A DNA stretch of 64,000 nucleotides from Bdellovibrionales bacterium Ga0074139. GTDB lineage: Bacteria > Bdellovibrionota > Bdellovibrionia > Bdellovibrionales > Bdellovibrionaceae. The translations under genes and the position numbers were made by a program. The stretch spans positions 62,001-126,000 of the forward strand of contig LNEB01000012.1 of the NCBI GenBank assembly GCA_001464795.1, given 5' to 3'. Under the pieces are notes generated by a model that saw only the letters and a list, made by a program, of their open reading frames with translations, did no database searches and had not been told where the DNA came from. How positions within the stretch are numbered: position 1 is the first letter of the stretch; every line of letters begins with the position of its first letter. This document shows positions 1 through 64,000 of this stretch, piece after piece.

Positions 1-1407
1 ATGGCTTTCCCTGATGAAAGAACCAATGCTTTGATAGTGGTTGGTAACAAAGCAGGAATCCAGCGAGTCAGACGCTTAGTCAATCAACTCGATATTGGCT
101 TGAATGCTTCGGCTGCTGGCGGTGTTTATGTCTATTACGTGAAACACGGAGACGCGGAAAAAATTGCTCAAGTGATCAACGGTGTGGCTAAAGATGCCAA
201 TCCCGCCAGTGGATCAAGACCTGGATCTCCCAATTCATTTATTCCCCCTGGATTTTTAAATTCAGCTCCCCCTGCAGATTCCACAAGCTCCGCACAAATT
301 TTTGGTGGTGATGTGAAAGTCACGGCCGACAAAAGTTCCAATTCGTTGGTGGTGGTCGCAAGCAAACAGGATTATCAAAAGGTTTTGAATTTACTTTCCC
401 GCATCGATATTGCTCAAGATCAGGTTTATGTGGAAGCTGTGATAACTGAGATGTCTGCTGATGATCGAAACGAATGGAAAGTGGGCTACTACCAGTATGA
501 TGACAGTGGTTTTGGTAAAGGTGGTTTTAACACTTTCACTGGCGAGGAATTATTAAGCCTGACTTCTTTAACAGGTGGAAACGGTGTGATCATTCCTTTC
601 GCAGGAAAAAAGACTGTGAACTTTCAACAGTTCAATGCTTCAACAGGAGCCACAACATCCACTGCCATTCAGGTTCCTAACATTTTGGGCTTTATTAATT
701 TCTTAAAAGGCCAAGGAAAAGCCAATATTTTATCCACGCCAAGAATTATGGGTCTTAATAACCAAGAGGCCCAGATTAAAGTGACTCAACGAATTCCTGT
801 TGGCCAACAAAACCAAACCACCACCGGTGGAAATGTGCAGCAGTCTTTGCAATTTGAAGATGCGGGTATAGATTTAAAAATTAAACCTTTTATTTCTCCA
901 TCCAGTAATATCATCAGAATGGAAATCACTCAGTTGGTGTCTCAACCTGCAAGGGCTGCCAATGTGCCAGCGGCTTTAGCTTCACAAGCGACTATTATTG
1001 GAAAGCGTGAAATTAAAACCAACATCGTGATGCGAAGTGAAGACACAGCTGTTCTTGGAGGCTTAGCCCAGGATCAGGAAACTGAAAGTGAAACCAAAGT
1101 TCCTGTGTTAGGTGATATTCCTGTGATTGGTTGGTTATTTAAATCAAAAACAGTGAGTAAATCAAAAACCAATTTAATGGTGTTTTTAACTCCTAAAATT
1201 ATTCGTAACCCCAGTGATCATAACCAGGTGTTAACAAAAACTATGGATGAGAGAACAGAATTCATCAAAGACTTGGGTGGTTTGGATCCTTACGGTAAAA
1301 AGATGGATGAAATTCGTAAATACAAAGCCAACGCCAACGGCGATGTGGTAGCACCTGAAAAGCGTGAGCCCACTCCGGCCGAACTTGAAGACTCAAGTGT
1401 TGAGTAA
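1..1407 (+). CDS. gspD: Type II secretion secretin GspD, C-terminal part (5' end outside window)
   Basis: Outer-membrane secretin that forms the exit pore of the type II secretion system. Only 468 residues are visible. The Met at base 1 is probably internal, because family members are about 600-750 residues and the signal peptide and first N-domains are missing. Two periplasmic N-domain repeats can be seen (TNALIVVGNKAGIQRVRRL near residue 8, SNSLVVVASKQDYQKVL near 112), separated by a Gly/Pro/Ser-rich loop at about 66-95. The secretin beta domain follows and ends in the signature VPVLGDIPVIGWLFKS at about 365-380. A charged Lys/Glu tail closes the protein. The stop codon shares one base with the start of the next gene, so the two are probably translationally coupled. 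Confidence 0.95.
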   Translation: MAFPDERTNALIVVGNKAGIQRVRRLVNQLDIGLNASAAGGVYVYYVKHGDAEKIAQVINGVAKDANPASGSRPGSPNSFIPPGFLNSAPPADSTSSAQIFGGDVKVTADKSSNSLVVVASKQDYQKVLNLLSRIDIAQDQVYVEAVITEMSADDRNEWKVGYYQYDDSGFGKGGFNTFTGEELLSLTSLTGGNGVIIPFAGKKTVNFQQFNASTGATTSTAIQVPNILGFINFLKGQGKANILSTPRIMGLNNQEAQIKVTQRIPVGQQNQTTTGGNVQQSLQFEDAGIDLKIKPFISPSSNIIRMEITQLVSQPARAANVPAALASQATIIGKREIKTNIVMRSEDTAVLGGLAQDQETESETKVPVLGDIPVIGWLFKSKTVSKSKTNLMVFLTPKIIRNPSDHNQVLTKTMDERTEFIKDLGGLDPYGKKMDEIRKYKANANGDVVAPEKREPTPAELEDSSVE

Positions 1408-1631
1408 TGGATCCACTTGAAGGTAAAACTTTAAAAATGATTTTAGAAGAGTTGGTGGAAACCTACGGCTGGGAGTTCTTAGGCGGTAAGATTCGAATCA
1501 ACTGCTTTCTAGAAAATCCCAGCGTTCAATCCAGTCTTATTTTTTTAAGAAGAACTCCTTGGGCGCGCAGCAAAGTGGAAAGATTTTACCTTAGACATTT
1601 GAAGAAAAAAGCTAAGCCTTCAAAAACTTAA
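1407..1631 (+). CDS. VF530-type (DUF2132) small protein
   Basis: A 74-residue protein that matches the VF530/DUF2132 family over its whole length: DPLEGKTLKMILEELVE at the N-terminus, YGWEFLGGKIRINCF in the middle, and SLIFLRRTPWARSKVE near residue 50. Family members are small helical proteins of about 70-80 residues with a proposed DNA-binding fold; a physiological role is not established as far as I know. The start ATG overlaps the gspD stop (TAATG), so it is expressed with the secretion operon. The 3' end overlaps the convergent helicase gene by 20 bases. The basic C-terminus (KKKAKPSK) could bind nucleic acid. Its link to secretion is unknown. Confidence 0.85.
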   Translation: MDPLEGKTLKMILEELVETYGWEFLGGKIRINCFLENPSVQSSLIFLRRTPWARSKVERFYLRHLKKKAKPSKT

Positions 1632-2745
1632 AGTCCTTCATCAAAGTTTTTTCTGTGGCATCCACCAAAAACTTTTTTATTTTTCGATAAGTTCTCTCGT
1701 CTGCAGGTGTGACAAAAGTGATGGCTTCTCCACTTCGACCTGCTCTTGCCGTGCGGCCGATCCGGTGTAAGAAATCTTCAAATTTGTAAGGCAGTTGATA
1801 ACTTATCACCGTCATCACATGATCCACATCAAGACCACGTGCCAGCAGATCCGTTGATACTAAAATGGAAAATCTTTTCTCTCGAAATTCCCGTATAATT
1901 CGGTTTCTGTGGCCGGCATTCATATCACCGTGGATAAAGTCATTTTTAAATTGATGATGGGTCAAAAACCTTGCGATTTCCACGCAGCTTTCTTGGCTGT
2001 CAGCAAAAACGATCACACCCTCTTTTGTTTGTTTTAATTCATCTAGCAGACGGTTGTTTTTCTGAGCTGGTGATAAAAAATAAACTTTTTGTTTCAATGA
2101 GGAAACAGGAGTTTCTGTGTTTTCTGGCTGAATGCGAACAGGTTTTGTTTTTAAAAAAAGTTCGGCTACTTTTTCGGCTTTAGGGCCAAAGGTGGCTGCA
2201 AATAGTAATGTTTGCCACTGCCCTCGAAGTGTGGATTGAATCATTTTCAGTTGAGGCTCAAAGCCTAAATCTAGCATTCTGTCCGCTTCATCAATCACCA
2301 ATTGACTTAGATTTTGCAAAAGCAATTTATTGTTTTGTAGTTGCTCGGAAAGTCTTCCTGGAGTGGCCACAATAATAGCTGGATTTTTTTTAAGTTCCTT
2401 GTCTAAAGTTTTGGCTGGAACTCCGGGTGAAGCTAGGACCACACTTTGATTGGAAAATTGATGAATGAAGCGCGCCGTTTGCTCGGCCGTTTCGCGGCTT
2501 GGAGTGAGGATGAGAGCTCGGTGACTGGTTTTTTTTTCAAGTCCCATAAGAATGGCTAAAACATAGGCCAGGGTTTTTCCACTGCCCGTTTGTGCCACAG
2601 CAATAATGTCTTCACCCTTGAGTGCCACAGGTAAGGATTCACTTTGAATGGGAGTGGGTATAGTGAAGCCTGCCTTTTCAAGCAGACTTAAAATTGCTGA
2701 CGCAAGGCCCAGATCTTGAAAGGTCATGTTATTCGTATTTTTCAT
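1612..2745 (-). CDS. DEAD-box ATP-dependent RNA helicase
   Basis: A 377-residue two-domain RNA helicase of the RhlE/DEAD family, probably acting on ribosome assembly or mRNA. Visible motifs are the Q-motif region (TIPTPIQ near 30), motif I AQTGSGKT (about 51-58), DEAD as IDEADRMLDLGF (about 152), VIVFADS (motif IV region), STDLLARGLDV (motif V) and HRIGRTARAG (motif VI). Two motifs deviate: Ia reads PSRETAEQ instead of PTRELAxQ, and III reads AAT instead of SAT. There is almost no C-terminal extension. It lies antisense between the VF530-type gene and gspE, overlaps the former's 3' end by 20 bases, and is divergent from gspE. Confidence 0.93.
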   Translation of the reverse strand: MKNTNNMTFQDLGLASAILSLLEKAGFTIPTPIQSESLPVALKGEDIIAVAQTGSGKTLAYVLAILMGLEKKTSHRALILTPSRETAEQTARFIHQFSNQSVVLASPGVPAKTLDKELKKNPAIIVATPGRLSEQLQNNKLLLQNLSQLVIDEADRMLDLGFEPQLKMIQSTLRGQWQTLLFAATFGPKAEKVAELFLKTKPVRIQPENTETPVSSLKQKVYFLSPAQKNNRLLDELKQTKEGVIVFADSQESCVEIARFLTHHQFKNDFIHGDMNAGHRNRIIREFREKRFSILVSTDLLARGLDVDHVMTVISYQLPYKFEDFLHRIGRTARAGRSGEAITFVTPADERTYRKIKKFLVDATEKTLMKDFKFLKA

Positions 2746-2804
2746 TGTGTTTCAAGCTAACACATCCCTTGCGAGTTATGAAATTCAATGTTGAAATAAT
2801 CACT

Positions 2805-4487
2805 ATGGATATTCAAAATGTTCTCAGTAAAGCCACCACTTTGACCCAAGATCAGGTGGGTGCCATATTGAAATCCAATTCTCTGATTAGACCCATTAGT
2901 ATCGGCGAGGCCTTAAGCACTAAAAACTTCACATCCGCCGATGAACTTTTAGCTGAACTCTGTAAAGAACTGGGTTTGGATTTTATAAAAGATATTCCAG
3001 CTGGTGATATTCTATTGGATCTTGTCCGAGATATATCCATCAATTACGCCAAACAAAATGCCATTTTGCCTTTTAAAGAAGATCAAACCTCAGTCACCAT
3101 TTTAACCAGTAACCCAGTTAATATGCGGGCCATGGATGATCTTCGGGTGTTGTTCGGAAAAAAAATCAAACCCATGATCACCACCCACGTGAAACTTCAA
3201 GAGGCCATCAACCGCGTTTTTGAAAAAGCCACGGCATCATTGCAAGGGCTTGATGAAATTGGCGAAGAAGAAGTGGATCTGGATGATGACATCATTGACC
3301 TTTTAGAATCTGGTGATGATGACGCTCCTGTGATCAAACTTGTGAACTCTTTGTTATTTCGTGCTGTGAAAGAAAAGGCCTCTGATATTCATATTGAACC
3401 TTACGAAAAAGACATGGTTGTCAGATTTCGCATCGACGGTGTGCTGTTTGATATTTTTAAACCACCCAAAAGATTACAAAACTCGATTACGTCTCGTATT
3501 AAGGTGATGGCCAACTTGAACATTGCTGAAAAAAGACTACCGCAGGACGGACGAATCCCTTTGAAACTCGGCGGAAAAGACATCGACATTCGTTTATCCA
3601 CAGTGCCCACATCTCACGGCGAAAGAATCGTGATGCGTTTACAAGATAGATCCAATGTGGTACTGGAACTCGAACGATTAGGTTTTTCACAAAATTCACT
3701 TAAAGTATTAGGTGATCTTTTACAGCGAACAGATGGAATTATTTTAGTTACAGGCCCTACGGGATCTGGAAAATCCACTACACTTTATGCTTCGCTTGCA
3801 AGACTTAATAAAATCGACGTGAATATTTTAACCATCGAAGATCCTGTCGAGCAGCGCATTCACGGCATCGGACAAGTGCAAGTGAATGCAAAAATAGGGC
3901 TTACTTTTGCCTCAGGCCTCAGATCCTTTCTTCGTCAAGATCCTGATATCATCATGGTCGGAGAGATCCGTGACTTAGAAACCTGCGAGCTTGCAATCAA
4001 TGCTTCTTTAACAGGTCACTTGGTTTTATCCACTCTACATACCAATGATGCGGCCGGCGCTTTTCCCAGGATGTTGGACTTAGGGGCCGAGCCTTTTTTA
4101 ATTGCCACATCCATTGCCGGAGTCATTGCTCAACGATTGATTCGAGTTCTTTGTCCCCATTGTAAAGCTCCCTATGAACCCACTGAGTTTGAGCTCAATT
4201 CCATCGGCATGACCCGGGAACAAACAAAAATGGGGCAAATTTGCAAAGCAGTCGGTTGTGAGCATTGCAATCAAAAAGGCTTTGTTGGGCGAACACAAAT
4301 CCAAGAAATTTTAACGATCACTGAAGATATTAGATCATTAATCATGCAACGAAAAGACTCTGCCACCATAAAAAAGCAAGCTCTTATTAATGGCATGATT
4401 CCTTTTCGTGATCATGGTATTCAAAAAGTTTTAAGTGGTATTACAACCATCGAAGAACTTGTCAGTAATACTCAGTTGGATATTTAA
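2805..4487 (+). CDS. gspE: Type II secretion ATPase GspE
   Basis: Cytoplasmic ATPase that powers pseudopilus assembly through GspL and GspF. With the start at 2805 it has 560 residues. An in-frame ATG at 2778 would add nine; neither has a clear ribosome-binding site. The order is an N-terminal GspE/MshE-type domain (about 1-110), a linker rich in Asp/Glu (about 150-170), the N2 domain, Walker A GPTGSGKST (about 316), an Asp-box/Walker B region with QDPDIIMVGEIRD (about 382), and the zinc-binding tetracysteine loop formed by LCPHC and GCEHC (about 450 and 485). It opens the block of gspE to gspK genes with very short spacing. The upstream 59 bases are shared with the divergent helicase gene. 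Confidence 0.95.
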   Translation: MDIQNVLSKATTLTQDQVGAILKSNSLIRPISIGEALSTKNFTSADELLAELCKELGLDFIKDIPAGDILLDLVRDISINYAKQNAILPFKEDQTSVTILTSNPVNMRAMDDLRVLFGKKIKPMITTHVKLQEAINRVFEKATASLQGLDEIGEEEVDLDDDIIDLLESGDDDAPVIKLVNSLLFRAVKEKASDIHIEPYEKDMVVRFRIDGVLFDIFKPPKRLQNSITSRIKVMANLNIAEKRLPQDGRIPLKLGGKDIDIRLSTVPTSHGERIVMRLQDRSNVVLELERLGFSQNSLKVLGDLLQRTDGIILVTGPTGSGKSTTLYASLARLNKIDVNILTIEDPVEQRIHGIGQVQVNAKIGLTFASGLRSFLRQDPDIIMVGEIRDLETCELAINASLTGHLVLSTLHTNDAAGAFPRMLDLGAEPFLIATSIAGVIAQRLIRVLCPHCKAPYEPTEFELNSIGMTREQTKMGQICKAVGCEHCNQKGFVGRTQIQEILTITEDIRSLIMQRKDSATIKKQALINGMIPFRDHGIQKVLSGITTIEELVSNTQLDI

Positions 4488-4490
4488 TCT

Positions 4491-5711
4491 ATGCCCATTT
4501 TTGAGTACAAAGGGATCAAAAAAAATGGCCAGGACACTCGCGGAATCGTGGATGCCGATAATGTTAGAAACGCCAGACTTAAACTTAAAAAAGATGGAAT
4601 TTTTGTTACCGAAATTCGTGATAAAAAAAGAACTTTAGCAGCAAAAAAATCAAAATCTTCAAGTTTTGGTGCCAAAGGTGTGCATGTTAAAGACTTGGCC
4701 TTGATGACCAGGCAACTCGCCACTTTAGTGAAAGCCAATATTCCATTGGTGGACGCCCTCAGTGCGGTGGCCGAGCAAACAGAAAATCCTCCTCTGTCCG
4801 AATCCATTGCCGATTGCAAAAACCAGGTCAATGAAGGCAGTCAGTTTCATAAAGCTCTTAGCAAGTATCCGCATATTTATTCTAAAATTTATATCTCCAT
4901 GGCAGAAGCCGGTGAAGCTTCGGGATCTCTGGATACTATTCTTATGCGCTTAGCAGAGTTTTTAGAAGCGGCTGCAGATTTAAGGGCCCGAGTTTCTTCG
5001 GCCCTGACCTACCCGATTATTATGTTGGTTGTGGTTTTAGGTGTGATGGTGGGACTGTTTACTTTTGTGATCCCACAAATTGTAAACATTTTTGCCTCAT
5101 TTCCAGAGCTCACTTTGCCTTGGTACACTCAGGTGGTTATTTTTGTCTCTGATATTTTTGTGAATTACTGGATTTTAATTCTGGGCTTCATTGGCGGATC
5201 CTATTTTTTATTCGCGATGTGGAAAAAAACCCCTGGAGGATCGGCCCAGTGGGATGCCATTAGTTTAAAATTACCTTTGTTTGGTCCCATTGTTCGCATG
5301 ATCGCAGTGGCAAGATTTACTCGCACTCTTGCAACATTATTAGTGGGCGGTGTTCCCATGCTGCAAGCTTTAGAAATCGTTCGCAATGTGGTTGATAACG
5401 CAGTTATTGCAAAAGCCATCGAGGAAGCCAGACTTAATATCTCAGAGGGAGAATCCATCGCCGGACCCTTGAAAAAAAGCGAGCAATTCCCGCCACTGGT
5501 GATTCACATGGTCAGCATCGGAGAGAAAACCGGAGACTTGGAAAATATGCTCACACAAGTTTCCGATGCCTATGACTTTCAAGTCCGCACGAAAGTCGAG
5601 GCCATGACAAGCCTCATCAATCCTGTCATTACCATCATTATGGGTTTTATTATATTTATTGTTGTGATCTCTGTGGTTATTCCTATGATGGACATGACAG
5701 GTGGTTTATAA
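4491..5711 (+). CDS. gspF: Type II secretion inner-membrane platform protein GspF
   Basis: Inner-membrane platform protein, 406 residues, the usual length. It contains two copies of the T2SSF domain (about 70-195 and 270-395). The first shows the family-typical LATLVKANIPLVDALSAVAEQ-like stretch, and the second shows TLATLLVGGVPMLQALEIV. Three membrane segments are visible, near 172-195, 222-242 and 377-398. It starts three bases after the gspE stop, consistent with co-translation. It should contact GspE and GspL in the assembly platform. Confidence 0.96.
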   Translation: MPIFEYKGIKKNGQDTRGIVDADNVRNARLKLKKDGIFVTEIRDKKRTLAAKKSKSSSFGAKGVHVKDLALMTRQLATLVKANIPLVDALSAVAEQTENPPLSESIADCKNQVNEGSQFHKALSKYPHIYSKIYISMAEAGEASGSLDTILMRLAEFLEAAADLRARVSSALTYPIIMLVVVLGVMVGLFTFVIPQIVNIFASFPELTLPWYTQVVIFVSDIFVNYWILILGFIGGSYFLFAMWKKTPGGSAQWDAISLKLPLFGPIVRMIAVARFTRTLATLLVGGVPMLQALEIVRNVVDNAVIAKAIEEARLNISEGESIAGPLKKSEQFPPLVIHMVSIGEKTGDLENMLTQVSDAYDFQVRTKVEAMTSLINPVITIIMGFIIFIVVISVVIPMMDMTGGL

Positions 5712-5742
5712 TTTTTGAATTGATGAATTGAGGAGTCCTTTT

Positions 5743-6156
5743 ATGCGAAAAAAAATGAATAATCGTGGTTTTACTTTACTTGAAATTTTAATCGTACTTG
5801 GAATTTTAGGAACCATTATGGCCATGGTGCTCGGCCGAGTGAATGACTCAAGAAACCGTGCAAAAGTAAAACAATCACAGTTGGAACTGAGCCAGTGGTC
5901 AGAAGCTCTTAATATGTATTACAACGAATGTGGAAAATACCCAGAAGCTCTTGATAGCATCAAATCCTCTGATGCGGGTTGCCCGGCTTGGGAACCAGGT
6001 GCTTTTTCTAAATTAAAGTCTGTTGATAATTGGGGCGGACCCATTGTTTATTCCATCGATGGCAGTGGTTATATTTTAAAATCACTGGGCCGAGATAAAA
6101 AAGAAGGCGGCACGGGGTTTGACGCCGATGTCGATGCCGGATCCGGTGAAGGTTAA
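5743..6156 (+). CDS. gspG: Major pseudopilin GspG
   Basis: Major pseudopilin, 137 residues. The start at 5743 is chosen because AGGAG at 5731-5735 sits seven bases upstream. The type III signal sequence NRGFTLLEILIVLGILG shows the prepilin peptidase site after Gly and the conserved Glu at +5 of the mature protein. The C-terminal part contains NWGGPIVYS and SLGRDKKEGGTG, matching the GspG C-terminal region in which a calcium-binding site is typical; the usual final acidic residues are present as FDADVDAGSGEG. It is the only gsp gene here with a clear strong ribosome-binding site, which fits the need for more subunits. Confidence 0.95.
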   Translation: MRKKMNNRGFTLLEILIVLGILGTIMAMVLGRVNDSRNRAKVKQSQLELSQWSEALNMYYNECGKYPEALDSIKSSDAGCPAWEPGAFSKLKSVDNWGGPIVYSIDGSGYILKSLGRDKKEGGTGFDADVDAGSGEG

Positions 6157-6724
6157 TAAAAAAGGTTTTACTTTAATTGAAATTCTGATCGTTCTTGCCA
6201 TCATGGGAGCGATCGTAGCCCTGGGTCTGGGCCGAGTTCGAAAACGTGATAATGACATCAAACAGGTGGCCAGGGAATTTTACGTCTTGGGAAAAGAAAT
6301 TCGCAATCAGGCCAGGCTTAAAAACTCCACTTTTCGTCTAGTATTTGATTTGAATGAAGGTGAGCAAAAGTACTGGGCCGAATCAGCGCAAGGTTTTCAA
6401 GGCCGCGTCGATGAAGAATCAAAAAATAAACTTCGCGAGGAAGAACGCCCTCCAGAGCTTTTTCAAAAAGACACCAGTGTGTTAAAAAAAGATAAAATTT
6501 TACCCAAAGGCTTGTTTTTTAAATCCATTGAAAATCTCGATCAACCCCCTGTTCAGTTGGGTCGAGCTTACATTTATTTTTTCTCCAATGGTTTTGTGGA
6601 AACAGCGGCCATTCAAATCACCGATAGGGCTCGTGTGAATTGGACTGTCATTTTTCATCCCCTCACCGGTCAAGCCGACATAATCCCCGAAGAAAAGAAT
6701 CTTAAAGATGTTCAAAGGGAATAA
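6128..6724 (+). CDS. gspH: Minor pseudopilin GspH
   Basis: Minor pseudopilin, about 198 residues. The prepilin signal KKGFTLIEILIVLAIMGAI follows a short basic leader, with Glu at +5. The start is uncertain: ATGs at 6128 and 6134 and a GTG at 6146 are in frame, and all lie inside the end of gspG. There is therefore an overlap of 11-29 bases and no room for a separate ribosome-binding site. The C-terminal half has the beta-rich look of GspH/FimT (YIYFFSNGFVETAAIQI). It lies in the canonical G-H-I-J-K order. Confidence 0.9.
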   Translation: MSMPDPVKVNKKGFTLIEILIVLAIMGAIVALGLGRVRKRDNDIKQVAREFYVLGKEIRNQARLKNSTFRLVFDLNEGEQKYWAESAQGFQGRVDEESKNKLREEERPPELFQKDTSVLKKDKILPKGLFFKSIENLDQPPVQLGRAYIYFFSNGFVETAAIQITDRARVNWTVIFHPLTGQADIIPEEKNLKDVQRE

Positions 6725-7220
6725 AGGCTTTACTCTTTTAGAAGTGATCATTGCCGTGGCCATTATGGCCAGCGGAATCTTAGTGCTTGTCATGAGCTGG
6801 AGCGGCACCTATCAAAAAATGCGAAGAACCCAAACCAACACTGAAATCATGGCTTTGTTAGAGAGAAAAGTGGCCGAGATCAATTCCAAATATCAAGGTA
6901 AGCCATTGGATAGCATTGTGGATGAGGAAGACAATTTTGGTGACGAATACCCCCAGTACTCTTGGAAAATGGAAAATCAAAAATTTGAAATGCCCGATCT
7001 AACAGGACTGATGACAGCTGAAAGTGGAGGGGCTGATAGCCTAGAGCTTCAAACCATGAAAACTTTCACCGAGCACTTATCTAAAACTATAAAAGAAGTG
7101 AAAATCAGTGTGATTTATAAAAATAAAAGCGGAAAAGAAATTGTCTCCTCTGTGACTCAGTTTTTTATTGATTACGACAAAGAACCTCCTGTTCCTGGCG
7201 GTGGTGGTGTACCACCATGA
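6708..7220 (+). CDS. gspI: Minor pseudopilin GspI
   Basis: Minor pseudopilin of 170 residues that helps nucleate the pseudopilus tip with GspJ and GspK. The signal NKGFTLLEVIIAVAIMASG carries the processing Gly and Glu at +5. The start ATG overlaps gspH by 17 bases. It is longer than the typical 120-130 residue GspI because of an acidic middle part and a Pro/Gly tail ending GGGGVPP. The same GVPP ending closes GspJ. The last bases form a small hairpin just before the overlapping gspJ start. Confidence 0.9.
   Translation: MFKGNKGFTLLEVIIAVAIMASGILVLVMSWSGTYQKMRRTQTNTEIMALLERKVAEINSKYQGKPLDSIVDEEDNFGDEYPQYSWKMENQKFEMPDLTGLMTAESGGADSLELQTMKTFTEHLSKTIKEVKISVIYKNKSGKEIVSSVTQFFIDYDKEPPVPGGGGVPP
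7203..7216 (+). other. Hairpin at the gspI/gspJ junction
   Basis: GGTGG-TGTA-CCACC forms a five-base-pair stem with a four-base loop that ends one base before the ATGA overlap joining gspI and gspJ. It occupies the place where a ribosome-binding site would lie, and no such site is present. It may support coupled re-initiation. It may also simply follow from the shared GVPP peptide. Confidence 0.4.
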
Positions 7221-7999
7221 TCAAAAAAAATTCAGGCTTCACTTTATTAGAAATTTTAATTGCTGTGGGAATTTTTGCGACCCTTTCAGCTTACGTGGCC
7301 TATGCCATTCAAAATGGAGTCAAAGCCAAAGTTCGTATCCAAGCTGAAATCGATTCCTCGTCTCGGATGCGTGACGCCCTGAAGCTAATCGAAAAGGATG
7401 TTAATCTTGCCTATCATTTTCTTGATTGGGAAAAAGAAGTTCAAGATCTCATTAAAAAAGGACTCAAAAACCAACCTCCAGATCAGCCTAATGTGCCCAC
7501 GGAGGTTCAAAGATTAGACCCCACCACTCACTTCGTAGGTAAAGCGGACAGCCTGAATTTTGTCACCACCAACAATGCAAAATTTCAAGCCAGTAAAAAA
7601 GTGGCAGACTTTGTAGAAGTGGGATACGAGCTTAAAACCTGTAAAAGTTCAGACGGCAAATCTAACTCTCAGTGTCTATGGAGGCGACAATCGGGTCCCG
7701 TAGACTTGGATGTGACGGAAGGCGGAGAAAGATTAGTGCTATTAGAAAATTTAACAGAGCTCAAATTTCGCTATCTTGGCGAAGCCCAGACAGAATGGGT
7801 GGAAGAGTGGAGCTCACTCAGTTCTGATGCTGATAAGAAAAATTTTTTTCCTCAAGCCGTTGAAATTTCCATGACCACTCAGAAAAATGAAAAATCAAAA
7901 AAGTACTCCATGCAAATTGTAGCCAACATCCGCTTTCCCAATAATCGAAAACCAAAAACCAATCCTGCTCAACCACCCGGAAGCGGTGTACCGCCATGA
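7217..7999 (+). CDS. gspJ: Minor pseudopilin GspJ
   Basis: Minor pseudopilin, 260 residues, part of the I-J-K tip complex. The signal NSGFTLLEILIAVGIFATL has Gly at the cleavage point and Glu at +5. The mature part is beta-rich with a Cys pair (ELKTCKSSDGKSNSQCLW, about 136-153) in the middle, and ends in a Pro-rich tail PPGSGVPP. The start codon overlaps the gspI stop (ATGA), and its stop overlaps the gspK start in the same way, so the three tip proteins are probably translated in fixed proportion. Confidence 0.92.
   Translation: MIKKNSGFTLLEILIAVGIFATLSAYVAYAIQNGVKAKVRIQAEIDSSSRMRDALKLIEKDVNLAYHFLDWEKEVQDLIKKGLKNQPPDQPNVPTEVQRLDPTTHFVGKADSLNFVTTNNAKFQASKKVADFVEVGYELKTCKSSDGKSNSQCLWRRQSGPVDLDVTEGGERLVLLENLTELKFRYLGEAQTEWVEEWSSLSSDADKKNFFPQAVEISMTTQKNEKSKKYSMQIVANIRFPNNRKPKTNPAQPPGSGVPP
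7983..7994 (+). other. Hairpin at the gspJ/gspK junction
   Basis: GCGG-TGTA-CCGC repeats the hairpin at the previous junction with the same loop and the same distance to ATGA. One stem pair differs as T-A versus C-G, so the pairing is kept by a compensating change. This is only two instances, so the support is modest. Confidence 0.4.
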
Positions 8000-9213
8000 A
8001 ACGACTTCCTTCACCTTTTCAGGTCGTAAAAAACCAAGCTGGCATTGCCATCATCACAGCTATTTTAGCCCTGTCCTTTTTAGTCTACTTGGCCACTCAG
8101 GTCAGCTATGATGCCACAGTCGAATACGCCATCAACTCTCAAGATGTCAAAAGGCTCAAAGCCTACTACGCAGCTAAATCAGGAATTGAAATCAGTTTGC
8201 TAAGGATTAAAACCTATCAGCAAGTCGTCAGAAAATTGGGAAAAAATGCTGGAAGCTACCCCATGATCAATATGATTTGGCAGTATCCGCTACAGTGGCC
8301 ACTGGCCCTTCCCACCGCAGCAGGTGTTAGTCTGACCGATAAGCAAAATATCACGGATTCCGCCGCTGGAACTTTTTTTGATGCTACTTTTACCACAACG
8401 ATTTCTGATGAAGGCTCAAAAATTGATTTGAATGACTTGGTTTCTCCATCAAAAATACTTCGTGATACCACTCGGCGCTTGCTACTGAATACTTTCACTC
8501 AAAAGATCGAAAGTGATGAAAGATTCGCTGATCAATACCGAAACTACCGCTTCGAAGAGCTGATCAATCAAATGGCTGATTTTATGTCAGACAAAAGAGC
8601 TTCTTTGAACGGAGGCGACAAAACCGGAGCCTACAGCAATTCCGATTACGAAGGCTACCCACCCAATCGGGGTTTTCGCACCATTTCAGAACTTCGGGTT
8701 CTTCCTTTAATGGAAGAACCGCTCTTTCAACTTCTTGAAAATAGAGTCACAACCTTTGGTCTCAAAGGAATCAATCCTAATACAGCTACTAAAGATATTT
8801 TGATGTCTCTTGATATTGGTATCACCTCAGAAATTGCAGATCGACTGATCACGCGTAGGTCCAACGAAAACGAAGGTGGACCTTTCAAAAATGCTGATGA
8901 TTTTTGGAATTCAGTGCAAAGTTTTGGAGCCCGACTTAACATTGATCCAAAAGATGTTCCCATAGTGACTGAAACTTTAATTAGTTTTCACGTGAAAGCC
9001 ATTGGTGTTTATAGCAATGTCAGATCCACCATTGAAGTTGTGGTCGTCGACATAGATACTTTGGCTGCAAGAATTGCCGATAATGTGAACAAAGAAAACC
9101 CACCACTCAATCCTGATGGAACTCCCCAGCAGCCGCCCGCCCAGCCAGCCACTGCCACCCCAACCCCACTGGCTAAAGGACCCCCTCGAATTTTACTGTG
9201 GACAGAGTACTAA
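7996..9213 (+). CDS. gspK: Minor pseudopilin GspK
   Basis: Large minor pseudopilin, 405 residues, that caps the pseudopilus tip. The signal NQAGIAIITAILALSFLV has the Gly cleavage point and, as typical for GspK, no Glu at +5. The alpha-helical domain contains INPNTATKDILMSLDI (about 255-270), the conserved GINxNTA-type motif of the family. The tail at about 375-400 is Pro/Ala/Gln-rich. It follows gspJ through an ATGA overlap. Its stop overlaps the next start (TAATG). Confidence 0.93.
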   Translation: MKRLPSPFQVVKNQAGIAIITAILALSFLVYLATQVSYDATVEYAINSQDVKRLKAYYAAKSGIEISLLRIKTYQQVVRKLGKNAGSYPMINMIWQYPLQWPLALPTAAGVSLTDKQNITDSAAGTFFDATFTTTISDEGSKIDLNDLVSPSKILRDTTRRLLLNTFTQKIESDERFADQYRNYRFEELINQMADFMSDKRASLNGGDKTGAYSNSDYEGYPPNRGFRTISELRVLPLMEEPLFQLLENRVTTFGLKGINPNTATKDILMSLDIGITSEIADRLITRRSNENEGGPFKNADDFWNSVQSFGARLNIDPKDVPIVTETLISFHVKAIGVYSNVRSTIEVVVVDIDTLAARIADNVNKENPPLNPDGTPQQPPAQPATATPTPLAKGPPRILLWTEY

Positions 9214-9653
9214 TGAAAGCAAGACTCAATTGGTTCTCGAAGCTGTTCGTTGTTACTAGCTTGGTTGTAGTCCTATTCAAAATCGAATTTTTTCCATTTT
9301 CCAACTACCAAATGTATTCTGAGGCATTTTTAAATCAAAACACTATCACCTATTACCGGATCAAAGCTGTGGGTCCAGACAACAAAGATTATCCTTTTTC
9401 AAATAGAAAATATGGTCTTTTTCATGCCGAGCAACCTTTAATTGAGTCTCTGATGCGGCATCGAAAGCAGGACCCTTTAAGCTCAGAAAAAATTCTTCAA
9501 CAACTTTCACAACATGTCCAAAACAGAAACCCTCAGATCAAAGGTCTCAGGCTTTATAAAATCAGCTTTGATTGGAATCAATACAAACAAAAAAGGCTGG
9601 ATTCAGGAATATTAAAACCAGACATCAAATTCGAGTTGCTCCATGAACGTTGA
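9213..9653 (+). CDS. Single-span membrane protein, partner of the HTTM-like protein
   Basis: 146 residues, starting at the ATG that overlaps the gspK stop. There is one hydrophobic segment near residues 10-29 (LFVVTSLVVVLFKIEFFPF), then a soluble domain of about 115 residues with IKAVGPDNKDYPFSNRKYG. I do not recognise the family with certainty. Its place directly before an HTTM-like integral membrane protein, with an ATG overlap of 11 bases, resembles gene pairs in which a small protein accompanies an HTTM/carboxylase-like membrane protein. A role in secretion is possible only from position. Confidence 0.75.
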   Translation: MKARLNWFSKLFVVTSLVVVLFKIEFFPFSNYQMYSEAFLNQNTITYYRIKAVGPDNKDYPFSNRKYGLFHAEQPLIESLMRHRKQDPLSSEKILQQLSQHVQNRNPQIKGLRLYKISFDWNQYKQKRLDSGILKPDIKFELLHER

Positions 9654-10434
9654 AGTGGATCACTCTAAAAAATTAAAATGGCTTTGCTTTTTCTTTTATG
9701 GATTATGTTTAATTAACATAACACCCCTTTATCTCTTTAACTACATGAGCTACCCCGAAGCCCTTTGGTTCCCCACTGGTCTACTGCAACTAAGAACTCA
9801 ATCATTAATAGAATTTTCTTACCTTTCCGCTCCACTGGCTTATGCTTGGCAAGGGCTTGCCGTTCTTTGCGCCTTTCAAATATTTTTTAAATTCACTTCT
9901 GTTTTATTTTTTATACTTAGCTTATTTATGTTTAATGTGGCTGACAGTTACGGTTATCAAACTCACACTTATATGCCCTTAGTGTTGGTGTCCATGGCCT
10001 TGGCCTTTGGTGGCAAACATAAAATTTTTCTGTCTCGATTTATTTTTTGTATCGTATTTTTTAGTGCGGGCTTAAGCAAAGTTCGTAATGGAGGACTGGA
10101 CTGGATTTTCTCTGAATCCATGCAAAATATACTTCTTAGAAGCCAGCTGATTTATCACGATATTCATCAACAAGCTGGAGCTCTGAATTGGCACACACTT
10201 GTGGCTAAAAATTTACTACTCACTCAAGTCTTGGCTAGTCTTACAATAATCATAGAACTTTCAGCTCCATTGGCGCTTGTTTATAAAAGACTCAGGTTAC
10301 CCATTGTGGCCTCATTGTTTTTCATGCAAGTAGGAATCTATTTTCTGATCCTTGTTAATTTCAAGGCCTACATGGCCCTGTACTTATTTTGGTGGGATCA
10401 ACATCCTCGACCGTCTCAGAACAAGACACCCTAA
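9643..10434 (+). CDS. Polytopic membrane protein, HTTM/vitamin-K-carboxylase-like
   Basis: 263 residues with about seven membrane segments. The segment FFSAGLSKVRNGGLDWIF (about 139-156) matches the conserved F-x-A-G-L-x-K ... W region of HTTM-domain proteins, the bacterial relatives of gamma-glutamyl carboxylase. The catalytic chemistry of that family cannot be inferred from this fragment of similarity. It overlaps the preceding single-span protein gene by 11 bases, so the two are one unit attached to the gspD-K operon. It may modify or escort an exported substrate, but that is conjecture. Confidence 0.7.
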   Translation: MNVEVDHSKKLKWLCFFFYGLCLINITPLYLFNYMSYPEALWFPTGLLQLRTQSLIEFSYLSAPLAYAWQGLAVLCAFQIFFKFTSVLFFILSLFMFNVADSYGYQTHTYMPLVLVSMALAFGGKHKIFLSRFIFCIVFFSAGLSKVRNGGLDWIFSESMQNILLRSQLIYHDIHQQAGALNWHTLVAKNLLLTQVLASLTIIIELSAPLALVYKRLRLPIVASLFFMQVGIYFLILVNFKAYMALYLFWWDQHPRPSQNKTP

Positions 10435-10464
10435 TACTCAAGTCGAGATGTTTTAACATAAACC

Positions 10465-10494
10465 TTGAGTCATAAATTGATAAAGAGCTAAAAT
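10465..10494 (+). promoter_or_regulatory. Candidate sigma-70 promoter ending six bases before a GTG start
   Basis: TTGAGT at 10465-10470 and TAAAAT at 10489-10494, 18 bases apart, resemble -35 and -10 boxes. The -10 ends six bases before the GTG start at 10501, so the transcript would begin at or next to the start codon. No ribosome-binding site is visible. Confidence 0.4.
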
Positions 10495-10500
10495 ATTGTA

Positions 10501-11628
10501 GTGACTAAATTAAAATCAAACTCAGGTTTTGGCATCATTGAAATCCTTATCGCCTTTGGTCTTGTGGGAATTCTTACAGCGGTTATGACGACCCTGTTCA
10601 CTAATATTCAAAAACAACAACGGCAAGCAGGTGTTACAACAACTTTAATTTCTATGCGGGAAACCATTGTTAAAATGCTTTCTGATGGACGAGCCTGGGA
10701 AAATACAATTTCTGACCCGTTAAATGCAAATGCCCAATGTTTACTTCTTCGAGACGGAACTTGTGCCACATCAGTACCCGCTCTTCCTGATCCCAATCCC
10801 TTAACAAGTGCCTTTTTCGCGGGTGACCCGGCATTTCTTCCATTACCTGTGCTTCGAGACTCAGGAGCCATTCCTGGCAGTATCTTTATTAACTCTACCA
10901 ACCCTACTGCGGGTTTTACAAACTCAGGCTCGCCTTGCAACACTTTCGATATCGCCGCCGGCAATGACAATTGCCCCGTCAGATGGGAAATCGTGATGCA
11001 GTTCACTTGCCCCGCCGCTTCACCATGCGTGGATCCTGCCGTTCGAGTGATCGCTTATATGTTCTATAGGCCTTCAGCTGCCAGTGGACTGGCTTCCACA
11101 ATAAATGAAAATCGATTTATAATCGCAATGTCTCGAGGGTCACGTGGAGAAAATAAATCTGAGCCCTTCGAATTTGCCCACCAAGGGGCCACACAAAATA
11201 CAGGGGGTGGTGCGTGTACTCCTGGTGCCTGGTCAGATGTTGATTTAGTTTCTGAAGTGAATGACCCTGCCGACAACGCAGCTCCTGATGGAGCTGGTGG
11301 TGTCGTTGTCGACCCTGGAACCTACACATGTAGCGCTACAACATCTTGCTTTACATGTGGTTCTCTGAGGATGCGATTATTGAATCAAACAGCAGGTGTG
11401 GAACTCGCTGTCTCGCCCGGAAAGCTATCTCCAGAATGGTCATTAACAACTGATGCCGTTTCCAATGTGACCTTTATTGCCAATGGACCGACTGTTTTAA
11501 GACTCCAGCATTACTGCCTTACAAATCCGCCAGCTCCTGTCACTTATGGAGGTAAAGGTCTCGTGTTAGCACCCTACACCACATCGCCTACAAAATTTTC
11601 CACTCTTAATTGCACACGGGTATTTTAA
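10501..11628 (+). CDS. Prepilin-like protein, additional pseudopilin or pilin
   Basis: 375 residues from a GTG start. The prepilin signal SGFGIIEILIAFGLVGIL has Gly before the cleavage point and Glu at +5, so it is likely processed by the prepilin peptidase. The mature domain is large and rich in Gly/Pro/Thr with about a dozen Cys (for example CPAASPC, CSATTSCFTC), suggesting disulfides outside the membrane. It is not a standard GspG-K protein and is far longer than a major pilin. It could be a tip adhesin or minor pilin using the nearby secretion machinery. It converges on the next gene with a four-base overlap. Confidence 0.8.
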   Translation: MTKLKSNSGFGIIEILIAFGLVGILTAVMTTLFTNIQKQQRQAGVTTTLISMRETIVKMLSDGRAWENTISDPLNANAQCLLLRDGTCATSVPALPDPNPLTSAFFAGDPAFLPLPVLRDSGAIPGSIFINSTNPTAGFTNSGSPCNTFDIAAGNDNCPVRWEIVMQFTCPAASPCVDPAVRVIAYMFYRPSAASGLASTINENRFIIAMSRGSRGENKSEPFEFAHQGATQNTGGGACTPGAWSDVDLVSEVNDPADNAAPDGAGGVVVDPGTYTCSATTSCFTCGSLRMRLLNQTAGVELAVSPGKLSPEWSLTTDAVSNVTFIANGPTVLRLQHYCLTNPPAPVTYGGKGLVLAPYTTSPTKFSTLNCTRVF

Positions 11629-13043
11629 TTTTTATTGATACGAATTTCAGGCTGATAACCAAATTGAAAAGCCGGAAGAATGTTATCAAATCTTTCTTCT
11701 ATTTCTAAATCATTTCTTAACCAATAGCCCTTCCCAATCACTTTATAATTGGCTAATAAAAATTGTGAAACTTGAGGCTCTATGTTTAAAAACCGAGGAC
11801 TATAAACAATCGTGTCCACTTTTAAGCTTTCGATCAGATCGTATTGAAGTTCCGAAGCAGATGCATCATGCGGCCCTAGATATATAAACTTTAACTTATT
11901 GTACCTGGGAAAAAGCCCGATCCCATCTATCACTGAAAAGCTATTTTCCTTTAAGTAATTCTCAAAAACATGGATGGCGTGAAGTTGAGGCAATGAACTT
12001 TGATAATAAAAATTACTTTTTTGTATAAAAATATAGGAAGTTAAAATAAAAACCAAAGACCACTTTAACTTTGCAGCTTTTAACTTCAATATTGGCATCA
12101 TAAGAATTAAAAAAAGTCCAATAAGCGGGCCCACAAAAAATGGCAAAATAGGTCTGTGAAAAATTAAAAAAATAATCAATAAAACTGCTGGAATTAAAAC
12201 TTTATAGAATCTTCTTAATTGGAAAAGTGCTGTAATGATGCTGAGGCCGATAAAAATAATCAGGGGAAAGTCTTTCTTCAGAAAGGGGAACAAAAACGTT
12301 TGTACGTCATAATCAATTAATTTTGAAGAGTCTGATTGGAAATGCTGCCAAGCTGACAGTAGTGAAGCCATTATTTTTTGCTTTAAATAATATTGATCCA
12401 AAGTCATTAAAGACAGTAAAGACAAAATCACCAGAAAAACAGACCAATTAAAAAACCGAAGTCTTTTTTCACCTGGCAAATTTAAAATGTGATAAAACCA
12501 AAGGACAATCACTAAATAAATACTTTTAGGTGTCACTAAAATTAGACCTATGGAAATACTTAAAAAAAACCAAAACTGATTAGCGAGCTGTGGTTTTCGG
12601 CCCTTTAAATCAAAATAAATAATAGCAATAAGTGCTGCTAAAAAATCAGAGCGAATATTGCCAATTTGCGTGAAGCCAAAAGCAGAAAATAAAAGCACCA
12701 GCAACAACAAAAAACTGTTCAGTTGGTCCAAATATCTTTTTGCTATACAATAAAAATAATAGAAGTAAAGGATTCCTAAAAAGCTATAAAAAAACTTTGC
12801 CATTCGAATGTGATCAGCTGAATTCAAATCAAATAAATAGATCCAAGAAAGACTTGCGTGAAACAAGGACTTGTAAATCAGGGCTGGATGCTGATGCCAA
12901 AGTGAAAAGTGACCCGATAGTGTCACCGGCCAAAACTCAGAATCAGTGATCCAATTTTGGTAAGAAACAAAAGCCCATAGAACTAACAAAAACAGAACAA
13001 GAGCATCATAGATTGAGCTTTGAGTTGAATCTTGAGTTTCCAA
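11625..13043 (-). CDS. Polytopic membrane protein, possible GT-C type glycosyltransferase
   Basis: 472 residues with roughly ten hydrophobic segments and a C-terminal soluble part of about 120 residues. The first loop after membrane segment 1 has acidic residues (WITDSEFWP, about 31-39), and the layout resembles lipid-linked-sugar glycosyltransferases of the GT-C fold (ArnT/PMT type), in which an acidic residue in the first loop is catalytic. I do not see a decisive motif. It is very Phe/Leu/Ile-rich and lies antisense between the gsp blocks. The alternative is a membrane protein of unknown function. Confidence 0.6.
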   Translation of the reverse strand: METQDSTQSSIYDALVLFLLVLWAFVSYQNWITDSEFWPVTLSGHFSLWHQHPALIYKSLFHASLSWIYLFDLNSADHIRMAKFFYSFLGILYFYYFYCIAKRYLDQLNSFLLLLVLLFSAFGFTQIGNIRSDFLAALIAIIYFDLKGRKPQLANQFWFFLSISIGLILVTPKSIYLVIVLWFYHILNLPGEKRLRFFNWSVFLVILSLLSLMTLDQYYLKQKIMASLLSAWQHFQSDSSKLIDYDVQTFLFPFLKKDFPLIIFIGLSIITALFQLRRFYKVLIPAVLLIIFLIFHRPILPFFVGPLIGLFLILMMPILKLKAAKLKWSLVFILTSYIFIQKSNFYYQSSLPQLHAIHVFENYLKENSFSVIDGIGLFPRYNKLKFIYLGPHDASASELQYDLIESLKVDTIVYSPRFLNIEPQVSQFLLANYKVIGKGYWLRNDLEIEERFDNILPAFQFGYQPEIRINKN

Positions 13044-13119
13044 GACTTGATTTTGTCAGCTATCCCAGAGAAAAGTCTAGCTCCAAAAAAAGATCTCCCC
13101 ACTGAAGTCCGGGTCTGGA

Positions 13120-13125
13120 TATAAT
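13120..13125 (+). promoter_or_regulatory. Perfect -10 box six bases before the gspL GTG
   Basis: TATAAT, followed by six bases and then the GTG of gspL at 13132. No -35 of good quality is seen at 16-19 bases upstream, and no ribosome-binding site lies before the GTG. The spacing predicts transcription starting at the start codon. Confidence 0.4.
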
Positions 13126-13131
13126 GGATAA

Positions 13132-14796
13132 GTGAAAATAGTAGGCATAGACGTAGGTACTCATTCTGTTCATGTGGTTGAGCTCAACGTGACTTCACGG
13201 GGCTATCAACTTGTACAGCACCACTCTTTAAAATTAAAAAGTAACGCGAACCCCTCGGACACCAATCTCGAGGTCATCGAATTTTTAAGAAACATTGTGG
13301 CCCGCCATGACTCTGCTAACACAGAGTACGTGATGGGTCTGCCACAAAATCAAGTGGCCATTCGCCATAAGGTTTTTCCCTACACAGAAAAAAATAAGAT
13401 TACAAAGACACTTCCCTTCGAGCTTGAAGATGAACTTCCTTTTGCCATTGAAAATGCGGTCCTTGATTTTAAAACCATACGTCACCGAGGCAAAGAAGCC
13501 GAAATTTTAGCTTGTGCGACACTTTCGACCAGCGTTGAGAAAATGATATCTTTCTTTAAGGATATTGGTGCTGAACTTAAAATTCTTTGCCCTGAAGGTA
13601 TCGCTTTAGCCAATTTGCTTGAAAATCACGATCAACCCATCCCCCAATTTCCTGCGGCCTTGGTTGATTTAGAATCACAAAGTCCCAAAAGAAACGTGGA
13701 AATTTTAATTTTCATGGGCCACAGCCACACATTGGTTTGTGCCTTTGAAAATAAGCGAATGGTGGCTTCCCGTTCGGTTTTATGGGGTGGAAAAAATATT
13801 TCGGATGCCATCGCTTTAAAATATCAGCTGCCCCAAGCCGAAGCTCAAAGAGAAATGGAAGCCAAGGGGTTTATCCTGAGCACGAAACAACAGGCCAGCT
13901 TCGAAGCCAAAGTTTTTTCTGACACCATATCAGGTTCAGTTAAGGATCTCGTTCGTGATTTACAGCTTTTATTTTTAGATGTGAAATCCGAGCTCAACTG
14001 CGAAATTGAAAGCTTACTGCTTGCAGGTCCCGTTAGTGCCATCCAAGGATTAGGAGCTTTTTTAACTATTAGTTTGGAAATCCCCACCAATCGCATTCAA
14101 CTTTGGGATCGTTTTCAAGCTCCTCTTTTGGAAAAAAATGAAGCCACTGAAAATGCGCTGACGATTGCTTTTGGTTTGGCTCTCGAGGGTCTGAAGAAGC
14201 CTCGTAACCCGGCAGTGAATTTATTAAAAGGTGAATTCGCTCAAGAGCAACCAGGCCTGACCCAGGTTTGGACCCACCACAGCCAACTCATCAAATGGGG
14301 GCTAGCTGCCACTATTGTCCTTTTTGTATGGGGTTCATTTCGCACAAGCTTAGGCCTCCAACTTGAGACCACTTCCCAGGATCTTTTGAAACAAAAAGCC
14401 ACTTCCGTTGCAGGACTTAGTGCAAGACAAGCCAACCCCCGAGGTGTGGAAAGATATATTAAACAAAAAAAGCAAGTGGCTCAGGAAATGAAAAGTGTTG
14501 AAAAACTGATGCAAACAGAATCCGCATTGGAAATTTTAAAGAAAATCAGTGAGGTCTCTCCTTCGGGACAACAAGTGAAACTGGATATCCGAAGATTTTA
14601 TGTTGAAGATAAAAGGGTTTGGATAGAGGGTTTTGTGCGTAATCAAAATGAATTAAGCCTGCTTCAGCAAAGCCTCAGATCATTTGCTGTCAATGGCAAA
14701 GTGGATTCACAACGAACCAGCATTACGGGACCTCGCGATCGATTGGTCTTTGCTTTGTCGTTTCAAGTTCCTCGCACTTCAGAAGGAGTCAGATAA
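13132..14796 (+). CDS. gspL: GspL/PilM-like actin-fold assembly protein
   Basis: 554 residues from a GTG start. The N-terminal actin-like domain begins MKIVGIDVGTHSVHVVEL, a PilM/FtsA/GspL phosphate-1 type motif. A membrane segment at about 385-402 (IKWGLAATIVLFVWGSF) is followed by a coiled region and a periplasmic ferredoxin-like domain (about 460-550). This is the GspL layout: the cytoplasmic part binds GspE and the periplasmic part binds GspM. The directly following genes are gspM- and gspN-like, which supports the call. It opens a second transcription unit separated from gspK by about 3.9 kb of other genes. Confidence 0.85.
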   Translation: MKIVGIDVGTHSVHVVELNVTSRGYQLVQHHSLKLKSNANPSDTNLEVIEFLRNIVARHDSANTEYVMGLPQNQVAIRHKVFPYTEKNKITKTLPFELEDELPFAIENAVLDFKTIRHRGKEAEILACATLSTSVEKMISFFKDIGAELKILCPEGIALANLLENHDQPIPQFPAALVDLESQSPKRNVEILIFMGHSHTLVCAFENKRMVASRSVLWGGKNISDAIALKYQLPQAEAQREMEAKGFILSTKQQASFEAKVFSDTISGSVKDLVRDLQLLFLDVKSELNCEIESLLLAGPVSAIQGLGAFLTISLEIPTNRIQLWDRFQAPLLEKNEATENALTIAFGLALEGLKKPRNPAVNLLKGEFAQEQPGLTQVWTHHSQLIKWGLAATIVLFVWGSFRTSLGLQLETTSQDLLKQKATSVAGLSARQANPRGVERYIKQKKQVAQEMKSVEKLMQTESALEILKKISEVSPSGQQVKLDIRRFYVEDKRVWIEGFVRNQNELSLLQQSLRSFAVNGKVDSQRTSITGPRDRLVFALSFQVPRTSEGVR

Positions 14797-15468
14797 ATGG
14801 CTCTTAAGGATATAACTGATCAACTTTCTCAGCAGTTCATTGAGCTGGGACAAAAGATTCAAGACTCAGCGGCCTATCAAAATTTAAAAGAAAAATATGA
14901 CGATCTTCCCAGTCAGCAACAAAAATTGGTGGTCTTACTCATTGGTTTTTTTCTAATTTTCTTTATTTTTTCGATTCCTTACGACAATTACAAAACATCA
15001 GACGCCTCAGTCATTGTTTTTGAAGAACAAAGGCAAATGGTCAAAAATTTAACAGATGTGGCAAAGGAAACTTCCGGTGGTTTACAGTTTTTTCCCTCGC
15101 CTCCTGTGGGACAAGTTAAAACTGATATGGAAATGAGACTGCAACAATTTCAACTCCTGCCCGAGCAAATGGCACCTTTGCAAGTTGATATGGGCTCAAG
15201 CGCAGGACTTATTCCCGCCCCCCGACAAGAAGGCTCCATCAAAATCACTTTAAAAAAACTCAACCTCCGGCAGCTGATCGATATCACAGCTGAACTGCAA
15301 AAAGTAAATTCCAATGCCAGACTGGCCAGCTTTAAAGTGGATTCTCACCTGGCCGATCCACGCTATTTAGATGCCTTGTTGGACTTCATCATTATTAAAG
15401 TTCCTCAAGTGGAAGTAGAACAAGAAGCTTCAAGCCCTGCCCCCACCAAACGTAGGAATCGACAGTGA
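14797..15468 (+). CDS. gspM: Type II secretion protein GspM
   Basis: 223 residues with a single membrane segment at about 45-62 (LVVLLIGFFLIFFIFSI), a short cytoplasmic N-terminus and a periplasmic domain with a ferredoxin-like pattern (IKITLKKLNLRQLIDITAEL, about 148-167). GspM proteins are poorly conserved; the call rests on topology, length and location between gspL and gspN. AGAAGGAG at 14779-14786 is a strong ribosome-binding site inside the end of gspL. The stop overlaps the next start (GTGA). Confidence 0.8.
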   Translation: MALKDITDQLSQQFIELGQKIQDSAAYQNLKEKYDDLPSQQQKLVVLLIGFFLIFFIFSIPYDNYKTSDASVIVFEEQRQMVKNLTDVAKETSGGLQFFPSPPVGQVKTDMEMRLQQFQLLPEQMAPLQVDMGSSAGLIPAPRQEGSIKITLKKLNLRQLIDITAELQKVNSNARLASFKVDSHLADPRYLDALLDFIIIKVPQVEVEQEASSPAPTKRRNRQ

Positions 15469-16403
15469 GCCTTGTAAAATCCTTGTTCAAATATTTATCA
15501 CTGATGTCATTTTTCACCTTTTTATTTTTCTTTTTTTTATTTCCCTTTAATGATTTATCTCAACTTGTAACGGATCAAGTTTCTAAAGCCTCTCAGAATC
15601 AAGTGTACTTAGAGTTTCAAAACATTAATTTATCAGTCATGCCCATTGGTATTCGCCTGGAGGCTGTGAACTTTGAAACTCAAAAGGGCTTAAAATTAAA
15701 ATTGGACGGATTAACACTGAGACCTTCTTTGTCAGGGGTTTTAAAAAAACAACCCTTTGGTTTTGTTGAGGCTGAAGGCTTCATGAAGGGGCAGGCTCAA
15801 ATAAGCCTTTCAGGGGGCACAGCTTCAGAAAAAGGTGATGATCGCTATCAATTAGTGGTTCAAGGTGATTCTTTAAAATTAGAAGAGCTTAAAAATTTAA
15901 TCACTTTGCCCGTGGCTTTGGAAGGTCGCTTGAACACAGAAATCACGGCTCTTTTTCCACCCGAACTTACAGAGCAACCCGAATCCGATTTCTTACTTAA
16001 TTTCACAAATTTTAAAATCCCCAGTTCAAGTCTTAATCTGGGAGCTTTTGGTTTCATCACTTTGCCTGAAATTAAAATGAAGAAAATCGATATCAAAGGC
16101 CGTATGCAAAATGGAAACTTAGTCATTGAAAACATTCAATTGGGTCAACCTGGAGACGAGTTAACAGGTTCTATCAAAGGCCAAGTGCAAATGAATTTAC
16201 GTAAAATCAACAACACAGTTCAACCTGTCATGGGTCCCTATAATCTTGATGTCAGACTCAATGTAAAACCTGAGCTTGAAAAAAAGATCAATTATGTTTT
16301 TCTTTTTCTACAACCTGGAAAAACAGCCACTCCTGGTCAGTACAATTTCAAACTGACTGGCACAGGCCCTCAGGCTCCCCCTCAAATATCTGCGCTGCGT
16401 TAA
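15465..16403 (+). CDS. gspN: GspN-like protein
   Basis: 312 residues from a GTG that overlaps the gspM stop. An N-terminal membrane anchor (FFTFLFFFFLFPFN, about 16-29) is followed by a long beta-rich periplasmic domain of the GspN/AsmA-like type. Within it are repeated phrases such as LKLKLDGLTLRPSL and GSIKGQVQMNLRKI. GspN is present in only some type II systems and its exact task is not settled. It is the last gene of the operon; about 137 bases then separate it from ssb. Confidence 0.8.
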   Translation: MSLVKSLFKYLSLMSFFTFLFFFFLFPFNDLSQLVTDQVSKASQNQVYLEFQNINLSVMPIGIRLEAVNFETQKGLKLKLDGLTLRPSLSGVLKKQPFGFVEAEGFMKGQAQISLSGGTASEKGDDRYQLVVQGDSLKLEELKNLITLPVALEGRLNTEITALFPPELTEQPESDFLLNFTNFKIPSSSLNLGAFGFITLPEIKMKKIDIKGRMQNGNLVIENIQLGQPGDELTGSIKGQVQMNLRKINNTVQPVMGPYNLDVRLNVKPELEKKINYVFLFLQPGKTATPGQYNFKLTGTGPQAPPQISALR

Positions 16404-16440
16404 TTCCGTGTCTCGGTCCCTTCGCTGGGTGGTCAAGAAC

Positions 16441-16446
16441 TATAAT
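16441..16446 (+). promoter_or_regulatory. Candidate -10 box for ssb
   Basis: TATAAT about 95 bases before the ssb start. A convincing -35 is not visible at 16-18 bases spacing. If used, the leader would contain the palindrome at 16489-16508. Confidence 0.3.
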
Positions 16447-16488
16447 GCTTAACAGCTAGCAGTAGATTTTGAAGGCAAGACGTCTTTG

Positions 16489-16508
16489 ATTGACTTACAT
16501 CAGTCAAT
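16489..16508 (+). promoter_or_regulatory. Inverted repeat upstream of ssb
   Basis: ATTGACT-6 bases-AGTCAAT, seven-base perfect arms, 32 bases before the ssb start codon. The arms contain TTGACT, which resembles a -35 box. It could be an operator or a leader hairpin. It does not match the SOS box patterns I know. Confidence 0.45.
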
Positions 16509-16540
16509 AACAAAAATACCACTTTGAAACCGGAGGGAAT

Positions 16541-16978
16541 ATGTCAGGAATTAATAAAGTTATACTCGTTGGGCGCCTAGGGGCAGATCCAGAAGTGAAA
16601 ACTGTAGGACAAGGACAAACAGTTACTCGTTTGAATTTGGCCACCAGTGAATCATGGATGGGAAAAGACGGTCAAAAACAAGAAAAAACAGAATGGCACC
16701 GAATTACTGTATGGGGAAAACTCGCTGAAATTTGCGGTAAGCACCTTGCAAAAGGTCGACAGGTTTACGTAGAAGGAAAACTTCAAACACGTTCTTGGGA
16801 AGACCAACAAGGACAAAAAAAATACGCGACAGAAATCGTGGCAAGCACAGTGCAATTTTTAGGAGCTGCTGGTGGCGAAAGATCTGCTTCCTCAGGCTCA
16901 CAATCATCATCCAATGACTTTCAAGATTTCGGTCCCGAGCCAAGCTTTGATCAGTCCCATGATGAAATTCCATTTTAA
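16541..16978 (+). CDS. ssb: Single-stranded DNA-binding protein
   Basis: 145 residues. The OB fold covers about 1-110 with the family signature [16 protein letters not shown] at the N-terminus and [11 protein letters not shown] at about 74. A Ser/Gly-rich linker leads to the acidic tip DEIPF, the peptide that docks partner proteins. It acts in replication, recombination and repair. GGAGGG at 16532-16537 is a strong ribosome-binding site. It is a single-gene unit closed by a hairpin at 17014-17043. Confidence 0.97.
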
Positions 16979-17013
16979 TTTTTTTTGACCAGTCATTAGA
17001 CCAGTCGATTTTC

Positions 17014-17045
17014 GAAAAGCCCTTGGGAAACCTAGGGCTTTTCTC
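17014..17045 (+). terminator. Terminator-like hairpin after ssb
   Basis: GAAAAGCCCT and AGGGCTTTTC form a ten-base-pair stem with about ten bases between, and the T-run is part of the second arm and continues as TTTTCTC. It lies 36 bases after the ssb stop and before the next gene. Confidence 0.6.
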
Positions 17046-17089
17046 ATAAACTAACCTTGTTGATTTTTTTATCATCAAGGAGTTTTCAT

Positions 17090-17941
17090 TTGAAATCCCC
17101 CCTATTTATCTTTGTACTCTTTTTCTCTCATCTTTCTTTTTCTCAAACTGTGGTGAGTATTAAAAATGGAAAAGTTCTGCTTGATGCTGGATCTTTAGAG
17201 TTATCACCAGGTGATCAAGTTTTAACTCTGGATAGCAACAATAAACGACGCTCTATTTTACAAATCAGACAAGTCAAAGGTACCAAAGCCACAGCTGATA
17301 TCGTAAAGGGGCAACCTGCTTCAGGACACACACTTTTAAAACCTAAGCGAAAAGCACAAGCCAAAAAAGAATCTGATGAAAGTAGTGATTACCCAGTTAG
17401 GTACCGTAAGCAGGCCTATGGTTTTACGGGCTCCCTTGCAATGAATACCATGAAAATTCCAAATTTTAGAAAAAGTCCTAATACTTACTCACTGGAAATG
17501 ACTGGAACTAATTTTGGAGTGGGTGGATTTTATGACTACAAATTGACTCAAAATATTTCGGCTCGTGCCCATGGGACGCTCGAACTTTTTGATATTAAAT
17601 CCACAAGTGGAGACTGTGCCAACCCCAACGTTCCTGATTGTACCGTTCAGTTCACACAGCTGGGTGGCTACGGAACCATAAACTATCAGTTCTCGCCCGC
17701 TCCCTACCGTTTTTGGGCGGGTGCTGGTGGTGGATTATTTGTCTATTTATCAAAAAAATCTCCGGTCTTGGATACCGAGCAGTTCTTTTTTAACTCGATG
17801 CTGATGGCTTCCTTTGGCCTTGATTACACTCTGAATAAAACAACTTTTATTCCTGTCTCTTTCGAGTATCAAGTGATCCCCGATAAAGAGGCCGGCGTAA
17901 CAGCTTTAGTTTTAAGAGCTGGTTGGGGAAAAACTTTTTAA
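17090..17941 (+). CDS. Exported protein, SH3-like N-domain plus outer-membrane barrel
   Basis: 283 residues from a TTG start. The start is chosen because AAGGAG at 17077-17082 lies seven bases upstream and because it produces a clean signal peptide (MKSPLFIFVLFFSHLSFSQ). Residues about 20-75 form a small beta domain (VVSIKNGKVLLDAG, SPGDQVLTLD). A Lys-rich linker follows, and residues about 110-283 show alternating aromatic/polar strands typical of an OmpW/OmpA-like eight-strand barrel (FWAGAGGGLFVYL, ending in GWGKTF with a terminal Phe). The last residues overlap the convergent rel gene by four bases. The exact function is unknown. Confidence 0.7.
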   Translation: MKSPLFIFVLFFSHLSFSQTVVSIKNGKVLLDAGSLELSPGDQVLTLDSNNKRRSILQIRQVKGTKATADIVKGQPASGHTLLKPKRKAQAKKESDESSDYPVRYRKQAYGFTGSLAMNTMKIPNFRKSPNTYSLEMTGTNFGVGGFYDYKLTQNISARAHGTLELFDIKSTSGDCANPNVPDCTVQFTQLGGYGTINYQFSPAPYRFWAGAGGGLFVYLSKKSPVLDTEQFFFNSMLMASFGLDYTLNKTTFIPVSFEYQVIPDKEAGVTALVLRAGWGKTF

Positions 17942-20154
17942 GACATCACTCGCTCGACACCCAGGATTCCACGAATTTTTTGTAGCTCTAAAATGGCCAC
18001 TGACAACTGAGTGGCGTCTCTGACAGAGATTTCAAAATGACAAATAGCTTTTTTATCTTTGGTCGTTCGAACCTGGGCCGATTCAATATTAATTCCGTGC
18101 ACGGAAAAGGCTTCTGACATCAGTTTCAATAACCCCGTCACGTCTTGAGCTAAAACTTTGAGTTTAACATTTCTTTCCTGGCCTTGTTCCGCTTGTTTTC
18201 TAGTCCAGTCCACTTCCACTTTTCGTAGTTGATCCAATTCAAAGCCTTTTTTGCAATCGGACCGGTGAATGGTGACGCCTCGGCCGCGGGATATAAAACC
18301 CACAATGGAATCCCCTGGAATGGGTGAACAGCACTTTGCAAAGTGCACCAGCACATCATCCATTCCGTCCACTGACACCAAGGACTTGGATTTTTTGACT
18401 TTGTTGGTGGCCGCTCGAACCATGCGGTCCATGAAGGATTCAGTTTCTTTTTTAGGATTCTGAATTTCTGTGCCCTTAGGCAGAAGTCTTTCCACTAAAT
18501 GCTTGGGCTCTAATTTTCCATAGCCAATTTTAATGTACATTTCATCAATGGATCCCAAGCCAAAATCACTTAAAAATTGATCAAACAAATCACCTTGAAA
18601 ATGTTTCGAGGCATTCGCACCAAATTTTCTAAATTCTTTCTCAACGAGATCCTTACCTAAAATCAAAGATCGTTTTCTTTGTTCTTCTTTTACGTACTGA
18701 CGAATTTTCGATTTGGCTTTTGAAGTGACCACAAACTTCAGCCAGTCTTTGGACGGCACTTGAGTTTTGTTGGTCATGATTTCAACGGTGTCCCCGTTTT
18801 GCATGCGGTATTTGAGTGGCACCATTTTACCGTTGATTCGAGCTCCCACGCACTTCACACCAAGATCCGAGTGAATGCTAAAGGCAAAATCCACAGGAGT
18901 GGCCCCTTCGGGAAATTCTCTAACATCACCATTGGGAGTGAACACATAAATTTCCGACTCAAATAGATCGGATTTAACCGTATCTAAAAATTCTTCGGGG
19001 TTTCTGACATTTTGGTGCCAATTGACCAATTCCCGAAGCCATTGGGCCTGGGCTTCTGTTTTATCCGCCACACCTTTTTCTTTGTACTTCCAGTGCGCTG
19101 CAATTCCTCGCTCTGCGATCATATGCATTTCACGGGTGCGAATCTGAATTTCAATACGCTCTCCACCTGGGCCCACCACAGTCGTATGCAGAGACTGATA
19201 ATTATTGGCCTTCGGCATGGCGATGAAATCTTTAAATCTTCCAGGAATGGGTTTCCAAATGGAGTGAATATAGCCCAAAACTTCATAGCACTCGGTGACT
19301 GATCCCACCAGTAACCGAAACGCTAAAACATCAAACACCTGCTCGAAATCAATATCTCGTGCTGTCATCTTACGATAAATGGACCAAAGATGCTTGGATC
19401 TACCGTAGACTTCGTATTTGATTTCTGTTTTTTTCATGGCTTCATAGATTAAGCGTTTCACTTCATCGATGTAGCGATTGGTTTCAGATTCCGTTTTCTT
19501 TACCTTTTGCACCAAGATGTAATACATATCGGGCCGGTAATATCTAAAGCACAAATCTTCCAGTTCAATTTTGAGAGTGTTAATACCCATGCGTCCAGCC
19601 AGAGGTGCATAAATTTCTAAGGTCTCAAGTGCGATACGAGATTGTTTTTCGTAAGGCATATGATGCAAGGTGCGCATATTATGCAATCGGTCTGCGAGTT
19701 TCACTAACACAACACGCACGTCTTTACCCATGGCCACAATCATTTTGCGAATGTTCTCGCCTTGTTTTTCCACTGAGTTTCTAAATTTCATTTGAGAAAT
19801 TTTTGTAACCCCGTCCACAAGCATGGCCACAGTTTCGCCAAATTCTTTTTTGATATCGTCTAAAGTCGCTGGCGTGTCTTCGACCGTATCATGTAGTAAA
19901 CCTGTAATAATACTTTCCACATCTAGTCTGAGCTCAGCTAAAATGCCTGCGACCGATAATGGATGAAAAATATAAGCTTCCCCACTTCTACGGAACTGAC
20001 CTTCGTGGGCTTTTTCAGAAAATAAATAGGCTTTTCGAACGAGGTTTAAATCCGCTTGAGGATCATAAAGTTTGATACGCTCACAAAGATCTTCCACATT
20101 TTTAAGTGGCTTTGTTGATTGCGATAGATCTGTGGTTAAACTTGGTGCAGCCAT
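17938..20154 (-). CDS. rel: Bifunctional (p)ppGpp synthetase/hydrolase Rel/SpoT
   Basis: 738 residues with the full long RSH layout: HD hydrolase (about 30-200; LLHDTVED intact), synthetase (about 230-350; GRFKDFIAMPKANNYQSLHT), TGS (about 390-455), zinc-finger/helical part with CC at about 610, and ACT (about 665-738). The RFKD motif in the synthetase loop is the kind found in bifunctional enzymes rather than RelA. It makes and degrades the stringent alarmone. It is the last gene after gmk and rpoZ, the same gmk-rpoZ-spoT order known in E. coli. The ATG has no ribosome-binding site. Confidence 0.95.
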   Translation of the reverse strand: MAAPSLTTDLSQSTKPLKNVEDLCERIKLYDPQADLNLVRKAYLFSEKAHEGQFRRSGEAYIFHPLSVAGILAELRLDVESIITGLLHDTVEDTPATLDDIKKEFGETVAMLVDGVTKISQMKFRNSVEKQGENIRKMIVAMGKDVRVVLVKLADRLHNMRTLHHMPYEKQSRIALETLEIYAPLAGRMGINTLKIELEDLCFRYYRPDMYYILVQKVKKTESETNRYIDEVKRLIYEAMKKTEIKYEVYGRSKHLWSIYRKMTARDIDFEQVFDVLAFRLLVGSVTECYEVLGYIHSIWKPIPGRFKDFIAMPKANNYQSLHTTVVGPGGERIEIQIRTREMHMIAERGIAAHWKYKEKGVADKTEAQAQWLRELVNWHQNVRNPEEFLDTVKSDLFESEIYVFTPNGDVREFPEGATPVDFAFSIHSDLGVKCVGARINGKMVPLKYRMQNGDTVEIMTNKTQVPSKDWLKFVVTSKAKSKIRQYVKEEQRKRSLILGKDLVEKEFRKFGANASKHFQGDLFDQFLSDFGLGSIDEMYIKIGYGKLEPKHLVERLLPKGTEIQNPKKETESFMDRMVRAATNKVKKSKSLVSVDGMDDVLVHFAKCCSPIPGDSIVGFISRGRGVTIHRSDCKKGFELDQLRKVEVDWTRKQAEQGQERNVKLKVLAQDVTGLLKLMSEAFSVHGINIESAQVRTTKDKKAICHFEISVRDATQLSVAILELQKIRGILGVERVMS

Positions 20155-20215
20155 GATCTATGTTATATCGGAATTATTTCGATGGAAAGAAGTCGTGTTT
20201 TTATAAATTTTTTAA

Positions 20216-20464
20216 TTATTCTACGGGTTTATTAAGGTCACGCTCGATGTCGAGTTGCATGTTTGCAAAGTCCATGTGGTTTTCATAGCCCACGTTACCT
20301 GCTGCCACTTCACGAAGACCCACGACAACGGATTTGTTTTGTTTAAATGCAACCGTGGCTTCAGAGCCCTTCATCAATTGCTTAACACGTTTAGACACCA
20401 TTAAAACCAATGCAAAGCGATTGGGTACTTTTTCAAGACAATCTTCAACGGTGACACGTGCCAT
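20216..20464 (-). CDS. rpoZ: RNA polymerase omega subunit
   Basis: 82 residues beginning [20 protein letters not shown], the conserved omega N-terminus, with [11 protein letters not shown] next. It assists assembly of beta-prime into RNA polymerase and, in many bacteria, forms part of the ppGpp-binding site. It lies between gmk and rel in the same orientation, a conserved arrangement. AAGGAG-like bases lie just upstream in the 36-base gap. Confidence 0.95.
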
Positions 20465-20500
20465 ATTCAGGAATCTCCTTAAATTTAAACTGATACTGTT

Positions 20501-21079
20501 CTAAGGCTGTTTAAGCCAATCATCAACGATTTTCTTAAAGCCCAAGTAAGAGTCTTCAAAAATATCATTGATGATTTGCACGTCAAAGGTCTGGCTGAGC
20601 TTCATTTCAGCTTCCGCGTTTTTCATTCGGACTTCCAGATCCTGAGGGACCCGCCCATCACGGATGACAATTCTGCGACGCAGCTCGTCAATACTTGGTG
20701 GTAAGATAAACACTGTTTTGGCTGACGGGAACTTTTCTTTAAAAGTTTTAGCCCCTTGAACATCCACATCCATAATAATGCACTTGTTTTTTTTCCAAGC
20801 CTCTTCGATTTGATAAACAGGAGTTCCATAAAGTTGGTTATGAACCACAGCCCATTCGATAAAAAAATCTTGGCTGATTTTGAGCTCAAATTCTTCACGA
20901 CTGACATAGTGATAAGGAAAGCCTTCGGACTCGCCTTTACGCATACTTCTGGTTGTATAAGTTACTGTATCAACAAACCGGTCATCTTCTTGGCAAATAC
21001 GGTCAACAAAGCTACTTTTACCGGCTCCGCTAGGAGCTGCTAGAATTAACATTTTTCCGGTTTCAGTGATTTTATTCAA
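20501..21079 (-). CDS. gmk: Guanylate kinase
   Basis: 192 residues. The P-loop APSGAGKSS (about 14-22) and the GMP-binding region YTTRSMRKGE with GFPYHYVSREEF (about 40-65) mark guanylate kinase, which converts GMP to GDP. Length is about normal (200). It overlaps the 3' end of yicC by eight bases, so the two are coupled. The gene order yicC-gmk-rpoZ is common in bacteria. Confidence 0.95.
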   Translation of the reverse strand: MNKITETGKMLILAAPSGAGKSSFVDRICQEDDRFVDTVTYTTRSMRKGESEGFPYHYVSREEFELKISQDFFIEWAVVHNQLYGTPVYQIEEAWKKNKCIIMDVDVQGAKTFKEKFPSAKTVFILPPSIDELRRRIVIRDGRVPQDLEVRMKNAEAEMKLSQTFDVQIINDIFEDSYLGFKKIVDDWLKQP

Positions 21080-21950
21080 TGTTTTGCACCTGTTCCCGCA
21101 ATCTTTCGATGATGGTTTTTCCTTCCACCACGGATTGCGTAATCACAGACACTTGAGACTTTGAGCCAATCGTATTCATTTCTCTGTGTAATTCCTGAAT
21201 ATAAAAATCCAGTTTTTTACCTTCTGATTCAGAGCTGGATAAAAGTTTTTGCACATTTTTAATGTGCTCGAGTAGTCTTACGATTTCTTCATTCACATCT
21301 GATTTTTCAAGCTGAATCAAAACTTCTTGCGATAATCTTTGAGGGTCGACTTCGATCCCTTTAAGTCTTGCACGAAGTCTGAGCTCAAATTTGTTTTGTA
21401 AATCTTGATCCGCAAGTCCGCGCAAACTTTGAATTTGCAGAACTGTTTTTTCCAAAAGCTTTAAGGTTTTTTCTAATTCTTTACGTAAATTTTGACCTTC
21501 ACGTTGGCGCTCTTTGTGGCATCCCTGTAAAGCGGCTTCGTAAGCCTTATAAACCATTTTCTTTTCTTGCTCTGTGATTTCACTGCCCATGTCTCTGGAA
21601 ATCACATCGGGCCAATGGGCGATGGATTCTACCCTGAAGACGGCCGGAGATTTCATAATTTTAGAGAGATCCGTTAAGACTTCTGTGTAGCGTTTTGCTA
21701 GCGGTCGATTCAATGTTAAAGATTTTGCAGCGGCTTCAGGAGCTGCACGCCTTTGAATAAAAACGTCTACCGTTCCACGTTTAATACTATTTTGCAGCCT
21801 TTTTTTAAGCTCGGGTTCTAAACTAAAATACTCTTTTGGTAAATGAAACCGAGGTTCAAGAAACCTTCCGTTCACCGAACGGATGGAAATTTCTAATAGC
21901 GCAAGTGATGAGTGAGCACGAGATGTGCCGTAGCCTGTCATGCTTTTCAT
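21072..21950 (-). CDS. yicC: YicC family protein, probable endoribonuclease
   Basis: 292 residues. The N-terminal YicC domain begins MKSMTGYGTSR and contains SIRSVNGRFLEPRF (about 22-35). The C-terminal DUF1732 domain contains KLDFYIQELHREMNTIGSK (about 243-261). Both are hallmarks of YicC/YloC proteins, which are reported as endoribonucleases. It lies between miaA and gmk with very short spacing. The helix-rich middle part (about 140-240) is typical. Confidence 0.93.
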   Translation of the reverse strand: MKSMTGYGTSRAHSSLALLEISIRSVNGRFLEPRFHLPKEYFSLEPELKKRLQNSIKRGTVDVFIQRRAAPEAAAKSLTLNRPLAKRYTEVLTDLSKIMKSPAVFRVESIAHWPDVISRDMGSEITEQEKKMVYKAYEAALQGCHKERQREGQNLRKELEKTLKLLEKTVLQIQSLRGLADQDLQNKFELRLRARLKGIEVDPQRLSQEVLIQLEKSDVNEEIVRLLEHIKNVQKLLSSSESEGKKLDFYIQELHREMNTIGSKSQVSVITQSVVEGKTIIERLREQVQNIE

Positions 21951-21959
21951 GTTCAGAGT

Positions 21960-22901
21960 CTACATGTTTGAAAGAAAGCTGGCAAGATGAGCTTCAGCCT
22001 TTGTTTTTAAAGAGCCAGGTTCAGTGGCATCCAGTGCTATCAAATCGGGCTCTTTTTTAAACCAAGTTCTTTGTTTTTTAGCGAGCTGACGAGTGGAAAT
22101 TAAAATTCTTTCCTCTAGACCCAGGCGATTTTCATGGCCCAGCAAATACTGACAGACTTCAAAATAGCCCACTGATGACAATGGGGACCAAGTCTTTAGA
22201 CCTTTGCCCAGAAGACTTTCAACTTCTTCAATCATTCCATTATCAAACATTTGTTTTACTCGTTGCTCGATTCTTTGATTTAATAAAGAAGGCTCTAGTT
22301 GCAGATGCAATTTCAAAATACGTCCGATGGTGGTGGATTCACTGTCATTGATTTTTCCCTGATTCAACAGGGTCACATTTGTATCAGGATTTTGCCTTAG
22401 AATCTCTATAGCTCGCAGGATCCGGTACTCATCGTTGGGATGGATTTTACCTGCATATTCAGGATCTCGATTTAAAATCTCCTGCCAAAACAGGTCTGTT
22501 TTTCCCCCGTTTGATTTGAGTTCTTCATTCAATGCTTCTTTGATCTCAACGGGGGTTTCTGAGATATCAAAGAGTCCTTTTTCTAAAGCTCGGTAATAAA
22601 ATCCCGTGCCCCCCACCACAATGATCAACTGAGTTTCGGGAATATTTTCCAATTCATTTAAAAAAAATTTTCTATATTTGCCGGCTGTCATCACATCAGG
22701 TGCTGACATCACATCAAATAAAAAGTGAGGAACTTCGGATCTTTCCTGTGGTGAAGGTTTAGCCGCCCCAATATTAAGCTCGTGATAGACCTGAATAGAG
22801 TCACAATTAAAAATAACAGCACCAAATTTTTTGGCTAATTCTATGGCAAGCCTGGTTTTACCCGAGGCTGTAGGACCGGATAAAAATAAAAAATTTCGCA
22901 T
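21960..22901 (-). CDS. miaA: tRNA dimethylallyltransferase MiaA
   Basis: 313 residues, from the ATG at 22901, one base after the mutL stop. A longer reading frame exists, but MRNFLFLSGPTASGKT is the standard start, with the P-loop at residues about 9-16. Other signatures are FNCDSIQVYHELNIGAAKP (about 36-54), VVGGTGFYYRALEKGL and RDPEYAGKIHPNDEYRILRA. It transfers a dimethylallyl group to A37 of tRNAs that read UNN codons, which would include the tRNA-Leu(CAA) found in this window. Confidence 0.95.
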   Translation of the reverse strand: MRNFLFLSGPTASGKTRLAIELAKKFGAVIFNCDSIQVYHELNIGAAKPSPQERSEVPHFLFDVMSAPDVMTAGKYRKFFLNELENIPETQLIIVVGGTGFYYRALEKGLFDISETPVEIKEALNEELKSNGGKTDLFWQEILNRDPEYAGKIHPNDEYRILRAIEILRQNPDTNVTLLNQGKINDSESTTIGRILKLHLQLEPSLLNQRIEQRVKQMFDNGMIEEVESLLGKGLKTWSPLSSVGYFEVCQYLLGHENRLGLEERILISTRQLAKKQRTWFKKEPDLIALDATEPGSLKTKAEAHLASFLSNM

Positions 22902-22902
22902 G

Positions 22903-24639
22903 CTAATTTCTTCGGCCAAATTCTTTTTCAAGTTCTGCAAAGCTCCACTTAATTGATACAGGTCGACCGTGAGGACAGAAGCTGGATAGTGGAAATTCAT
23001 CCATTTGTTCCAATAATGATTTCATTTCCCCATGGCTTAGTGCTTGCCCTGCTCGTACCACTGAATGACAGGCAAAAGTGGCACAGATATCAATTAATTT
23101 TTTTTCAAAAACAAAACTAGAGCCTAATTCTAAAATATCATCCGCCATTTGCGAAAAAAGCATTGGTAAAGAGGACTCTTTCATAATCAAAGGTGCTGAA
23201 GTGACTCCCAAGGTGTTAGGGCCAAGCTCTTCGATATCGATTCCCATTTTTTGAAAATGAATCTTATGAGTCATTAAAGCCTGCGCCTGTGCCGACGTGA
23301 GATCCAAGGCCAAAGGAAATAAAAAATTCTGTGTTGAAATATCTGATGATTGATAGGCTTTCATCAGTTTTTCAAAGGCCACTCTTTCATGAGCTGCATG
23401 CTGGTCCACAAGCATAAGACCTTCACCACTTTGCGTGATGATATAAGTCAGTCCTAATTGGCCAATCACTTCTAAACTTGACCAGTAACCACCTGTTGGG
23501 ACTTCTCGCTGGATAGCCGCTGATTGCCATTCATTTAAAGTAGGAGTTGATTTTTTTTGGAATTGATACCCACCTGTGGACCAACTGACTTGTTGATGAT
23601 CCTGAAAAACCGGTGAGGAAAGCTTCAAGGGCTCGTAACTTTGAAAAGAATTTTGCAAATTCCATGGGGCTTTTTCAAGAGCCGATCTTAAAGCATGATG
23701 AACCGTTCTAAAAGCTTGTGATGGATTTAAAAATTTAACCTGACTTTTTGTCGGGTGAATATTCACGTCCACTTGATCTGTTGGAAGCCTAAGATCAAGA
23801 ACAACGTAAGGATATTCTCCGTGCATCAGCAAACTTCTGTAGGAATCAAGAATGGCTGTTTGTAAGGCCCGATCCAGAACAGTTCGCCCTTGCACAAAAA
23901 TCCAAATTTGCCTGGAAGTTCGAGCCACATTTTCAGGCGAACTGAAAGCCATTCTTAACTTCCAACCCTCTGATTCGAAAGAAGTTTCAAATAAAGGGCT
24001 TTCAAGTTCTAAAACTTTTTGGCATCGGGTTTTCCAATCCAAGTCTGCTTCATAAACAGAAACGAGTTTTTCATTTTCAAAGTAACGAAATTCGCAATTG
24101 GGATGGGATAAAGCAAAGGCTTTGATAACGTTTTTAACAGCTTGATTTTCAGCAGACTCTGATTTCAAAAATTTCAGCCTAGCGGGAACATTTTCAAAAA
24201 GTTGGCTGATAAATAAAGAAGTCCCCGTTTCATGACTGACAGCTTGCACTGCTTTTTTTTCACTAAAAGAGGACTGAATTTGATAGGCCGAGTTTTGCTT
24301 TTCTGTTTTTGAAATTAGTGTGAGTTTGCTAACCGCTGAAGCACTGGCTAAGGCTTCACCACGAAAACCAAAGGAGTAAAGCTTAAATAAATCCTCAGTT
24401 TTTTTTATTTTTGAAGTCGCAAATCTTTCTAAGGCCAGACCAAGTTCAGATTCAGGAATTCCTGATCCGTTGTCTGTAACTTGTATACTTCGACAATTGT
24501 CTGCGACAACAACTTTTATTTTTGTCGCCCCTGCATCCAAACTGTTTTCGATCAGTTCTTTAACAAGATGGGCCGGTCTTTCGACGACTTCACCAGCTGC
24601 AATTTGATCTCGGACTTCAGGGGATAAAAGTTGAATCAT
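22903..24639 (-). CDS. mutL: DNA mismatch repair protein MutL
   Basis: 578 residues from the ATG at 24639 (IQLLSPEVRDQIAAGEVVER). Longer in-frame starts reach into the end of the upstream gene and are not typical. The GHKL ATPase motifs are ENSLDAGATKI, DNGSGIP and the GFRGEALASASAVS loop (about 70-85). The C-terminal dimerisation domain begins near 390 and contains QSGEGLMLVDQHAAHERV and ACHSVVRAGQALS, ending in CPHGRPVSI. The DQHA and CPHGRP elements are conserved, but the full endonuclease motif DQHAxxExxxE appears as DQHAAHERVAFE. It coordinates mismatch repair with MutS. Confidence 0.95.
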   Translation of the reverse strand: MIQLLSPEVRDQIAAGEVVERPAHLVKELIENSLDAGATKIKVVVADNCRSIQVTDNGSGIPESELGLALERFATSKIKKTEDLFKLYSFGFRGEALASASAVSKLTLISKTEKQNSAYQIQSSFSEKKAVQAVSHETGTSLFISQLFENVPARLKFLKSESAENQAVKNVIKAFALSHPNCEFRYFENEKLVSVYEADLDWKTRCQKVLELESPLFETSFESEGWKLRMAFSSPENVARTSRQIWIFVQGRTVLDRALQTAILDSYRSLLMHGEYPYVVLDLRLPTDQVDVNIHPTKSQVKFLNPSQAFRTVHHALRSALEKAPWNLQNSFQSYEPLKLSSPVFQDHQQVSWSTGGYQFQKKSTPTLNEWQSAAIQREVPTGGYWSSLEVIGQLGLTYIITQSGEGLMLVDQHAAHERVAFEKLMKAYQSSDISTQNFLFPLALDLTSAQAQALMTHKIHFQKMGIDIEELGPNTLGVTSAPLIMKESSLPMLFSQMADDILELGSSFVFEKKLIDICATFACHSVVRAGQALSHGEMKSLLEQMDEFPLSSFCPHGRPVSIKWSFAELEKEFGRRN

Positions 24640-24676
24640 AGGTGACCGGGAAGCTACTGATGCTTCGCAAAACCTG

Positions 24677-25378
24677 TCAAGAACGGATTTGCCAGACGCG
24701 GTAAAAGGCCTCAAGAACAATGGAGAGATTCATTTTACTTTGCCCGACGCGGCGATCAGCAAAAACGATGGGAACCTCTTGCACTTGAAAACCGTTTTTT
24801 GAAGCTTTGTATTTAAGCTCAATTTGAAAGCTATATCCATTGGACTGAATCTGTCCAAGCCCCATTTTTTGCAAAACGGGGGCTTTCCAAGCATTAAAGC
24901 CTCCGGTCCAATCACGGATGGGGAAACCCAGGATTAACCTTGAATAAAGACTGCCGCCTCGAGAAATGAGCTTCCTAAGAAAGCTCCAATTGATGGTTTC
25001 ACCGCCAGGTACGTAGCGTGAGCCAATAACAAAATCAGTTTGAGGATTTTCAGCGGCCGATAACACTTTCACGAGGTCTTCAGGTCGATGGGAAAAATCC
25101 GCATCCATTTCAATGATAAGGTCATAGGAATTTTGCAAAGCCCACTCAAAACCTGCCAAGTAAGCTTTTCCCAGGCCTTGCTTTCCTGATCGGTTCAGCA
25201 AATGTAATCTGTCTTGATGCTGACTTTGCATTTGTTGAACTTTTTTTGCTGTACCATCCGGAGAATTATCATCAACCACAAGAATATGCACCGCTGGATT
25301 TTTTAAAAAAACCTGAGGCACGATTTCAGCTATATTTTCGATTTCATTGTAGGTCGGAATGATCACTAAAGATTTCAT
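24677..25378 (-). CDS. Polyprenol-phosphate mannosyltransferase-type GT2 glycosyltransferase
   Basis: 233 residues, about the length of the catalytic-only DPM1 type, with no membrane segments. Visible motifs are VVDDNSPDGTA (about 34-44), the DAD metal site in IIEMDADFSHRPEDL (about 88-102) and RDWTGGFNAWK. It should transfer a sugar (mannose or a related one) from a nucleotide to a polyprenyl phosphate at the inner face of the cytoplasmic membrane, for later use by GT-C enzymes. It is the first clear gene of the mutL-miaA-yicC-gmk-rpoZ-rel run. The 37-base gap to mutL suggests co-transcription. Confidence 0.9.
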   Translation of the reverse strand: MKSLVIIPTYNEIENIAEIVPQVFLKNPAVHILVVDDNSPDGTAKKVQQMQSQHQDRLHLLNRSGKQGLGKAYLAGFEWALQNSYDLIIEMDADFSHRPEDLVKVLSAAENPQTDFVIGSRYVPGGETINWSFLRKLISRGGSLYSRLILGFPIRDWTGGFNAWKAPVLQKMGLGQIQSNGYSFQIELKYKASKNGFQVQEVPIVFADRRVGQSKMNLSIVLEAFYRVWQIRS

Positions 25379-25401
25379 ATGTGCCTAGGACACTACTCTA
25401 T

Positions 25402-25833
25402 TTAGATTCGAGTGGAAAGGCTTTTTGAACTGGGACCGAGCTTATTGGGTTTTGTTTGTGATGGAGGACGCGGCGGTAAATCCAATGGCTTTCTAAGCAA
25501 GTATCCTGGCTCGGCCTGACGTTTAACTAAAAAAGCCTTTACATTTTCAGCGGCTTGTTCGGGATTTTTTTTATATAGTACAGGATCAAAACCACAGGTT
25601 CGGCAATTGATATGCAGCCTCCAGCGAAGTCTTAAAAAAACCTCTGCCAGCATAAGACCCGTCACAAAAAAGAGTAAGCTTTTAGGATTGTAGGTTTTCC
25701 AGATCACAAAGCTTAGACACAAAGAAGCCAGTCCACTTAAAATCATGTGCCGAAGGCCAAAGGATTTTTCTTTGAAGACCTCATGGGGTGTTCGGCAAAA
25801 GGCACAAAAGACTTTTTCTTTTTTCGGACTCAT
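25402..25833 (-). CDS. Zinc-ribbon membrane protein of unknown function
   Basis: 143 residues. CAFC at residues 10-13 and CRTC at 77-80 form two Cys pairs of a probable zinc ribbon split by two membrane segments (about 31-47 and 51-66). The tail is Pro/Lys-rich. I do not recognise the family. It ends 24 bases before the glycosyltransferase gene and is probably co-transcribed with it. Upstream it is divergent from the Yip1-like gene. Confidence 0.7.
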   Translation of the reverse strand: MSPKKEKVFCAFCRTPHEVFKEKSFGLRHMILSGLASLCLSFVIWKTYNPKSLLFFVTGLMLAEVFLRLRWRLHINCRTCGFDPVLYKKNPEQAAENVKAFLVKRQAEPGYLLRKPLDLPPRPPSQTKPNKLGPSSKSLSTRI

Positions 25834-25929
25834 TTATTAAGTATAGCAGCAAAATTGAAAACGATGATACTCGACCAAGGTCTATCATTGTATTGTCATT
25901 ATTCAGATTTAGCTTCATTGTCATCAGTA

Positions 25930-26481
25930 ATGGCTGATATTCGTGATGTGACTCCTCAAATTCAAGAGATCAAAAAAGACTTTCTTTTAATATTGAAATT
26001 TTTAAAAAATCCACTGAATGAAATTAGCTTTCCACTGCCGTGGTCATGGCAAAAATCCATTCTTTATTATGCTGTTATTTCCATTGCTGCAGGCATATTA
26101 AATGGATTGATCCCACCCAATATCTATCATATCGCTTTTGGTCTGATTTTTATGCCTATCATTACTTTTGTAACGAGCCACATTTTAGCAGGCTTTTTTT
26201 ATTATTACTTTCAGGTTTTTGAAAAAAGAATGGTGAACTTCTTAGAAATTTTTCACCTGGTTATTTTAGCTAATATCCCATTTTTATTGGTTCACACTTT
26301 ATCAAGTCTTGTACCACCGATTACTTTGATCGGTCTGGCTTTTTCGGCCCTTTTGATGATTGTGGGCCTGACGGATAAGTTGAATCTTAACAAAAAAAAA
26401 TCCATTCAGTTGGTTTCACTTCTGTACCTCATGATTTTTGCCGTTTGGATCTGGGAAAAAATCATCGCCACTCGTTTATGA
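25930..26481 (+). CDS. Yip1-domain membrane protein
   Basis: About 183 residues, with the start taken at 25930 (MADIRDVTPQIQEIKKDF); in-frame ATGs further upstream (25864) exist, but the added residues look like translated promoter DNA. About five membrane segments follow a short cytosolic part, with LKNPLNEISFPLPW just before the first. This layout and the segment VTSHILAGFFYYYFQVF fit the Yip1/DUF1282-like group, whose role in bacteria is not clear. It is a single gene closed by the shared hairpin at 26486-26519. Confidence 0.65.
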   Translation: MADIRDVTPQIQEIKKDFLLILKFLKNPLNEISFPLPWSWQKSILYYAVISIAAGILNGLIPPNIYHIAFGLIFMPIITFVTSHILAGFFYYYFQVFEKRMVNFLEIFHLVILANIPFLLVHTLSSLVPPITLIGLAFSALLMIVGLTDKLNLNKKKSIQLVSLLYLMIFAVWIWEKIIATRL

Positions 26482-26485
26482 AGGC

Positions 26486-26519
26486 AAGAGTTAGGTGAAC
26501 ATGAATTCACCTAACTCTT
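26486..26519. terminator. Bidirectional terminator between convergent genes
   Basis: AAGAGTTAGGTGAA and its perfect complement TTCACCTAACTCTT form a fourteen-base-pair stem around a six-base loop, five bases after the Yip1-like gene and about 44 before the flagellin gene end. T-runs on both sides are short, so termination may be imperfect. Confidence 0.6.
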
Positions 26520-26562
26520 TAACGGATGGACGGTTCGGACCATGGAAACTTAAATTAAATTA

Positions 26563-27396
26563 TTAACCAATTAACTTCAAAGCGACTGAATTAATTGAGT
26601 TCGCTTGTGCCATTGTTGAAACTCCGGCTTGAAGTAAAATATTATTTCGTGTCATTTCAGATGAAGATTGAGCCACGTCCGTGTCACGAATTCGTGAATT
26701 AGCTGCACTCAAGTTTTCATGCTGATTCATTAAATTATCAACTGTGGATGTCATACGATTTTGTAAAGCACCCATATTTGAGCGCATTCCATTGACGTTG
26801 CTTTGTGCAGTATCCAAAAGGGCCAAAGCATCTTGAGCACCATCTTTAGATGTGAAATCAAGACTTGAAAGATCAAGACCATCTAAGGTTGCATTATTTT
26901 CTGAAGGATCCCAACTGATGCGGTTGTCTGTTGCATCACCATAAAGACCCACTTGGAAATCAAATTGAGGCGAGTTTCCATCAAGTAATTTTGTTGTACC
27001 CCAAGTTGTTACATTTGCAATTCGGTCAATTTCAGATTTCATTTGTTGAACTTCTTTATCCAAGAATTTTCTCTCAGTATCACCTACGGTGTCTGAAGCT
27101 CCTTGAATCGCAAGTTCTCTGAGGCGAGTGACAATGTTTGAAATCTCATTCAATCCACCTTCACCTGTTTGAATCATTGAGATACCGTCGTTGGCGTTTC
27201 GTGTGGCTTGTAAGCCTGATCGGAGCTGAGACTTAAGACCTTCAGAGATCGCAAGTCCTGCGGCATCGTCAGCGGCCTTATTGATACGGCTACCTGAAGC
27301 GAGTTGTGCCATACTGTTTTGAATCACTCGCTGGCTTGTTACTAGATTTCTTTGTGCGTTCACTGCTGCTATGTTTGTTGATACTCTTAGTCCCAT
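26563..27396 (-). CDS. fliC: Flagellin
   Basis: 277 residues, the short kind with almost only D0/D1 domains. The N-terminal signature GLRVSTNIAAVNAQRNL, followed by ASGSRINKAADDAAGLAIS (about 32-50), and the C-terminal part ending in NNILLQAGVSTMAQANS are typical. The variable middle is about 60 residues. It polymerises outside the cell as the filament. GGAGGA at 27404-27409 is the ribosome-binding site. The gene follows dut after 302 bases and has its own candidate promoter. Confidence 0.97.
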   Translation of the reverse strand: MGLRVSTNIAAVNAQRNLVTSQRVIQNSMAQLASGSRINKAADDAAGLAISEGLKSQLRSGLQATRNANDGISMIQTGEGGLNEISNIVTRLRELAIQGASDTVGDTERKFLDKEVQQMKSEIDRIANVTTWGTTKLLDGNSPQFDFQVGLYGDATDNRISWDPSENNATLDGLDLSSLDFTSKDGAQDALALLDTAQSNVNGMRSNMGALQNRMTSTVDNLMNQHENLSAANSRIRDTDVAQSSSEMTRNNILLQAGVSTMAQANSINSVALKLIG

Positions 27397-27510
27397 GTTT
27401 CGTTCCTCCGTTAATTGTTTTGTTTTTCCGTTATCACCTGTCTACTCGTCTGGTAGGAACTTGACCTTGTTCTTAAGATCTTGGTCCCACTCGACTTCCG
27501 ACACCACACC

Positions 27511-27536
27511 TTTCGGACTGTGTGAGGATTAGTTTA
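27511..27536 (-). promoter_or_regulatory. Sigma-28-like promoter for flagellin
   Basis: On the - strand TAAA, then 16 bases, then CCGA, the same spacing as in the FliA consensus (TAAA-N16-CCGATAA). Matches outside these cores are partial (TAAACTAA and TCCGAAAG). The predicted leader is about 110 bases. Confidence 0.45.
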
Positions 27537-27545
27537 CGAGACTGA

Positions 27546-27564
27546 TGTCCAGATTTTCAGGACA
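27546..27564. promoter_or_regulatory. Palindrome 1 upstream of flagellin
   Basis: TGTCCAGA-TTT-TCAGGACA, arms matching at seven of eight positions. An almost identical element lies 44 bases away. It lies just upstream of the sigma-28-like promoter, as an activator or repressor site could. Confidence 0.5.
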
Positions 27565-27589
27565 TTGGGTGGATATGAAAAAAGATTAA

Positions 27590-27608
27590 CGTCCAGAGAA
27601 TCAGGACG
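27590..27608. promoter_or_regulatory. Palindrome 2 upstream of flagellin
   Basis: CGTCCAGA-GAA-TCAGGACG, the same core GTCCAGA-N3-TCAGGAC as palindrome 1. The centres are 44 bases apart, about four helical turns, which would place two dimers on the same face of the DNA. Confidence 0.5.
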
Positions 27609-27698
27609 AGACGAGTCTTATGTCTTTAAATGAAAAATTCCAGACCATAATCGGGGGCTAGCTAGACGTTCAGCTTGAAAAATAAAAAAATTTTTATT

Positions 27699-28148
27699 CT
27701 ATTTTTTTCCAGTGGAGCCAAATCCGCCGGCTCCACGTTCTGTTTCTGAAAGCTGTTCGCTCCTATGAAAGATGGCTTGATAAACAGGAGCTACCACAAG
27801 TTGAGCGACACGGTCTTGATCATGAATCATCACAGGCTTATCACCTAAATTGATGACAATGATTTTCACTTCTCCGCGGTAATCCGCATCGATAGTGCCA
27901 GGTGTGTTTAAAACAGTGAGTCCTTCTTTTGCTGCCCATCCGCTGCGCGGGCGGGCTTGAATTTCAAAACCAACAGGAATTTCAAAGCTCAGTGCTGTGG
28001 GGATCATGGCACGCTGGCCTGGCTGCAACTGAACGGTTTCAGATAACTGAGCCCTAACGTCAAAGCCACTCGCACCAGCTGATTGATAAGCAGGCAGATC
28101 ACCTTTAAAATGTTCAAGAATTTTAATTTTGATATTTACATTGTTCAT
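27699..28148 (-). CDS. dut: dUTP pyrophosphatase
   Basis: 149 residues from the ATG at 28148, which overlaps the stop of the M16 protease gene (ATGA). The motifs of trimeric dUTPases are visible: ASGFDVRA (motif 1), RPRSGWAAKEGL (motif 2), NTPGTIDADYRGEVKI (motif 3), DRVAQLVV (motif 4) and RGAGGFGSTG (motif 5). It converts dUTP to dUMP, keeping uracil out of DNA. It is the fourth gene of the rpsO-pnp-M16-dut run. Confidence 0.96.
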   Translation of the reverse strand: MNNVNIKIKILEHFKGDLPAYQSAGASGFDVRAQLSETVQLQPGQRAMIPTALSFEIPVGFEIQARPRSGWAAKEGLTVLNTPGTIDADYRGEVKIIVINLGDKPVMIHDQDRVAQLVVAPVYQAIFHRSEQLSETERGAGGFGSTGKK

Positions 28149-29416
28149 ACAAACTCCACTTCTTTCCACCACTGCTCTTTTTGTGAAAGATCTGGCCCCA
28201 TCAAACAACCCGCCATTTTTTCAGGCTGGATCCAAGTTTCAATGAACTGATGCATTTCAGTAAGGCTGATACTTTGAATCATCTGAACCACTTGTTCAGG
28301 TGATCGGTATTCGGAAAACAAGGCTTCGTTGATGGCTATGGAATTCATTCTGTTTTCAGCATCATCAGCACCTAACAAAAGTTGACCCACCACCTGAGTC
28401 TTGTAACTTTCTAGTTCCGATTTTCTTAAGCCCTGTTTCTTCAATCGCTTCAATTCATGAGCCACGATTTCCACAAGTTGTTCTAATTTTTCACCGTCAA
28501 CACCCGCGTAGATATTCAAAACACCGCAGTCTTTAAAACTATTCATCGAGGAGTAGATGGAATAAGCAAGACCCTTACGCTCGCGAACATTTTGGTAAAG
28601 TCTAGAAGTCATTCCCCCGCCCAACAAAGTATTTAAGATAACTCCGTGGAAGCGATCCTTGGACATGACACTAGGAAAAGGAAGACCCAGTAAACAGTGA
28701 ACTTGTTCTGTGTTTTTTTCTTTAATTTTACGAGCCACTTTCCATCGAGGTTTTTTTTCTTTCACCTTCGGAGGCTTGGATTTTTTTTGTGCTAAAAACT
28801 TTTTTGCTAATAAAACGATTTCTTCATGATCCACTTGCCCAGCAGCACTGACCAACAGATTGCTACCCTGATAGTGAGTTTTGTAATGCCTGTAAATTTC
28901 AGCCATGGTCATATGGGTGATGGTTCTGATGGATCCAAGAATGGATCGGCCTAATTCACTGCCCTCAAAACAGGACTCAAAAAATAAATCATAAATGAAA
29001 TCTTCTGGATTTTCCTCTGACATGGCAATTTCTTGAAGGATCACACTTTTTTCCATGGCAAAGTCTTTTTTAGAAAACTTCATATGACTGACAAGATCCG
29101 CTAAAACTTCAAAGGCTTGCGGTAAATGATCTTTTAATACGAGTGCATGGTAGCAGGTGTTTTCCCTGGATGTGAAGGCGTTGAGATCACCACCAAGGGC
29201 TTCAAGGGATTTTGCGATTTGATAGGCAGATCTAGAATTTGTGCCTTTAAAAACCATATGCTCAAGCAAATGAGAGATTCCAATTTGATCATGGGGTTCG
29301 TGACGTGTGCCACGATCCACCCAAATCCCAACCGAGGCACTTCGAGTTTGTGAGTGATATTCACTGACAACTGTGATGCCGCTGGAAAGCCTCGTTTTTT
29401 TGAACTTTCGATCCAT
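28145..29416 (-). CDS. M16 family zinc metallopeptidase
   Basis: 423 residues, a single-unit M16B peptidase of the processing-peptidase-beta/PqqL-like type. The inverted zinc motif HLLEHMVFKGT (HxxEH, about 49-59) is followed by the downstream Glu region, and the C-terminal inactive-like domain contains GGGMTSRLYQNVRERKGLAY (about 266-285). It has no obvious signal peptide. The location right after pnp is common in many bacteria. Start and stop overlap the flanking genes by one and four bases. Confidence 0.93.
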   Translation of the reverse strand: MDRKFKKTRLSSGITVVSEYHSQTRSASVGIWVDRGTRHEPHDQIGISHLLEHMVFKGTNSRSAYQIAKSLEALGGDLNAFTSRENTCYHALVLKDHLPQAFEVLADLVSHMKFSKKDFAMEKSVILQEIAMSEENPEDFIYDLFFESCFEGSELGRSILGSIRTITHMTMAEIYRHYKTHYQGSNLLVSAAGQVDHEEIVLLAKKFLAQKKSKPPKVKEKKPRWKVARKIKEKNTEQVHCLLGLPFPSVMSKDRFHGVILNTLLGGGMTSRLYQNVRERKGLAYSIYSSMNSFKDCGVLNIYAGVDGEKLEQLVEIVAHELKRLKKQGLRKSELESYKTQVVGQLLLGADDAENRMNSIAINEALFSEYRSPEQVVQMIQSISLTEMHQFIETWIQPEKMAGCLMGPDLSQKEQWWKEVEFV

Positions 29417-31509
29417 TACTGAAGAAGAGCTTTGCGAGAAAGCTTGATGCGACCAGCGCGGTCCACTTCAAGAACTTTAACTTCAATTTCTTCACCCTCT
29501 TTAAGAACATCAGTGACCTGACGAATTCTTTCATGGGAAATTTCAGAAATATGTAAGAGTCCTTGAGTGTTCGGCATGATTTCAACAAACGCACCAAATT
29601 CAGCAATCTTCACAACGCGGCCTTTGTAGGCTTTGCCTACTTCAGCTTCTGCTACGATGTCATTGATCATGGCAATCGCACGCTTTGTTGCTTCTGGATC
29701 ACTTGAGGCCACGTGAATCTTACCAGAGTCTTCGATCTCGATCTTAACACCTGTGGCTTCTGTGATGCTTTTAATCACTTTTCCACCCGGGCCGATCACT
29801 TCACGAATCTTTTCTGGTTTGATTTGGATTGTTTCGATTCGTGGGGCAAATTCAGAGATCTGACCACGAGGAGTTTTCATCACTTTTTCCATCTCACCTA
29901 AGATGTGAAGACGGCCTTCTTTGGCTTGTAACAAAGCTTTTTCCATCACATCAAAAGTGACAGAGTCAATTTTGATATCCATTTGTAAAGCTGTAATACC
30001 TTCAGCCGTTCCAGCCACTTTGAAATCCATATCACCCAGATGATCTTCATCACCCAAGATATCTGTGAGGACTGCGTACTTTTCGCCCTCTTTAATCAGA
30101 CCCATGGCAATACCTGCCACGTTGGCCTTAATTTTCACACCAGCATCAAGCAAGGCAAGAGTGGCTGCACATACTGTTCCCATTGAAGAAGACCCATTGC
30201 TTTCTAAAACTTCGCTTACAATTCTAAGTGTATAAGGAAACTGAGCTTGATCAGGAATAATGGCCTTAACAGCCCGTTCTGCCAAAGCTCCGTGACCAAT
30301 TTCACGGCGACCTTGTCCACCGAACCGGCCCACTTCACCCACAGAAAATGGGGGGAAGTTATAATGAAGCATAAAGCGACGTTTAATATTTCCTAATAGT
30401 GTATCCACCATTTGCTCATCGTCACCAGTACCCAGTGTCACAGCGCCTAAGCACTGAGTCTCACCACGAGTAAACAGAGAAGATCCATGGGCACGAGGCA
30501 AAACACTGACTTCACAAGCAATGGGACGTACGGTTTTCATATCACGACCGTCAATGCGGTGAGCTTTATCTAAAATCATAGATCTTGCGACAGTGTATTT
30601 GATGTCATCGATAATAGTGGACAGTTCTTTTGTGCGCTTAGCAGCCAAATTAGCATCTGTTAAAGTTGCAATCAGATCTGCTTTCGCTTTCAACTTTGCT
30701 TCTGTGACCAAAGCATAGCGCTCGGTTTTGTCTTTCACGTTCAAGGCTTTTTCAATCATTGGCGTGAGTAACTTTGAAGCCTGTGCTTTAAAATCAGCAT
30801 CAATCTGAGGCGCTACAAAAACTCGCTTTTGTTTAGATCCCGCTTTTTCACGGAGCTCATCTTGAGCGTTAAGCAATGGAATCAAAGACTGGTGACCAAA
30901 TTTTAAAGCCGCTAATGTATCAGCTTCAGAAATAAGCTTCGTTTCACCTTCCACCATCAATAACCCCTGACGAGTTCCAGCTACGATCAAATCCACATCG
31001 GATTTTTCCAGTTGCTGAGGAGTAGGGTTCGCCAAGAATTGACCATCCACACGCGCCACTTGCACAGCGGCTGTGGGTCCATCAAAAGGAATGTCTGAGA
31101 TGTGAAGTGCTGCTGAAGCCCCAAGAGAAGATAGAACTTCAATAGGAAATGAACCATCAGAAGATAAAACAGTGGCAACAACTTGTGTGTCACATCGGTA
31201 GCCTTCAGGAAACTTAGGACGTAGAGGACGATCGATCAAGCGAGCTATTAAAATTTGCTCTGTTGTCGGGCGACCTTCCCTTTTGAAATATCCACCGGGA
31301 ATTTTTCCAGTGGCATAAAACTTTTCCTGATATTCGATCGTCAATGGAAAGAAATCGATGTCTTTAGGTTCTTTTGCAGACACAGCTGTAACAAGAACTA
31401 AATTGGCGCCAGAGCTGACAAGGACAGATCCGTCAGCTTGCTTTGCCATGCGACCTGTTTCGATAGTGATTTGGCGACCGCCGACTGATGTGGTGACAGT
31501 AGTTTTCAT
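29416..31509 (-). CDS. pnp: Polynucleotide phosphorylase
   Basis: 697 residues, the usual length. Two RNase PH cores are present (about 5-225 and 305-540, with GRFGGQGRREIGHGALAERA at about 393-412), followed by KH (about 550-610; IREVIGPGGKVIKSI) and S1 (about 615-690). It degrades RNA 3' to 5' with phosphate. It follows rpsO after 32 bases, the classical rpsO-pnp arrangement, and its stop overlaps the M16 gene start. Confidence 0.97.
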   Translation of the reverse strand: MKTTVTTSVGGRQITIETGRMAKQADGSVLVSSGANLVLVTAVSAKEPKDIDFFPLTIEYQEKFYATGKIPGGYFKREGRPTTEQILIARLIDRPLRPKFPEGYRCDTQVVATVLSSDGSFPIEVLSSLGASAALHISDIPFDGPTAAVQVARVDGQFLANPTPQQLEKSDVDLIVAGTRQGLLMVEGETKLISEADTLAALKFGHQSLIPLLNAQDELREKAGSKQKRVFVAPQIDADFKAQASKLLTPMIEKALNVKDKTERYALVTEAKLKAKADLIATLTDANLAAKRTKELSTIIDDIKYTVARSMILDKAHRIDGRDMKTVRPIACEVSVLPRAHGSSLFTRGETQCLGAVTLGTGDDEQMVDTLLGNIKRRFMLHYNFPPFSVGEVGRFGGQGRREIGHGALAERAVKAIIPDQAQFPYTLRIVSEVLESNGSSSMGTVCAATLALLDAGVKIKANVAGIAMGLIKEGEKYAVLTDILGDEDHLGDMDFKVAGTAEGITALQMDIKIDSVTFDVMEKALLQAKEGRLHILGEMEKVMKTPRGQISEFAPRIETIQIKPEKIREVIGPGGKVIKSITEATGVKIEIEDSGKIHVASSDPEATKRAIAMINDIVAEAEVGKAYKGRVVKIAEFGAFVEIMPNTQGLLHISEISHERIRQVTDVLKEGEEIEVKVLEVDRAGRIKLSRKALLQ

Positions 31510-31541
31510 TTTTAAATCTTTCTTGGATGGGCAGTTTTAAA

Positions 31542-31811
31542 TTACTTACGGATATCGAGTTCTTTGATCAGACTTTCGTATCGTTTCACATCTGTGCGCT
31601 TCAAGTAATCAAGAAGTTTACGACGACGATTAACAATCGTGATCAATCCACGCTGAGAGTGAACATCTTTTTTGTGAGTCTTGAAATGACCTGTCAGTTC
31701 GTTAATACGCGCTGTGATCAAAGCCACTTGGACTTCAGACGAACCTGTGTCTAAGTCAGTGCGTTGAAATTTTTTGAGAATTGATGAGATTGTTTCTTTT
31801 GTGACGGCCAT
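31542..31811 (-). CDS. rpsO: Ribosomal protein S15
   Basis: 89 residues, the full length of S15, with [19 protein letters not shown] (about 21-39) and [10 protein letters not shown]. It binds 16S rRNA in the small-subunit platform. GGAGA at 31817-31821 is the ribosome-binding site. It is the first gene of the pnp operon and is divergent from the exported phosphatase gene. Confidence 0.97.
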
Positions 31812-32002
31812 TAGCGTCTCCTTTTTTTAAATTCATTAGCTACTGTTTTTGAAAATCAAAAACTTTTGTAGTCCCCCCAAAATTCCGTCATGGCTGTCGA
31901 GAATCAGAGATGGAAGGTGTGTTATAGGTCGAACCCCCCTGTGGGTCAACAAGTCGTATTTTAGCTTTGACTCTTTTATCAGAGCTTGTAGCCTTAAAAC
32001 CT

Positions 32003-32935
32003 ATGAGAAAAAATTTCTTAATCCTCGTTCTGGGCCTCTTTTTATCACCTTTAATAGGGGCTGAAACCGTTCACCTGCTGGCTGTTGGTGACACCGGCAA
32101 AAATGGCCCTCCCCAAAAGCAAGTGGCTGAAGCCATGCTCAGGCACTGCCAGATCTATCCCTGCCAATACGGGCTATTGCTGGGCGACAATCTCTATAAC
32201 GAAGGTATGAAAACCCCCAATGACCCCAAAATGGATGAGGTCTTTAAAAACTATTACAGCCGGCTGCCGATTCCCTTCTTTGTGACCCTTGGAAACCATG
32301 ATTACGGTGCATTATCCAACAATTGGACCCGAGGGAGCTATCAATTGGGTTATTCCAAATCCAATCCCCAATTCATGCTTCCTAACTATTGGTACTACGT
32401 AGAATTTGAAAACTTTGTGTTAGCGGTGATCGATACAACTCGCATGATGTGGAGCAAGGATCTGGATCTCCAAAGACAAATGTTGCAAGAGGCCCATAAT
32501 AAATCCAAAGGTAAGTTTTTTATCGTGATGGGTCACCACCCCTATTTATCAAATGGCAGTCACGGAAATGCGGGACGCTATGAAGGCGTCTCACGGCCCA
32601 GTTTTGTCTCTGGCACGGAAGTTAAAAAGATGATTGATCAAGAGGTCTGCGGTAAAGCCCATTTGTACTTAAGTGGTCATGATCATAGCTTGCAGCTTGC
32701 CAGTGGGGCCCAAGCGGGATGCTCGACTTTATTGGTTGTGTCTGGTGCTGGTGGAGATAGCGATGGACTTGAGAAAAGAAATTCCACGATATTTGAAGCT
32801 CAATCTTTGGGGTTTGTGACCTTAGCTGTTGATGCCACACAAATTTCTTTGAAGTTTTGGAATCAGGATAATCAGCTTCTTTACCAAGGCCGCACGGAAA
32901 GTCCTCTAAAGTTTAGAAGAAGCCGCCGACGCTAG
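32003..32935 (+). CDS. Exported metallophosphoesterase, purple-acid-phosphatase type
   Basis: 310 residues from the ATG at 32003, which gives a clean signal peptide (MRKNFLILVLGLFLSPLIGA). The five metallophosphatase blocks are all seen in order: VGDTG, LLGDNLY, LGNHDYG, GHHPY and SGHDH. The arrangement resembles the tartrate-resistant acid phosphatase group. It would act in the periplasm or outside, perhaps liberating phosphate. It ends inside the convergent truB gene (30-base overlap). Confidence 0.88.
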   Translation: MRKNFLILVLGLFLSPLIGAETVHLLAVGDTGKNGPPQKQVAEAMLRHCQIYPCQYGLLLGDNLYNEGMKTPNDPKMDEVFKNYYSRLPIPFFVTLGNHDYGALSNNWTRGSYQLGYSKSNPQFMLPNYWYYVEFENFVLAVIDTTRMMWSKDLDLQRQMLQEAHNKSKGKFFIVMGHHPYLSNGSHGNAGRYEGVSRPSFVSGTEVKKMIDQEVCGKAHLYLSGHDHSLQLASGAQAGCSTLLVVSGAGGDSDGLEKRNSTIFEAQSLGFVTLAVDATQISLKFWNQDNQLLYQGRTESPLKFRRSRRR

Positions 32936-33844
32936 AACTCGCTTGATTTTAAAACCACTGCCTTTTTCATAGGCCACGATGGCCAAAAGTTCTGAACTTT
33001 GCTGAGACACCACCTGAAGAAATGAATTCTCTTCAGGATTAACAAGCGAAATCAGCAAGCGTCTAAGGTCATGGCTGATTTGACCATTTAGTAAAAGCGT
33101 TTGATCAAATATTTGCACCCTTGCTTTTTTCATTTGCGGCAAAGCATGGGTCAAACCCACAAAGGCTTTTGGAATTTTTGACTCTTTAAGATCATTTTCA
33201 ATTTCAGACATTTTTTGCGCTTGTGACAAAAGAAAGGGTTCCGATGCGGTTCTGATCAAAGACTTCATACAAGCCCCGCAACCCAGCTGATCTCCCAATT
33301 GATCCACCCAGGTGCGAATAAAACTTCCTTTTGAGCAATTCAAATCCACCCAAAAACAATTTGTGTTTTCTGATGATTTTCTCTGGGCTCCCCAAAACTT
33401 CATAATTTTTCTTGGGGTCTCAATTTTTTTATCCTGATGAGCGAGCTCATAAAGTTTTTGCCCACCCACCTTCACAGCCGAGTGCATGGGCACTGGCCAC
33501 TGAAATTCACCGTTCATAAGCGGCAATTGTTCTGCTAACTGATCCCAATGTTTTTTTTCGACAGCTGTGTCTTGAATTGTTTTTCCTGTGATATCAAGAG
33601 CGTCCGTTTTAAGTCCTAAAAGAACTTCCACTTGATAGGATTTATTGCCGTCCATAATGTAGGGACTTAATTTGGTGGCTTTTCCAAGCAATAAAACCAT
33701 GAGCCCTGAGGCCAAAGGATCCAAAGTTCCAGAGTGCCCCACTTCACGGGTTTTAAAAGCGCGTCTGACCTGATCGACAAGATCATGACTTGTGATACCA
33801 GAAGGTTTGTTGATTAGTAAAAGCCCGTCAAAGGCAAAGCTCAT
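32906..33844 (-). CDS. truB: tRNA pseudouridine-55 synthase TruB
   Basis: 312 residues. KPSGITSHDLVDQVR and the catalytic-site region GHSGTLDPLASGLMVLLLGK (about 37-56, catalytic Asp in the TLDP) are diagnostic. It makes pseudouridine 55 in tRNA. The start overlaps the rbfA stop by four bases, and it is the last gene of the rimP-nusA-infB-rbfA-truB run. The last bases overlap the phosphatase gene end. Confidence 0.96.
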   Translation of the reverse strand: MSFAFDGLLLINKPSGITSHDLVDQVRRAFKTREVGHSGTLDPLASGLMVLLLGKATKLSPYIMDGNKSYQVEVLLGLKTDALDITGKTIQDTAVEKKHWDQLAEQLPLMNGEFQWPVPMHSAVKVGGQKLYELAHQDKKIETPRKIMKFWGAQRKSSENTNCFWVDLNCSKGSFIRTWVDQLGDQLGCGACMKSLIRTASEPFLLSQAQKMSEIENDLKESKIPKAFVGLTHALPQMKKARVQIFDQTLLLNGQISHDLRRLLISLVNPEENSFLQVVSQQSSELLAIVAYEKGSGFKIKRVLASAASSKL

Positions 33845-34215
33845 TGATCTTCAGGCTTTCGAGCAAGGTTAAGATCAAACAGGATTTTTTCTATTTTTAA
33901 AACTTCTTCGGTGGTGTGATCTTTCATAAACGTGAGTTTGGGGCAGTAGCGCATTTTTAGCTGCTTACCAATATAGTTTTGAAACTCAAAGGCCCGCTTT
34001 TGTAATAATTCGATCACATCTTCAGGCACTGTGCCTTCACCTAGAACGCTTACAAAAACGCGCGCTGTTCTGAGATCACTGGGCATTTTAACATGGGTCA
34101 CTGTGACCAAACCTGGAAGTGGCGTTGATAGGCCCGTAATCAAATACTGTGCAATTTGAATTTGCACTTCTTTCTCGACCCGGGCGACTCTTCTTCCATC
34201 TCCAACATTTTTCAT
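33841..34215 (-). CDS. rbfA: Ribosome-binding factor A
   Basis: 124 residues with the KH-like RbfA pattern: RVEKEVQIQIAQYLI near the start, VTVTHVKMPSDLRTARVFVS (about 38-57) and LKMRYCPKLTFMKD (about 86-99). It matures the 30S subunit. It lies 15 bases after infB and overlaps truB, in the standard gene order. Confidence 0.94.
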   Translation of the reverse strand: MKNVGDGRRVARVEKEVQIQIAQYLITGLSTPLPGLVTVTHVKMPSDLRTARVFVSVLGEGTVPEDVIELLQKRAFEFQNYIGKQLKMRYCPKLTFMKDHTTEEVLKIEKILFDLNLARKPEDQ

Positions 34216-34230
34216 AAGTAGCTTGGACCT

Positions 34231-37086
34231 TTACACATTCGCATCAGGATAAAGTTCACGAATTTTTTCTTCTTTAACAAAGGCTTCAATCACGTCGCCA
34301 ACCTTCATGTCATTGAAGTTTTCAATTCCCACACCGCACTCGAAACCTTGAGCGACTTCTTTTGCGTCATCTTTGAAACGCTTGAGGCTTGAAATTTTAC
34401 TTTCAAATACAATTTTACCATCACGGATCAAGCGGATTTGATTCGATCTTTGGATTTTTCCATCCACGATAAAGCAACCTGCGATAAGACCAATTTTGGG
34501 AACAGTGAAAGTGTTTCTAACTTCCGCACGGCCCATGATTTTTTCAACGATATCAGGAGTGAGTAAACCACTCATGACACGCTTCATATCATCAACCATC
34601 TCGTAAACAATCGAATAGGTGCGAACTTCAACGCCCATTTGTTTCGCTTTATTCATCGATACAGTGTCGGGTCTTACGTTAAATCCGATCACCATACCTT
34701 TAGCAGTATGAGCAAGCAGAATATCTGATTCCGAAATTCCACCCACAGCTGTCATCAGCACGCGGATTTTCACTTCAGGAGTGTTAAGCTTATTAAGTAA
34801 TCCCAAGATCGCTTCAAGGGATCCATGAACGTCAGCTTTCACGATAATAGGAAGCTCTTTCAGATCACCTTGTTTGGCTTTCGAGAAAATTTCTTCCAAA
34901 GTTTTCTTTTGTGAACTTTGTGCAAGTAATGCCAAAGCTTGTTCTCTGCGAGTGGCTGCAACGGATTCCGCTTGTTTTTCGTCAGAGACGATATCAAATC
35001 GGTCACCGGCTGCTGGTACATCAGCAAGTCCCAAAACTTCCACAGGATAACCTGGTAAAGTTCGATCTACTTTTTTGCCTTGATCGTTGGTCATGGATTT
35101 AATTTTACCCCAGGTCACACCGGCTACGATGTACTGGCCCACTTCCACGAAACCATCTTTCACTAAAATGGAGGCCACAGGTCCACGGCCTTTTTCCATT
35201 TTGGCTTCGATCACAAGGCCTGTTCCAGAACGTAAAGGATTGGCTTTCAATTCCTGAACTTCAGCGACCAATTTAATTTGCTCAAGTAATTCATCAAGTC
35301 CTGTTCGCTTCAATGCAGAAACAGGAGCATAAATCGTAGTGCCTCCCCACTCTTCAGGAACGAGTTCCATCTCAGTGAGTTGTTGCTTAATTTTTTCTGG
35401 ATTAGCACCAGGCTTATCCATTTTATTAACAGCCACGATGATGGGAACTCCAGCCGCTTTGGCGTGGCTAATGGCTTCCTGAGTTTGTGGCATCATTCCA
35501 TCGTCAGCCGCGACAACGATCACCGCAATGTCAGTGGCATTGGCTCCACGGGCTCGCATGGCAGTAAAGGCCGCGTGACCAGGAGTATCTAAGAATGTAA
35601 TCACAAAACCATCGGGCAATGTCACAGAGTAAGCACCAATGTGCTGAGTGATTCCACCCGCTTCGCCAGCAGCCACTTTTGTGGATCTGATGGCATCAAG
35701 CAGTGAAGTTTTTCCGTGATCGACGTGACCCATAATGGTCACCACTGGTGGGCGTGTTACACGCTCGGCACCGGTATCACCAAAAGTGTCCGCGTTGACA
35801 ATTTCTTCTGCTGTTTTCAATGTGTTTTTGGCTTCCCATCCGAAATCAGTCACCACAAGGGCTAAGGTATCGAAATCAAGGCTGGTATTCATATTGGCCA
35901 TCACACCATTGTTCATTAATACTTTGATCAATTGAGGGGCTTTAATTCCCATATTTTGTGCCGCTTGAGAAAGCTTCATGGTGCCATAAACTTCAAGCAC
36001 ACGTTTAGAGGCTTTGGCCTGTGTAAGTTCAGTTTTTTTACCCACTCGGCCGATTTGATCTTTTTTCTTTTTAGGTTGGAAAACCATTTCTCGTTTACGA
36101 AATTCAACGGCATTGAATTGCAGTAGTTCTTCTTGCTCGCGCTCTTTAGCTGACTGAGTGGCTCCAGTGCCTTCTAATTTTTTACTGCGTTTCGCAAAAT
36201 CTTTTCTGGCTTGTTCGGCTGGATCCTCGAACCCAACTGTGGGTTCAATAACAGGATTGGTTTGAGCAACAAAGCCTGCGCGTAATCCACGGTTGGCTGT
36301 GCTTCTTGGAGGAGCCGAGAATCCACCGGGACGAGGACCCGCTTGATTGTTGTTACCATGTTGAAATCCACCGCTGCCTTGAGGACGAAAACTTTGTCCT
36401 TGAGGAGGCTGAACGCGTGATAAATCCATGCGTCCCACAATGTTTCTTCGTGGGGCATTCACTGGAGTTGAGGAACTGGCCACACCACTGTTACCAACAA
36501 CCACTTCTTTTTTTCTTGCAGGCGTTGGAGCTGCTGCAGGAGTGGGAGCGACAGGTGCTGCTGCCACAGGAGCTGGTTTTTCTTCTACTTTTTCAACTTC
36601 AATTTTTTTAACTTCTACTTTTTTCACTTCCACAGCAGCTACGGGAGCCGCCACTTCAGCAGCCACTGGTGCAGCCACAGGAGCTGCAGGTGTCTCAACA
36701 ACTTCTTCCACTTCTTCAACAGCTGCCGCTTCTAAGGCTTTTTTAGCAAGTTCTTCAGCAGGCGTGGCTTTTCTTCGAACCACAGTTGAGGCTTTAGGTG
36801 CCACTTCCACTTTTGCTTTGGATCCCGCTTTTGAAAGTGCCTCAGTGGCGGCTGCTGCTTTTTTAGCCGGAGCTTTTTTAGCCGCTGTGACTTTTTTAAC
36901 TTTAGAGGGCTGCTCTGAGCCGCCGCTGGCGCCCGCAAGTTTTTGCTTTAATTGCTCAAGAACACTGGGCTCAAGTTCCGCCATATGAGATTTTACGGGA
37001 ATTTGCCATTCACGTATTTTGTCCATCAGGGCCAAGGGCGTCATGCCAATTTCTTTCGCGTATTCAAAAACTTTTGGGTTGCTCAC
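34231..37086 (-). CDS. infB: Translation initiation factor IF-2
   Basis: 951 residues. The IF2 N-terminal domain ([18 protein letters not shown]) is followed by a long Ala/Lys/Pro/Val-rich low-complexity linker (about 55-230). The G domain has GHVDHGKTS (about 454), DTPGHAAF and NKMD, then the C-terminal domains with the initiator-tRNA-binding C2 part. The linker is full of repeated short phrases ([16 protein letters not shown]), so the antisense strand there reads as an open frame by composition only. It guides fMet-tRNA to the 30S subunit. Confidence 0.97.
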
Positions 37087-37128
37087 TCATTCTCCTTCAA
37101 TACTTTTTCTAAAACTTAAACCAGGAAT

Positions 37129-38523
37129 TTACTCTTCAGATGTTTGACCATCTAATTTTGATAACTCTTCTTTTAATCTTTGCTCAGCTTGTTCTTTTGA
37201 TGAACCAGTGGCTTTCACTTCCTTAGCAGCTGTTGGCAGAGTAGGAATCGGTGTTCCTTCTGATTTGTACTTTTCAACTAGAGTTTTAGAATCATTGATT
37301 AACTTTTCAGCTTTCGTAGGATCATCGTAACCTGGGATGCTCATGACTTCTTCAACAGAAGCTTCTGCTACCATTTTGAATGTTGCAAAACCAGACTGAT
37401 AAACATTTTGAGCCATGGTTTCATTCATTCCAGGAATCAATGTCAGATTGTAAATGCTTTCAGCTGTTCTTGATGAAGAAGCACTGACAGATGTGATGTC
37501 CAATTTCCAGCCTGTTAATTTAGCAGCTAATCTTACGTTTTGGCCTTTTCGACCAATGGCAAGGCTAAGCTGAGTGTCAGGGACCACGATTTCCATTTCA
37601 CGGTTGGTTTCATCGACGAATACTTTTGAGATTTCAGCAGGTGCCAATGCATTCACTACATAACGAGTGACGTCTTCATCCCAAGGAACGATATCAATTT
37701 TTTCACCTTTTAGTTCTTGCACGATATTTTGGACTCGAGAGCCCTTCATACCCACACAAGCTCCGACAGGATCCACGGCTGCATCGTTTGAGCGAACAGC
37801 GATTTTAGCACGCTGACCGGGTTCACGAGCAGCTGCCATAATTTCCACGATTCCATCGTAGATTTCAGGAACTTCCAATTCAAAAAGTTTAATGAGGTAC
37901 TGCTCTGAGGCCCGGGACATGATGATTTGAGGACCACGAGTGCTTTGACGAACTTCTAATAAAAAGCCCTGCAAGCGATCGCCTGGCTTGTACTGTTCAC
38001 CGGGGATTTGTTCGCGCGGTGGAATAAAAGCTTCGGTACGACCAAGGTCAACCACGATAGCTCCCTTTTCCACACGGCGTGCAATACCAGAGGCGATTTC
38101 ACCCTTACGTTGTTCGAATTCGTTAAAAATGATTTCGCGTTCTGCGTCTCGCACTTTTTGTAAAATGATTTGCTTAGCGGTTTGCGCAGCAATTCGGCCG
38201 AGGTCATTGGATTCCATCTTGATACCGATCGAGTCACCCAGTTGAGCTTGAGGATCGAGTTTTAAAGCGTCTTCTTGAGTGATTTCCACTTCGTCATCGA
38301 TAAAATCTTCTTTTTTCACAACTTCTTTAAATTCAAAGAGTTCGATCTCGCCTGTTTCTTCATTGTAGCTGGCTTCGATTTCACGGTAAGTCCCGTATTT
38401 TTTTCGGGCTGCGAGTAACATTCCTTGAGTGATTGCATCTACAACAACAGCTTTATCGATACCTTTATCTTTACCAACTTGATCGATAACTCGGCTTAAT
38501 TCAGAAAACATATTGTCAGCCAT
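37129..38523 (-). CDS. nusA: Transcription termination/antitermination protein NusA
   Basis: 464 residues. The N-terminal RNA-polymerase-binding domain (about 1-125) is followed by S1 (about 130-200), KH1 and KH2 (about 205-345, with VGACVGMKGSRVQNIVQEL and LSLAIGRKGQNVRLAAKLTG). A C-terminal helix-hairpin-helix-like part follows (about 365-420). It modulates pausing, termination and antitermination. It lies between rimP and infB, the widespread arrangement in which NusA can regulate its own operon. Confidence 0.96.
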   Translation of the reverse strand: MADNMFSELSRVIDQVGKDKGIDKAVVVDAITQGMLLAARKKYGTYREIEASYNEETGEIELFEFKEVVKKEDFIDDEVEITQEDALKLDPQAQLGDSIGIKMESNDLGRIAAQTAKQIILQKVRDAEREIIFNEFEQRKGEIASGIARRVEKGAIVVDLGRTEAFIPPREQIPGEQYKPGDRLQGFLLEVRQSTRGPQIIMSRASEQYLIKLFELEVPEIYDGIVEIMAAAREPGQRAKIAVRSNDAAVDPVGACVGMKGSRVQNIVQELKGEKIDIVPWDEDVTRYVVNALAPAEISKVFVDETNREMEIVVPDTQLSLAIGRKGQNVRLAAKLTGWKLDITSVSASSSRTAESIYNLTLIPGMNETMAQNVYQSGFATFKMVAEASVEEVMSIPGYDDPTKAEKLINDSKTLVEKYKSEGTPIPTLPTAAKEVKATGSSKEQAEQRLKEELSKLDGQTSEE

Positions 38524-38550
38524 AATCGTGACCTCTTCTTTTCTCGTATC

Positions 38551-39072
38551 TTAGGGTTTTAGTTTCTTTAACTGTTCAAATAATGTGTGCGCCTTTTCAA
38601 TTCCTTCAATGGGAAGCTGAAAAGTGCCTTTTTTTATTTCTAATACTAATTGGCCGCCGGAAAACGAAGCGAGTTGAGCTTCAGTCTGCTTGGCCTTAAG
38701 AAGCGAAGGTTCTGTGACACCCAATTGTTCCATGGGAACTTTTGTTTTTAACCAAACCTTACGGCCCACAGCTTTTTCAAAATGCCAGGGTTTACGTAAA
38801 ATGCGCTCGACTCCAGGGGTAGAAACTTCAAGCATATAAGCCCCGCCTGGAATAAGATCTTTTTCATCCAATGCTTCATTTAAGAATTTAGAAACACTTG
38901 AGCAATCCTCAACGCCAGCGCCCTCACCGTCTTTATCGATGAATACACGAAGCGTGCGAGCCGCACCGTTACCCGTCATTTCCATTTCATATAAATAACA
39001 ATTGGCTTGAAGGGCGGACTGCTCACAAATTTTTTCTAGATCTTGCATCCAACTGGGTTGGTTTTCGCTCAT
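38551..39072 (-). CDS. rimP: Ribosome maturation factor RimP
   Basis: 173 residues from the ATG at 39072 (MSENQPSWMQDLEKICEQ). A longer frame would start within a terminator-like hairpin. Family features are DGEGAGVEDCSSVSKFLNEAL (about 61-81) and YMLEVSTPGVERILRKPWHF (about 92-111). It assists late 30S assembly. It is the first gene of the rimP-nusA-infB-rbfA-truB run. A GAGAG is the only weak ribosome-binding sequence. Confidence 0.95.
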   Translation of the reverse strand: MSENQPSWMQDLEKICEQSALQANCYLYEMEMTGNGAARTLRVFIDKDGEGAGVEDCSSVSKFLNEALDEKDLIPGGAYMLEVSTPGVERILRKPWHFEKAVGRKVWLKTKVPMEQLGVTEPSLLKAKQTEAQLASFSGGQLVLEIKKGTFQLPIEGIEKAHTLFEQLKKLKP

Positions 39073-39084
39073 TTGACTCTCAGT

Positions 39085-39115
39085 TTTAAAAACAAAAAGG
39101 CCCAACTTGGGCCTT
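39085..39115 (-). terminator. Terminator-like hairpin directly before rimP (possible attenuator)
   Basis: On the - strand AAGGCCC-AAGTT-GGGCCTT is followed by TTTTTGTTTTT: a seven-base-pair GC-rich stem with a long T-run, ending about 13 bases before the rimP start. It lies 33 bases after the GNAT gene stop. It may end the upstream unit or act as an attenuator of the rimP-nusA-infB operon. Confidence 0.75.
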
Positions 39116-39148
39116 CAGGCGTTGTTATATCGAAGCTTAAAGAAAATA

Positions 39149-39604
39149 TCAAGAAGGCCTTTTCACATTTGTCAGATCCAACTGGTACGAGATGGCTGAG
39201 GACCCGTCTTTGTAATAATTCTTTCGGATACCTAACTTTTCGAATTTGAATTTATGGTAAAGCCCTTGGGCTTCCAGGTTTTTTTCATGAACCTCAAGAA
39301 ATACACGACAATCGTGTTGCGACGCAAAATCAAGCCACGCCCCCATCAACTGACTGGCAAATCCTAATTTCTGAAAATCGGGCCGAGTCTGCACCCAGAG
39401 AATTTCAAAATCTTGATCCACAGGTCTTACGCAAAGTGCAGCTTGGCAGTGACCATCCTGAATAAGACCCCAAACTTCATAATCAATGAGACTTTGCATC
39501 ACCTGTTCTGATGTCCAGTTCATAAAAGCAGTGGCAGTAATAGTATCAGCCCAAGTTTTTAGTAATTGATGATCTGAGGCTTCAAGTTTTCTAACAGAAA
39601 TCAA
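39149..39604 (-). CDS. GNAT acetyltransferase, RimI-like
   Basis: 151 residues of the GNAT fold. The acetyl-CoA pyrophosphate loop is QKLGFASQLMGAWLDFA (about 78-94), and LEVHEKNLEAQGLYHKFKF (about 103-121) matches the RimI-type motif LEVRxxNxxAxxLYxxxGF. The likely substrate is the N-terminus of a protein such as ribosomal S18. It overlaps the preceding gene by four bases. A terminator-like hairpin follows. Confidence 0.85.
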   Translation of the reverse strand: MISVRKLEASDHQLLKTWADTITATAFMNWTSEQVMQSLIDYEVWGLIQDGHCQAALCVRPVDQDFEILWVQTRPDFQKLGFASQLMGAWLDFASQHDCRVFLEVHEKNLEAQGLYHKFKFEKLGIRKNYYKDGSSAISYQLDLTNVKRPS

Positions 39605-40224
39605 AGAGGGCCTTTTTTATTGATGTCATTTCGAACTTGATATTTCAATTTTAAAGCTGATACCCAGTCCTCAATTTTTTGTTTTTGATTTTCTTTTTGC
39701 AAGAAAGCTTTGATGGAATCTTTTTGAGTTTCCAAGGAAGTCGATCCAAATTTGATTCGGTTTCGATCAAAATAGTTTTGCACTTCTTCATCGGTCACAA
39801 TGCCCAGTAGTGAATTCACTTTTAAATCAAAATAAGTCATGGCCACTTTTTTTCTTAAAACCCATGATTTTAATTCTGTGTCTGTGGCCTCAAGAGCTTT
39901 AAAGTCAGACCTTTTTAACAAGGCAGGCTTAATGTCACCCACTAATTGTTGAAGTTCGCTATCCGATAATTTAACGGCTGATAAGCTTTCAGATTCTCGA
40001 AAAATAGCAAACTCAAATAAGGTGCGGCTGACATCATCTGCTGATAGCTCTTGATAATTTTCTGGTGTGGTATTTTTTAAGACTTGGTTCAAGATAACGG
40101 AAGCCTTCACATCCCTTGAAGTCACAACCTGATAGGCCGACGTCCCTACTGTTTGGCTGAGGATTCTTTTAGAAGTTTGGGGAAATCCTGCAAGGTCAAT
40201 TAAAAATAAAAGGAAATAGATCAT
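39601..40224 (-). CDS. Predicted exported helical protein, SurA-N-like, no PPIase domain
   Basis: 207 residues. A short hydrophobic N-terminus (MIYFLLFLIDLAGF) may be a weak signal peptide or anchor. The rest is helical, with ASVILNQVLKNTT (about 41-53), ELKSWVLRKKVAMTYFDL (about 117-134) and VTDEEVQNYFDRNRIKFG (about 142-159), which resembles the N-terminal chaperone part of SurA/PrsA-type proteins. No peptidyl-prolyl isomerase domain is present. It is coupled by an ATGA overlap to the GNAT gene. Function beyond that is unknown. Confidence 0.6.
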   Translation of the reverse strand: MIYFLLFLIDLAGFPQTSKRILSQTVGTSAYQVVTSRDVKASVILNQVLKNTTPENYQELSADDVSRTLFEFAIFRESESLSAVKLSDSELQQLVGDIKPALLKRSDFKALEATDTELKSWVLRKKVAMTYFDLKVNSLLGIVTDEEVQNYFDRNRIKFGSTSLETQKDSIKAFLQKENQKQKIEDWVSALKLKYQVRNDINKKGPL

Positions 40225-40262
40225 GATGCATTCTCTTATGACTCAGTGAATGTCTGCAATAG

Positions 40263-40301
40263 AAAAAAAATAAAACGGGTCACTTTTTTAAGTGACCCGT
40301 T
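40263..40301 (-). terminator. Terminator of the outer membrane protein gene
   Basis: AACGGGTCACTT and AAGTGACCCGTT form a twelve-base-pair stem with a TTTT (+ strand) loop. On the - strand it is followed by TTTTATTTTTTTT, a strong intrinsic terminator 29 bases after the stop codon. Confidence 0.85.
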
Positions 40302-40329
40302 CAAACTTAACCACAAGTTTTTAAATTCT

Positions 40330-41628
40330 TTAGAAGTTAACGGTAACAGCAAATGTGTAGCTATAAGAATCAAGTTCTTCAATCGGTGTTCTGTAACCAA
40401 AATCAGCGTCTTGAATTTGTTGACCTGATAAGGGAGCTCCGTTGTTATATCTTAAAACATCAGTGCTGTAATCACGGTTCACAGCGATATTTTTCATATA
40501 ACGAACATCAAAACCCATGCGCATTTTAGGACTGAATTCGATTTCCACACCCGCACTGGCACCGATATCAAAAGCATGAGATGTGCTAGGGCTTAGACTT
40601 CTTTGAATGCCATTTTTATCAGACCATTGGAATTCACGGTAAGAGTACTGACCGATACCACCGATCACAGGCTTTACCATACCACTGAGTAAGTAGTATT
40701 TTAATGCCATGGATCCAGTGTACTGGTTCATATCAAACAAGTTGACTTGTTGTTGTGATCCAAACGGAGAGTAAAAATACGGATTTCTTACGTTCTCAAC
40801 TTCTGAGTTGGAATAAAGAAATGTTCCTTCCACCGAGTAAGTGTCATCATACTTTGTTCCAAAACTGAAACCTAAAGCATAATTACTTTTTACAGCAGCT
40901 GAATCCACTTCGTTCACACCAATCAAACCTGAGAAATATCTTTTAGACACTGGCACATGAACCAAAGGCTCAACGGGTAATGACATTTCAGAAGCCACAG
41001 AAGCTTCTTCCACTTCTTTCTCAACTTTTGTGTTCACTTCCACAGTTCCCACTTCAGTCGGTGCTGTCGGAGCTGGGGCTGGTGCCACCTGCTGAGGAAT
41101 AATAATAATTTGTGGAGCTTGCGGTTGAGCTGCCGGAGCGGCGGGTGCTGGAGCTGGCCCAGCTTCAGTGGCCTGGCCATTTAATTTATCACCAAATAAA
41201 ACCTGAGCTCTTCTTTTTTCGTCTTCTAAACGAGATTGCTCGAGCTTTTCAACAATTTTTGCCTCTGTTGACATCTCAGCATCTTGACGAGCTTTTCGTA
41301 AATTATCAGCGCGTGACTCTGTTAAAGGAGACGCTTCTATGACCGTTGTCGGTTGTGTTTGAACAGCTGTTTGCGCTTGCACCTGAGATTGAACCGCTGG
41401 GTTAATCACATAAATGGGCTGCGAAGTCACAGTCGTTGTGGTGTTGGTTGTTGCTGTTCCTTCGTTAGGAATAGTAACAGTTCCGTTCGTCGGTTGCGCA
41501 GTCACCTTTGATGTTTGATACATCTGTGTGAGTTCGGCATCGACCTCTGCATCTAGATTGTTGGTTTGAGCATACCCCATGACGGACAGCACACTGAGCA
41601 CCAACACAAGAGACAATGGTTTATTCAT
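40330..41628 (-). CDS. Outer membrane beta-barrel protein with coiled N-terminal extension
   Basis: 432 residues from the ATG at 41628, with AGGAG at 41636-41640 as ribosome-binding site. The signal peptide is MNKPLSLVLVLSVLSVMGYA. The mature N-terminal half is low-complexity (Thr/Gln/Asn, then Ala/Pro/Gln) and includes a charged helix near 110-150 (KIVEKLEQSRLEDEKRRAQV). The C-terminal half, from about 235, shows alternating strands and ends in YSYTFAVTVNF with a terminal Phe, typical of outer-membrane barrels. The extension could span the periplasm or bind peptidoglycan. It carries its own terminator, a sigma-54-like promoter and a leader hairpin. Confidence 0.8.
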   Translation of the reverse strand: MNKPLSLVLVLSVLSVMGYAQTNNLDAEVDAELTQMYQTSKVTAQPTNGTVTIPNEGTATTNTTTTVTSQPIYVINPAVQSQVQAQTAVQTQPTTVIEASPLTESRADNLRKARQDAEMSTEAKIVEKLEQSRLEDEKRRAQVLFGDKLNGQATEAGPAPAPAAPAAQPQAPQIIIIPQQVAPAPAPTAPTEVGTVEVNTKVEKEVEEASVASEMSLPVEPLVHVPVSKRYFSGLIGVNEVDSAAVKSNYALGFSFGTKYDDTYSVEGTFLYSNSEVENVRNPYFYSPFGSQQQVNLFDMNQYTGSMALKYYLLSGMVKPVIGGIGQYSYREFQWSDKNGIQRSLSPSTSHAFDIGASAGVEIEFSPKMRMGFDVRYMKNIAVNRDYSTDVLRYNNGAPLSGQQIQDADFGYRTPIEELDSYSYTFAVTVNF

Positions 41629-41648
41629 AAAAGTTCTCCTTGTGGTTT

Positions 41649-41668
41649 GAGTTTTCCCCTGAAAACTC
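41649..41668 (-). other. Leader hairpin of the outer membrane protein mRNA
   Basis: GAGTTTTC-AGGG-GAAAACTC (- strand), eight base pairs with a four-base loop, located eight bases upstream of the ribosome-binding site. Such 5' hairpins can stabilise outer membrane protein mRNAs or serve as sRNA/translation control points. Confidence 0.5.
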
Positions 41669-41699
41669 GAAAGTTTCGTTTGAGTTCCGAAAGATCTAG

Positions 41700-41715
41700 A
41701 GCAGTCTTTGTGCCA
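41700..41715 (-). promoter_or_regulatory. Sigma-54-like promoter for the outer membrane protein gene
   Basis: On the - strand TGGCAC-AAAGA-CTGCT. The GG and GC doublets have the exact -24/-12 spacing, with TGGCAC perfect and CTGCT one change from TTGCW. The predicted start is near 41690, about 62 bases before the start codon. Confidence 0.55.
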
Positions 41716-41846
41716 AGACTTTTCTGAATGAAGCCGATGTGTAACCAATGAGAATGACTGAATTTCGGACTCACCCTGAAAGTCTTTCAATAGTAGAAAG
41801 GTGACTTGTTTTGTGACGCACCGTGAAAAAAAGAAAAAGAAACACC

Positions 41847-41875
41847 TTGAAGGGAGTGCCTGATTTCATTAAGAA
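41847..41875 (+). promoter_or_regulatory. Candidate promoter of the tRNA-Leu gene
   Basis: TTGAAG and TAAGAA separated by 17 bases lie about 27 bases before the tRNA. Matches to consensus are moderate (four of six each). Confidence 0.35.
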
Positions 41876-41901
41876 TCTAGCGCTCTATCTGTAGCTCGGT
41901 T

Positions 41902-41988
41902 GGCCCTGTGGTGGAATTGGTAGACGCGCTGGACTCAAAATCCAGTGTCCGCAAGGACGTGGGAGTTCGATTCTCCCCGGGGCCACCA
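41902..41988 (+). tRNA. tRNA-Leu(CAA)
   Basis: 87 bases including an encoded CCA end. The acceptor GGCCCTG pairs with CGGGGCC, with A as discriminator. The anticodon stem CTGGA/TCCAG (41929-41945) carries the loop CTCAAAA with anticodon CAA at 41936-41938, reading UUG. The long variable arm TGTCCGCAAGGACGT is typical of leucine tRNAs, and the T arm is GGGAG-TTCGATT-CTCCC. It stands at the border between conserved genes and a stretch of unfamiliar exported-protein genes. Confidence 0.97.
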
Positions 41989-42109
41989 AATCGGTGCCAG
42001 GCGCCTTATTGAAGGACTCGGTGAATCTTAATAGGTTAAAATGATTCCGTTGAATTGGGTATCCCGAAGCAATTACCAGTGAAGTAAGTATGACACCAAT
42101 TCTCAGTCT

Positions 42110-42502
42110 TTATGACTTCCCAGAAGCCACTTTTTTATCTGAAATCTCATTTCCTTTATATTTTCTTTTTTCGGGAGAAAAGAGATAGGCGGCAATGCAG
42201 ACTTTCTCATTTCCTTTTTTTAATTTTTCCCACTCTTTCATAAATTTTTTGCAATAAAGAGGAGAGCGCCAGTTTCGGTTCGAATAGGAATAGGAATGGG
42301 GTGAAGATGAAATGCGAAAACCAAGATCACAGACATCCACGCTTTCCTCACTGATCCATTGAACATGATCGTACTCGACGATGACATCAACTTGCTTGAT
42401 GTCAAAGCAAGTGAACATATCTTTAAATTTGTCTGGTTCTTTTGTTTCTTTTGAAAAGCTTAAACAAACAATGAATGAGATTAACAAAAACACGGTCTTC
42501 AT
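42110..42502 (-). CDS. Small exported protein of unknown function
   Basis: 130 residues. The signal peptide is MKTVFLLISFIVCLSFS. The mature part of about 113 residues has several Cys (FTCFDIKQ, VDVCDLGF, PLYCKKFM, KVCIAAYLF), which may form disulfides, and the C-terminus is basic. I do not recognise it. Its ATG overlaps the stop of the lysozyme-fold-like gene (ATGA), so the two are expressed together. Neighbour context suggests a partner of that protein. Confidence 0.7.
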   Translation of the reverse strand: MKTVFLLISFIVCLSFSKETKEPDKFKDMFTCFDIKQVDVIVEYDHVQWISEESVDVCDLGFRISSSPHSYSYSNRNWRSPLYCKKFMKEWEKLKKGNEKVCIAAYLFSPEKRKYKGNEISDKKVASGKS

Positions 42503-43320
42503 TCTGTATCCATTTCATTTAATATATTTTTTAATTTTTCCCTAACTTTGGCGCTCTCCGTTGTTTTACTTTTTAATCTTCCCTTATAATCCATTAATAC
42601 CTCAAACCATGTTGGCTCTCTTTTGAGTCGAGCTTTGGCCGTTTCTCTTTTTCTAAAAAGATGCCTAACTCCAAACGAAATATTTTTATTGGGGTCCCAT
42701 AAATCTTCATATTCAAGATCAATAAAGTGATCTTTATACTCATGCTGCTTGTGACTTTTTGCCAGACGAGTTGTCTGTTCTGTAAGTTGTAAAAGTCCTC
42801 GAGGCATCTTAAGATTAATTTTTGAAACCTTAACTTTTGGATTTAAAAATAAGTCGGAGGTCGCAATGAGTTCCATCTCGTCACCTTTAAGTAAGTCTTT
42901 TTTTGACGGGTTCTTTCGACAGTGTCCATCATGATCTGTGATTTTACCTTTCTTAAGTTGCTTAGGGTGTCTTTTTACCCAGTGCTGCCCGATCGGACAG
43001 ATTCGCCACGGGTTTTTTATCTCAATATTCTGAGTGTCAAAGAAAGGAATTTTATGGACTTTAGATTCTGGAACAATTTTTCCAATGAATTGGCTCCACT
43101 GAACAAATTCCCAAGGAGCTCCTAATTCTTTCTGAAGTTGTTTTTGCGCGTAGTAAGCTTTATCTGCACTCACTTTTTTTTTGGTCTTAAAAGGGATTTG
43201 ATACTCAAACTCAGGTTTAATTTTACTTTTCTTTAAGAAGAAGAAACTAATATTGTCGTTTTTGGAAAAAAGTGATTCCAAAAGTTGCTTAATTTGAGAT
43301 TTTTCTTCTTTAGTAGCCAT
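42499..43320 (-). CDS. Lysozyme-fold (SLT-like) protein apparently lacking the catalytic Glu
   Basis: 273 residues from the ATG at 43320, with no visible signal peptide and no ribosome-binding site. Residues about 149-250 follow the lytic transglycosylase pattern: PRGLLQLTEQTTRL (173-186) for the G-L-M-Q motif, DPNKNISFGVRHLF (209-222) for the D-P-x-x-N-I-x-x-G motif, and DYKG (244-247) at the place of A-Y-N-x-G. In the usual E-S position the sequence reads LIATSDLFLNP (151-161), without Glu. Upstream is a Cys/His cluster (C108, H113, H118, H130, H133, C134). It may bind peptidoglycan without cutting it, or use another residue. It is coupled to the small exported protein downstream. Confidence 0.6.
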   Translation of the reverse strand: MATKEEKSQIKQLLESLFSKNDNISFFFLKKSKIKPEFEYQIPFKTKKKVSADKAYYAQKQLQKELGAPWEFVQWSQFIGKIVPESKVHKIPFFDTQNIEIKNPWRICPIGQHWVKRHPKQLKKGKITDHDGHCRKNPSKKDLLKGDEMELIATSDLFLNPKVKVSKINLKMPRGLLQLTEQTTRLAKSHKQHEYKDHFIDLEYEDLWDPNKNISFGVRHLFRKRETAKARLKREPTWFEVLMDYKGRLKSKTTESAKVREKLKNILNEMDTE

Positions 43321-43627
43321 AAACAAATTTAACAAACTAATTATGGAACTTCAATTAAAAGCTCTTTGCTTTCGAATCATAGTGTCGCAAAATTAATTCA
43401 ACTTTGGACTCTCGCTCCGAAGCAAGATTGTACAGTAAAGAAACCACTGGCCCGCTTAGTTCTTGTAGCCTATCGTAGCCTCCACCAAAAAAGCCTCAGT
43501 CTAAGTTATTGTTCTAAAAATTATTTTCAGAACTTAAGGAAGTGTTATACAAGAACACTTTGTAGAACGAGCAGAGCCTCTTACCAATGGCAATACGCCC
43601 ACTTTTCAAACACACAATCTTGCGTTC
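43321..43627. other. Intergenic stretch without a supported gene
   Basis: 307 bases. It holds a weak inverted repeat AAGTGTT/AACACTT (43540-43560, seven-base loop) and a 46-codon open stretch on the - strand (43355-43495) without a start codon. I see no promoter or gene that I can support. Confidence 0.5.
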
Positions 43628-44527
43628 TCACAGATCTGCTTTTAATTTCTTCAATTTGATTACATCTTTAATTGGTGGATTTCCGAACATTCGTGAATAC
43701 TCGCGACTGAATTGAGATACGCTGTTGTAGCCGACGTTGTACGCAGCCCTTTCTGCGGTCTCATTTACCTCGGTCATTAGACGACGCGCCTCGATCAGTC
43801 TTAATCTCTTCTGGTATTGAATCGGGCTCATGGACGACGCTTTCTTAAAGTGCTGAAAAAACCGGGAGCGACTCATATTAGATGCTCTTGCGAGCTCCGT
43901 AACATTGATTTTCTCACTTAGATCTTCTTTGATTTTATAAATAACTCTAGCAACTTTTTGCATGTCACTTCCGGAGCGAACAAAGTTTCTGACTCCATGG
44001 CCATTCTCACCAATTAATAAATAATAAAAAAGCTCTTGAACGAGGAATTTTCCTAAAATGTGCGCATCATTTGGCCGCTCAAACAGCTCAGCGAGTCTAA
44101 TCGTACTTCCAATCATTTTTTTATCTACAACACCAACGAATATCATCTTAGAAGATGGCTCCGGTGATTCTGGTGATACTTTGTCCAGCTCAGCAGTTAG
44201 TTTCGACAGCAGAACAGAATCAAAATCAATGAGCAAAGCAAGAAATGGTTTTTCAACTGAAGCCTCCGGTATACTGCTAATGGTTGGCAAATCTATCGGG
44301 CTTGCCGTGTAATGAAAGGGTCCAGCATTGTAAACATGATTTTCAAGCACAACTTTTTTTGCACCTTGAATGACAATAGCAACACAAGAGCGCCAAACAC
44401 TCTTAGTGGGCTTATACGGCACTGAAATTTTTATGCAACTAACACCCTGCACAGGTGTAGGATTAAATCCTTCATTAATCGCAAATTGAGACACTAAACT
44501 TAATAGCATTTTTTGAGGACTGTTCAT
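43628..44527 (-). CDS. AraC-family transcription regulator (YqhC-type N-terminal domain)
   Basis: 299 residues from the ATG at 44527; longer frames exist. The N-terminal half fits the AraC_N (PF06719) domain, with IKISVPYKPTKSVWRSCVAI (about 33-52) and ASPIDLPTISSIPEAS (about 75-90). The C-terminal half has two helix-turn-helix units (about 200-290; ASNMSRSRFFQHFKKA and AYNVGYNSVSQFSREYSRMF). This is the domain layout of E. coli YqhC, which activates an aldehyde reductase gene. It is divergent from an SDR enzyme gene 141 bases away, so it probably controls that gene. Confidence 0.9.
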   Translation of the reverse strand: MNSPQKMLLSLVSQFAINEGFNPTPVQGVSCIKISVPYKPTKSVWRSCVAIVIQGAKKVVLENHVYNAGPFHYTASPIDLPTISSIPEASVEKPFLALLIDFDSVLLSKLTAELDKVSPESPEPSSKMIFVGVVDKKMIGSTIRLAELFERPNDAHILGKFLVQELFYYLLIGENGHGVRNFVRSGSDMQKVARVIYKIKEDLSEKINVTELARASNMSRSRFFQHFKKASSMSPIQYQKRLRLIEARRLMTEVNETAERAAYNVGYNSVSQFSREYSRMFGNPPIKDVIKLKKLKADL

Positions 44528-44668
44528 GCTGACTCCACTTATTAAAGTATACTGCACACTACTTCTAGGACAGCTCAATCTGTACGATTAGGCAATAAAT
44601 AAAGACATTTGTGAATTTACTTAACATGATGGACAGGCATAATAACTCAAACTAGCAAGGAGGGTCCC

Positions 44669-45571
44669 ATGAAAGTTTTTGTTACTGGCGCATCGGGCTT
44701 TATCGGTTCAGCAATTGTTAAAGAACTAATCAGTGCAGGACACGAAGTTGTAGGCTTAGCTCGCTCAGATTCATCAGCTAAATTGATAACATCGCTTGGT
44801 GCTAAAGCACTTACTGGGAGTCTTGAAGACTTAAATTCTTTACGACGAGGAGTTGCCCAATCGGACGGTGTGATTCACTCCGGATTTAATCATGACTTCA
44901 GTCGATACTTAGAAAACTGCGAAATAGATCGAAAAGCAATTGAAGTCATGGGAGAAGAGCTTGCCGGAACAAGACGGCCACTTGTCGTCACCTCAAGTAT
45001 TGCTGGACTTACTGGAAATGGAGTATTGAGCACGGAAGAACATAATGTTGATAATTCAAGAGACAAGTATCCCCGAATATCTGAATCAACAGCGCTCGAG
45101 CTTGTGAAACGAGAAGTAAATGCATCAGTTGTACGCCTTGCTCCAGCTGTTCACGGAGATTGCGATCAGGGCTTCAAAGCAGGTTTCGTTACTTTTCTTA
45201 TAGAATTGGCTCGACAAAAAGGTATTGCCGCTTACGTGAACGCGGGATTGAACTCCTGGCAAGGAGTGCATCGATTGGATGCAGCAAAGCTTTTCAGATT
45301 GGCTCTTGAAAAAGGTGTCGCTGGCACGAGGTACCATGGAGTTGAGAACAATGCAGTGTCAACAAAGAAGCTCGCTGAGATCATCGGAAAGAAATTAAGT
45401 GTAAAAGTTGTTTCACTTTCGCCTGAAGAGGCATTTAAACATTTCACTTGGCTTGCTGGTTTTGTAACTGTTGACCTTGCAGCATCGAATGAACTCACTC
45501 AAGAGCGGCTTGGGTGGATCCCAACACAGCTTGAACTTGTTGCTGACATAGAACAGGCAACACTTCAATAG
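44669..45571 (+). CDS. NAD(P)-dependent SDR-type epimerase/dehydratase
   Basis: 300 residues. The Rossmann motif TGASGFIGSAIV (residues 6-17), the segment VRLAPAVHGDCDQGF and the substrate-side C-terminal part mark the extended/atypical SDR family of NAD-dependent epimerases. The YxxxK pair is not visible; RDKYPRISESTALEL stands at this place, as in a known atypical subgroup. AAGGAGGG at 44657-44664 is a strong ribosome-binding site. It is divergent from the AraC regulator and followed by an exported SRPBCC protein. The substrate is unknown. Confidence 0.85.
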   Translation: MKVFVTGASGFIGSAIVKELISAGHEVVGLARSDSSAKLITSLGAKALTGSLEDLNSLRRGVAQSDGVIHSGFNHDFSRYLENCEIDRKAIEVMGEELAGTRRPLVVTSSIAGLTGNGVLSTEEHNVDNSRDKYPRISESTALELVKREVNASVVRLAPAVHGDCDQGFKAGFVTFLIELARQKGIAAYVNAGLNSWQGVHRLDAAKLFRLALEKGVAGTRYHGVENNAVSTKKLAEIIGKKLSVKVVSLSPEEAFKHFTWLAGFVTVDLAASNELTQERLGWIPTQLELVADIEQATLQ

Positions 45572-45692
45572 CAGAACAGGTATTAAAATAATATTATGCT
45601 TCACAATAATTTCAATTTGAGATTGAAGTTCACTTCAGAATCATACGAAATATAATAGTAAATTATTAACTTTGAATAAAGGAATACTTCGA

Positions 45693-46277
45693 ATGCTTTC
45701 AAAAATAGCTCTCACACTTGTTGCTTCCTACTTTTTATTTCCCGCTATTTCTTACTCCCAAACGACTCCAATGGATCTTAATCGCCGTGAATTGGGAATG
45801 GCGTGGCCAAAAGGTCTTGAACCAGCAAATGCAGATTTATTTAATCATAATCAAATGTTTATGGAGCAGAATTGTGAAGTCATCTACAGTTGGCTCTCGG
45901 TGCCTCAAGGCTGGCCGGAATGGCTAATATTTGTCCGTGATATCCAAGTTGATAAAAAGAAGCCCTTAATGTCAAAAGGGTCGCGTTTCAAGTTTACGAT
46001 CTTTGGATTTCCCATAGAGGCCGAAGTTTACATCGCAGAGCCTGGACGTCGCCTAGGTTACACCCTAACGCCCCCAGGACCACCTCCGCAATATACTCAG
46101 AGCTGGCTTCTCACGCCACAAGGTACAGGTTGCAAAGTGACTACCGAGGAAATCGGCATTGGTGAAATGGCTCGAAAATCAGGTAGCGATGGTTACAAAC
46201 TTGTTCATCTTGCTCACGATCTTTGGCTCGCCTCACTGAGATTCGTATCTCGCTCTGGCCCTCGTCCCACTAAATAG
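45693..46277 (+). CDS. Exported SRPBCC/START-like protein
   Basis: 194 residues from the ATG at 45693, with AAAGGA at 45678-45683 as ribosome-binding site; it yields a signal peptide (KIALTLVASYFLFPAISYS). The mature domain is about 170 residues with helix-grip features: SWLSVPQGWPEWLIFVRDIQ (about 68-87), GSRFKFTIFG and YTQSWLLTPQGTGCKVTTEE. These fit the polyketide-cyclase/START superfamily, which binds hydrophobic ligands. An exported member is unusual. It follows the SDR gene and may share its regulation. Confidence 0.75.
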   Translation: MLSKIALTLVASYFLFPAISYSQTTPMDLNRRELGMAWPKGLEPANADLFNHNQMFMEQNCEVIYSWLSVPQGWPEWLIFVRDIQVDKKKPLMSKGSRFKFTIFGFPIEAEVYIAEPGRRLGYTLTPPGPPPQYTQSWLLTPQGTGCKVTTEEIGIGEMARKSGSDGYKLVHLAHDLWLASLRFVSRSGPRPTK

Positions 46278-46740
46278 AATCGTAAATTGTTCTGATTAAG
46301 CGTCAATTACGGATGAATATTATTGATATAATTTAGAGTAACTTTTCAAAATTGAATGACTCGGTTTCTTGAAACGACCCCGAGTCCAAAACTTCAAATC
46401 TGCTGTATAATGGGTTTTATAATCAACAAGAAGTAATGATGATCAGAGCATAGGCCATTGCCAATACTCCAGTTCCTGATTTTATAGACACAGATTTTTG
46501 TCTAGGATTAGTTCCAGATGGTGTGATTACTTTAAGAAGAGGAAAAACCAAGTTTCGAGGATGATGCTTTAGTCAGAAAAGCCAGCAAATCGAGCCGGAA
46601 TACAAAGGTGCGCTAGCGGAAACTTGCTATATGGTTTAACAAAACTAACTGTATGATGGCTACGACAAGAACGACCCAATCTTTGCGCTTCGATTAGTAT
46701 CCTTTTTAGGGTTATCAACAGCCAAGGATAGTAGCAAATT
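46278..46740. other. AT-rich intergenic stretch without an intact gene
   Basis: 463 bases between convergent genes. Apart from the possible decayed reading frame at 46373-46564 I see nothing supported. No strong hairpin with T-run was found for either flanking gene. Confidence 0.5.
46373..46564 (+). pseudogene. Possible decayed reading frame with in-frame amber codon
   Basis: One frame reads NLLYNGFYNQQEVMMIRA, then TAG at 46451, then AIANTPVPDFIDTDFC and GLVPDGVITLRRGKTKFRG to a stop. The text on both sides of TAG looks coding-like, but open stretches of this size can arise by chance in AT-rich DNA. No family recognised. Confidence 0.25.
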
Positions 46741-47535
46741 TTATGAGCCTGCACCTGTACGAATTCGGTAAATATTATCAACGTTATCTTGGATAGATTT
46801 TCGCTTTTCCAATAGAATACTTCTTTCAGCTTCTGATAGTTGAGAGTTCAAAAGTTTTCCATCAATAATTTGTAGGGTCGTCTCGGCAACTGCCAATATT
46901 TGAGAAATTGCTTTATCCGGTTCTTCAAAAACATGATCTTTGATGTTGTTGAATTGGTTGTTTTCTTCCGGAGTTAATACGTCTGAATTAACTTGCTTAA
47001 AAGTTTTCAAGATATTCGCAAAACTTACTGAAAGAACACTTGCAATCACAAACCTAGAAATAACTGGGTAAGTCATAAAAGCTTGTTTCGCCAATTTAGC
47101 ACTTACTTGAGTTCCAACCAAACCGACCAATGCACTGGAAGCATCTGTTGAGAGATGTCCGATATCGACAATTTGCTTCATCAAATTTCCATAATTTAAA
47201 ACTCCATAACGATAGCCGTAGCAATCACTCATTGCCAGCCAAAAACCAACTGACCTCTGCAAGCGAGTTGTTGACGAGCTTAAGCCCTTGTTGTTCCAAA
47301 CTGATTGGGCAACAGCTGGATCTGCACTCAAAAATCGCAACCAATTTAATGCATTCGAAGTAAAATTGTTGAAACTAAAACCTAATCTCAAGGCTGATCG
47401 AATAGTTCCAGGACGACAGATCTCAAAAGTTTCAGCATAGATAAGTTGATCTGCACTGTTAAGCTCAACAGACTTTATGTCTCCAGCAAAGGAAGTCTGA
47501 CTTAAAATCAAAAGGCTAAGCAAAACTGTTTTCAT
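46741..47535 (-). CDS. Exported protein of unknown function, partner of the upstream gene
   Basis: 264 residues. The signal peptide is MKTVLLSLLILSQTSFA. The rest is mostly helical, with two Cys (EICRPG, SDCYGYRYG) and one hydrophobic segment near 160-180 (ISRFVIASVLSVSFANIL). The C-terminal third is a probable coiled coil (LLNSQLSEAERSILLEKRKS). I do not recognise it. It follows the 47538 gene by two bases, so the two exported proteins form one operon. Confidence 0.7.
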   Translation of the reverse strand: MKTVLLSLLILSQTSFAGDIKSVELNSADQLIYAETFEICRPGTIRSALRLGFSFNNFTSNALNWLRFLSADPAVAQSVWNNKGLSSSTTRLQRSVGFWLAMSDCYGYRYGVLNYGNLMKQIVDIGHLSTDASSALVGLVGTQVSAKLAKQAFMTYPVISRFVIASVLSVSFANILKTFKQVNSDVLTPEENNQFNNIKDHVFEEPDKAISQILAVAETTLQIIDGKLLNSQLSEAERSILLEKRKSIQDNVDNIYRIRTGAGS

Positions 47536-47537
47536 TT

Positions 47538-48347
47538 TTATTTTAAGCTTTCAAGAAGCTTCTTAGTTGCCTCAAGCTCAGCTTTCTTGAACCTTAATGC
47601 TTCGTTAAGTTTAGCAAGTGTTTTATCATTAACCCTGATCGAATATCCGGTAGCTCCACCAGCAAAAAGCACAGTTCCGCCGACAGCAAGTCCACCCAGT
47701 GCCACCAAAGCGACAGCACCGCCTGATTCAATATCACCTGGAATGCCCATTCCGAGAGTCTTTTTAATAATCATAAGGCCAACAAGAGACACAAGAATAG
47801 CGACACCTGCTTTCTTTAACTTATTGTTTGGTTGGTCTTTTACATTAGCTGCTGCAATTTGTGATTCAAGTGCGGCTATTTCGATAAGAAGAGCGTTAAC
47901 TGTTGCCTCAGTAGGAATTGATTCAATAATGCCACGAGCGGCAACTAATTCATTAATTTTCGATTGAATGAGCACTTCAATTTTTTCAATTTGTTCTTCG
48001 GTCGCTTGAATTTTATAGTAATTGTATCCGGCAACGCCTCCAAACAAAGCTGTTGTATACAGTGCCTCGCCAGCGTCATAAATAATCCACCCAAAGCTAG
48101 ACTTCGCAACAATTCCAGCAGTAATGATCCCAGCGACAGCTGCTGCAGATGCAGTGATATAAAAAGTATATTTGTGAAATTTGCCTTCAGATCGCAGAAT
48201 GGCCAATTCCTTTTTAATTTTTTCGAGTTCATCTGTTATCCTAACGATATCGACAATTTCTGGACTTGAGGAGGTATGTGAACTGTTCGTTGCAAAGCTT
48301 TGCAGCGAAATAGTCATAGAAAGTAATATAGCAATCATTTGTTTCAT
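47538..48347 (-). CDS. Exported or membrane protein with coiled coils and Gly-rich hydrophobic segments
   Basis: 269 residues from the ATG at 48347 with AGGAAA at 48353-48358. The signal peptide is MKQMIAILLSMTISLQSFA. Coiled coil near 37-56, hydrophobic segment about 61-84 (YITASAAAVAGIITAGIVA), second coiled region about 117-180, and two hydrophobic Ala/Gly-rich segments about 190-235 (VAILVSLVGLMIIKKTLGMG; VALVALGGLAVGGTVLFAGG). The C-terminus is a coiled coil again. Alternating coils and Gly/Ala-rich hairpin-like segments resemble pore-forming or membrane-remodelling proteins in outline only. No family recognised. Confidence 0.7.
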   Translation of the reverse strand: MKQMIAILLSMTISLQSFATNSSHTSSSPEIVDIVRITDELEKIKKELAILRSEGKFHKYTFYITASAAAVAGIITAGIVAKSSFGWIIYDAGEALYTTALFGGVAGYNYYKIQATEEQIEKIEVLIQSKINELVAARGIIESIPTEATVNALLIEIAALESQIAAANVKDQPNNKLKKAGVAILVSLVGLMIIKKTLGMGIPGDIESGGAVALVALGGLAVGGTVLFAGGATGYSIRVNDKTLAKLNEALRFKKAELEATKKLLESLK

Positions 48348-48407
48348 AAATTTTCCTAAAATAAAGTTAAGCTCTAGAAGCTGAGGGATTAATTTCCCTT
48401 CTTCCAA

Positions 48408-48928
48408 TACTATAGATCCGAAAATATTAGTAAGCGAAAGTCACGCCACTCATCTTTGTTAGTTTTATTCGCTATTGAGGCAAGTCGGCTGTCAAAGAAG
48501 TATACAAAGTGCCTAAAATAATTGAAGTCCCAATGTTAGCTACCCACAAAAAACAACTAAGAGCCCCTAACGAACTCGAATGAATTAAAATGAACTTAGA
48601 ATAGTCTATTCATTATAGGACGCAGAAAAAGACAGCAGAAATCAAGATGAATGTGAGGCAAAAAAGAGGTACAAACTAAAAAATTTAAATCAACAGAAGA
48701 AACTTTAAAAGACAATAGTCGCTCTTTAATACCCCTCTGAAACCAATGGTCCACTTGAGGAGTTGCCGCAAGCCCAAGCATCTATGGTACCACTTTGGTC
48801 AATCACGCAGCATCTTGCACTTGTATAGTTGATTTGTTGCTGTGGTAGTTCGGTTATGTAATGTCTTAATAAATGCCTATAAGACTATTTTCCTATATCA
48901 ACAAAGACAAGAAATGTTCGAAACTCAA
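48408..48928. other. AT-rich intergenic stretch, no intact gene
   Basis: 521 bases. It contains the possible fragment at 48726-48884 and, on the same strand, two overlapping start-less open stretches (about 48420-48640), neither convincing. No promoter, terminator or RNA gene that I can support. Confidence 0.45.
48726..48884 (-). pseudogene. Possible C-terminal fragment of a Cys-rich protein
   Basis: A 52-codon frame without start codon that reads ITELPQQQINYTSARCCVID, then QSGTIDAWACGNSSSG and ends LVSEGY. The Cys/Ser/Gly text resembles the end of an exported protein. It is bounded upstream by TAG. Chance is possible at this length. Confidence 0.25.
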
Positions 48929-49540
48929 TTATAGCGCTAATCCGACTTGCTTCAAACCCAAAAATATATCCAGATTCTTACCCTCATAACAACCCTGTAG
49001 TGTCATCGGCAGCTGACCAGCTGCTTTAATTATTTTTTGAGGATCCTTAATTGTAACTCGATTGGGAAGTAACCATTTTTTTAGATGAGCGACAATTTTT
49101 TCTGGCTCACACATTTTTTCAACGTTCGGCTTTTCAAAAACAAGATCAAAACATTTCTGATTGGGCCCCTCCCCTACAGTGTAGGCATCCGTCACAATAT
49201 AGTATTCTAAGTAACCGTCAGATAAAGGCTCGTAGTAATAAAAAGCATAAAATTCAAAGGGCCTTCCCCACTTCGGAATTTTTATGTCCTTAAGCGGTTT
49301 CACATCAGCTTTGTGCTCAAGATTATGCTCATAGGTGATAGAGGCTAGCGCACACTCGGTCCAACCCTCAATTTCGAAAAAGTCCACGACAGGATTTCCA
49401 GTGGCTAGTCCTTTCTGGCTTTCTGATGGCCGTGGAGGATCGAAATAATAGGGCTCTTTTGCGGTTTTCTTTAACTCTGGAGTCACGACACAGCCTAAGA
49501 ACATTTGAGATAATAAAATGAGTAAGAATGTCTTTTTCAT
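48929..49540 (-). CDS. Probable lipoprotein of unknown function
   Basis: 203 residues. The signal KKTFLLILLSQMFLGC ends in a lipobox-like FLGC with Cys at 17. The mature protein has several Cys and aromatic residues (WTECALASITYEHNL, FEFYAFYYYEP). No domain is recognised. It stands alone on the - strand, with 148 bases to the next gene upstream, which has its own terminator. Confidence 0.7.
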   Translation of the reverse strand: MKKTFLLILLSQMFLGCVVTPELKKTAKEPYYFDPPRPSESQKGLATGNPVVDFFEIEGWTECALASITYEHNLEHKADVKPLKDIKIPKWGRPFEFYAFYYYEPLSDGYLEYYIVTDAYTVGEGPNQKCFDLVFEKPNVEKMCEPEKIVAHLKKWLLPNRVTIKDPQKIIKAAGQLPMTLQGCYEGKNLDIFLGLKQVGLAL

Positions 49541-49631
49541 TGCCTTACGGTAGTAGAGGGAAATTCTGTAATCAATCAGTTTGTGTTGAGTGAGGCTTTA
49601 TTGCAAAATTGTGCGAGTTTAACCTGAGAAA

Positions 49632-49665
49632 AATAAAAAAAGCTCAAGTAAAACTCTTGAGCTTT
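49632..49665 (-). terminator. Terminator of the 49689 gene
   Basis: AAAGCTCAAG and CTTGAGCTTT form a ten-base-pair stem with a seven-base loop. On the - strand it is followed by TTTTTATTTTTC. It lies 24 bases after the stop. Confidence 0.85.
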
Positions 49666-49688
49666 TTGAAGATTACAAATTGATATAA

Positions 49689-50123
49689 TTATTTTTTAAT
49701 ACAATTCGGCAAGCTCTGAATTTTAGCAATTTGTTCTGGAGTAGCATTTGTTAGCTTCAATTCCATACCATCGACTTGAATAGATAGAACTTTCGAATTT
49801 TTTGTATAAGTTCCCTCATAAGTAAAACTCTCACTTGCCTCATAAATTGTTTCTAGTCCATTGCAACTCCAAACGGTTTCAGGATAGGCACTAGCAGAAG
49901 CTATAATTTTATTTCCCTGAACTTGAATGGGAGTCACTTCCACAAGCTTAGCCCCATCATGCACAGTTAATACAGTCAAAGAGGTATCAGTAAAAATATG
50001 TAATTGTTCGGGGCTGTAATGTCCGTCTGGAGACGTTTCGTAAGCAGAATAGTAAGTTCCCGATGGACTCGCTAGCAGATTAACAGTCGTTAAAATAGAT
50101 AAAATAAAAATAAGATTTTTCAT
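49689..50123 (-). CDS. Small exported beta-rich protein of unknown function
   Basis: 144 residues. The signal peptide is MKNLIFILSILTTVNLLA. The mature part (about 126 residues) is beta-rich, with YYSAYETSPDGHYSPEQLHI at its start and two Cys (VWSCNGLE, LPNCIKK) that may pair. The last 15 residues (TPEQIAKIQSLPNCIKK) form a helix. It is a single gene with its own terminator. Confidence 0.7.
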   Translation of the reverse strand: MKNLIFILSILTTVNLLASPSGTYYSAYETSPDGHYSPEQLHIFTDTSLTVLTVHDGAKLVEVTPIQVQGNKIIASASAYPETVWSCNGLETIYEASESFTYEGTYTKNSKVLSIQVDGMELKLTNATPEQIAKIQSLPNCIKK

Positions 50124-50173
50124 ATAGCTCCTAAAAAGTTTTTTTGTGACACTACACTAGTCGATTTTGTTTA

Positions 50174-50205
50174 AACAGCCCTATTGTAAATATGGTAGGG
50201 CTGTT
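50174..50205. repeat. Inverted repeat between divergent genes
   Basis: AACAGCCCTA and TAGGGCTGTT, ten-base perfect arms around a twelve-base loop, lie between the 50123 gene (-) and the GNAT gene (+). No T-run suits it as a terminator for either, so an operator or mRNA-leader role is more likely. Confidence 0.5.
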
Positions 50206-50281
50206 AAGTTTTTAAGCACCTTTGAAGCATTGGGTTGATGACTGCTGAATATAAACAGTTTAAATTTTTTGGATGGATTTG

Positions 50282-50767
50282 ATGATTATAAGGCAAGCTA
50301 ATGAAGATGATGTTATGGAAATTCGCACAGCACATCGAAGGTCGATTTTAGCTTTGGCAGCAAAGGACTATCCACCGGAAGTGATTGCAGAGTGGGGATC
50401 TGATCAAAGCCCCGAGGCAATTGATCGCCACAAAGAATCCATTCGCTCAAACAACGAAATAGTTTGGGTCGCTGAGTTTTCAGGAAAAATCGAAGGATTT
50501 TCGGCGCTTGTTCCGAGCTTCAATGAACTTCGTGCAGTTTACGTGACCGACACTGTCACTCGAAAGGGCGTTGGAACTGCACTCCTTAAAGTTTTAGAAA
50601 TTAAAGCCTTGGAACTCGGACTGAAGAAACTTAAGATGCACAGTTCGATAACAGCAAAGCGGTTCTACGAGAACCATGGATATCGAAACCTTGGCAAAGG
50701 ACTTCATGTGATGAGGTCAGGACGCACTATGGATTGTTTTCTGATGGAAAAGATTCTGGCCACTTAA
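50282..50767 (+). CDS. GNAT acetyltransferase
   Basis: 161 residues from the ATG at 50282, preceded by GGATGGA; an in-frame ATG at 50273 would add three residues. GNAT features are RQANEDDVMEIRTAHRRSI at the start, ELRAVYVTDTVTRKGVGTAL (about 80-99, the acetyl-CoA loop) and FYENHGYRNLGKGLHV (about 127-142). The family acts on small amines or proteins; the substrate is unknown. It is followed by a degraded gene. Confidence 0.85.
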   Translation: MIIRQANEDDVMEIRTAHRRSILALAAKDYPPEVIAEWGSDQSPEAIDRHKESIRSNNEIVWVAEFSGKIEGFSALVPSFNELRAVYVTDTVTRKGVGTALLKVLEIKALELGLKKLKMHSSITAKRFYENHGYRNLGKGLHVMRSGRTMDCFLMEKILAT

Positions 50768-50789
50768 TACTCGAAAAATCAGAGAGCGG

Positions 50790-51061
50790 ATGGCATTTAC
50801 CTACCATTTAGTTCCAAAAAATATAATGACCATCCTAAGTGAAAAGAACTTCAAAAACGCATTTTCAAGAAAATAAATTGTCTGCAAGAAGATGCCATTT
50901 ATTTTAACCCGATACATCCCCATCTTATGTTTGCTGGTTTAAAATCAGTGTTCCCTGATCTTAATGACTCTTCTTTGCTTTTTTTAGGTTCCCATCGAAA
51001 GATTAAAAGGCCTCCATGCCGTCTATTTTTATTTGAACTTAGGCTTTATGACTTGATCTAA
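50790..51061 (+). pseudogene. Frameshifted gene with YHLVPK start
   Basis: An ATG frame (50790-50876) reads MAFTYHLVPKNIMTILSEKN and stops after 28 codons. The -1 frame continues (50843-51061) as KKINCLQEDAIYFNPIHPHL, AGLKSVFPDL and so on to a stop at 51061. Joined, they give about 90 residues. The opening and the INCL...HP pattern recall a group of bacterial proteins beginning YHLVPK, but I cannot name it. A single indel explains the break. The gene lies between the GNAT gene and the convergent DUF4423-type regulator. Confidence 0.4.
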
Positions 51062-51066
51062 AAGTC

Positions 51067-51876
51067 TTATTTTCCGATTTTGAAAAAATCCAAATTGAAA
51101 CAAACAACTTGTTCTGCTGGCGATGCACTTACATTTTTTGCGTATTCAGAAATCCAATTAAGAATTTTTTCTTTAAAAATGGGGATATCACTTTTTGCAA
51201 TTGATGAAACACTTGTGTACATCACTTCTTCATCATCTATCTGATCAGATTGCTCGATCGCTTTAAGTCTCCAATTCGCGTAATGTCTTTGTAAAAAACT
51301 TGATCCTTTTGGAATGTGCAGGCGTTTCAAGCCGGTAAAAAAGCGACTCTCTCGTTGCTCAACCAGTCCCATCTCTACAAGTTTTTCAAGAATTTCACGC
51401 ACAACGGGCAAATCTAACTTAAATCTTTGGGCCATTTCATCAGCACTCACTCCAGTGCTCACACCAGTAAACACCAACATCGCAGTCGGCTTCCAAGAAG
51501 ACACCAAATAAGATTTGTCAGAATCCGATACTTCACGATCCACTTCGACACGATTTTGTATCAAACCCGCTTGCCGCTGCAGATCTTTAATTTCTTTTTT
51601 ATAGTAGTTTTTCAGATCTTCGTTTCCAGCTCGTTCCATATACAACAACGTCATAAAATACCGGGTTTCTAGTGGATTCAAAGCACAGTACCTACAAAGT
51701 GCAAAGCCATGCTCCACACTAAAATCCCGACTTTTAGAAAGAACCTGACTTATGAGAGTTGAGTTGACGGTTAAGTTCGCGGCAAGCTTTGAGAGCTCAC
51801 CGTAGCCGTTATTAGGACGCTGAGATATCCACTCCCTTAACCAAGTTCGATAATCTAAATAGCTAAAAATATTCAA
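51067..51876 (-). CDS. TIGR02147/DUF4423 family regulator
   Basis: 269 residues. The N-terminus IFSYLDYRTWLREWISQRP matches the F-x-Y-x-D-Y-R opening of the TIGR02147/DUF4423 family, with a xenobiotic-response-type HTH near 25-55 (LAANLTVNSTLISQVLSKSRD) and the winged-helix part SADEMAQRFKLDLPVVREIL (about 147-166). The family is greatly expanded in Bdellovibrio and Fibrobacter relatives, and its members are thought to regulate transcription. It is divergent from an exported protein gene, so it may control it. Confidence 0.85.
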   Translation of the reverse strand: MNIFSYLDYRTWLREWISQRPNNGYGELSKLAANLTVNSTLISQVLSKSRDFSVEHGFALCRYCALNPLETRYFMTLLYMERAGNEDLKNYYKKEIKDLQRQAGLIQNRVEVDREVSDSDKSYLVSSWKPTAMLVFTGVSTGVSADEMAQRFKLDLPVVREILEKLVEMGLVEQRESRFFTGLKRLHIPKGSSFLQRHYANWRLKAIEQSDQIDDEEVMYTSVSSIAKSDIPIFKEKILNWISEYAKNVSASPAEQVVCFNLDFFKIGK

Positions 51877-52034
51877 GAATTTTAACCCTCTTCAAAGTTT
51901 TTACAGATTTGTAAGATATTATACTTATATTTTATATTAAAAACCTAGAAGAATACGACTGCATGCATCATATTGAGACAAGAAGCCGGCTCAAACATTG
52001 TAACAAATAACTTTAATAAACGGAGACAAATTTT

Positions 52035-52955
52035 ATGGAACTCATTAACAAGCTACTGATCCTCACGACAACATTAATCGCACACGTGTCAATCGCGCAG
52101 ACAACTGTCACTTCAAAAAGGGCATTGGATTTTTCTAAAATGAATCGATTCAATGTTGAAAAAAGTGATTTGAGTCATTCCAAAACAAATGGACACCAAA
52201 CTTCGACGTCCCTTTCACCAAAAGAGCTAGCGGGAAAACTGTCGCTCGATAGCCTGCAGAATAATAAGCTGATCGCAGGCCCTGATGTTACGGGTGGTGG
52301 CGACCTACTGGTCATGAATTTTAAAATCGCAGGCAATAAAATTTGTAAGCAATTACAAACCTCTGAAGACAGAGTCCAATGGAAATTTAGCGTTGATGCC
52401 TTTTGTGAAGCCACCGAAAATGTTCGGCTGCAGGTTGAAGATAGAACCTTCTTAACTGACGGCACGGAAGTGGATGCAATTAATTCTCCTACGCGCAGAT
52501 ACATTAAACTGAGCTTTGAGAGAAATAAACACAAGAGCTTACAACAAATTATGATGTTAGCTGCACATGAGTACATTTCTGTCATCGGAGTTGATGATAA
52601 AGACTACTCGAAGTCACAACCGATTGCAGATGAGTTAAGCCAAGCCATCGGTGGCCAAGTTCATGCAAGCTCGATCACAAACGCTGGCAATGCTTTGCTG
52701 ATCGAAAACCCTAAGGTTTTCACGACTGACGGTTTAGCACTTCCTATATTTGGACTGACCGAACCCCAAAACTCAGTCCTCATTGGTACTTCTGTTTGTA
52801 AGTACTTAGGATATCAATCAGGTCGAGTCAGCGACGCTGAGCTTTCACAAGGAAAAGTAGTCACCTTTAATATTTATCAACCAGGTGAAGTTTCAGGAAT
52901 TCAAAAAGCTCAGTCACAACTTTGGACCATCACACAACTAACTTGTGTTAAATAA
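52035..52955 (+). CDS. Exported protein of unknown function
   Basis: 306 residues with GGAGA before the ATG. The signal peptide is MELINKLLILTTTLIAHVSIA. The mature part begins with a Ser/Lys/Thr-rich region, then a domain with GGGDLLVMNFKIAGNKICKQL (about 87-107) and MLAAHEYISVIGVDDKDYSK (about 174-193), whose HEY...D..YS pattern is seen in other exported proteins of related bacteria according to my recollection. The pair of Cys near the C-terminus (VCKYLGYQSG, LTCVK) may form a disulfide. It ends with a strong terminator and is divergent from the DUF4423-type gene. Confidence 0.7.
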   Translation: MELINKLLILTTTLIAHVSIAQTTVTSKRALDFSKMNRFNVEKSDLSHSKTNGHQTSTSLSPKELAGKLSLDSLQNNKLIAGPDVTGGGDLLVMNFKIAGNKICKQLQTSEDRVQWKFSVDAFCEATENVRLQVEDRTFLTDGTEVDAINSPTRRYIKLSFERNKHKSLQQIMMLAAHEYISVIGVDDKDYSKSQPIADELSQAIGGQVHASSITNAGNALLIENPKVFTTDGLALPIFGLTEPQNSVLIGTSVCKYLGYQSGRVSDAELSQGKVVTFNIYQPGEVSGIQKAQSQLWTITQLTCVK

Positions 52956-52980
52956 TATTCTATATACAGCAATCATTTGT

Positions 52981-53010
52981 GGCTAGGGTCTTTACCCTGG
53001 CCTTTTTATT
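52981..53010 (+). terminator. Terminator after the exported 52035 gene
   Basis: GGCTAGGGT-CTTT-ACCCTGGCC forms a nine-pair stem (one G-T wobble) followed by TTTTTATTT. It lies 25 bases after the stop. Confidence 0.9.
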
Positions 53011-53169
53011 TAATCAGAACCATATCATTTGTAAACAAGTCTTGTTTAATCTCTAAGTGTCGAATGAATAGGTGTCACTGGATGCCAAATCACGTCACTA
53101 TAACGCCATGTCAGGCTGCTACTCAACTCTATTTCAGAAGGATGGCATAGCGGATGCAACAATCCTAGT

Positions 53170-53895
53170 ATGATCAAAATCATTTTAAAACCCTTAGCCT
53201 TACTCACACTTCTTATAGGCTTCGATGCCTTTGCCTTTCAATACGACGAATCCATTCAGTCAGTTGGAAAAGTGTTTTCCAGCCAGAATGCAGAAGCTCC
53301 ATGTTCAGGCGTTTTGATTCACAGCCAAATCGTGCTCACCGCTTTGCACTGTATCGGTAACGAAACTGGATTTGCTACTAATATCTACTTTGAAGATGTG
53401 AATGGTTTTAAAACTAAAATAAAGAAATTTATTTATCCTGATCAGCCCAAAAGCATTAAAGAAATTTGGCAGGATTCAACCACTTTCACAAAGGATTTTG
53501 CTATCCTTATTCTTGAAAAACCAACTAGCACTGAGCCTGCAAAAATGAATCTTGATAATATCGAAATACAGATAACTACGAATTTAACATCATTTGGCTT
53601 CCCAAATTTAAGATTCAGTGAACCCTTACTGTTCTCTTCACAGTGCAGTCCACAACTGGATCATCCCGCTTCAAAGCAGCACTATTTAATAGTCCGGTGT
53701 GTGATCGCTCCTGGAATGTCAGGTGGAGGTGTGTTTTTACAAACTTCCGAGGGAAATACCTTGGTCGGCATCAATCAGTCTGGTGGCGGCTCAAGAAAAA
53801 AAGGAACCATGGGCGGAATTGTTAAAATTAGTGGCAATCCCCTATTTCAGAATATTTATAGCGAAGCTTTACGTGAAGTGACCGGGAAGTTTTAA
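53170..53895 (+). CDS. Exported trypsin-like serine protease
   Basis: 241 residues. The signal peptide is IKIILKPLALLTLLIGFDAFA. The catalytic triad is complete: His60 in LTALHC, Asp109 in KDFAIL and Ser184 in APGMSGGG. Cys at 45 and 61 may form the His-loop disulfide. It is the short V8/chymotrypsin type without extra domains. In a predator it could be released into prey or act in the periplasm; this is inference. The ATG has no clear ribosome-binding site. Confidence 0.9.
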   Translation: MIKIILKPLALLTLLIGFDAFAFQYDESIQSVGKVFSSQNAEAPCSGVLIHSQIVLTALHCIGNETGFATNIYFEDVNGFKTKIKKFIYPDQPKSIKEIWQDSTTFTKDFAILILEKPTSTEPAKMNLDNIEIQITTNLTSFGFPNLRFSEPLLFSSQCSPQLDHPASKQHYLIVRCVIAPGMSGGGVFLQTSEGNTLVGINQSGGGSRKKGTMGGIVKISGNPLFQNIYSEALREVTGKF

Positions 53896-53904
53896 CTTAT
53901 CCTA

Positions 53905-54459
53905 CTAACAATTGATCGTAAGCACACCAAACTTTGATCTCGGTTTGAAATGAATCACTGGCAGCTTGAAAGCTTTTCCATTGATAAAAATCTCTGGAGG
54001 AATGGCCTTAAATTCATGATCCGGCAGATTTTCTTCAAAAACTAAATGTAAAGCCTGAGCCTCGTCAACAATCGGAATCTTAATTGGTAAAGCCAATGGC
54101 AAAAACTTATAGCTAGAGGCTGTGATCTGCTTTACTGATGCACCGACAGTTTTTAACTGTTGCAGGTTATTTATCAGGGTTTTGCCTTCAAGACTGAGTG
54201 TAAAATGACTTTGCTGAAGTTCAATGGTCATGCCTTTCGGCACATAGATATCCAAGAATAATGCGTAGCCTTTTTTGGGTTTTCCAGAGGTGATAACAAA
54301 TTTAATTTCCTCATGGATAAATTGAATCGTGTCTTCACCATCTTTGCAGTAAGGCTTTGTTGGCTTCACGCCATCAGCACTTGGTTCGTACCATTTCATG
54401 TGACCACAGCCTACGACAAATAAGACAACTAAGAATATTGTGAGGAATGAATTTTTCAT
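53905..54459 (-). CDS. Probable lipoprotein of unknown function
   Basis: 184 residues. The signal KNSFLTIFLVVLFVVGC ends in a good lipobox with Cys18. The mature domain is beta-rich with three further Cys and a repeated hydrophobic pattern (YALFLDIYVPKGMTIELQ). It converges with the protease gene over ten bases and is divergent from the 54618 gene. No family recognised. Confidence 0.7.
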   Translation of the reverse strand: MKNSFLTIFLVVLFVVGCGHMKWYEPSADGVKPTKPYCKDGEDTIQFIHEEIKFVITSGKPKKGYALFLDIYVPKGMTIELQQSHFTLSLEGKTLINNLQQLKTVGASVKQITASSYKFLPLALPIKIPIVDEAQALHLVFEENLPDHEFKAIPPEIFINGKAFKLPVIHFKPRSKFGVLTINC

Positions 54460-54617
54460 ATTCTCTAATTTAAACTAGCTTTAACTAGCTTGCCACGCTG
54501 ACAATTATCGGCATCAAGTCAGATACTTTAACAAATCCTCGACTCGATTTGAAACACATTCATTTATAGCCTGGCACCTTCATAGCAAGACAACTACGAC
54601 AACAAAGGAAACTATTC

Positions 54618-54953
54618 ATGAAAAAACTAACTTTAAGCGGATTTCTTATTTTTTTAACAACTGCTTTAAGCTTGTCTGTATCAGCAGCCGAGCAGTCTGG
54701 TGATGAGTTATTGCAATCACTTAACTCGAAAAAAAGCCTCGTCATGAGTCAACTCAACAAATTGACCACTGAATCTTCTTTTAAAGATCGTTTTGAGGTC
54801 TACTCAAAATCCATGGACCTCAAGAATGAATACAAGAGCTTATGTGAACACAATCGGTTGCTATTTCCTAAATACGCAACACAGGCAACTGTTGAAGAGG
54901 CTTGCCTCGAGTATCTTAAAATGGTTCGCTTGACGACTTCCATGGAGCGATAA
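54618..54953 (+). CDS. Small exported helical protein
   Basis: 111 residues with AAAGGAAA before the ATG. The signal peptide is KKLTLSGFLIFLTTALSLSVSA. The mature part of about 88 residues is helical (SGDELLQSLNSKKSLVMSQL) and carries two Cys (KSLCEHN, EACLEY). It could be a small periplasmic or released protein. It ends five bases before the convergent membrane protein gene. Confidence 0.7.
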   Translation: MKKLTLSGFLIFLTTALSLSVSAAEQSGDELLQSLNSKKSLVMSQLNKLTTESSFKDRFEVYSKSMDLKNEYKSLCEHNRLLFPKYATQATVEEACLEYLKMVRLTTSMER

Positions 54954-54958
54954 GATCA

Positions 54959-56161
54959 TTAACTCAGAGCCTTTTTGATAGAATCAAAATTTTCATCAAA
55001 GCTTTTTTCGAAATAAGCTTCGTATAGCAAGACTTCATTTGATGAAAACAGGGATTGAATCAATTGCCCTCGTGATTGTGACCGGTGCTCTGGCTTTAGG
55101 CGAAGTATAATTTTATAGACTTTATAGCCTGGGCCCCGGGTTGAGCGTGAATGGCGAACCACCTTTTCAGGAACTTGATAATGAAACCGCGGCACAGTCC
55201 ATTTTTTAAGTAATGGCCAGGGAATGAAAATCTTTTGTTCAAAGTGAATTGTCTGTGAATCAATCTTAAAAACTTTGTAAGCCCAGTTCAAATTGAGCCC
55301 AACCGAAAGAAACAACAAGCCAATGCACAGAAAAAATAACATTCCAATGATCAATCCCACAGCACTGCCATATTGTTCGCTTTCAAATGACTGCAAAATG
55401 AACTTACAAATACCCAGACTGACACTTATAAAAATGAATCCAAAGATCACAAAAATCAGCCCCCAGCCCTTTGCACCTTTCACAGTGATCGTCATTGGAA
55501 GAATGTTCTGATCAGGCTTTACGTGAGCCTCTTGGTCATCGATCAAAGAGCCCACATCATTATTAAAGAATCGGCGCCATTGTATAAACACCAATACTAT
55601 TAAACAGCTACTTATGAAGGCTTGATAAGCCAGTGGGTCAAAGCCAATTTTAGAATCACTTGATAATAATAGGACACCAATACTTCCCATCAAAAGCAAA
55701 AAAGGATCTGCCAAATAAGTTAGTAAGGATAATTTTTGTGAGTTTTTGGAATTCAAAAGATAAACTTTAGAAGCCAAATAAAGCCAATAAACGCTTGGCA
55801 AAAAGCCAAACTTTTCAAAAAACAAGCTAATTTCAAAATGATTAATAAATCCATTGGGCCCAAAAAAATCCAAAGGCTCCATTTTAACAAAAACACTTAG
55901 CAAAGCACCGATAACAAAGTGACCCAAGGAGATTGGAATGAGAAGAAATAAATATCGAAAGACAGTCTTGTAGTCTTTGGAAGACTTCTGAAAGAAAACC
56001 GCGACTGCAAAGCCAATGATGATAAGCAAAGAGCTGAAATAATTGATAAACCAAACAAACCAGACCCACTTTTGAAAAGGTGCCTGAGTATTAATTTGAG
56101 AATTGATCAAAAGCAAAAGAGCGACAATAGGGATTAATACTAATACATCTGACTTTTTCAT
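54959..56161 (-). CDS. Polytopic membrane protein of unknown function
   Basis: 400 residues with about seven or eight membrane segments, of which the last two are near 233-255 and 265-290 (VGLIIGMLFFLCIGLLFLSVG). The C-terminal 100 residues form a cytoplasmic domain (KIDSQTIHFEQKIFIPWPLL, KVYKIILRLKPEHRSQSRGQ). Nothing in it is diagnostic. It is separate from its neighbours by 5 bases (convergent) and 39 bases. Confidence 0.65.
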   Translation of the reverse strand: MKKSDVLVLIPIVALLLLINSQINTQAPFQKWVWFVWFINYFSSLLIIIGFAVAVFFQKSSKDYKTVFRYLFLLIPISLGHFVIGALLSVFVKMEPLDFFGPNGFINHFEISLFFEKFGFLPSVYWLYLASKVYLLNSKNSQKLSLLTYLADPFLLLMGSIGVLLLSSDSKIGFDPLAYQAFISSCLIVLVFIQWRRFFNNDVGSLIDDQEAHVKPDQNILPMTITVKGAKGWGLIFVIFGFIFISVSLGICKFILQSFESEQYGSAVGLIIGMLFFLCIGLLFLSVGLNLNWAYKVFKIDSQTIHFEQKIFIPWPLLKKWTVPRFHYQVPEKVVRHSRSTRGPGYKVYKIILRLKPEHRSQSRGQLIQSLFSSNEVLLYEAYFEKSFDENFDSIKKALS

Positions 56162-56200
56162 TAGGTCTTATTCTATAAAAGAACCTGATAGAGTCATCTT

Positions 56201-56653
56201 TTAATTGATCATCTGACAATTCAATTGAACTTCCTGGGACTCAAGTTCAGGCGCATCTTCTGAATCTTTATAGGTGCTCCATTTTGCTTTGAATGAATTC
56301 TTAATCTCTTCCCGTGAGTCTATGGCACCGAAGCCAACAGAGCCACCTTCCAAGCCTTGTCTACGAAACTCAAACTCTTCCTTGTCCATTAATGTAATCA
56401 TCAAAGCATTGTACCCAGGCCTTGGGTCCTTTCGCCATGAGATATTCGCATTCAAAGTTCCTGATTTTGCACCAAATGCGTAATCGACAAGCGCCCAGTA
56501 GTTTTTCCACCCATTCGCTGAGCTCTCAAACTTAAGCTGCCTGTGTACACTCATGGTCAACTGATCATTTTGACAGACTATCATGTAAGGGCGCTTAGCT
56601 GATGCAAAGATTGAAGTTAACAAAATTAATAGAATCACAGTTTTATTGTTCAT
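56201..56653 (-). CDS. Small exported protein of unknown function
   Basis: 150 residues. The signal peptide is NNKTVILLILLTSIFASA. Two Cys at the ends of the mature protein (MIVCQND and QLNCQMIN) may close a beta-rich domain that contains GTLNANISWRKDPRPGYNAL (about 65-84) and RRQGLEGGSVGFGAIDSREE (about 96-115). It lies 39 bases downstream of no gene on the same strand, so it is probably a single unit. Confidence 0.65.
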   Translation of the reverse strand: MNNKTVILLILLTSIFASAKRPYMIVCQNDQLTMSVHRQLKFESSANGWKNYWALVDYAFGAKSGTLNANISWRKDPRPGYNALMITLMDKEEFEFRRQGLEGGSVGFGAIDSREEIKNSFKAKWSTYKDSEDAPELESQEVQLNCQMIN

Positions 56654-56855
56654 TCTGATGGCTCCTGAAGGATTTTTTTAAAGAGATCATTAATCGCAAA
56701 TTACTAACGCCAGCAACTTGTAATTGGTTTATCATAATGTTTCCCTTTGAAAGTTTATGCAGCAAAGTAACATAGGATTGTAAAACTATTTAATTTTAAG
56801 ATTCTGGAGATACAAGCTTCAAAAGATGTCTAACAGTTAAACAGTGCTTACCCTA

Positions 56856-57173
56856 TCAACCATAAAAATTTCGAATAGCTGCAGCTAAAAACAATGTACA
56901 TGCAGCTAGTATCTGAAAACTTAACAAAATCATATTCTGAGTGAAATTAAGACTTTCTTTGCGTGAAAAATATTTTTTGGCAATTAAGCTGAATATTAAC
57001 ACTAAATTAATAGCTGCTATCCCGATTGAGGTGTAAATGCTGGCAGCATTTATATATTTGTACAGATTCCAAGGAATGGCAAAAACCACAAAAATAAAAA
57101 CGCTGATAAAAATAAATGAAATAAGTGAATAGAACCTAAAAAAGTTATTCATCTGAAATAAGTTACAGCACAT
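56856..57173 (-). CDS. Small three-span membrane protein, partner of the DUF1402-like gene
   Basis: 105 residues if it starts at 57173 (ATGA overlap with the upstream stop) or 98 from 57152 (MNNFFRF). Three hydrophobic segments are visible (about 14-33, 42-63 and 78-100). No family is recognised. Overlap with the exported lysozyme-fold-like gene suggests that the two work together. Confidence 0.6.
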   Translation of the reverse strand: MCCNLFQMNNFFRFYSLISFIFISVFIFVVFAIPWNLYKYINAASIYTSIGIAAINLVLIFSLIAKKYFSRKESLNFTQNMILLSFQILAACTLFLAAAIRNFYG

Positions 57174-58156
57174 CAGTCTACAAAAGAATCAATTAATTCT
57201 AAATTCATCTGGACGAAGTGACCCATATAATTATTTACAGGCTGAGCCGAATGGTCAGTGGCAAGTTTTTTCCTAAGTATTGCTGCTCGTTTAACTTCGG
57301 ATCCAACATTATAAAGTGTTGTCGTCAAATCAGGTCGTGAGCTTAGATCAAATCCTGCGATATGCTTATAAACTTCAATAACGACTACCGCACTTGCTGC
57401 TATAGCGTGTAAAATCTTTGTATCATCTAGAATGACTGAAAAAGCACCACTGACATCATGCCCGCTAGAGGGTCCAAATCCTGATATTTTATGCAGTAAA
57501 TCTGTCATCATCAGAGCTCTGATGGGACTGAGCTGCCCTAATCCAAAACTCTGAACAAGTGGATCCCTTAGATCAACAGCACCTAGTATCATAATTGTTT
57601 CGCCTTGAGACTCAACGACACAGTTCCACTGAAGATATTCGTTTGCAAGCTGAAGGCATTTGCCATTAACTGTATTTTTTAGCAAATTTTCTGCACGGCC
57701 ATTATACTTTGCTGCTTGAAGGATGCTTGCTACTGTATCTTGAGCCTTTCTTTCAATGGAGGCTGGATTAAACACTCCTTCACCAAGAATGGGCCCTATG
57801 ATGTGTTTGTAATTGATGCCGTATAATTTAGCGACGGATTGAGCACGCAATAAAATTCCCTGTTTTCTAAGTTTATCTAAAACCACTGTCGCAGCGTTTT
57901 TAGCCGTTATGTAAACTTGTTTTTTATTAGCTGTTTTAGAAATATCCCAGTAATAGCTCATCCTCGAAAACGTACGCTTTGGAATTTCAGGTAAATCCAA
58001 TTGAATCTGCTTTGGTGGGACCCAAGTTTTTGTTGATAGCATTTGGAATTGGGGATGACCTTGGATAAGATCTATAGCTAAACTTGAAGCTTCAGAGGCA
58101 AGTGAATTAAAACAAAAAATTGCAATGAACCCAATAATAATTGTTTTAGATAGCAA
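57173..58156 (-). CDS. Exported lysozyme-fold-like protein resembling DUF1402
   Basis: 327 residues from a TTG with AGGTG four bases upstream; this start is needed for the signal peptide (LSKTIIIGFIAIFCFNSLA). Residues about 115-300 fit the DUF1402 type: GPILGEGVFNPASIERKA (121-138, Glu126 at the expected catalytic place), SFGLGQLSPIRALMMTDLL (203-221), AGFDLSSRP (267-275) and LYNVGSE (281-287). DUF1402 and lytic transglycosylases share this spacing of Glu, G-L-x-Q and L-Y-N-x-G. It would act on peptidoglycan in the periplasm or in prey. It is coupled to a three-span membrane protein. Confidence 0.6.
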   Translation of the reverse strand: MLSKTIIIGFIAIFCFNSLASEASSLAIDLIQGHPQFQMLSTKTWVPPKQIQLDLPEIPKRTFSRMSYYWDISKTANKKQVYITAKNAATVVLDKLRKQGILLRAQSVAKLYGINYKHIIGPILGEGVFNPASIERKAQDTVASILQAAKYNGRAENLLKNTVNGKCLQLANEYLQWNCVVESQGETIMILGAVDLRDPLVQSFGLGQLSPIRALMMTDLLHKISGFGPSSGHDVSGAFSVILDDTKILHAIAASAVVVIEVYKHIAGFDLSSRPDLTTTLYNVGSEVKRAAILRKKLATDHSAQPVNNYMGHFVQMNLELIDSFVD

Positions 58157-58304
58157 AATACACCTCGAAAGCTGGCTGATATCATAGCAACTCTATGTTG
58201 ATTTTTCCTGTGTCGTCTTTTAGCCAGAGTGACGTTTTAGGCCTAATTAAAAAACTAATTCTTAAACCCTTCCCTAAAATGTCACTTTGTCTAAAACTCT
58301 ACAG

Positions 58305-58385
58305 ATGGCTGATTTACGTAAAATTGGAGCAGCGGACTTGAACTCACCTGTCACAGTTTATATGGATAATTTCGAGGTTGAGTAG
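58305..58385 (+). CDS. Possible 26-residue upstream open reading frame
   Basis: ATG to TAG encoding MADLRKIGAADLNSPVTVYM followed by six residues, ending five bases before the GTG of the next gene. It has no ribosome-binding site. It could be a leader peptide that couples translation, or chance. Confidence 0.25.
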   Translation: MADLRKIGAADLNSPVTVYMDNFEVE

Positions 58386-58389
58386 TTCT

Positions 58390-58875
58390 GTGAAAAAAAT
58401 CTTAGCTATTTTTCTTATTGCTGTTGCAACGAATGCAAAAGTTAAAACTATCAATACTGAATCTTTTGAGGAGATCCAAAAATCCTATTTGTCCCAGCGT
58501 GAAAGTTACTTCACATCCCTAACAAGTTTAACAATCAAATCCTTGGATAAAAAGGACTGTGACTCTGCTAAAAAGTACTCCCTTGAATCATTTAAAATTG
58601 CCGAAATTGTAAAAGACGAATGGAAGACTGGTGGTTGGAACTACGGGAACGCCATCTTCATAGGCAATATGGCTTTAGGATATTGCAGCCTACTAGAAAA
58701 TGATTTAGAGCAAGCGATAGCTTACTTAAAAAAAGGTGAAAAACAGCCGGTTATCAATTTCTTAAACCAGTGTCTTAAATTTTGGAAAAGTGATTATTCC
58801 AGCAAATATGTCAAAAGTTGGATCAAAAGTATTGAAGCTGGTCAAAACCCTGATTTTTCCCAGCACATTGAGTAA
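58390..58875 (+). CDS. Exported TPR-like small protein
   Basis: 161 residues from a GTG; a TTG at 58378 would be immediately after GAGG and is less likely. The signal peptide is KKILAIFLIAVATNA. The helical pattern (DSAKKYSLESFKIAEIVK; NMALGYCSLLENDLEQAIAY; LKKGEK) is like one or two TPR repeats. It ends exactly where the convergent gene ends, with adjacent stops. Function unknown. Confidence 0.65.
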   Translation: MKKILAIFLIAVATNAKVKTINTESFEEIQKSYLSQRESYFTSLTSLTIKSLDKKDCDSAKKYSLESFKIAEIVKDEWKTGGWNYGNAIFIGNMALGYCSLLENDLEQAIAYLKKGEKQPVINFLNQCLKFWKSDYSSKYVKSWIKSIEAGQNPDFSQHIE

Positions 58876-59421
58876 TTAATACTTTTTTTCCCAGCAGTAA
58901 CCGTAAGTGAAGGGTAGTTTTTTGTAGATCACATAGTCCTTAGAAACACGAAACGCAGACTTTTCCCCAATCGTAGTCGTAGAACCACCACTGCAATAGG
59001 AAGATCCATCTGCAGAATCGTTGCACGCAGGCTCGAAGTGTTCATATTCATATTCAGTTGTAAGTTCGGATGAAGTTAAATGACTTTTGTAATTTAAAAA
59101 AAACTTTTCACGGTCAATATCTGCACCCATAAAGCCAAGACCTTTAATCACTTGATCTGGAAACTCGGGTCCCCCACCACTGATGGTGAAAGAAACGATC
59201 ACAAGTCGTTCAAGAAGACTTTGATTAGGATGATAGCTTGTGAACTCGGCACATTGATCAAGCTTTGCTGCAAGAGCTAATAAATTGGCTTCCGAACTTG
59301 GAGCTTTAGCTTGCTGATACATCATTTTGATTTTTTCATATCTTGATGTGGTCTCTGAAGCCTGTGCCGAGAGTGCAGAAAATAGAACCGAGAATCCGAG
59401 TATTAAAAAAAAATTGTTCAT
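58876..59421 (-). CDS. Exported Cys-containing protein of unknown function
   Basis: 181 residues. The signal peptide is NNFFLILGFSVLFSALSAQA. The mature part begins with helices (RYEKIKMMYQQAKAPSSE) and ends with a Cys-rich tail (EPACNDSADGSSYCSGGSTT; YGYCWEKKY). The start has no clear ribosome-binding site. It converges with the 58390 gene without a gap. Not recognised. Confidence 0.65.
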   Translation of the reverse strand: MNNFFLILGFSVLFSALSAQASETTSRYEKIKMMYQQAKAPSSEANLLALAAKLDQCAEFTSYHPNQSLLERLVIVSFTISGGGPEFPDQVIKGLGFMGADIDREKFFLNYKSHLTSSELTTEYEYEHFEPACNDSADGSSYCSGGSTTTIGEKSAFRVSKDYVIYKKLPFTYGYCWEKKY

Positions 59422-59599
59422 TGGTTAACCCCCGTTGGTGTCATTTTGTTATGCACGCGATAGAAAGCAATTCACGTTCCAAGCAAATGGCTTTTTGTTT
59501 GCACCACACGGGGCGTTATTGGAATGTAAATTTTGTTGATCACGTCTTCGGATTGATGATTGCATTGTAATGACTTAAATCCCTACAAGGAGAAACATT

Positions 59600-60232
59600 A
59601 TGTTTCGCAAATTGGCTCAGGTTCTTGCCATTCTTTTCATCAGCCTTACCTCTTTTGCTCAAAACTTTCCTGAGTTCATCGGTCAATATCAATTCAGCCC
59701 TGAAAATTTACAGCTCGTGCAACTTCAACATCGCTTAATAATTTTACGTCGCAGCCCCGAATCCATCTCTTATATCAATCAATTGCAGTCCACTGGTTAC
59801 ACCTGTCAACCTAAAGCTCAATTACAATATCAATGCATTCGTTTTGAAAAACAGTTTTCAAATGACTTAGCTATTCGCGATCAATTGATTAAAAAGTTTC
59901 AGGGTACAAAAATAGAATTTACAACACCTCAGTCACCTTATCAGCAGATCAGCAGTTCGAGCTCACTTCAAGAGTACCTTCGTTTACAAAACTCTCAGTT
60001 CCTCAATAAGAACTACAACCGAGTCAGATTATTGATTTTACCAACTGTCACAAAAATTGAGCTTAAGAACAATCAGTCCGCAGATACCGAGTACTTGATT
60101 TACCAAGACGAGAAGACTTTAATTCGCATGCAAAGAGTTGTGCAAGCCTATCGACCTCAGCTTAATTTTATTTTAAATGAAGACCGATTGTTAATTTATG
60201 ATTTGGTCTGGCAACAGAGCCTGTTTTTTTAA
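59600..60232 (+). CDS. Exported protein of unknown function
   Basis: 210 residues with AAGGAG at 59587-59592. The signal peptide is FRKLAQVLAILFISLTSFA. The mature part is rich in Gln/Leu/Ile (NLQLVQLQHRLIILRRSPES), has two Cys (YTCQPKA, YQCIRF) that may pair, and a Ser stretch. No domain recognised. It converges with the DUF1552 gene and shares a weak hairpin (60219-60254) with it. Confidence 0.7.
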   Translation: MFRKLAQVLAILFISLTSFAQNFPEFIGQYQFSPENLQLVQLQHRLIILRRSPESISYINQLQSTGYTCQPKAQLQYQCIRFEKQFSNDLAIRDQLIKKFQGTKIEFTTPQSPYQQISSSSSLQEYLRLQNSQFLNKNYNRVRLLILPTVTKIELKNNQSADTEYLIYQDEKTLIRMQRVVQAYRPQLNFILNEDRLLIYDLVWQQSLFF

Positions 60233-60254
60233 TTCATTGTATCACTAAACAGGC
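60219..60254. terminator. Weak shared hairpin over two convergent gene ends
   Basis: GCCTGTTT and AAACAGGC, eight base pairs with a 20-base loop, cover both stop codons. T-rich loop on the + strand. Termination function is uncertain. Confidence 0.35.
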
Positions 60255-61909
60255 ATAACAAGTTTGTTTCGGTACAACCGATTATCAAAGCCTATTACTC
60301 TTCTTAAAGCCTCACCTGTTAAGTAATCACTTCTTGTAATGTCGTAGGCCACTGGATATCCCCAGCCCCCAATGTCAGTTGTAATTCCATTATTCATAGG
60401 ACCTAGATTTGTACGGTTTAAAAACTGACCTTTGTTGCCATAACTCTCGTAGTCTGAAGGCTGAAGCCCCATGGCTTGAAGAATGTTCAAAAGAAATCGA
60501 TTGTAGTGAACACCCTTATAATTGTTGCAGAACTGTGGGCTGTTGGGATCACGGTTTGTCGCTTCATCGTGATCACTTACACCAAGTGATCGATCGGAAT
60601 AATCGATGTAATTTCCACTGGTGAAAGCTCCACCTGCATTTCCAAATGTGATCACCGGTAAAGAATTAGGAGAATGGGTTTGCCCCGCTTCCGTAGACAT
60701 AAACAAAAGACTATTATGTAAATAGGTTTGACCATTACTTGGATCAATGGCACCAGCTAAATTTTGTACCAAAGGTGCGACCAAGTTCTGTGCAAACTGG
60801 GCTTGTCTACGGCCCACTCTTTGCCAATTTAAGGATCCGTTAATGGATGCAAAGGGAGAATGAGTCTCATCGTGATCAAAAGGCACACCTTCCAGAGGAG
60901 CGCGGCCCGCAGCTTCAGGTTGTGCGAACTCTCCGCCTAAAGTGAATGTTCTGAAAACATCACACATCATTCCAGCTGTAATCATATCAGCCCATGCTTT
61001 ACCAGCGGGTGCATCTAAAGTAGCATATGTGATTTGATTTCCTGTTCGAATCAAACTTCGATGAGAACAAGCACTTGTTGTTGCCACTGCTAATCCACGT
61101 TGAACATCACTGATTTTATCAAACACATCATCAAGAGATTGCCTGTCACTTCGACTGATGTTTCGGCTGTTTCTAACACGGTTGTAGTCTTCTAAAACTC
61201 GACTCAAGAGATCACGTCTAGGATTAACAGGTGTGGACTGACCGGACTCAGGAAAAGTTCCTTCATTAAAAAGCTCAGCATAAAGTTCACTCAGTGTATA
61301 ACCGATTGAATTTGTCCTAGTAGAAGAATTGGGAGCCACAGAGTGGGACCAATGCTCGGTATGTCCGTCAGCTCCGGCAAATATTAATGCAAGACCACCA
61401 GGATTAAAATTTCGATTATTATTAATCACGTGATCAATGGTAGGAAGGTACTGCAAACTGCCGCGCATTTCTGCATTAAGGGCCGTAAAGCCACCAAGTG
61501 CTCTTGAACAATCGTGACCTCTGAAATCAGCCATATCAAGACCACGGATAATATTCATATAAGATAAATTTGCACTAAATCGATTTCCATAAAGTAACGC
61601 CAAGTTAGAAGAATTTGTCGGCGCAAATTCTCTGAGGGGTTGCCAGCGGACAGGAGTCATTCCATTTCCGGGAGTGATCACTCGGTTAGGTTGCACGAGA
61701 TTGGAAATGCTGCCAGACGTATTGGGAAGCCATACCGAATTATGACCGTAGTCATAAGTTGTCAGCAATGAAACAAAGCGTTTGATGGTATTAGGCGTGG
61801 TTTGTGACCACGCACTTTTAGGTAACAAAGAAGTTAAAAATGGCATGGCCATTAGCATATTGCCTGAACCTTGAAGAAACATCCGACGAGTCATTTTGTT
61901 ATATTTCAT
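60245..61909 (-). CDS. Tat-exported DUF1552 family protein
   Basis: 554 residues with AAGGAAAA before the ATG. The Tat-like signal TRRMFLQGSGNML (twin Arg 8-9) leads into the DUF1552 layout, with FAGADGHTEHWSHS in the first half, and VPFDHDETHSPFAS at about 340-353, where HDETHS stands at the place of the family HxxSHH motif. The C-terminal part has TEAGQTHSPNSLPVITFGNA (about 401-420) and a large Asn/Gly/Ser-rich region. Family members accompany DUF1592/1588 proteins, particularly in planctomycetes and deltaproteobacteria; their activity is unknown. It is 23 bases downstream of such a gene. Confidence 0.85.
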   Translation of the reverse strand: MKYNKMTRRMFLQGSGNMLMAMPFLTSLLPKSAWSQTTPNTIKRFVSLLTTYDYGHNSVWLPNTSGSISNLVQPNRVITPGNGMTPVRWQPLREFAPTNSSNLALLYGNRFSANLSYMNIIRGLDMADFRGHDCSRALGGFTALNAEMRGSLQYLPTIDHVINNNRNFNPGGLALIFAGADGHTEHWSHSVAPNSSTRTNSIGYTLSELYAELFNEGTFPESGQSTPVNPRRDLLSRVLEDYNRVRNSRNISRSDRQSLDDVFDKISDVQRGLAVATTSACSHRSLIRTGNQITYATLDAPAGKAWADMITAGMMCDVFRTFTLGGEFAQPEAAGRAPLEGVPFDHDETHSPFASINGSLNWQRVGRRQAQFAQNLVAPLVQNLAGAIDPSNGQTYLHNSLLFMSTEAGQTHSPNSLPVITFGNAGGAFTSGNYIDYSDRSLGVSDHDEATNRDPNSPQFCNNYKGVHYNRFLLNILQAMGLQPSDYESYGNKGQFLNRTNLGPMNNGITTDIGGWGYPVAYDITRSDYLTGEALRRVIGFDNRLYRNKLVMPV

Positions 61910-61932
61910 AATTTCGTTTTCCTTCGCAGTGT

Positions 61933-63957
61933 TTATCGTTCAATTCTTCGTAGGCGAAAACCATTATCAAGTGCAGAGCTTCTAAAAAAATCCTGGGCCG
62001 TTCCGTTTTGGTTAATGACATCAAACATACGACTCATAGTACATGAGTTCACCACATTGACTGGCTTATCGGCTAAGCCATGAGCGTATGTATAAAAGTT
62101 TTGAGTCATACACTTTTTAAACTCTTGCGAATCAGAAACCACATCACTGAGCTCAATGGCATTAGCCACAGTCCTAGGAGTTGTAAAAGCTTGCGAAAGA
62201 CTTGTTGAAGCGTTTGTGGTCAAATTTCTAATGAAGTTTCCATCGGCATCAAACACAGGCTCGATGGATTGAAACGCTCCAAAGGAATTGTACTGACTAA
62301 GTGCATAGCCAATCGGATTGATTTGTGAATGGCAGCCCACACAATTCAAAGCAGCTGTTTTGTTGTGGTAACGCTCACGAGTTGTCTGATTGGCATTGGC
62401 CACAGGCTCAGAAAAAGAATCAGCAGGAAGACTGGGTGGCGGAGGTGCAGTTGATAAACAAAGCAGATTTTTTCTGTTATGAACACCTCGCATAATTGTA
62501 TTTTCTGTGTGTCCACCGGAAAATAAAAGTGCTGCGCGGGTCATGAGTCCTGCTCTCTCACCCGCTGGAAACCGAACGGCATTGAGATCCGTGGTGTTCA
62601 CAGGGGCTGGCGTACTTTGTCCATAAATTCTCATTAGACTTGACTGACGTGCTAGAGAAACATCCGTCATCATAAGATCTTTAAATGATTTGTTAGTTCT
62701 TGATACAAACTGCATCAGTTCTGTGACTTCGTTACGCATGGCCACTCTTAAATTTTCATCAGCCGTAAGCCCTTGAGTCACAAGAGAAAATTTGGGGTGG
62801 TTCTGATTATTATAGTTAGGTAAATCATCTAAATGCAGCCACTCGCTGGTGAACTGTGCAAGCATAGGATCCATTCTTTGAGAGACGTGATCCAGTGCTG
62901 TCAGAAATGCAGCTGGCTGATAGAGGTCCTGGTTGCCCGCCATGGTCAGCAGTGTTTCATCAGGTAAAGATCTTGTGAATGTGAAGGCCAAGCGTCTGGC
63001 GATCGCATAGGAGGTGAGCCTGTGATGACTTCCCATGGGAGAAACGTCAATCTGCAGATGCATTAAAAATTGAGGTGACATCAAAACTTTAAAAATAACA
63101 GCGTTGACAGCAGCCACCGAAGTAGTGGCCAAAGTAAACTCTCTTTGCATAGATGCCATTTCATTGTTGAGGTTTGCATCAGTGGCATCAATCGGTCGAC
63201 CCCAGGATCTTAAAGTCAAATTTCTTATAAAAGCATCTCGGCATTCAATTGAAAGATTGCTAGCATTCAAATTGGCACAAGCACCACGGTTATAGTTTAC
63301 AAAAGTCGTTACAAACTGAGAGTAATAAGCTGGTGATGTGACCTGCGTGGCGATAGCATCTGCCAGATTAAAGTAATCACGAGTATGAATCACAGAAAAA
63401 TTATTATCTCCCGTGCTAAAGGCATTTCCAGAGTCTTCGGGTACACGTGAAGATAAATTCACACTTGTTAGAACTGTGCGAGCAGAAGTGGACCCTATTC
63501 CTCTGGTCAGCAAATCAGTCACAGCATTGACGTACTCAACACGGGAAAGCCTACGAGCATCTAAAGTTTGGGGCGGTTCAGTGGTCACACAGCTGAAGGG
63601 ATTTGTAACAGGTAAAACGTTAGGTGATTGAACACCACCTAGGGCTCTTGCGATATAGGAAACTTGAAGTCCTGATAGTTGAGTTAAATAATTCATTTGC
63701 GGAATACCTGCGATGGCTGCTGAGATTTGAGCTGCTGTTCGTCCCGCTTTACTGGAAATTGTCGTAGCCATATGACAGCTGGCACAGTTTTGTGTGTAAA
63801 GTGATTTACCCATTTCCACTTCATCAAGTGGTTCAATCACCGCCTGAGAAGCCAGTTCGATGGCCACATCATCAGCAAGCTTGAAGCTTGTGCCAGAGCA
63901 ATTTTGAAAAGAGAATAGAGCTATCGATGCTAATGCTAGCAGTGCTATGCTTTTCAT
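61933..63957 (-). CDS. Lipoprotein cytochrome with DUF1592/DUF1588 (PSD-type) domains
   Basis: 674 residues. Signal KSIALLALASIALFSFQNC with lipidation Cys20; FQNC is a frequent Bdellovibrio-group lipobox. A cytochrome c domain follows (CASCH, Cys58/Cys61/His62), then DUF1587/1592-like and DUF1588/1585-like helical domains from about 130 on, and the second haem motif CVGCH near 537-541, followed by INPIGYALSQYNSFG, a DUF1588/1585 signature. It should be a dihaem outer- or periplasmic-side redox protein. GAGGGGAATG precedes the ATG. It probably forms one operon with the DUF1552 gene. Confidence 0.9.
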   Translation of the reverse strand: MKSIALLALASIALFSFQNCSGTSFKLADDVAIELASQAVIEPLDEVEMGKSLYTQNCASCHMATTISSKAGRTAAQISAAIAGIPQMNYLTQLSGLQVSYIARALGGVQSPNVLPVTNPFSCVTTEPPQTLDARRLSRVEYVNAVTDLLTRGIGSTSARTVLTSVNLSSRVPEDSGNAFSTGDNNFSVIHTRDYFNLADAIATQVTSPAYYSQFVTTFVNYNRGACANLNASNLSIECRDAFIRNLTLRSWGRPIDATDANLNNEMASMQREFTLATTSVAAVNAVIFKVLMSPQFLMHLQIDVSPMGSHHRLTSYAIARRLAFTFTRSLPDETLLTMAGNQDLYQPAAFLTALDHVSQRMDPMLAQFTSEWLHLDDLPNYNNQNHPKFSLVTQGLTADENLRVAMRNEVTELMQFVSRTNKSFKDLMMTDVSLARQSSLMRIYGQSTPAPVNTTDLNAVRFPAGERAGLMTRAALLFSGGHTENTIMRGVHNRKNLLCLSTAPPPPSLPADSFSEPVANANQTTRERYHNKTAALNCVGCHSQINPIGYALSQYNSFGAFQSIEPVFDADGNFIRNLTTNASTSLSQAFTTPRTVANAIELSDVVSDSQEFKKCMTQNFYTYAHGLADKPVNVVNSCTMSRMFDVINQNGTAQDFFRSSALDNGFRLRRIER

Positions 63958-64000
63958 TCATTCCCCTCGTAAAACACTATCTCAATATTATGATATTCTT

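Follow-up and report, generated by a model that had tools for sequence, protein, structure and literature searches.

Probable remnant of a two-gene, peptidoglycan-hydrolase/immunity-like cassette in a Bdellovibrionota genome

The window, a stretch of 64,000 nucleotides, comes from a genome of 2.9 Mb (15 contigs, 97% complete). It carries two minus-strand genes that overlap by ATGA, the first related to soluble lytic transglycosylases (SLT) and the second encoding an exported partner. The features of the locus, with the evidence on which each was assigned, are as follows.

42499..43320, minus strand: internally deleted SLT-family ORF of 273 aa (ORF call, SLT profile and alignments).
43021..43320, minus strand: N-terminal domain, residues 1-100, a degenerate MNT-type nucleotidyltransferase (profile-profile match).
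42895..43014, minus strand: Cys/His motif domain, NPWRxCPxGxHWVxRH...DGHCRKNPSKKD (near-invariant across the main part of the family).
42803..42804, minus strand: junction of a 183-nt (61-codon) in-frame deletion (DNA alignment with two relatives).
42502..42801, minus strand: remnant of the SLT domain with GLLQ, DPNKNI and DYKG motifs (SLT profile and homologue alignment).
42110..42502, minus strand: exported partner ORF, truncated by a frameshift to 130 aa, against 154 aa in the sister species (ORF and DNA alignment).
42131..42136, minus strand: run of A, the site at which the partner loses its frame (DNA alignment).
42036..42130, minus strand: former C-terminal coding segment of the partner, ending ..ENWCHTYFTGNCFGIPNSTESF and a stop, now out of frame (DNA alignment).
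41902..41988, plus strand: tRNA-Leu(CAA), its 3' end toward the cassette (also borders the sister-species cassette).

A sequence-only reading of this locus had described a 273-residue protein with motifs of a lytic transglycosylase, a Cys/His cluster and no signal peptide, followed by an ATGA-overlapping gene for an exported protein. This description holds: the ORF is real and matches PF01464 weakly in its C-terminal part, the Cys/His cluster is present and a signal peptide absent, and the 130-aa product begins like a signal peptide. The SLT match scores 20.2 bits, under the curated Pfam cut-off of 21.3, and spans residues 167-248, corresponding to profile positions 34-97 only. In a profile-profile comparison (hhalign probability 90%, E 1.5e-6, 95 columns), residues 1-100 of the window subtype align with the active-type MNT domains, assigned by Pfam, that relatives carry fused to the same enzyme. 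The GSR...DxD catalytic motif, present in most of the relatives' MNT domains, is absent from the window-subtype N-terminal alignment, and the window's N-terminal domain has no match to Pfam NTase. On these profiles and alignments, three parts make up the window protein: a degenerate MNT domain, the Cys/His module and what is left of a broken SLT domain.

The central point of the earlier reading, a lysozyme-fold protein that naturally lacks its catalytic Glu and carries T-S-D where E-S is expected, proved wrong. When GTDB genomes were scanned for patterns of the deleted window protein, three relatives came up, their proteins some 60 residues longer; intact relatives of the window subtype have 334-341 aa, and relatives are up to 90% identical. 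The window's LIATSDLFLNP aligns with LILTSDLFLDP of the sister species, and TSD is thus the normal segment of this subtype at that position. Intact homologues carry both this segment and, further downstream, KALIATES(T/G)F, within a catalytic segment that reads HPNYVKALIATEST. In the DNA alignment, sequence matching the sister species flanks a clean, in-frame gap of 183 nt in the window, at 42804/42803, which fuses LKMP to RGLLQ and takes with it the catalytic helix (KALIATES in relatives). The catalytic Glu of the ES motif was removed along with 61 codons. Three to four nucleotides of microhomology possibly mark the junction, and no other contig of the source genome contains the deleted segment. 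Alignment of homologues places a conserved Glu in the active groove: among 120 non-redundant homologues, 117 have the ES pattern and one has E-T, the exceptions being the window copy and the fragment L031. On this comparison, the Glu is almost certainly missing through deletion, and its absence reflects the loss of 61 codons, not a new function of the protein.

These observations leave two proposals of the sequence-only reading, a non-cutting peptidoglycan reader and a modified enzyme, unsupported, since homologues keep the Glu and the deletion took the catalytic helix. That a dead reader of peptidoglycan has been selected as such is a very improbable alternative. It would accord with a deletion that is in frame, with the rest of the ORF open, and with a dN/dS of about 0.19 against the sister copy. 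However, the helix-bearing catalytic core was removed and not the Glu alone, the 183-nt deletion is seen in the source genome only, and the partner is broken as well.

The damage to the partner is of a different kind. In the DNA alignment with the sister species, its frame is lost in the A-run at 42131-42136 and with it the conserved C-terminus (WCHTYFxGNC), whose codons persist in another frame as far as 42036. A homopolymer is a typical site of error, and a sequencing error could account for the frameshift by itself; the idea that the whole locus is intact in reality and was damaged only by sequencing or assembly starts from here. It deserves hardly any credence, because a clean loss of 183 nt is unusual, and unlikely, as a sequencing error, its segment is found on no other contig, and large genes nearby are intact (e.g. 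34231-37086 and 37129-38523). With the catalytic helix deleted in frame and the partner frameshifted, the two window genes most likely no longer work. Compared with the sister copy, their dN/dS is 0.19 and 0.21, about 0.2 for both genes; therefore, if there is decay, it set in recently or what is left of the sequence remains under constraint. Polarised substitution counts (12 synonymous and 14 nonsynonymous vs 15 and 13) give no sign of relaxed selection on the branch leading to the window copy. The two genes are likely recent pseudogenes, a pair from an uncharacterised family of effector-immunity-like type, and the source genome also has two intact modules (loci L053 and L117).

To follow this family, 293 Bdellovibrionota genomes were searched with a profile built from 23 members, and the homologue set of 120 non-redundant proteins from Bdellovibrionota loci was examined, 119 of them for counts of gene coupling. 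The family is patchily distributed in the phylum, a genome having up to several copies; at locus L098 (13.2 kb), the module occurs several times within about 10 kb of a single contig. The enzyme can be aligned across the whole family. All 23 profile members match SLT at E <= 0.1 (best 1e-14), intact members exceed the PF01464 cut-off, with the sister-species protein reaching 40.4 bits against 21.3, and the family profile puts the conserved Glu on the ES of MltE/EmtA structures. AlphaFold models of the intact sister-species enzyme (mean pLDDT 42.7, from an alignment of 5 sequences) and of its partner (mean pLDDT 54) were too low in confidence for the fold to be read. Inspection of family enzymes revealed no signal peptide in those read. 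Many short forms begin with a Lys-rich tail, whose median net charge is +0.33 per residue in 38 proteins; a bearing of this tail on membrane passage is speculation.

The main part of the family shares the motif (P)WRxCPxGxHWVxxH...GHCxxNPSxKD, while a second branch (e.g. L046, L131 and L133) is without most of it. The Cys/His motif also follows the signal peptide in exported HExxH proteins (L165, L166 and L168-L175), which are M90/Mx1-like with weak Pfam matches. Because the motif occurs after the signal peptide of these exported, peptidase-like proteins, it is suggested to work outside the cytoplasm. A search of the PDB with the Cys/His domain gave no match. Plasmid collections, INPHARED phages and IMG/VR gave no match to the family, and no mobile carrier was identified among them. 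A phage endolysin or virion muramidase was rejected as an identity for the enzyme, INPHARED and IMG/VR being without a match and PHROG yielding only weak transglycosylase/endolysin matches. The open-licence literature searched contained no published description of the family, which is apparently an undescribed cassette widespread in Bdellovibrio-type bacteria.

In intact loci, the enzyme is usually coupled to an exported partner. An automatic heuristic placed a signal-peptide-bearing ORF directly after the enzyme in 101 of 119 cases, vs 47 of 356 control ORFs (Fisher p about 3e-47), and by eye an exported partner follows in about 112-113 of the 119. In the 101 cases found automatically, this ORF starts between -56 and +33 nt, counted from where the enzyme's stop codon ends, most commonly at -4, -16, -20 or -23. 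About six enzymes are without an adjacent partner (L109, L112, L119, L126, L128 and one L098 copy), a point against an effector-immunity pair. Partners are mostly Cys-containing exported proteins or lipoproteins, and the usual one has no Pfam match. The two genes differ greatly in conservation: by BLAST, 4948 of 4950 pairs of enzyme C-termini are related, vs 1127 of 4950 pairs of partners, and the partners fall into five unrelated groups, including GH18-like and HCC-motif ones. The GH18-like exported partner, at L002:6944-7915 and L036:6656-7627, is unrelated to the usual Cys-containing one. Partners that look like enzymes are odd for an immunity protein.

A conserved enzyme with a highly divergent, swapped partner is, as far as comparison of the genes can tell, what an effector-immunity pair would look like. 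We regard intact pairs as probably such a combination, and the best reading of the window is a decayed copy of a two-gene, peptidoglycan-hydrolase/immunity-like cassette of the Bdellovibrionota. Gene 1 of an intact cassette would supply a lytic-transglycosylase-type enzyme of SLT fold, with its Cys/His module and no signal peptide, and gene 2, usually overlapping it, would supply the exported Cys-containing protein or lipoprotein. Inert in the cytoplasm of its producer, the enzyme would be an antibacterial effector that cuts peptidoglycan once it has arrived in the periplasm of another cell or been freed on lysis, and the partner, residing in the producer's periplasm, would block it. Activity, toxicity, neutralisation and delivery of the intact pair are what we infer here. 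Of the earlier suggestion of an enzyme with an exported partner or inhibitor, the pairing stands for the intact family, in which about 94% of the 119 enzymes are followed by an overlapping or adjacent, fast-diverging exported protein; inhibition is the conjectural part. Three damaged loci fit an antidote that is worth keeping without its toxin, although the cases are few. At L177, where the ORF of 115 aa is on the minus strand, the enzyme has lost its core to another in-frame deletion, independent of the window's, and the downstream partner frame is open, and L176 and L071 likewise combine a dead enzyme with an open partner frame.

The partner could instead be an activator, an export chaperone or a co-enzyme, with the pair serving predation or remodelling of the cell's own wall. 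Predators in this lineage use many wall enzymes, according to two papers (PMC3276566, PMC7511926), and the GH18-like partner of L002 and L036 would fit such a role. We nevertheless consider this quite improbable, as a patchy, multicopy spread with swapping of partners is unlike a core remodelling enzyme and the enzyme itself is without an export signal.

A further trait of the family is its association with toxin-antitoxin genes. Matches to Pfam families among 91 same-strand ORFs upstream of the enzymes include at least 10 to NTase_sub_bind, at least 5 to HepT, at least 4 each to Fic and HigB, at least 2 each to AbiEii and NTase, and at least 1 to HipA; these counts are lower bounds and the families may overlap. 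Toxin-antitoxin ORFs make up at least 23 of the 91 upstream vs at least 6 of 82 downstream, a difference with a Fisher p of about 0.002 when calculated on the lower bounds and with a downstream control set chosen by slightly different rules (either strand). PADLOC models (AbiEii and candidate systems) match some genes upstream of cassettes. Many copies, the window's included, have no toxin-antitoxin neighbour. At L090, L107, L113, L120, L121, L129, L130 and L132, the enzyme domain is itself fused to the C-terminus of a toxin-antitoxin domain or one of similar kind, namely MNT (L090, L120 and others), HepT (L129), Fic/DOC (L132) or DUF4325 (L113).

An alternative to the effector-immunity reading is self-lysis or abortive infection, in which the enzyme kills its producer once the upstream toxin-antitoxin module is triggered and the exported partner restrains it until then. 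The concentration of toxin-antitoxin components upstream, with few downstream, the fusions to MNT, HepT, Fic or DUF4325 and the PADLOC matches would all be expected. However, neither a holin nor another path from the cytoplasm to the cell's own wall was seen, many copies, that of the window among them, lack a toxin-antitoxin neighbour, and divergent, swapped partners better fit rivalry between strains. Self-lysis is an improbable account for these reasons. Within the effector-immunity reading, the cassette may be a weapon tethered to addiction modules, either lying upstream or fused to it (MNT, HepT, Fic, DUF4325), and delivered by neither a type VI (T6SS) nor a type IV (T4SS) secretion system. 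We put this forward only tentatively, as somewhat unlikely in this full form. If it is true, an effector tied to toxin-antitoxin components could not be lost without the risk of losing the antitoxin.

Known routes of delivery were sought and none gained support, which counts against the effector-immunity reading. The T6SS sheath protein VipB was found in 0 of 100 relatives, the source genome included, which speaks against a T6SS effector; a contractile sheath was found in 1 of 100. VirB4 (PF03135) was not found in the source genome, which leaves a T4SS effector of the X-Tfe type unsupported there; 26 of 119 relatives are positive for VirB4. As for genomic position, the 3' end of tRNA-Leu(CAA) immediately adjoins the cassette in the window and also in the sister species (end of L003), and the genes on the other side differ. 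A search for a second copy of this tRNA end, as an attachment site would leave, found none.

The family matters more than the window copy, itself probably a pseudogene pair, as it occurs widely in a phylum to which predators belong. If intact pairs are effector and antidote, they would represent an unrecognised route of attack or competition and of self-protection in these bacteria, and their fusions would join a weapon directly to an addiction module. MNT-HepT systems share with the cassette the MNT or HepT domain found at the N-terminus of several of its enzymes; in the cassette, however, this domain is fused to a putative wall-cutting enzyme, and the MNT motif is lost in the window subtype. 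MltE/EmtA and MltC have the same SLT catalytic domain, with the cassette Glu aligned with that of MltE, but they are exported lipoproteins for turnover of the cell's own wall, whereas the cassette family combines a Cys/His module with the lack of an export signal.

Muramidase effectors of the T6SS have no Sec signal, and an adjacent immunity gene acts in the periplasm. The cassette resembles such pairs in its putative muralytic effector without Sec signal and its adjacent gene, and differs in that no T6SS sheath occurs in 100 relatives. Pesticin is a lysozyme-fold bacteriocin without a signal peptide, countered by a periplasmic antidote. The likeness extends to both components, the antidote of the cassette being putative; yet no homology was seen, and the cassette enzyme has no identified receptor-binding or translocation domain, its short forms bearing the Lys-rich N-terminal tail. 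The T6SS muramidase effectors include the pesticin-like VgrG3cp (PMC9927483). Within the phylum, Bdellovibrio bacteriovorus produces the DD-endopeptidase Bd3459 and the ankyrin self-protection protein Bd3460, which inhibits it (PMC4686830). Bd3459 is exported by a signal peptide and Bd3460 is built of ankyrin repeats, whereas the cassette enzyme is of predicted SLT fold and has no signal peptide, its usual partner contains Cys and matches no Pfam family, and the cassette is multicopy with a patchy distribution. In both cases, a gene for a peptidoglycan hydrolase is followed by one for an exported inhibitor, hydrolysis and inhibition being presumed in the cassette, and Bd3459/Bd3460 is the closest described precedent in the phylum.
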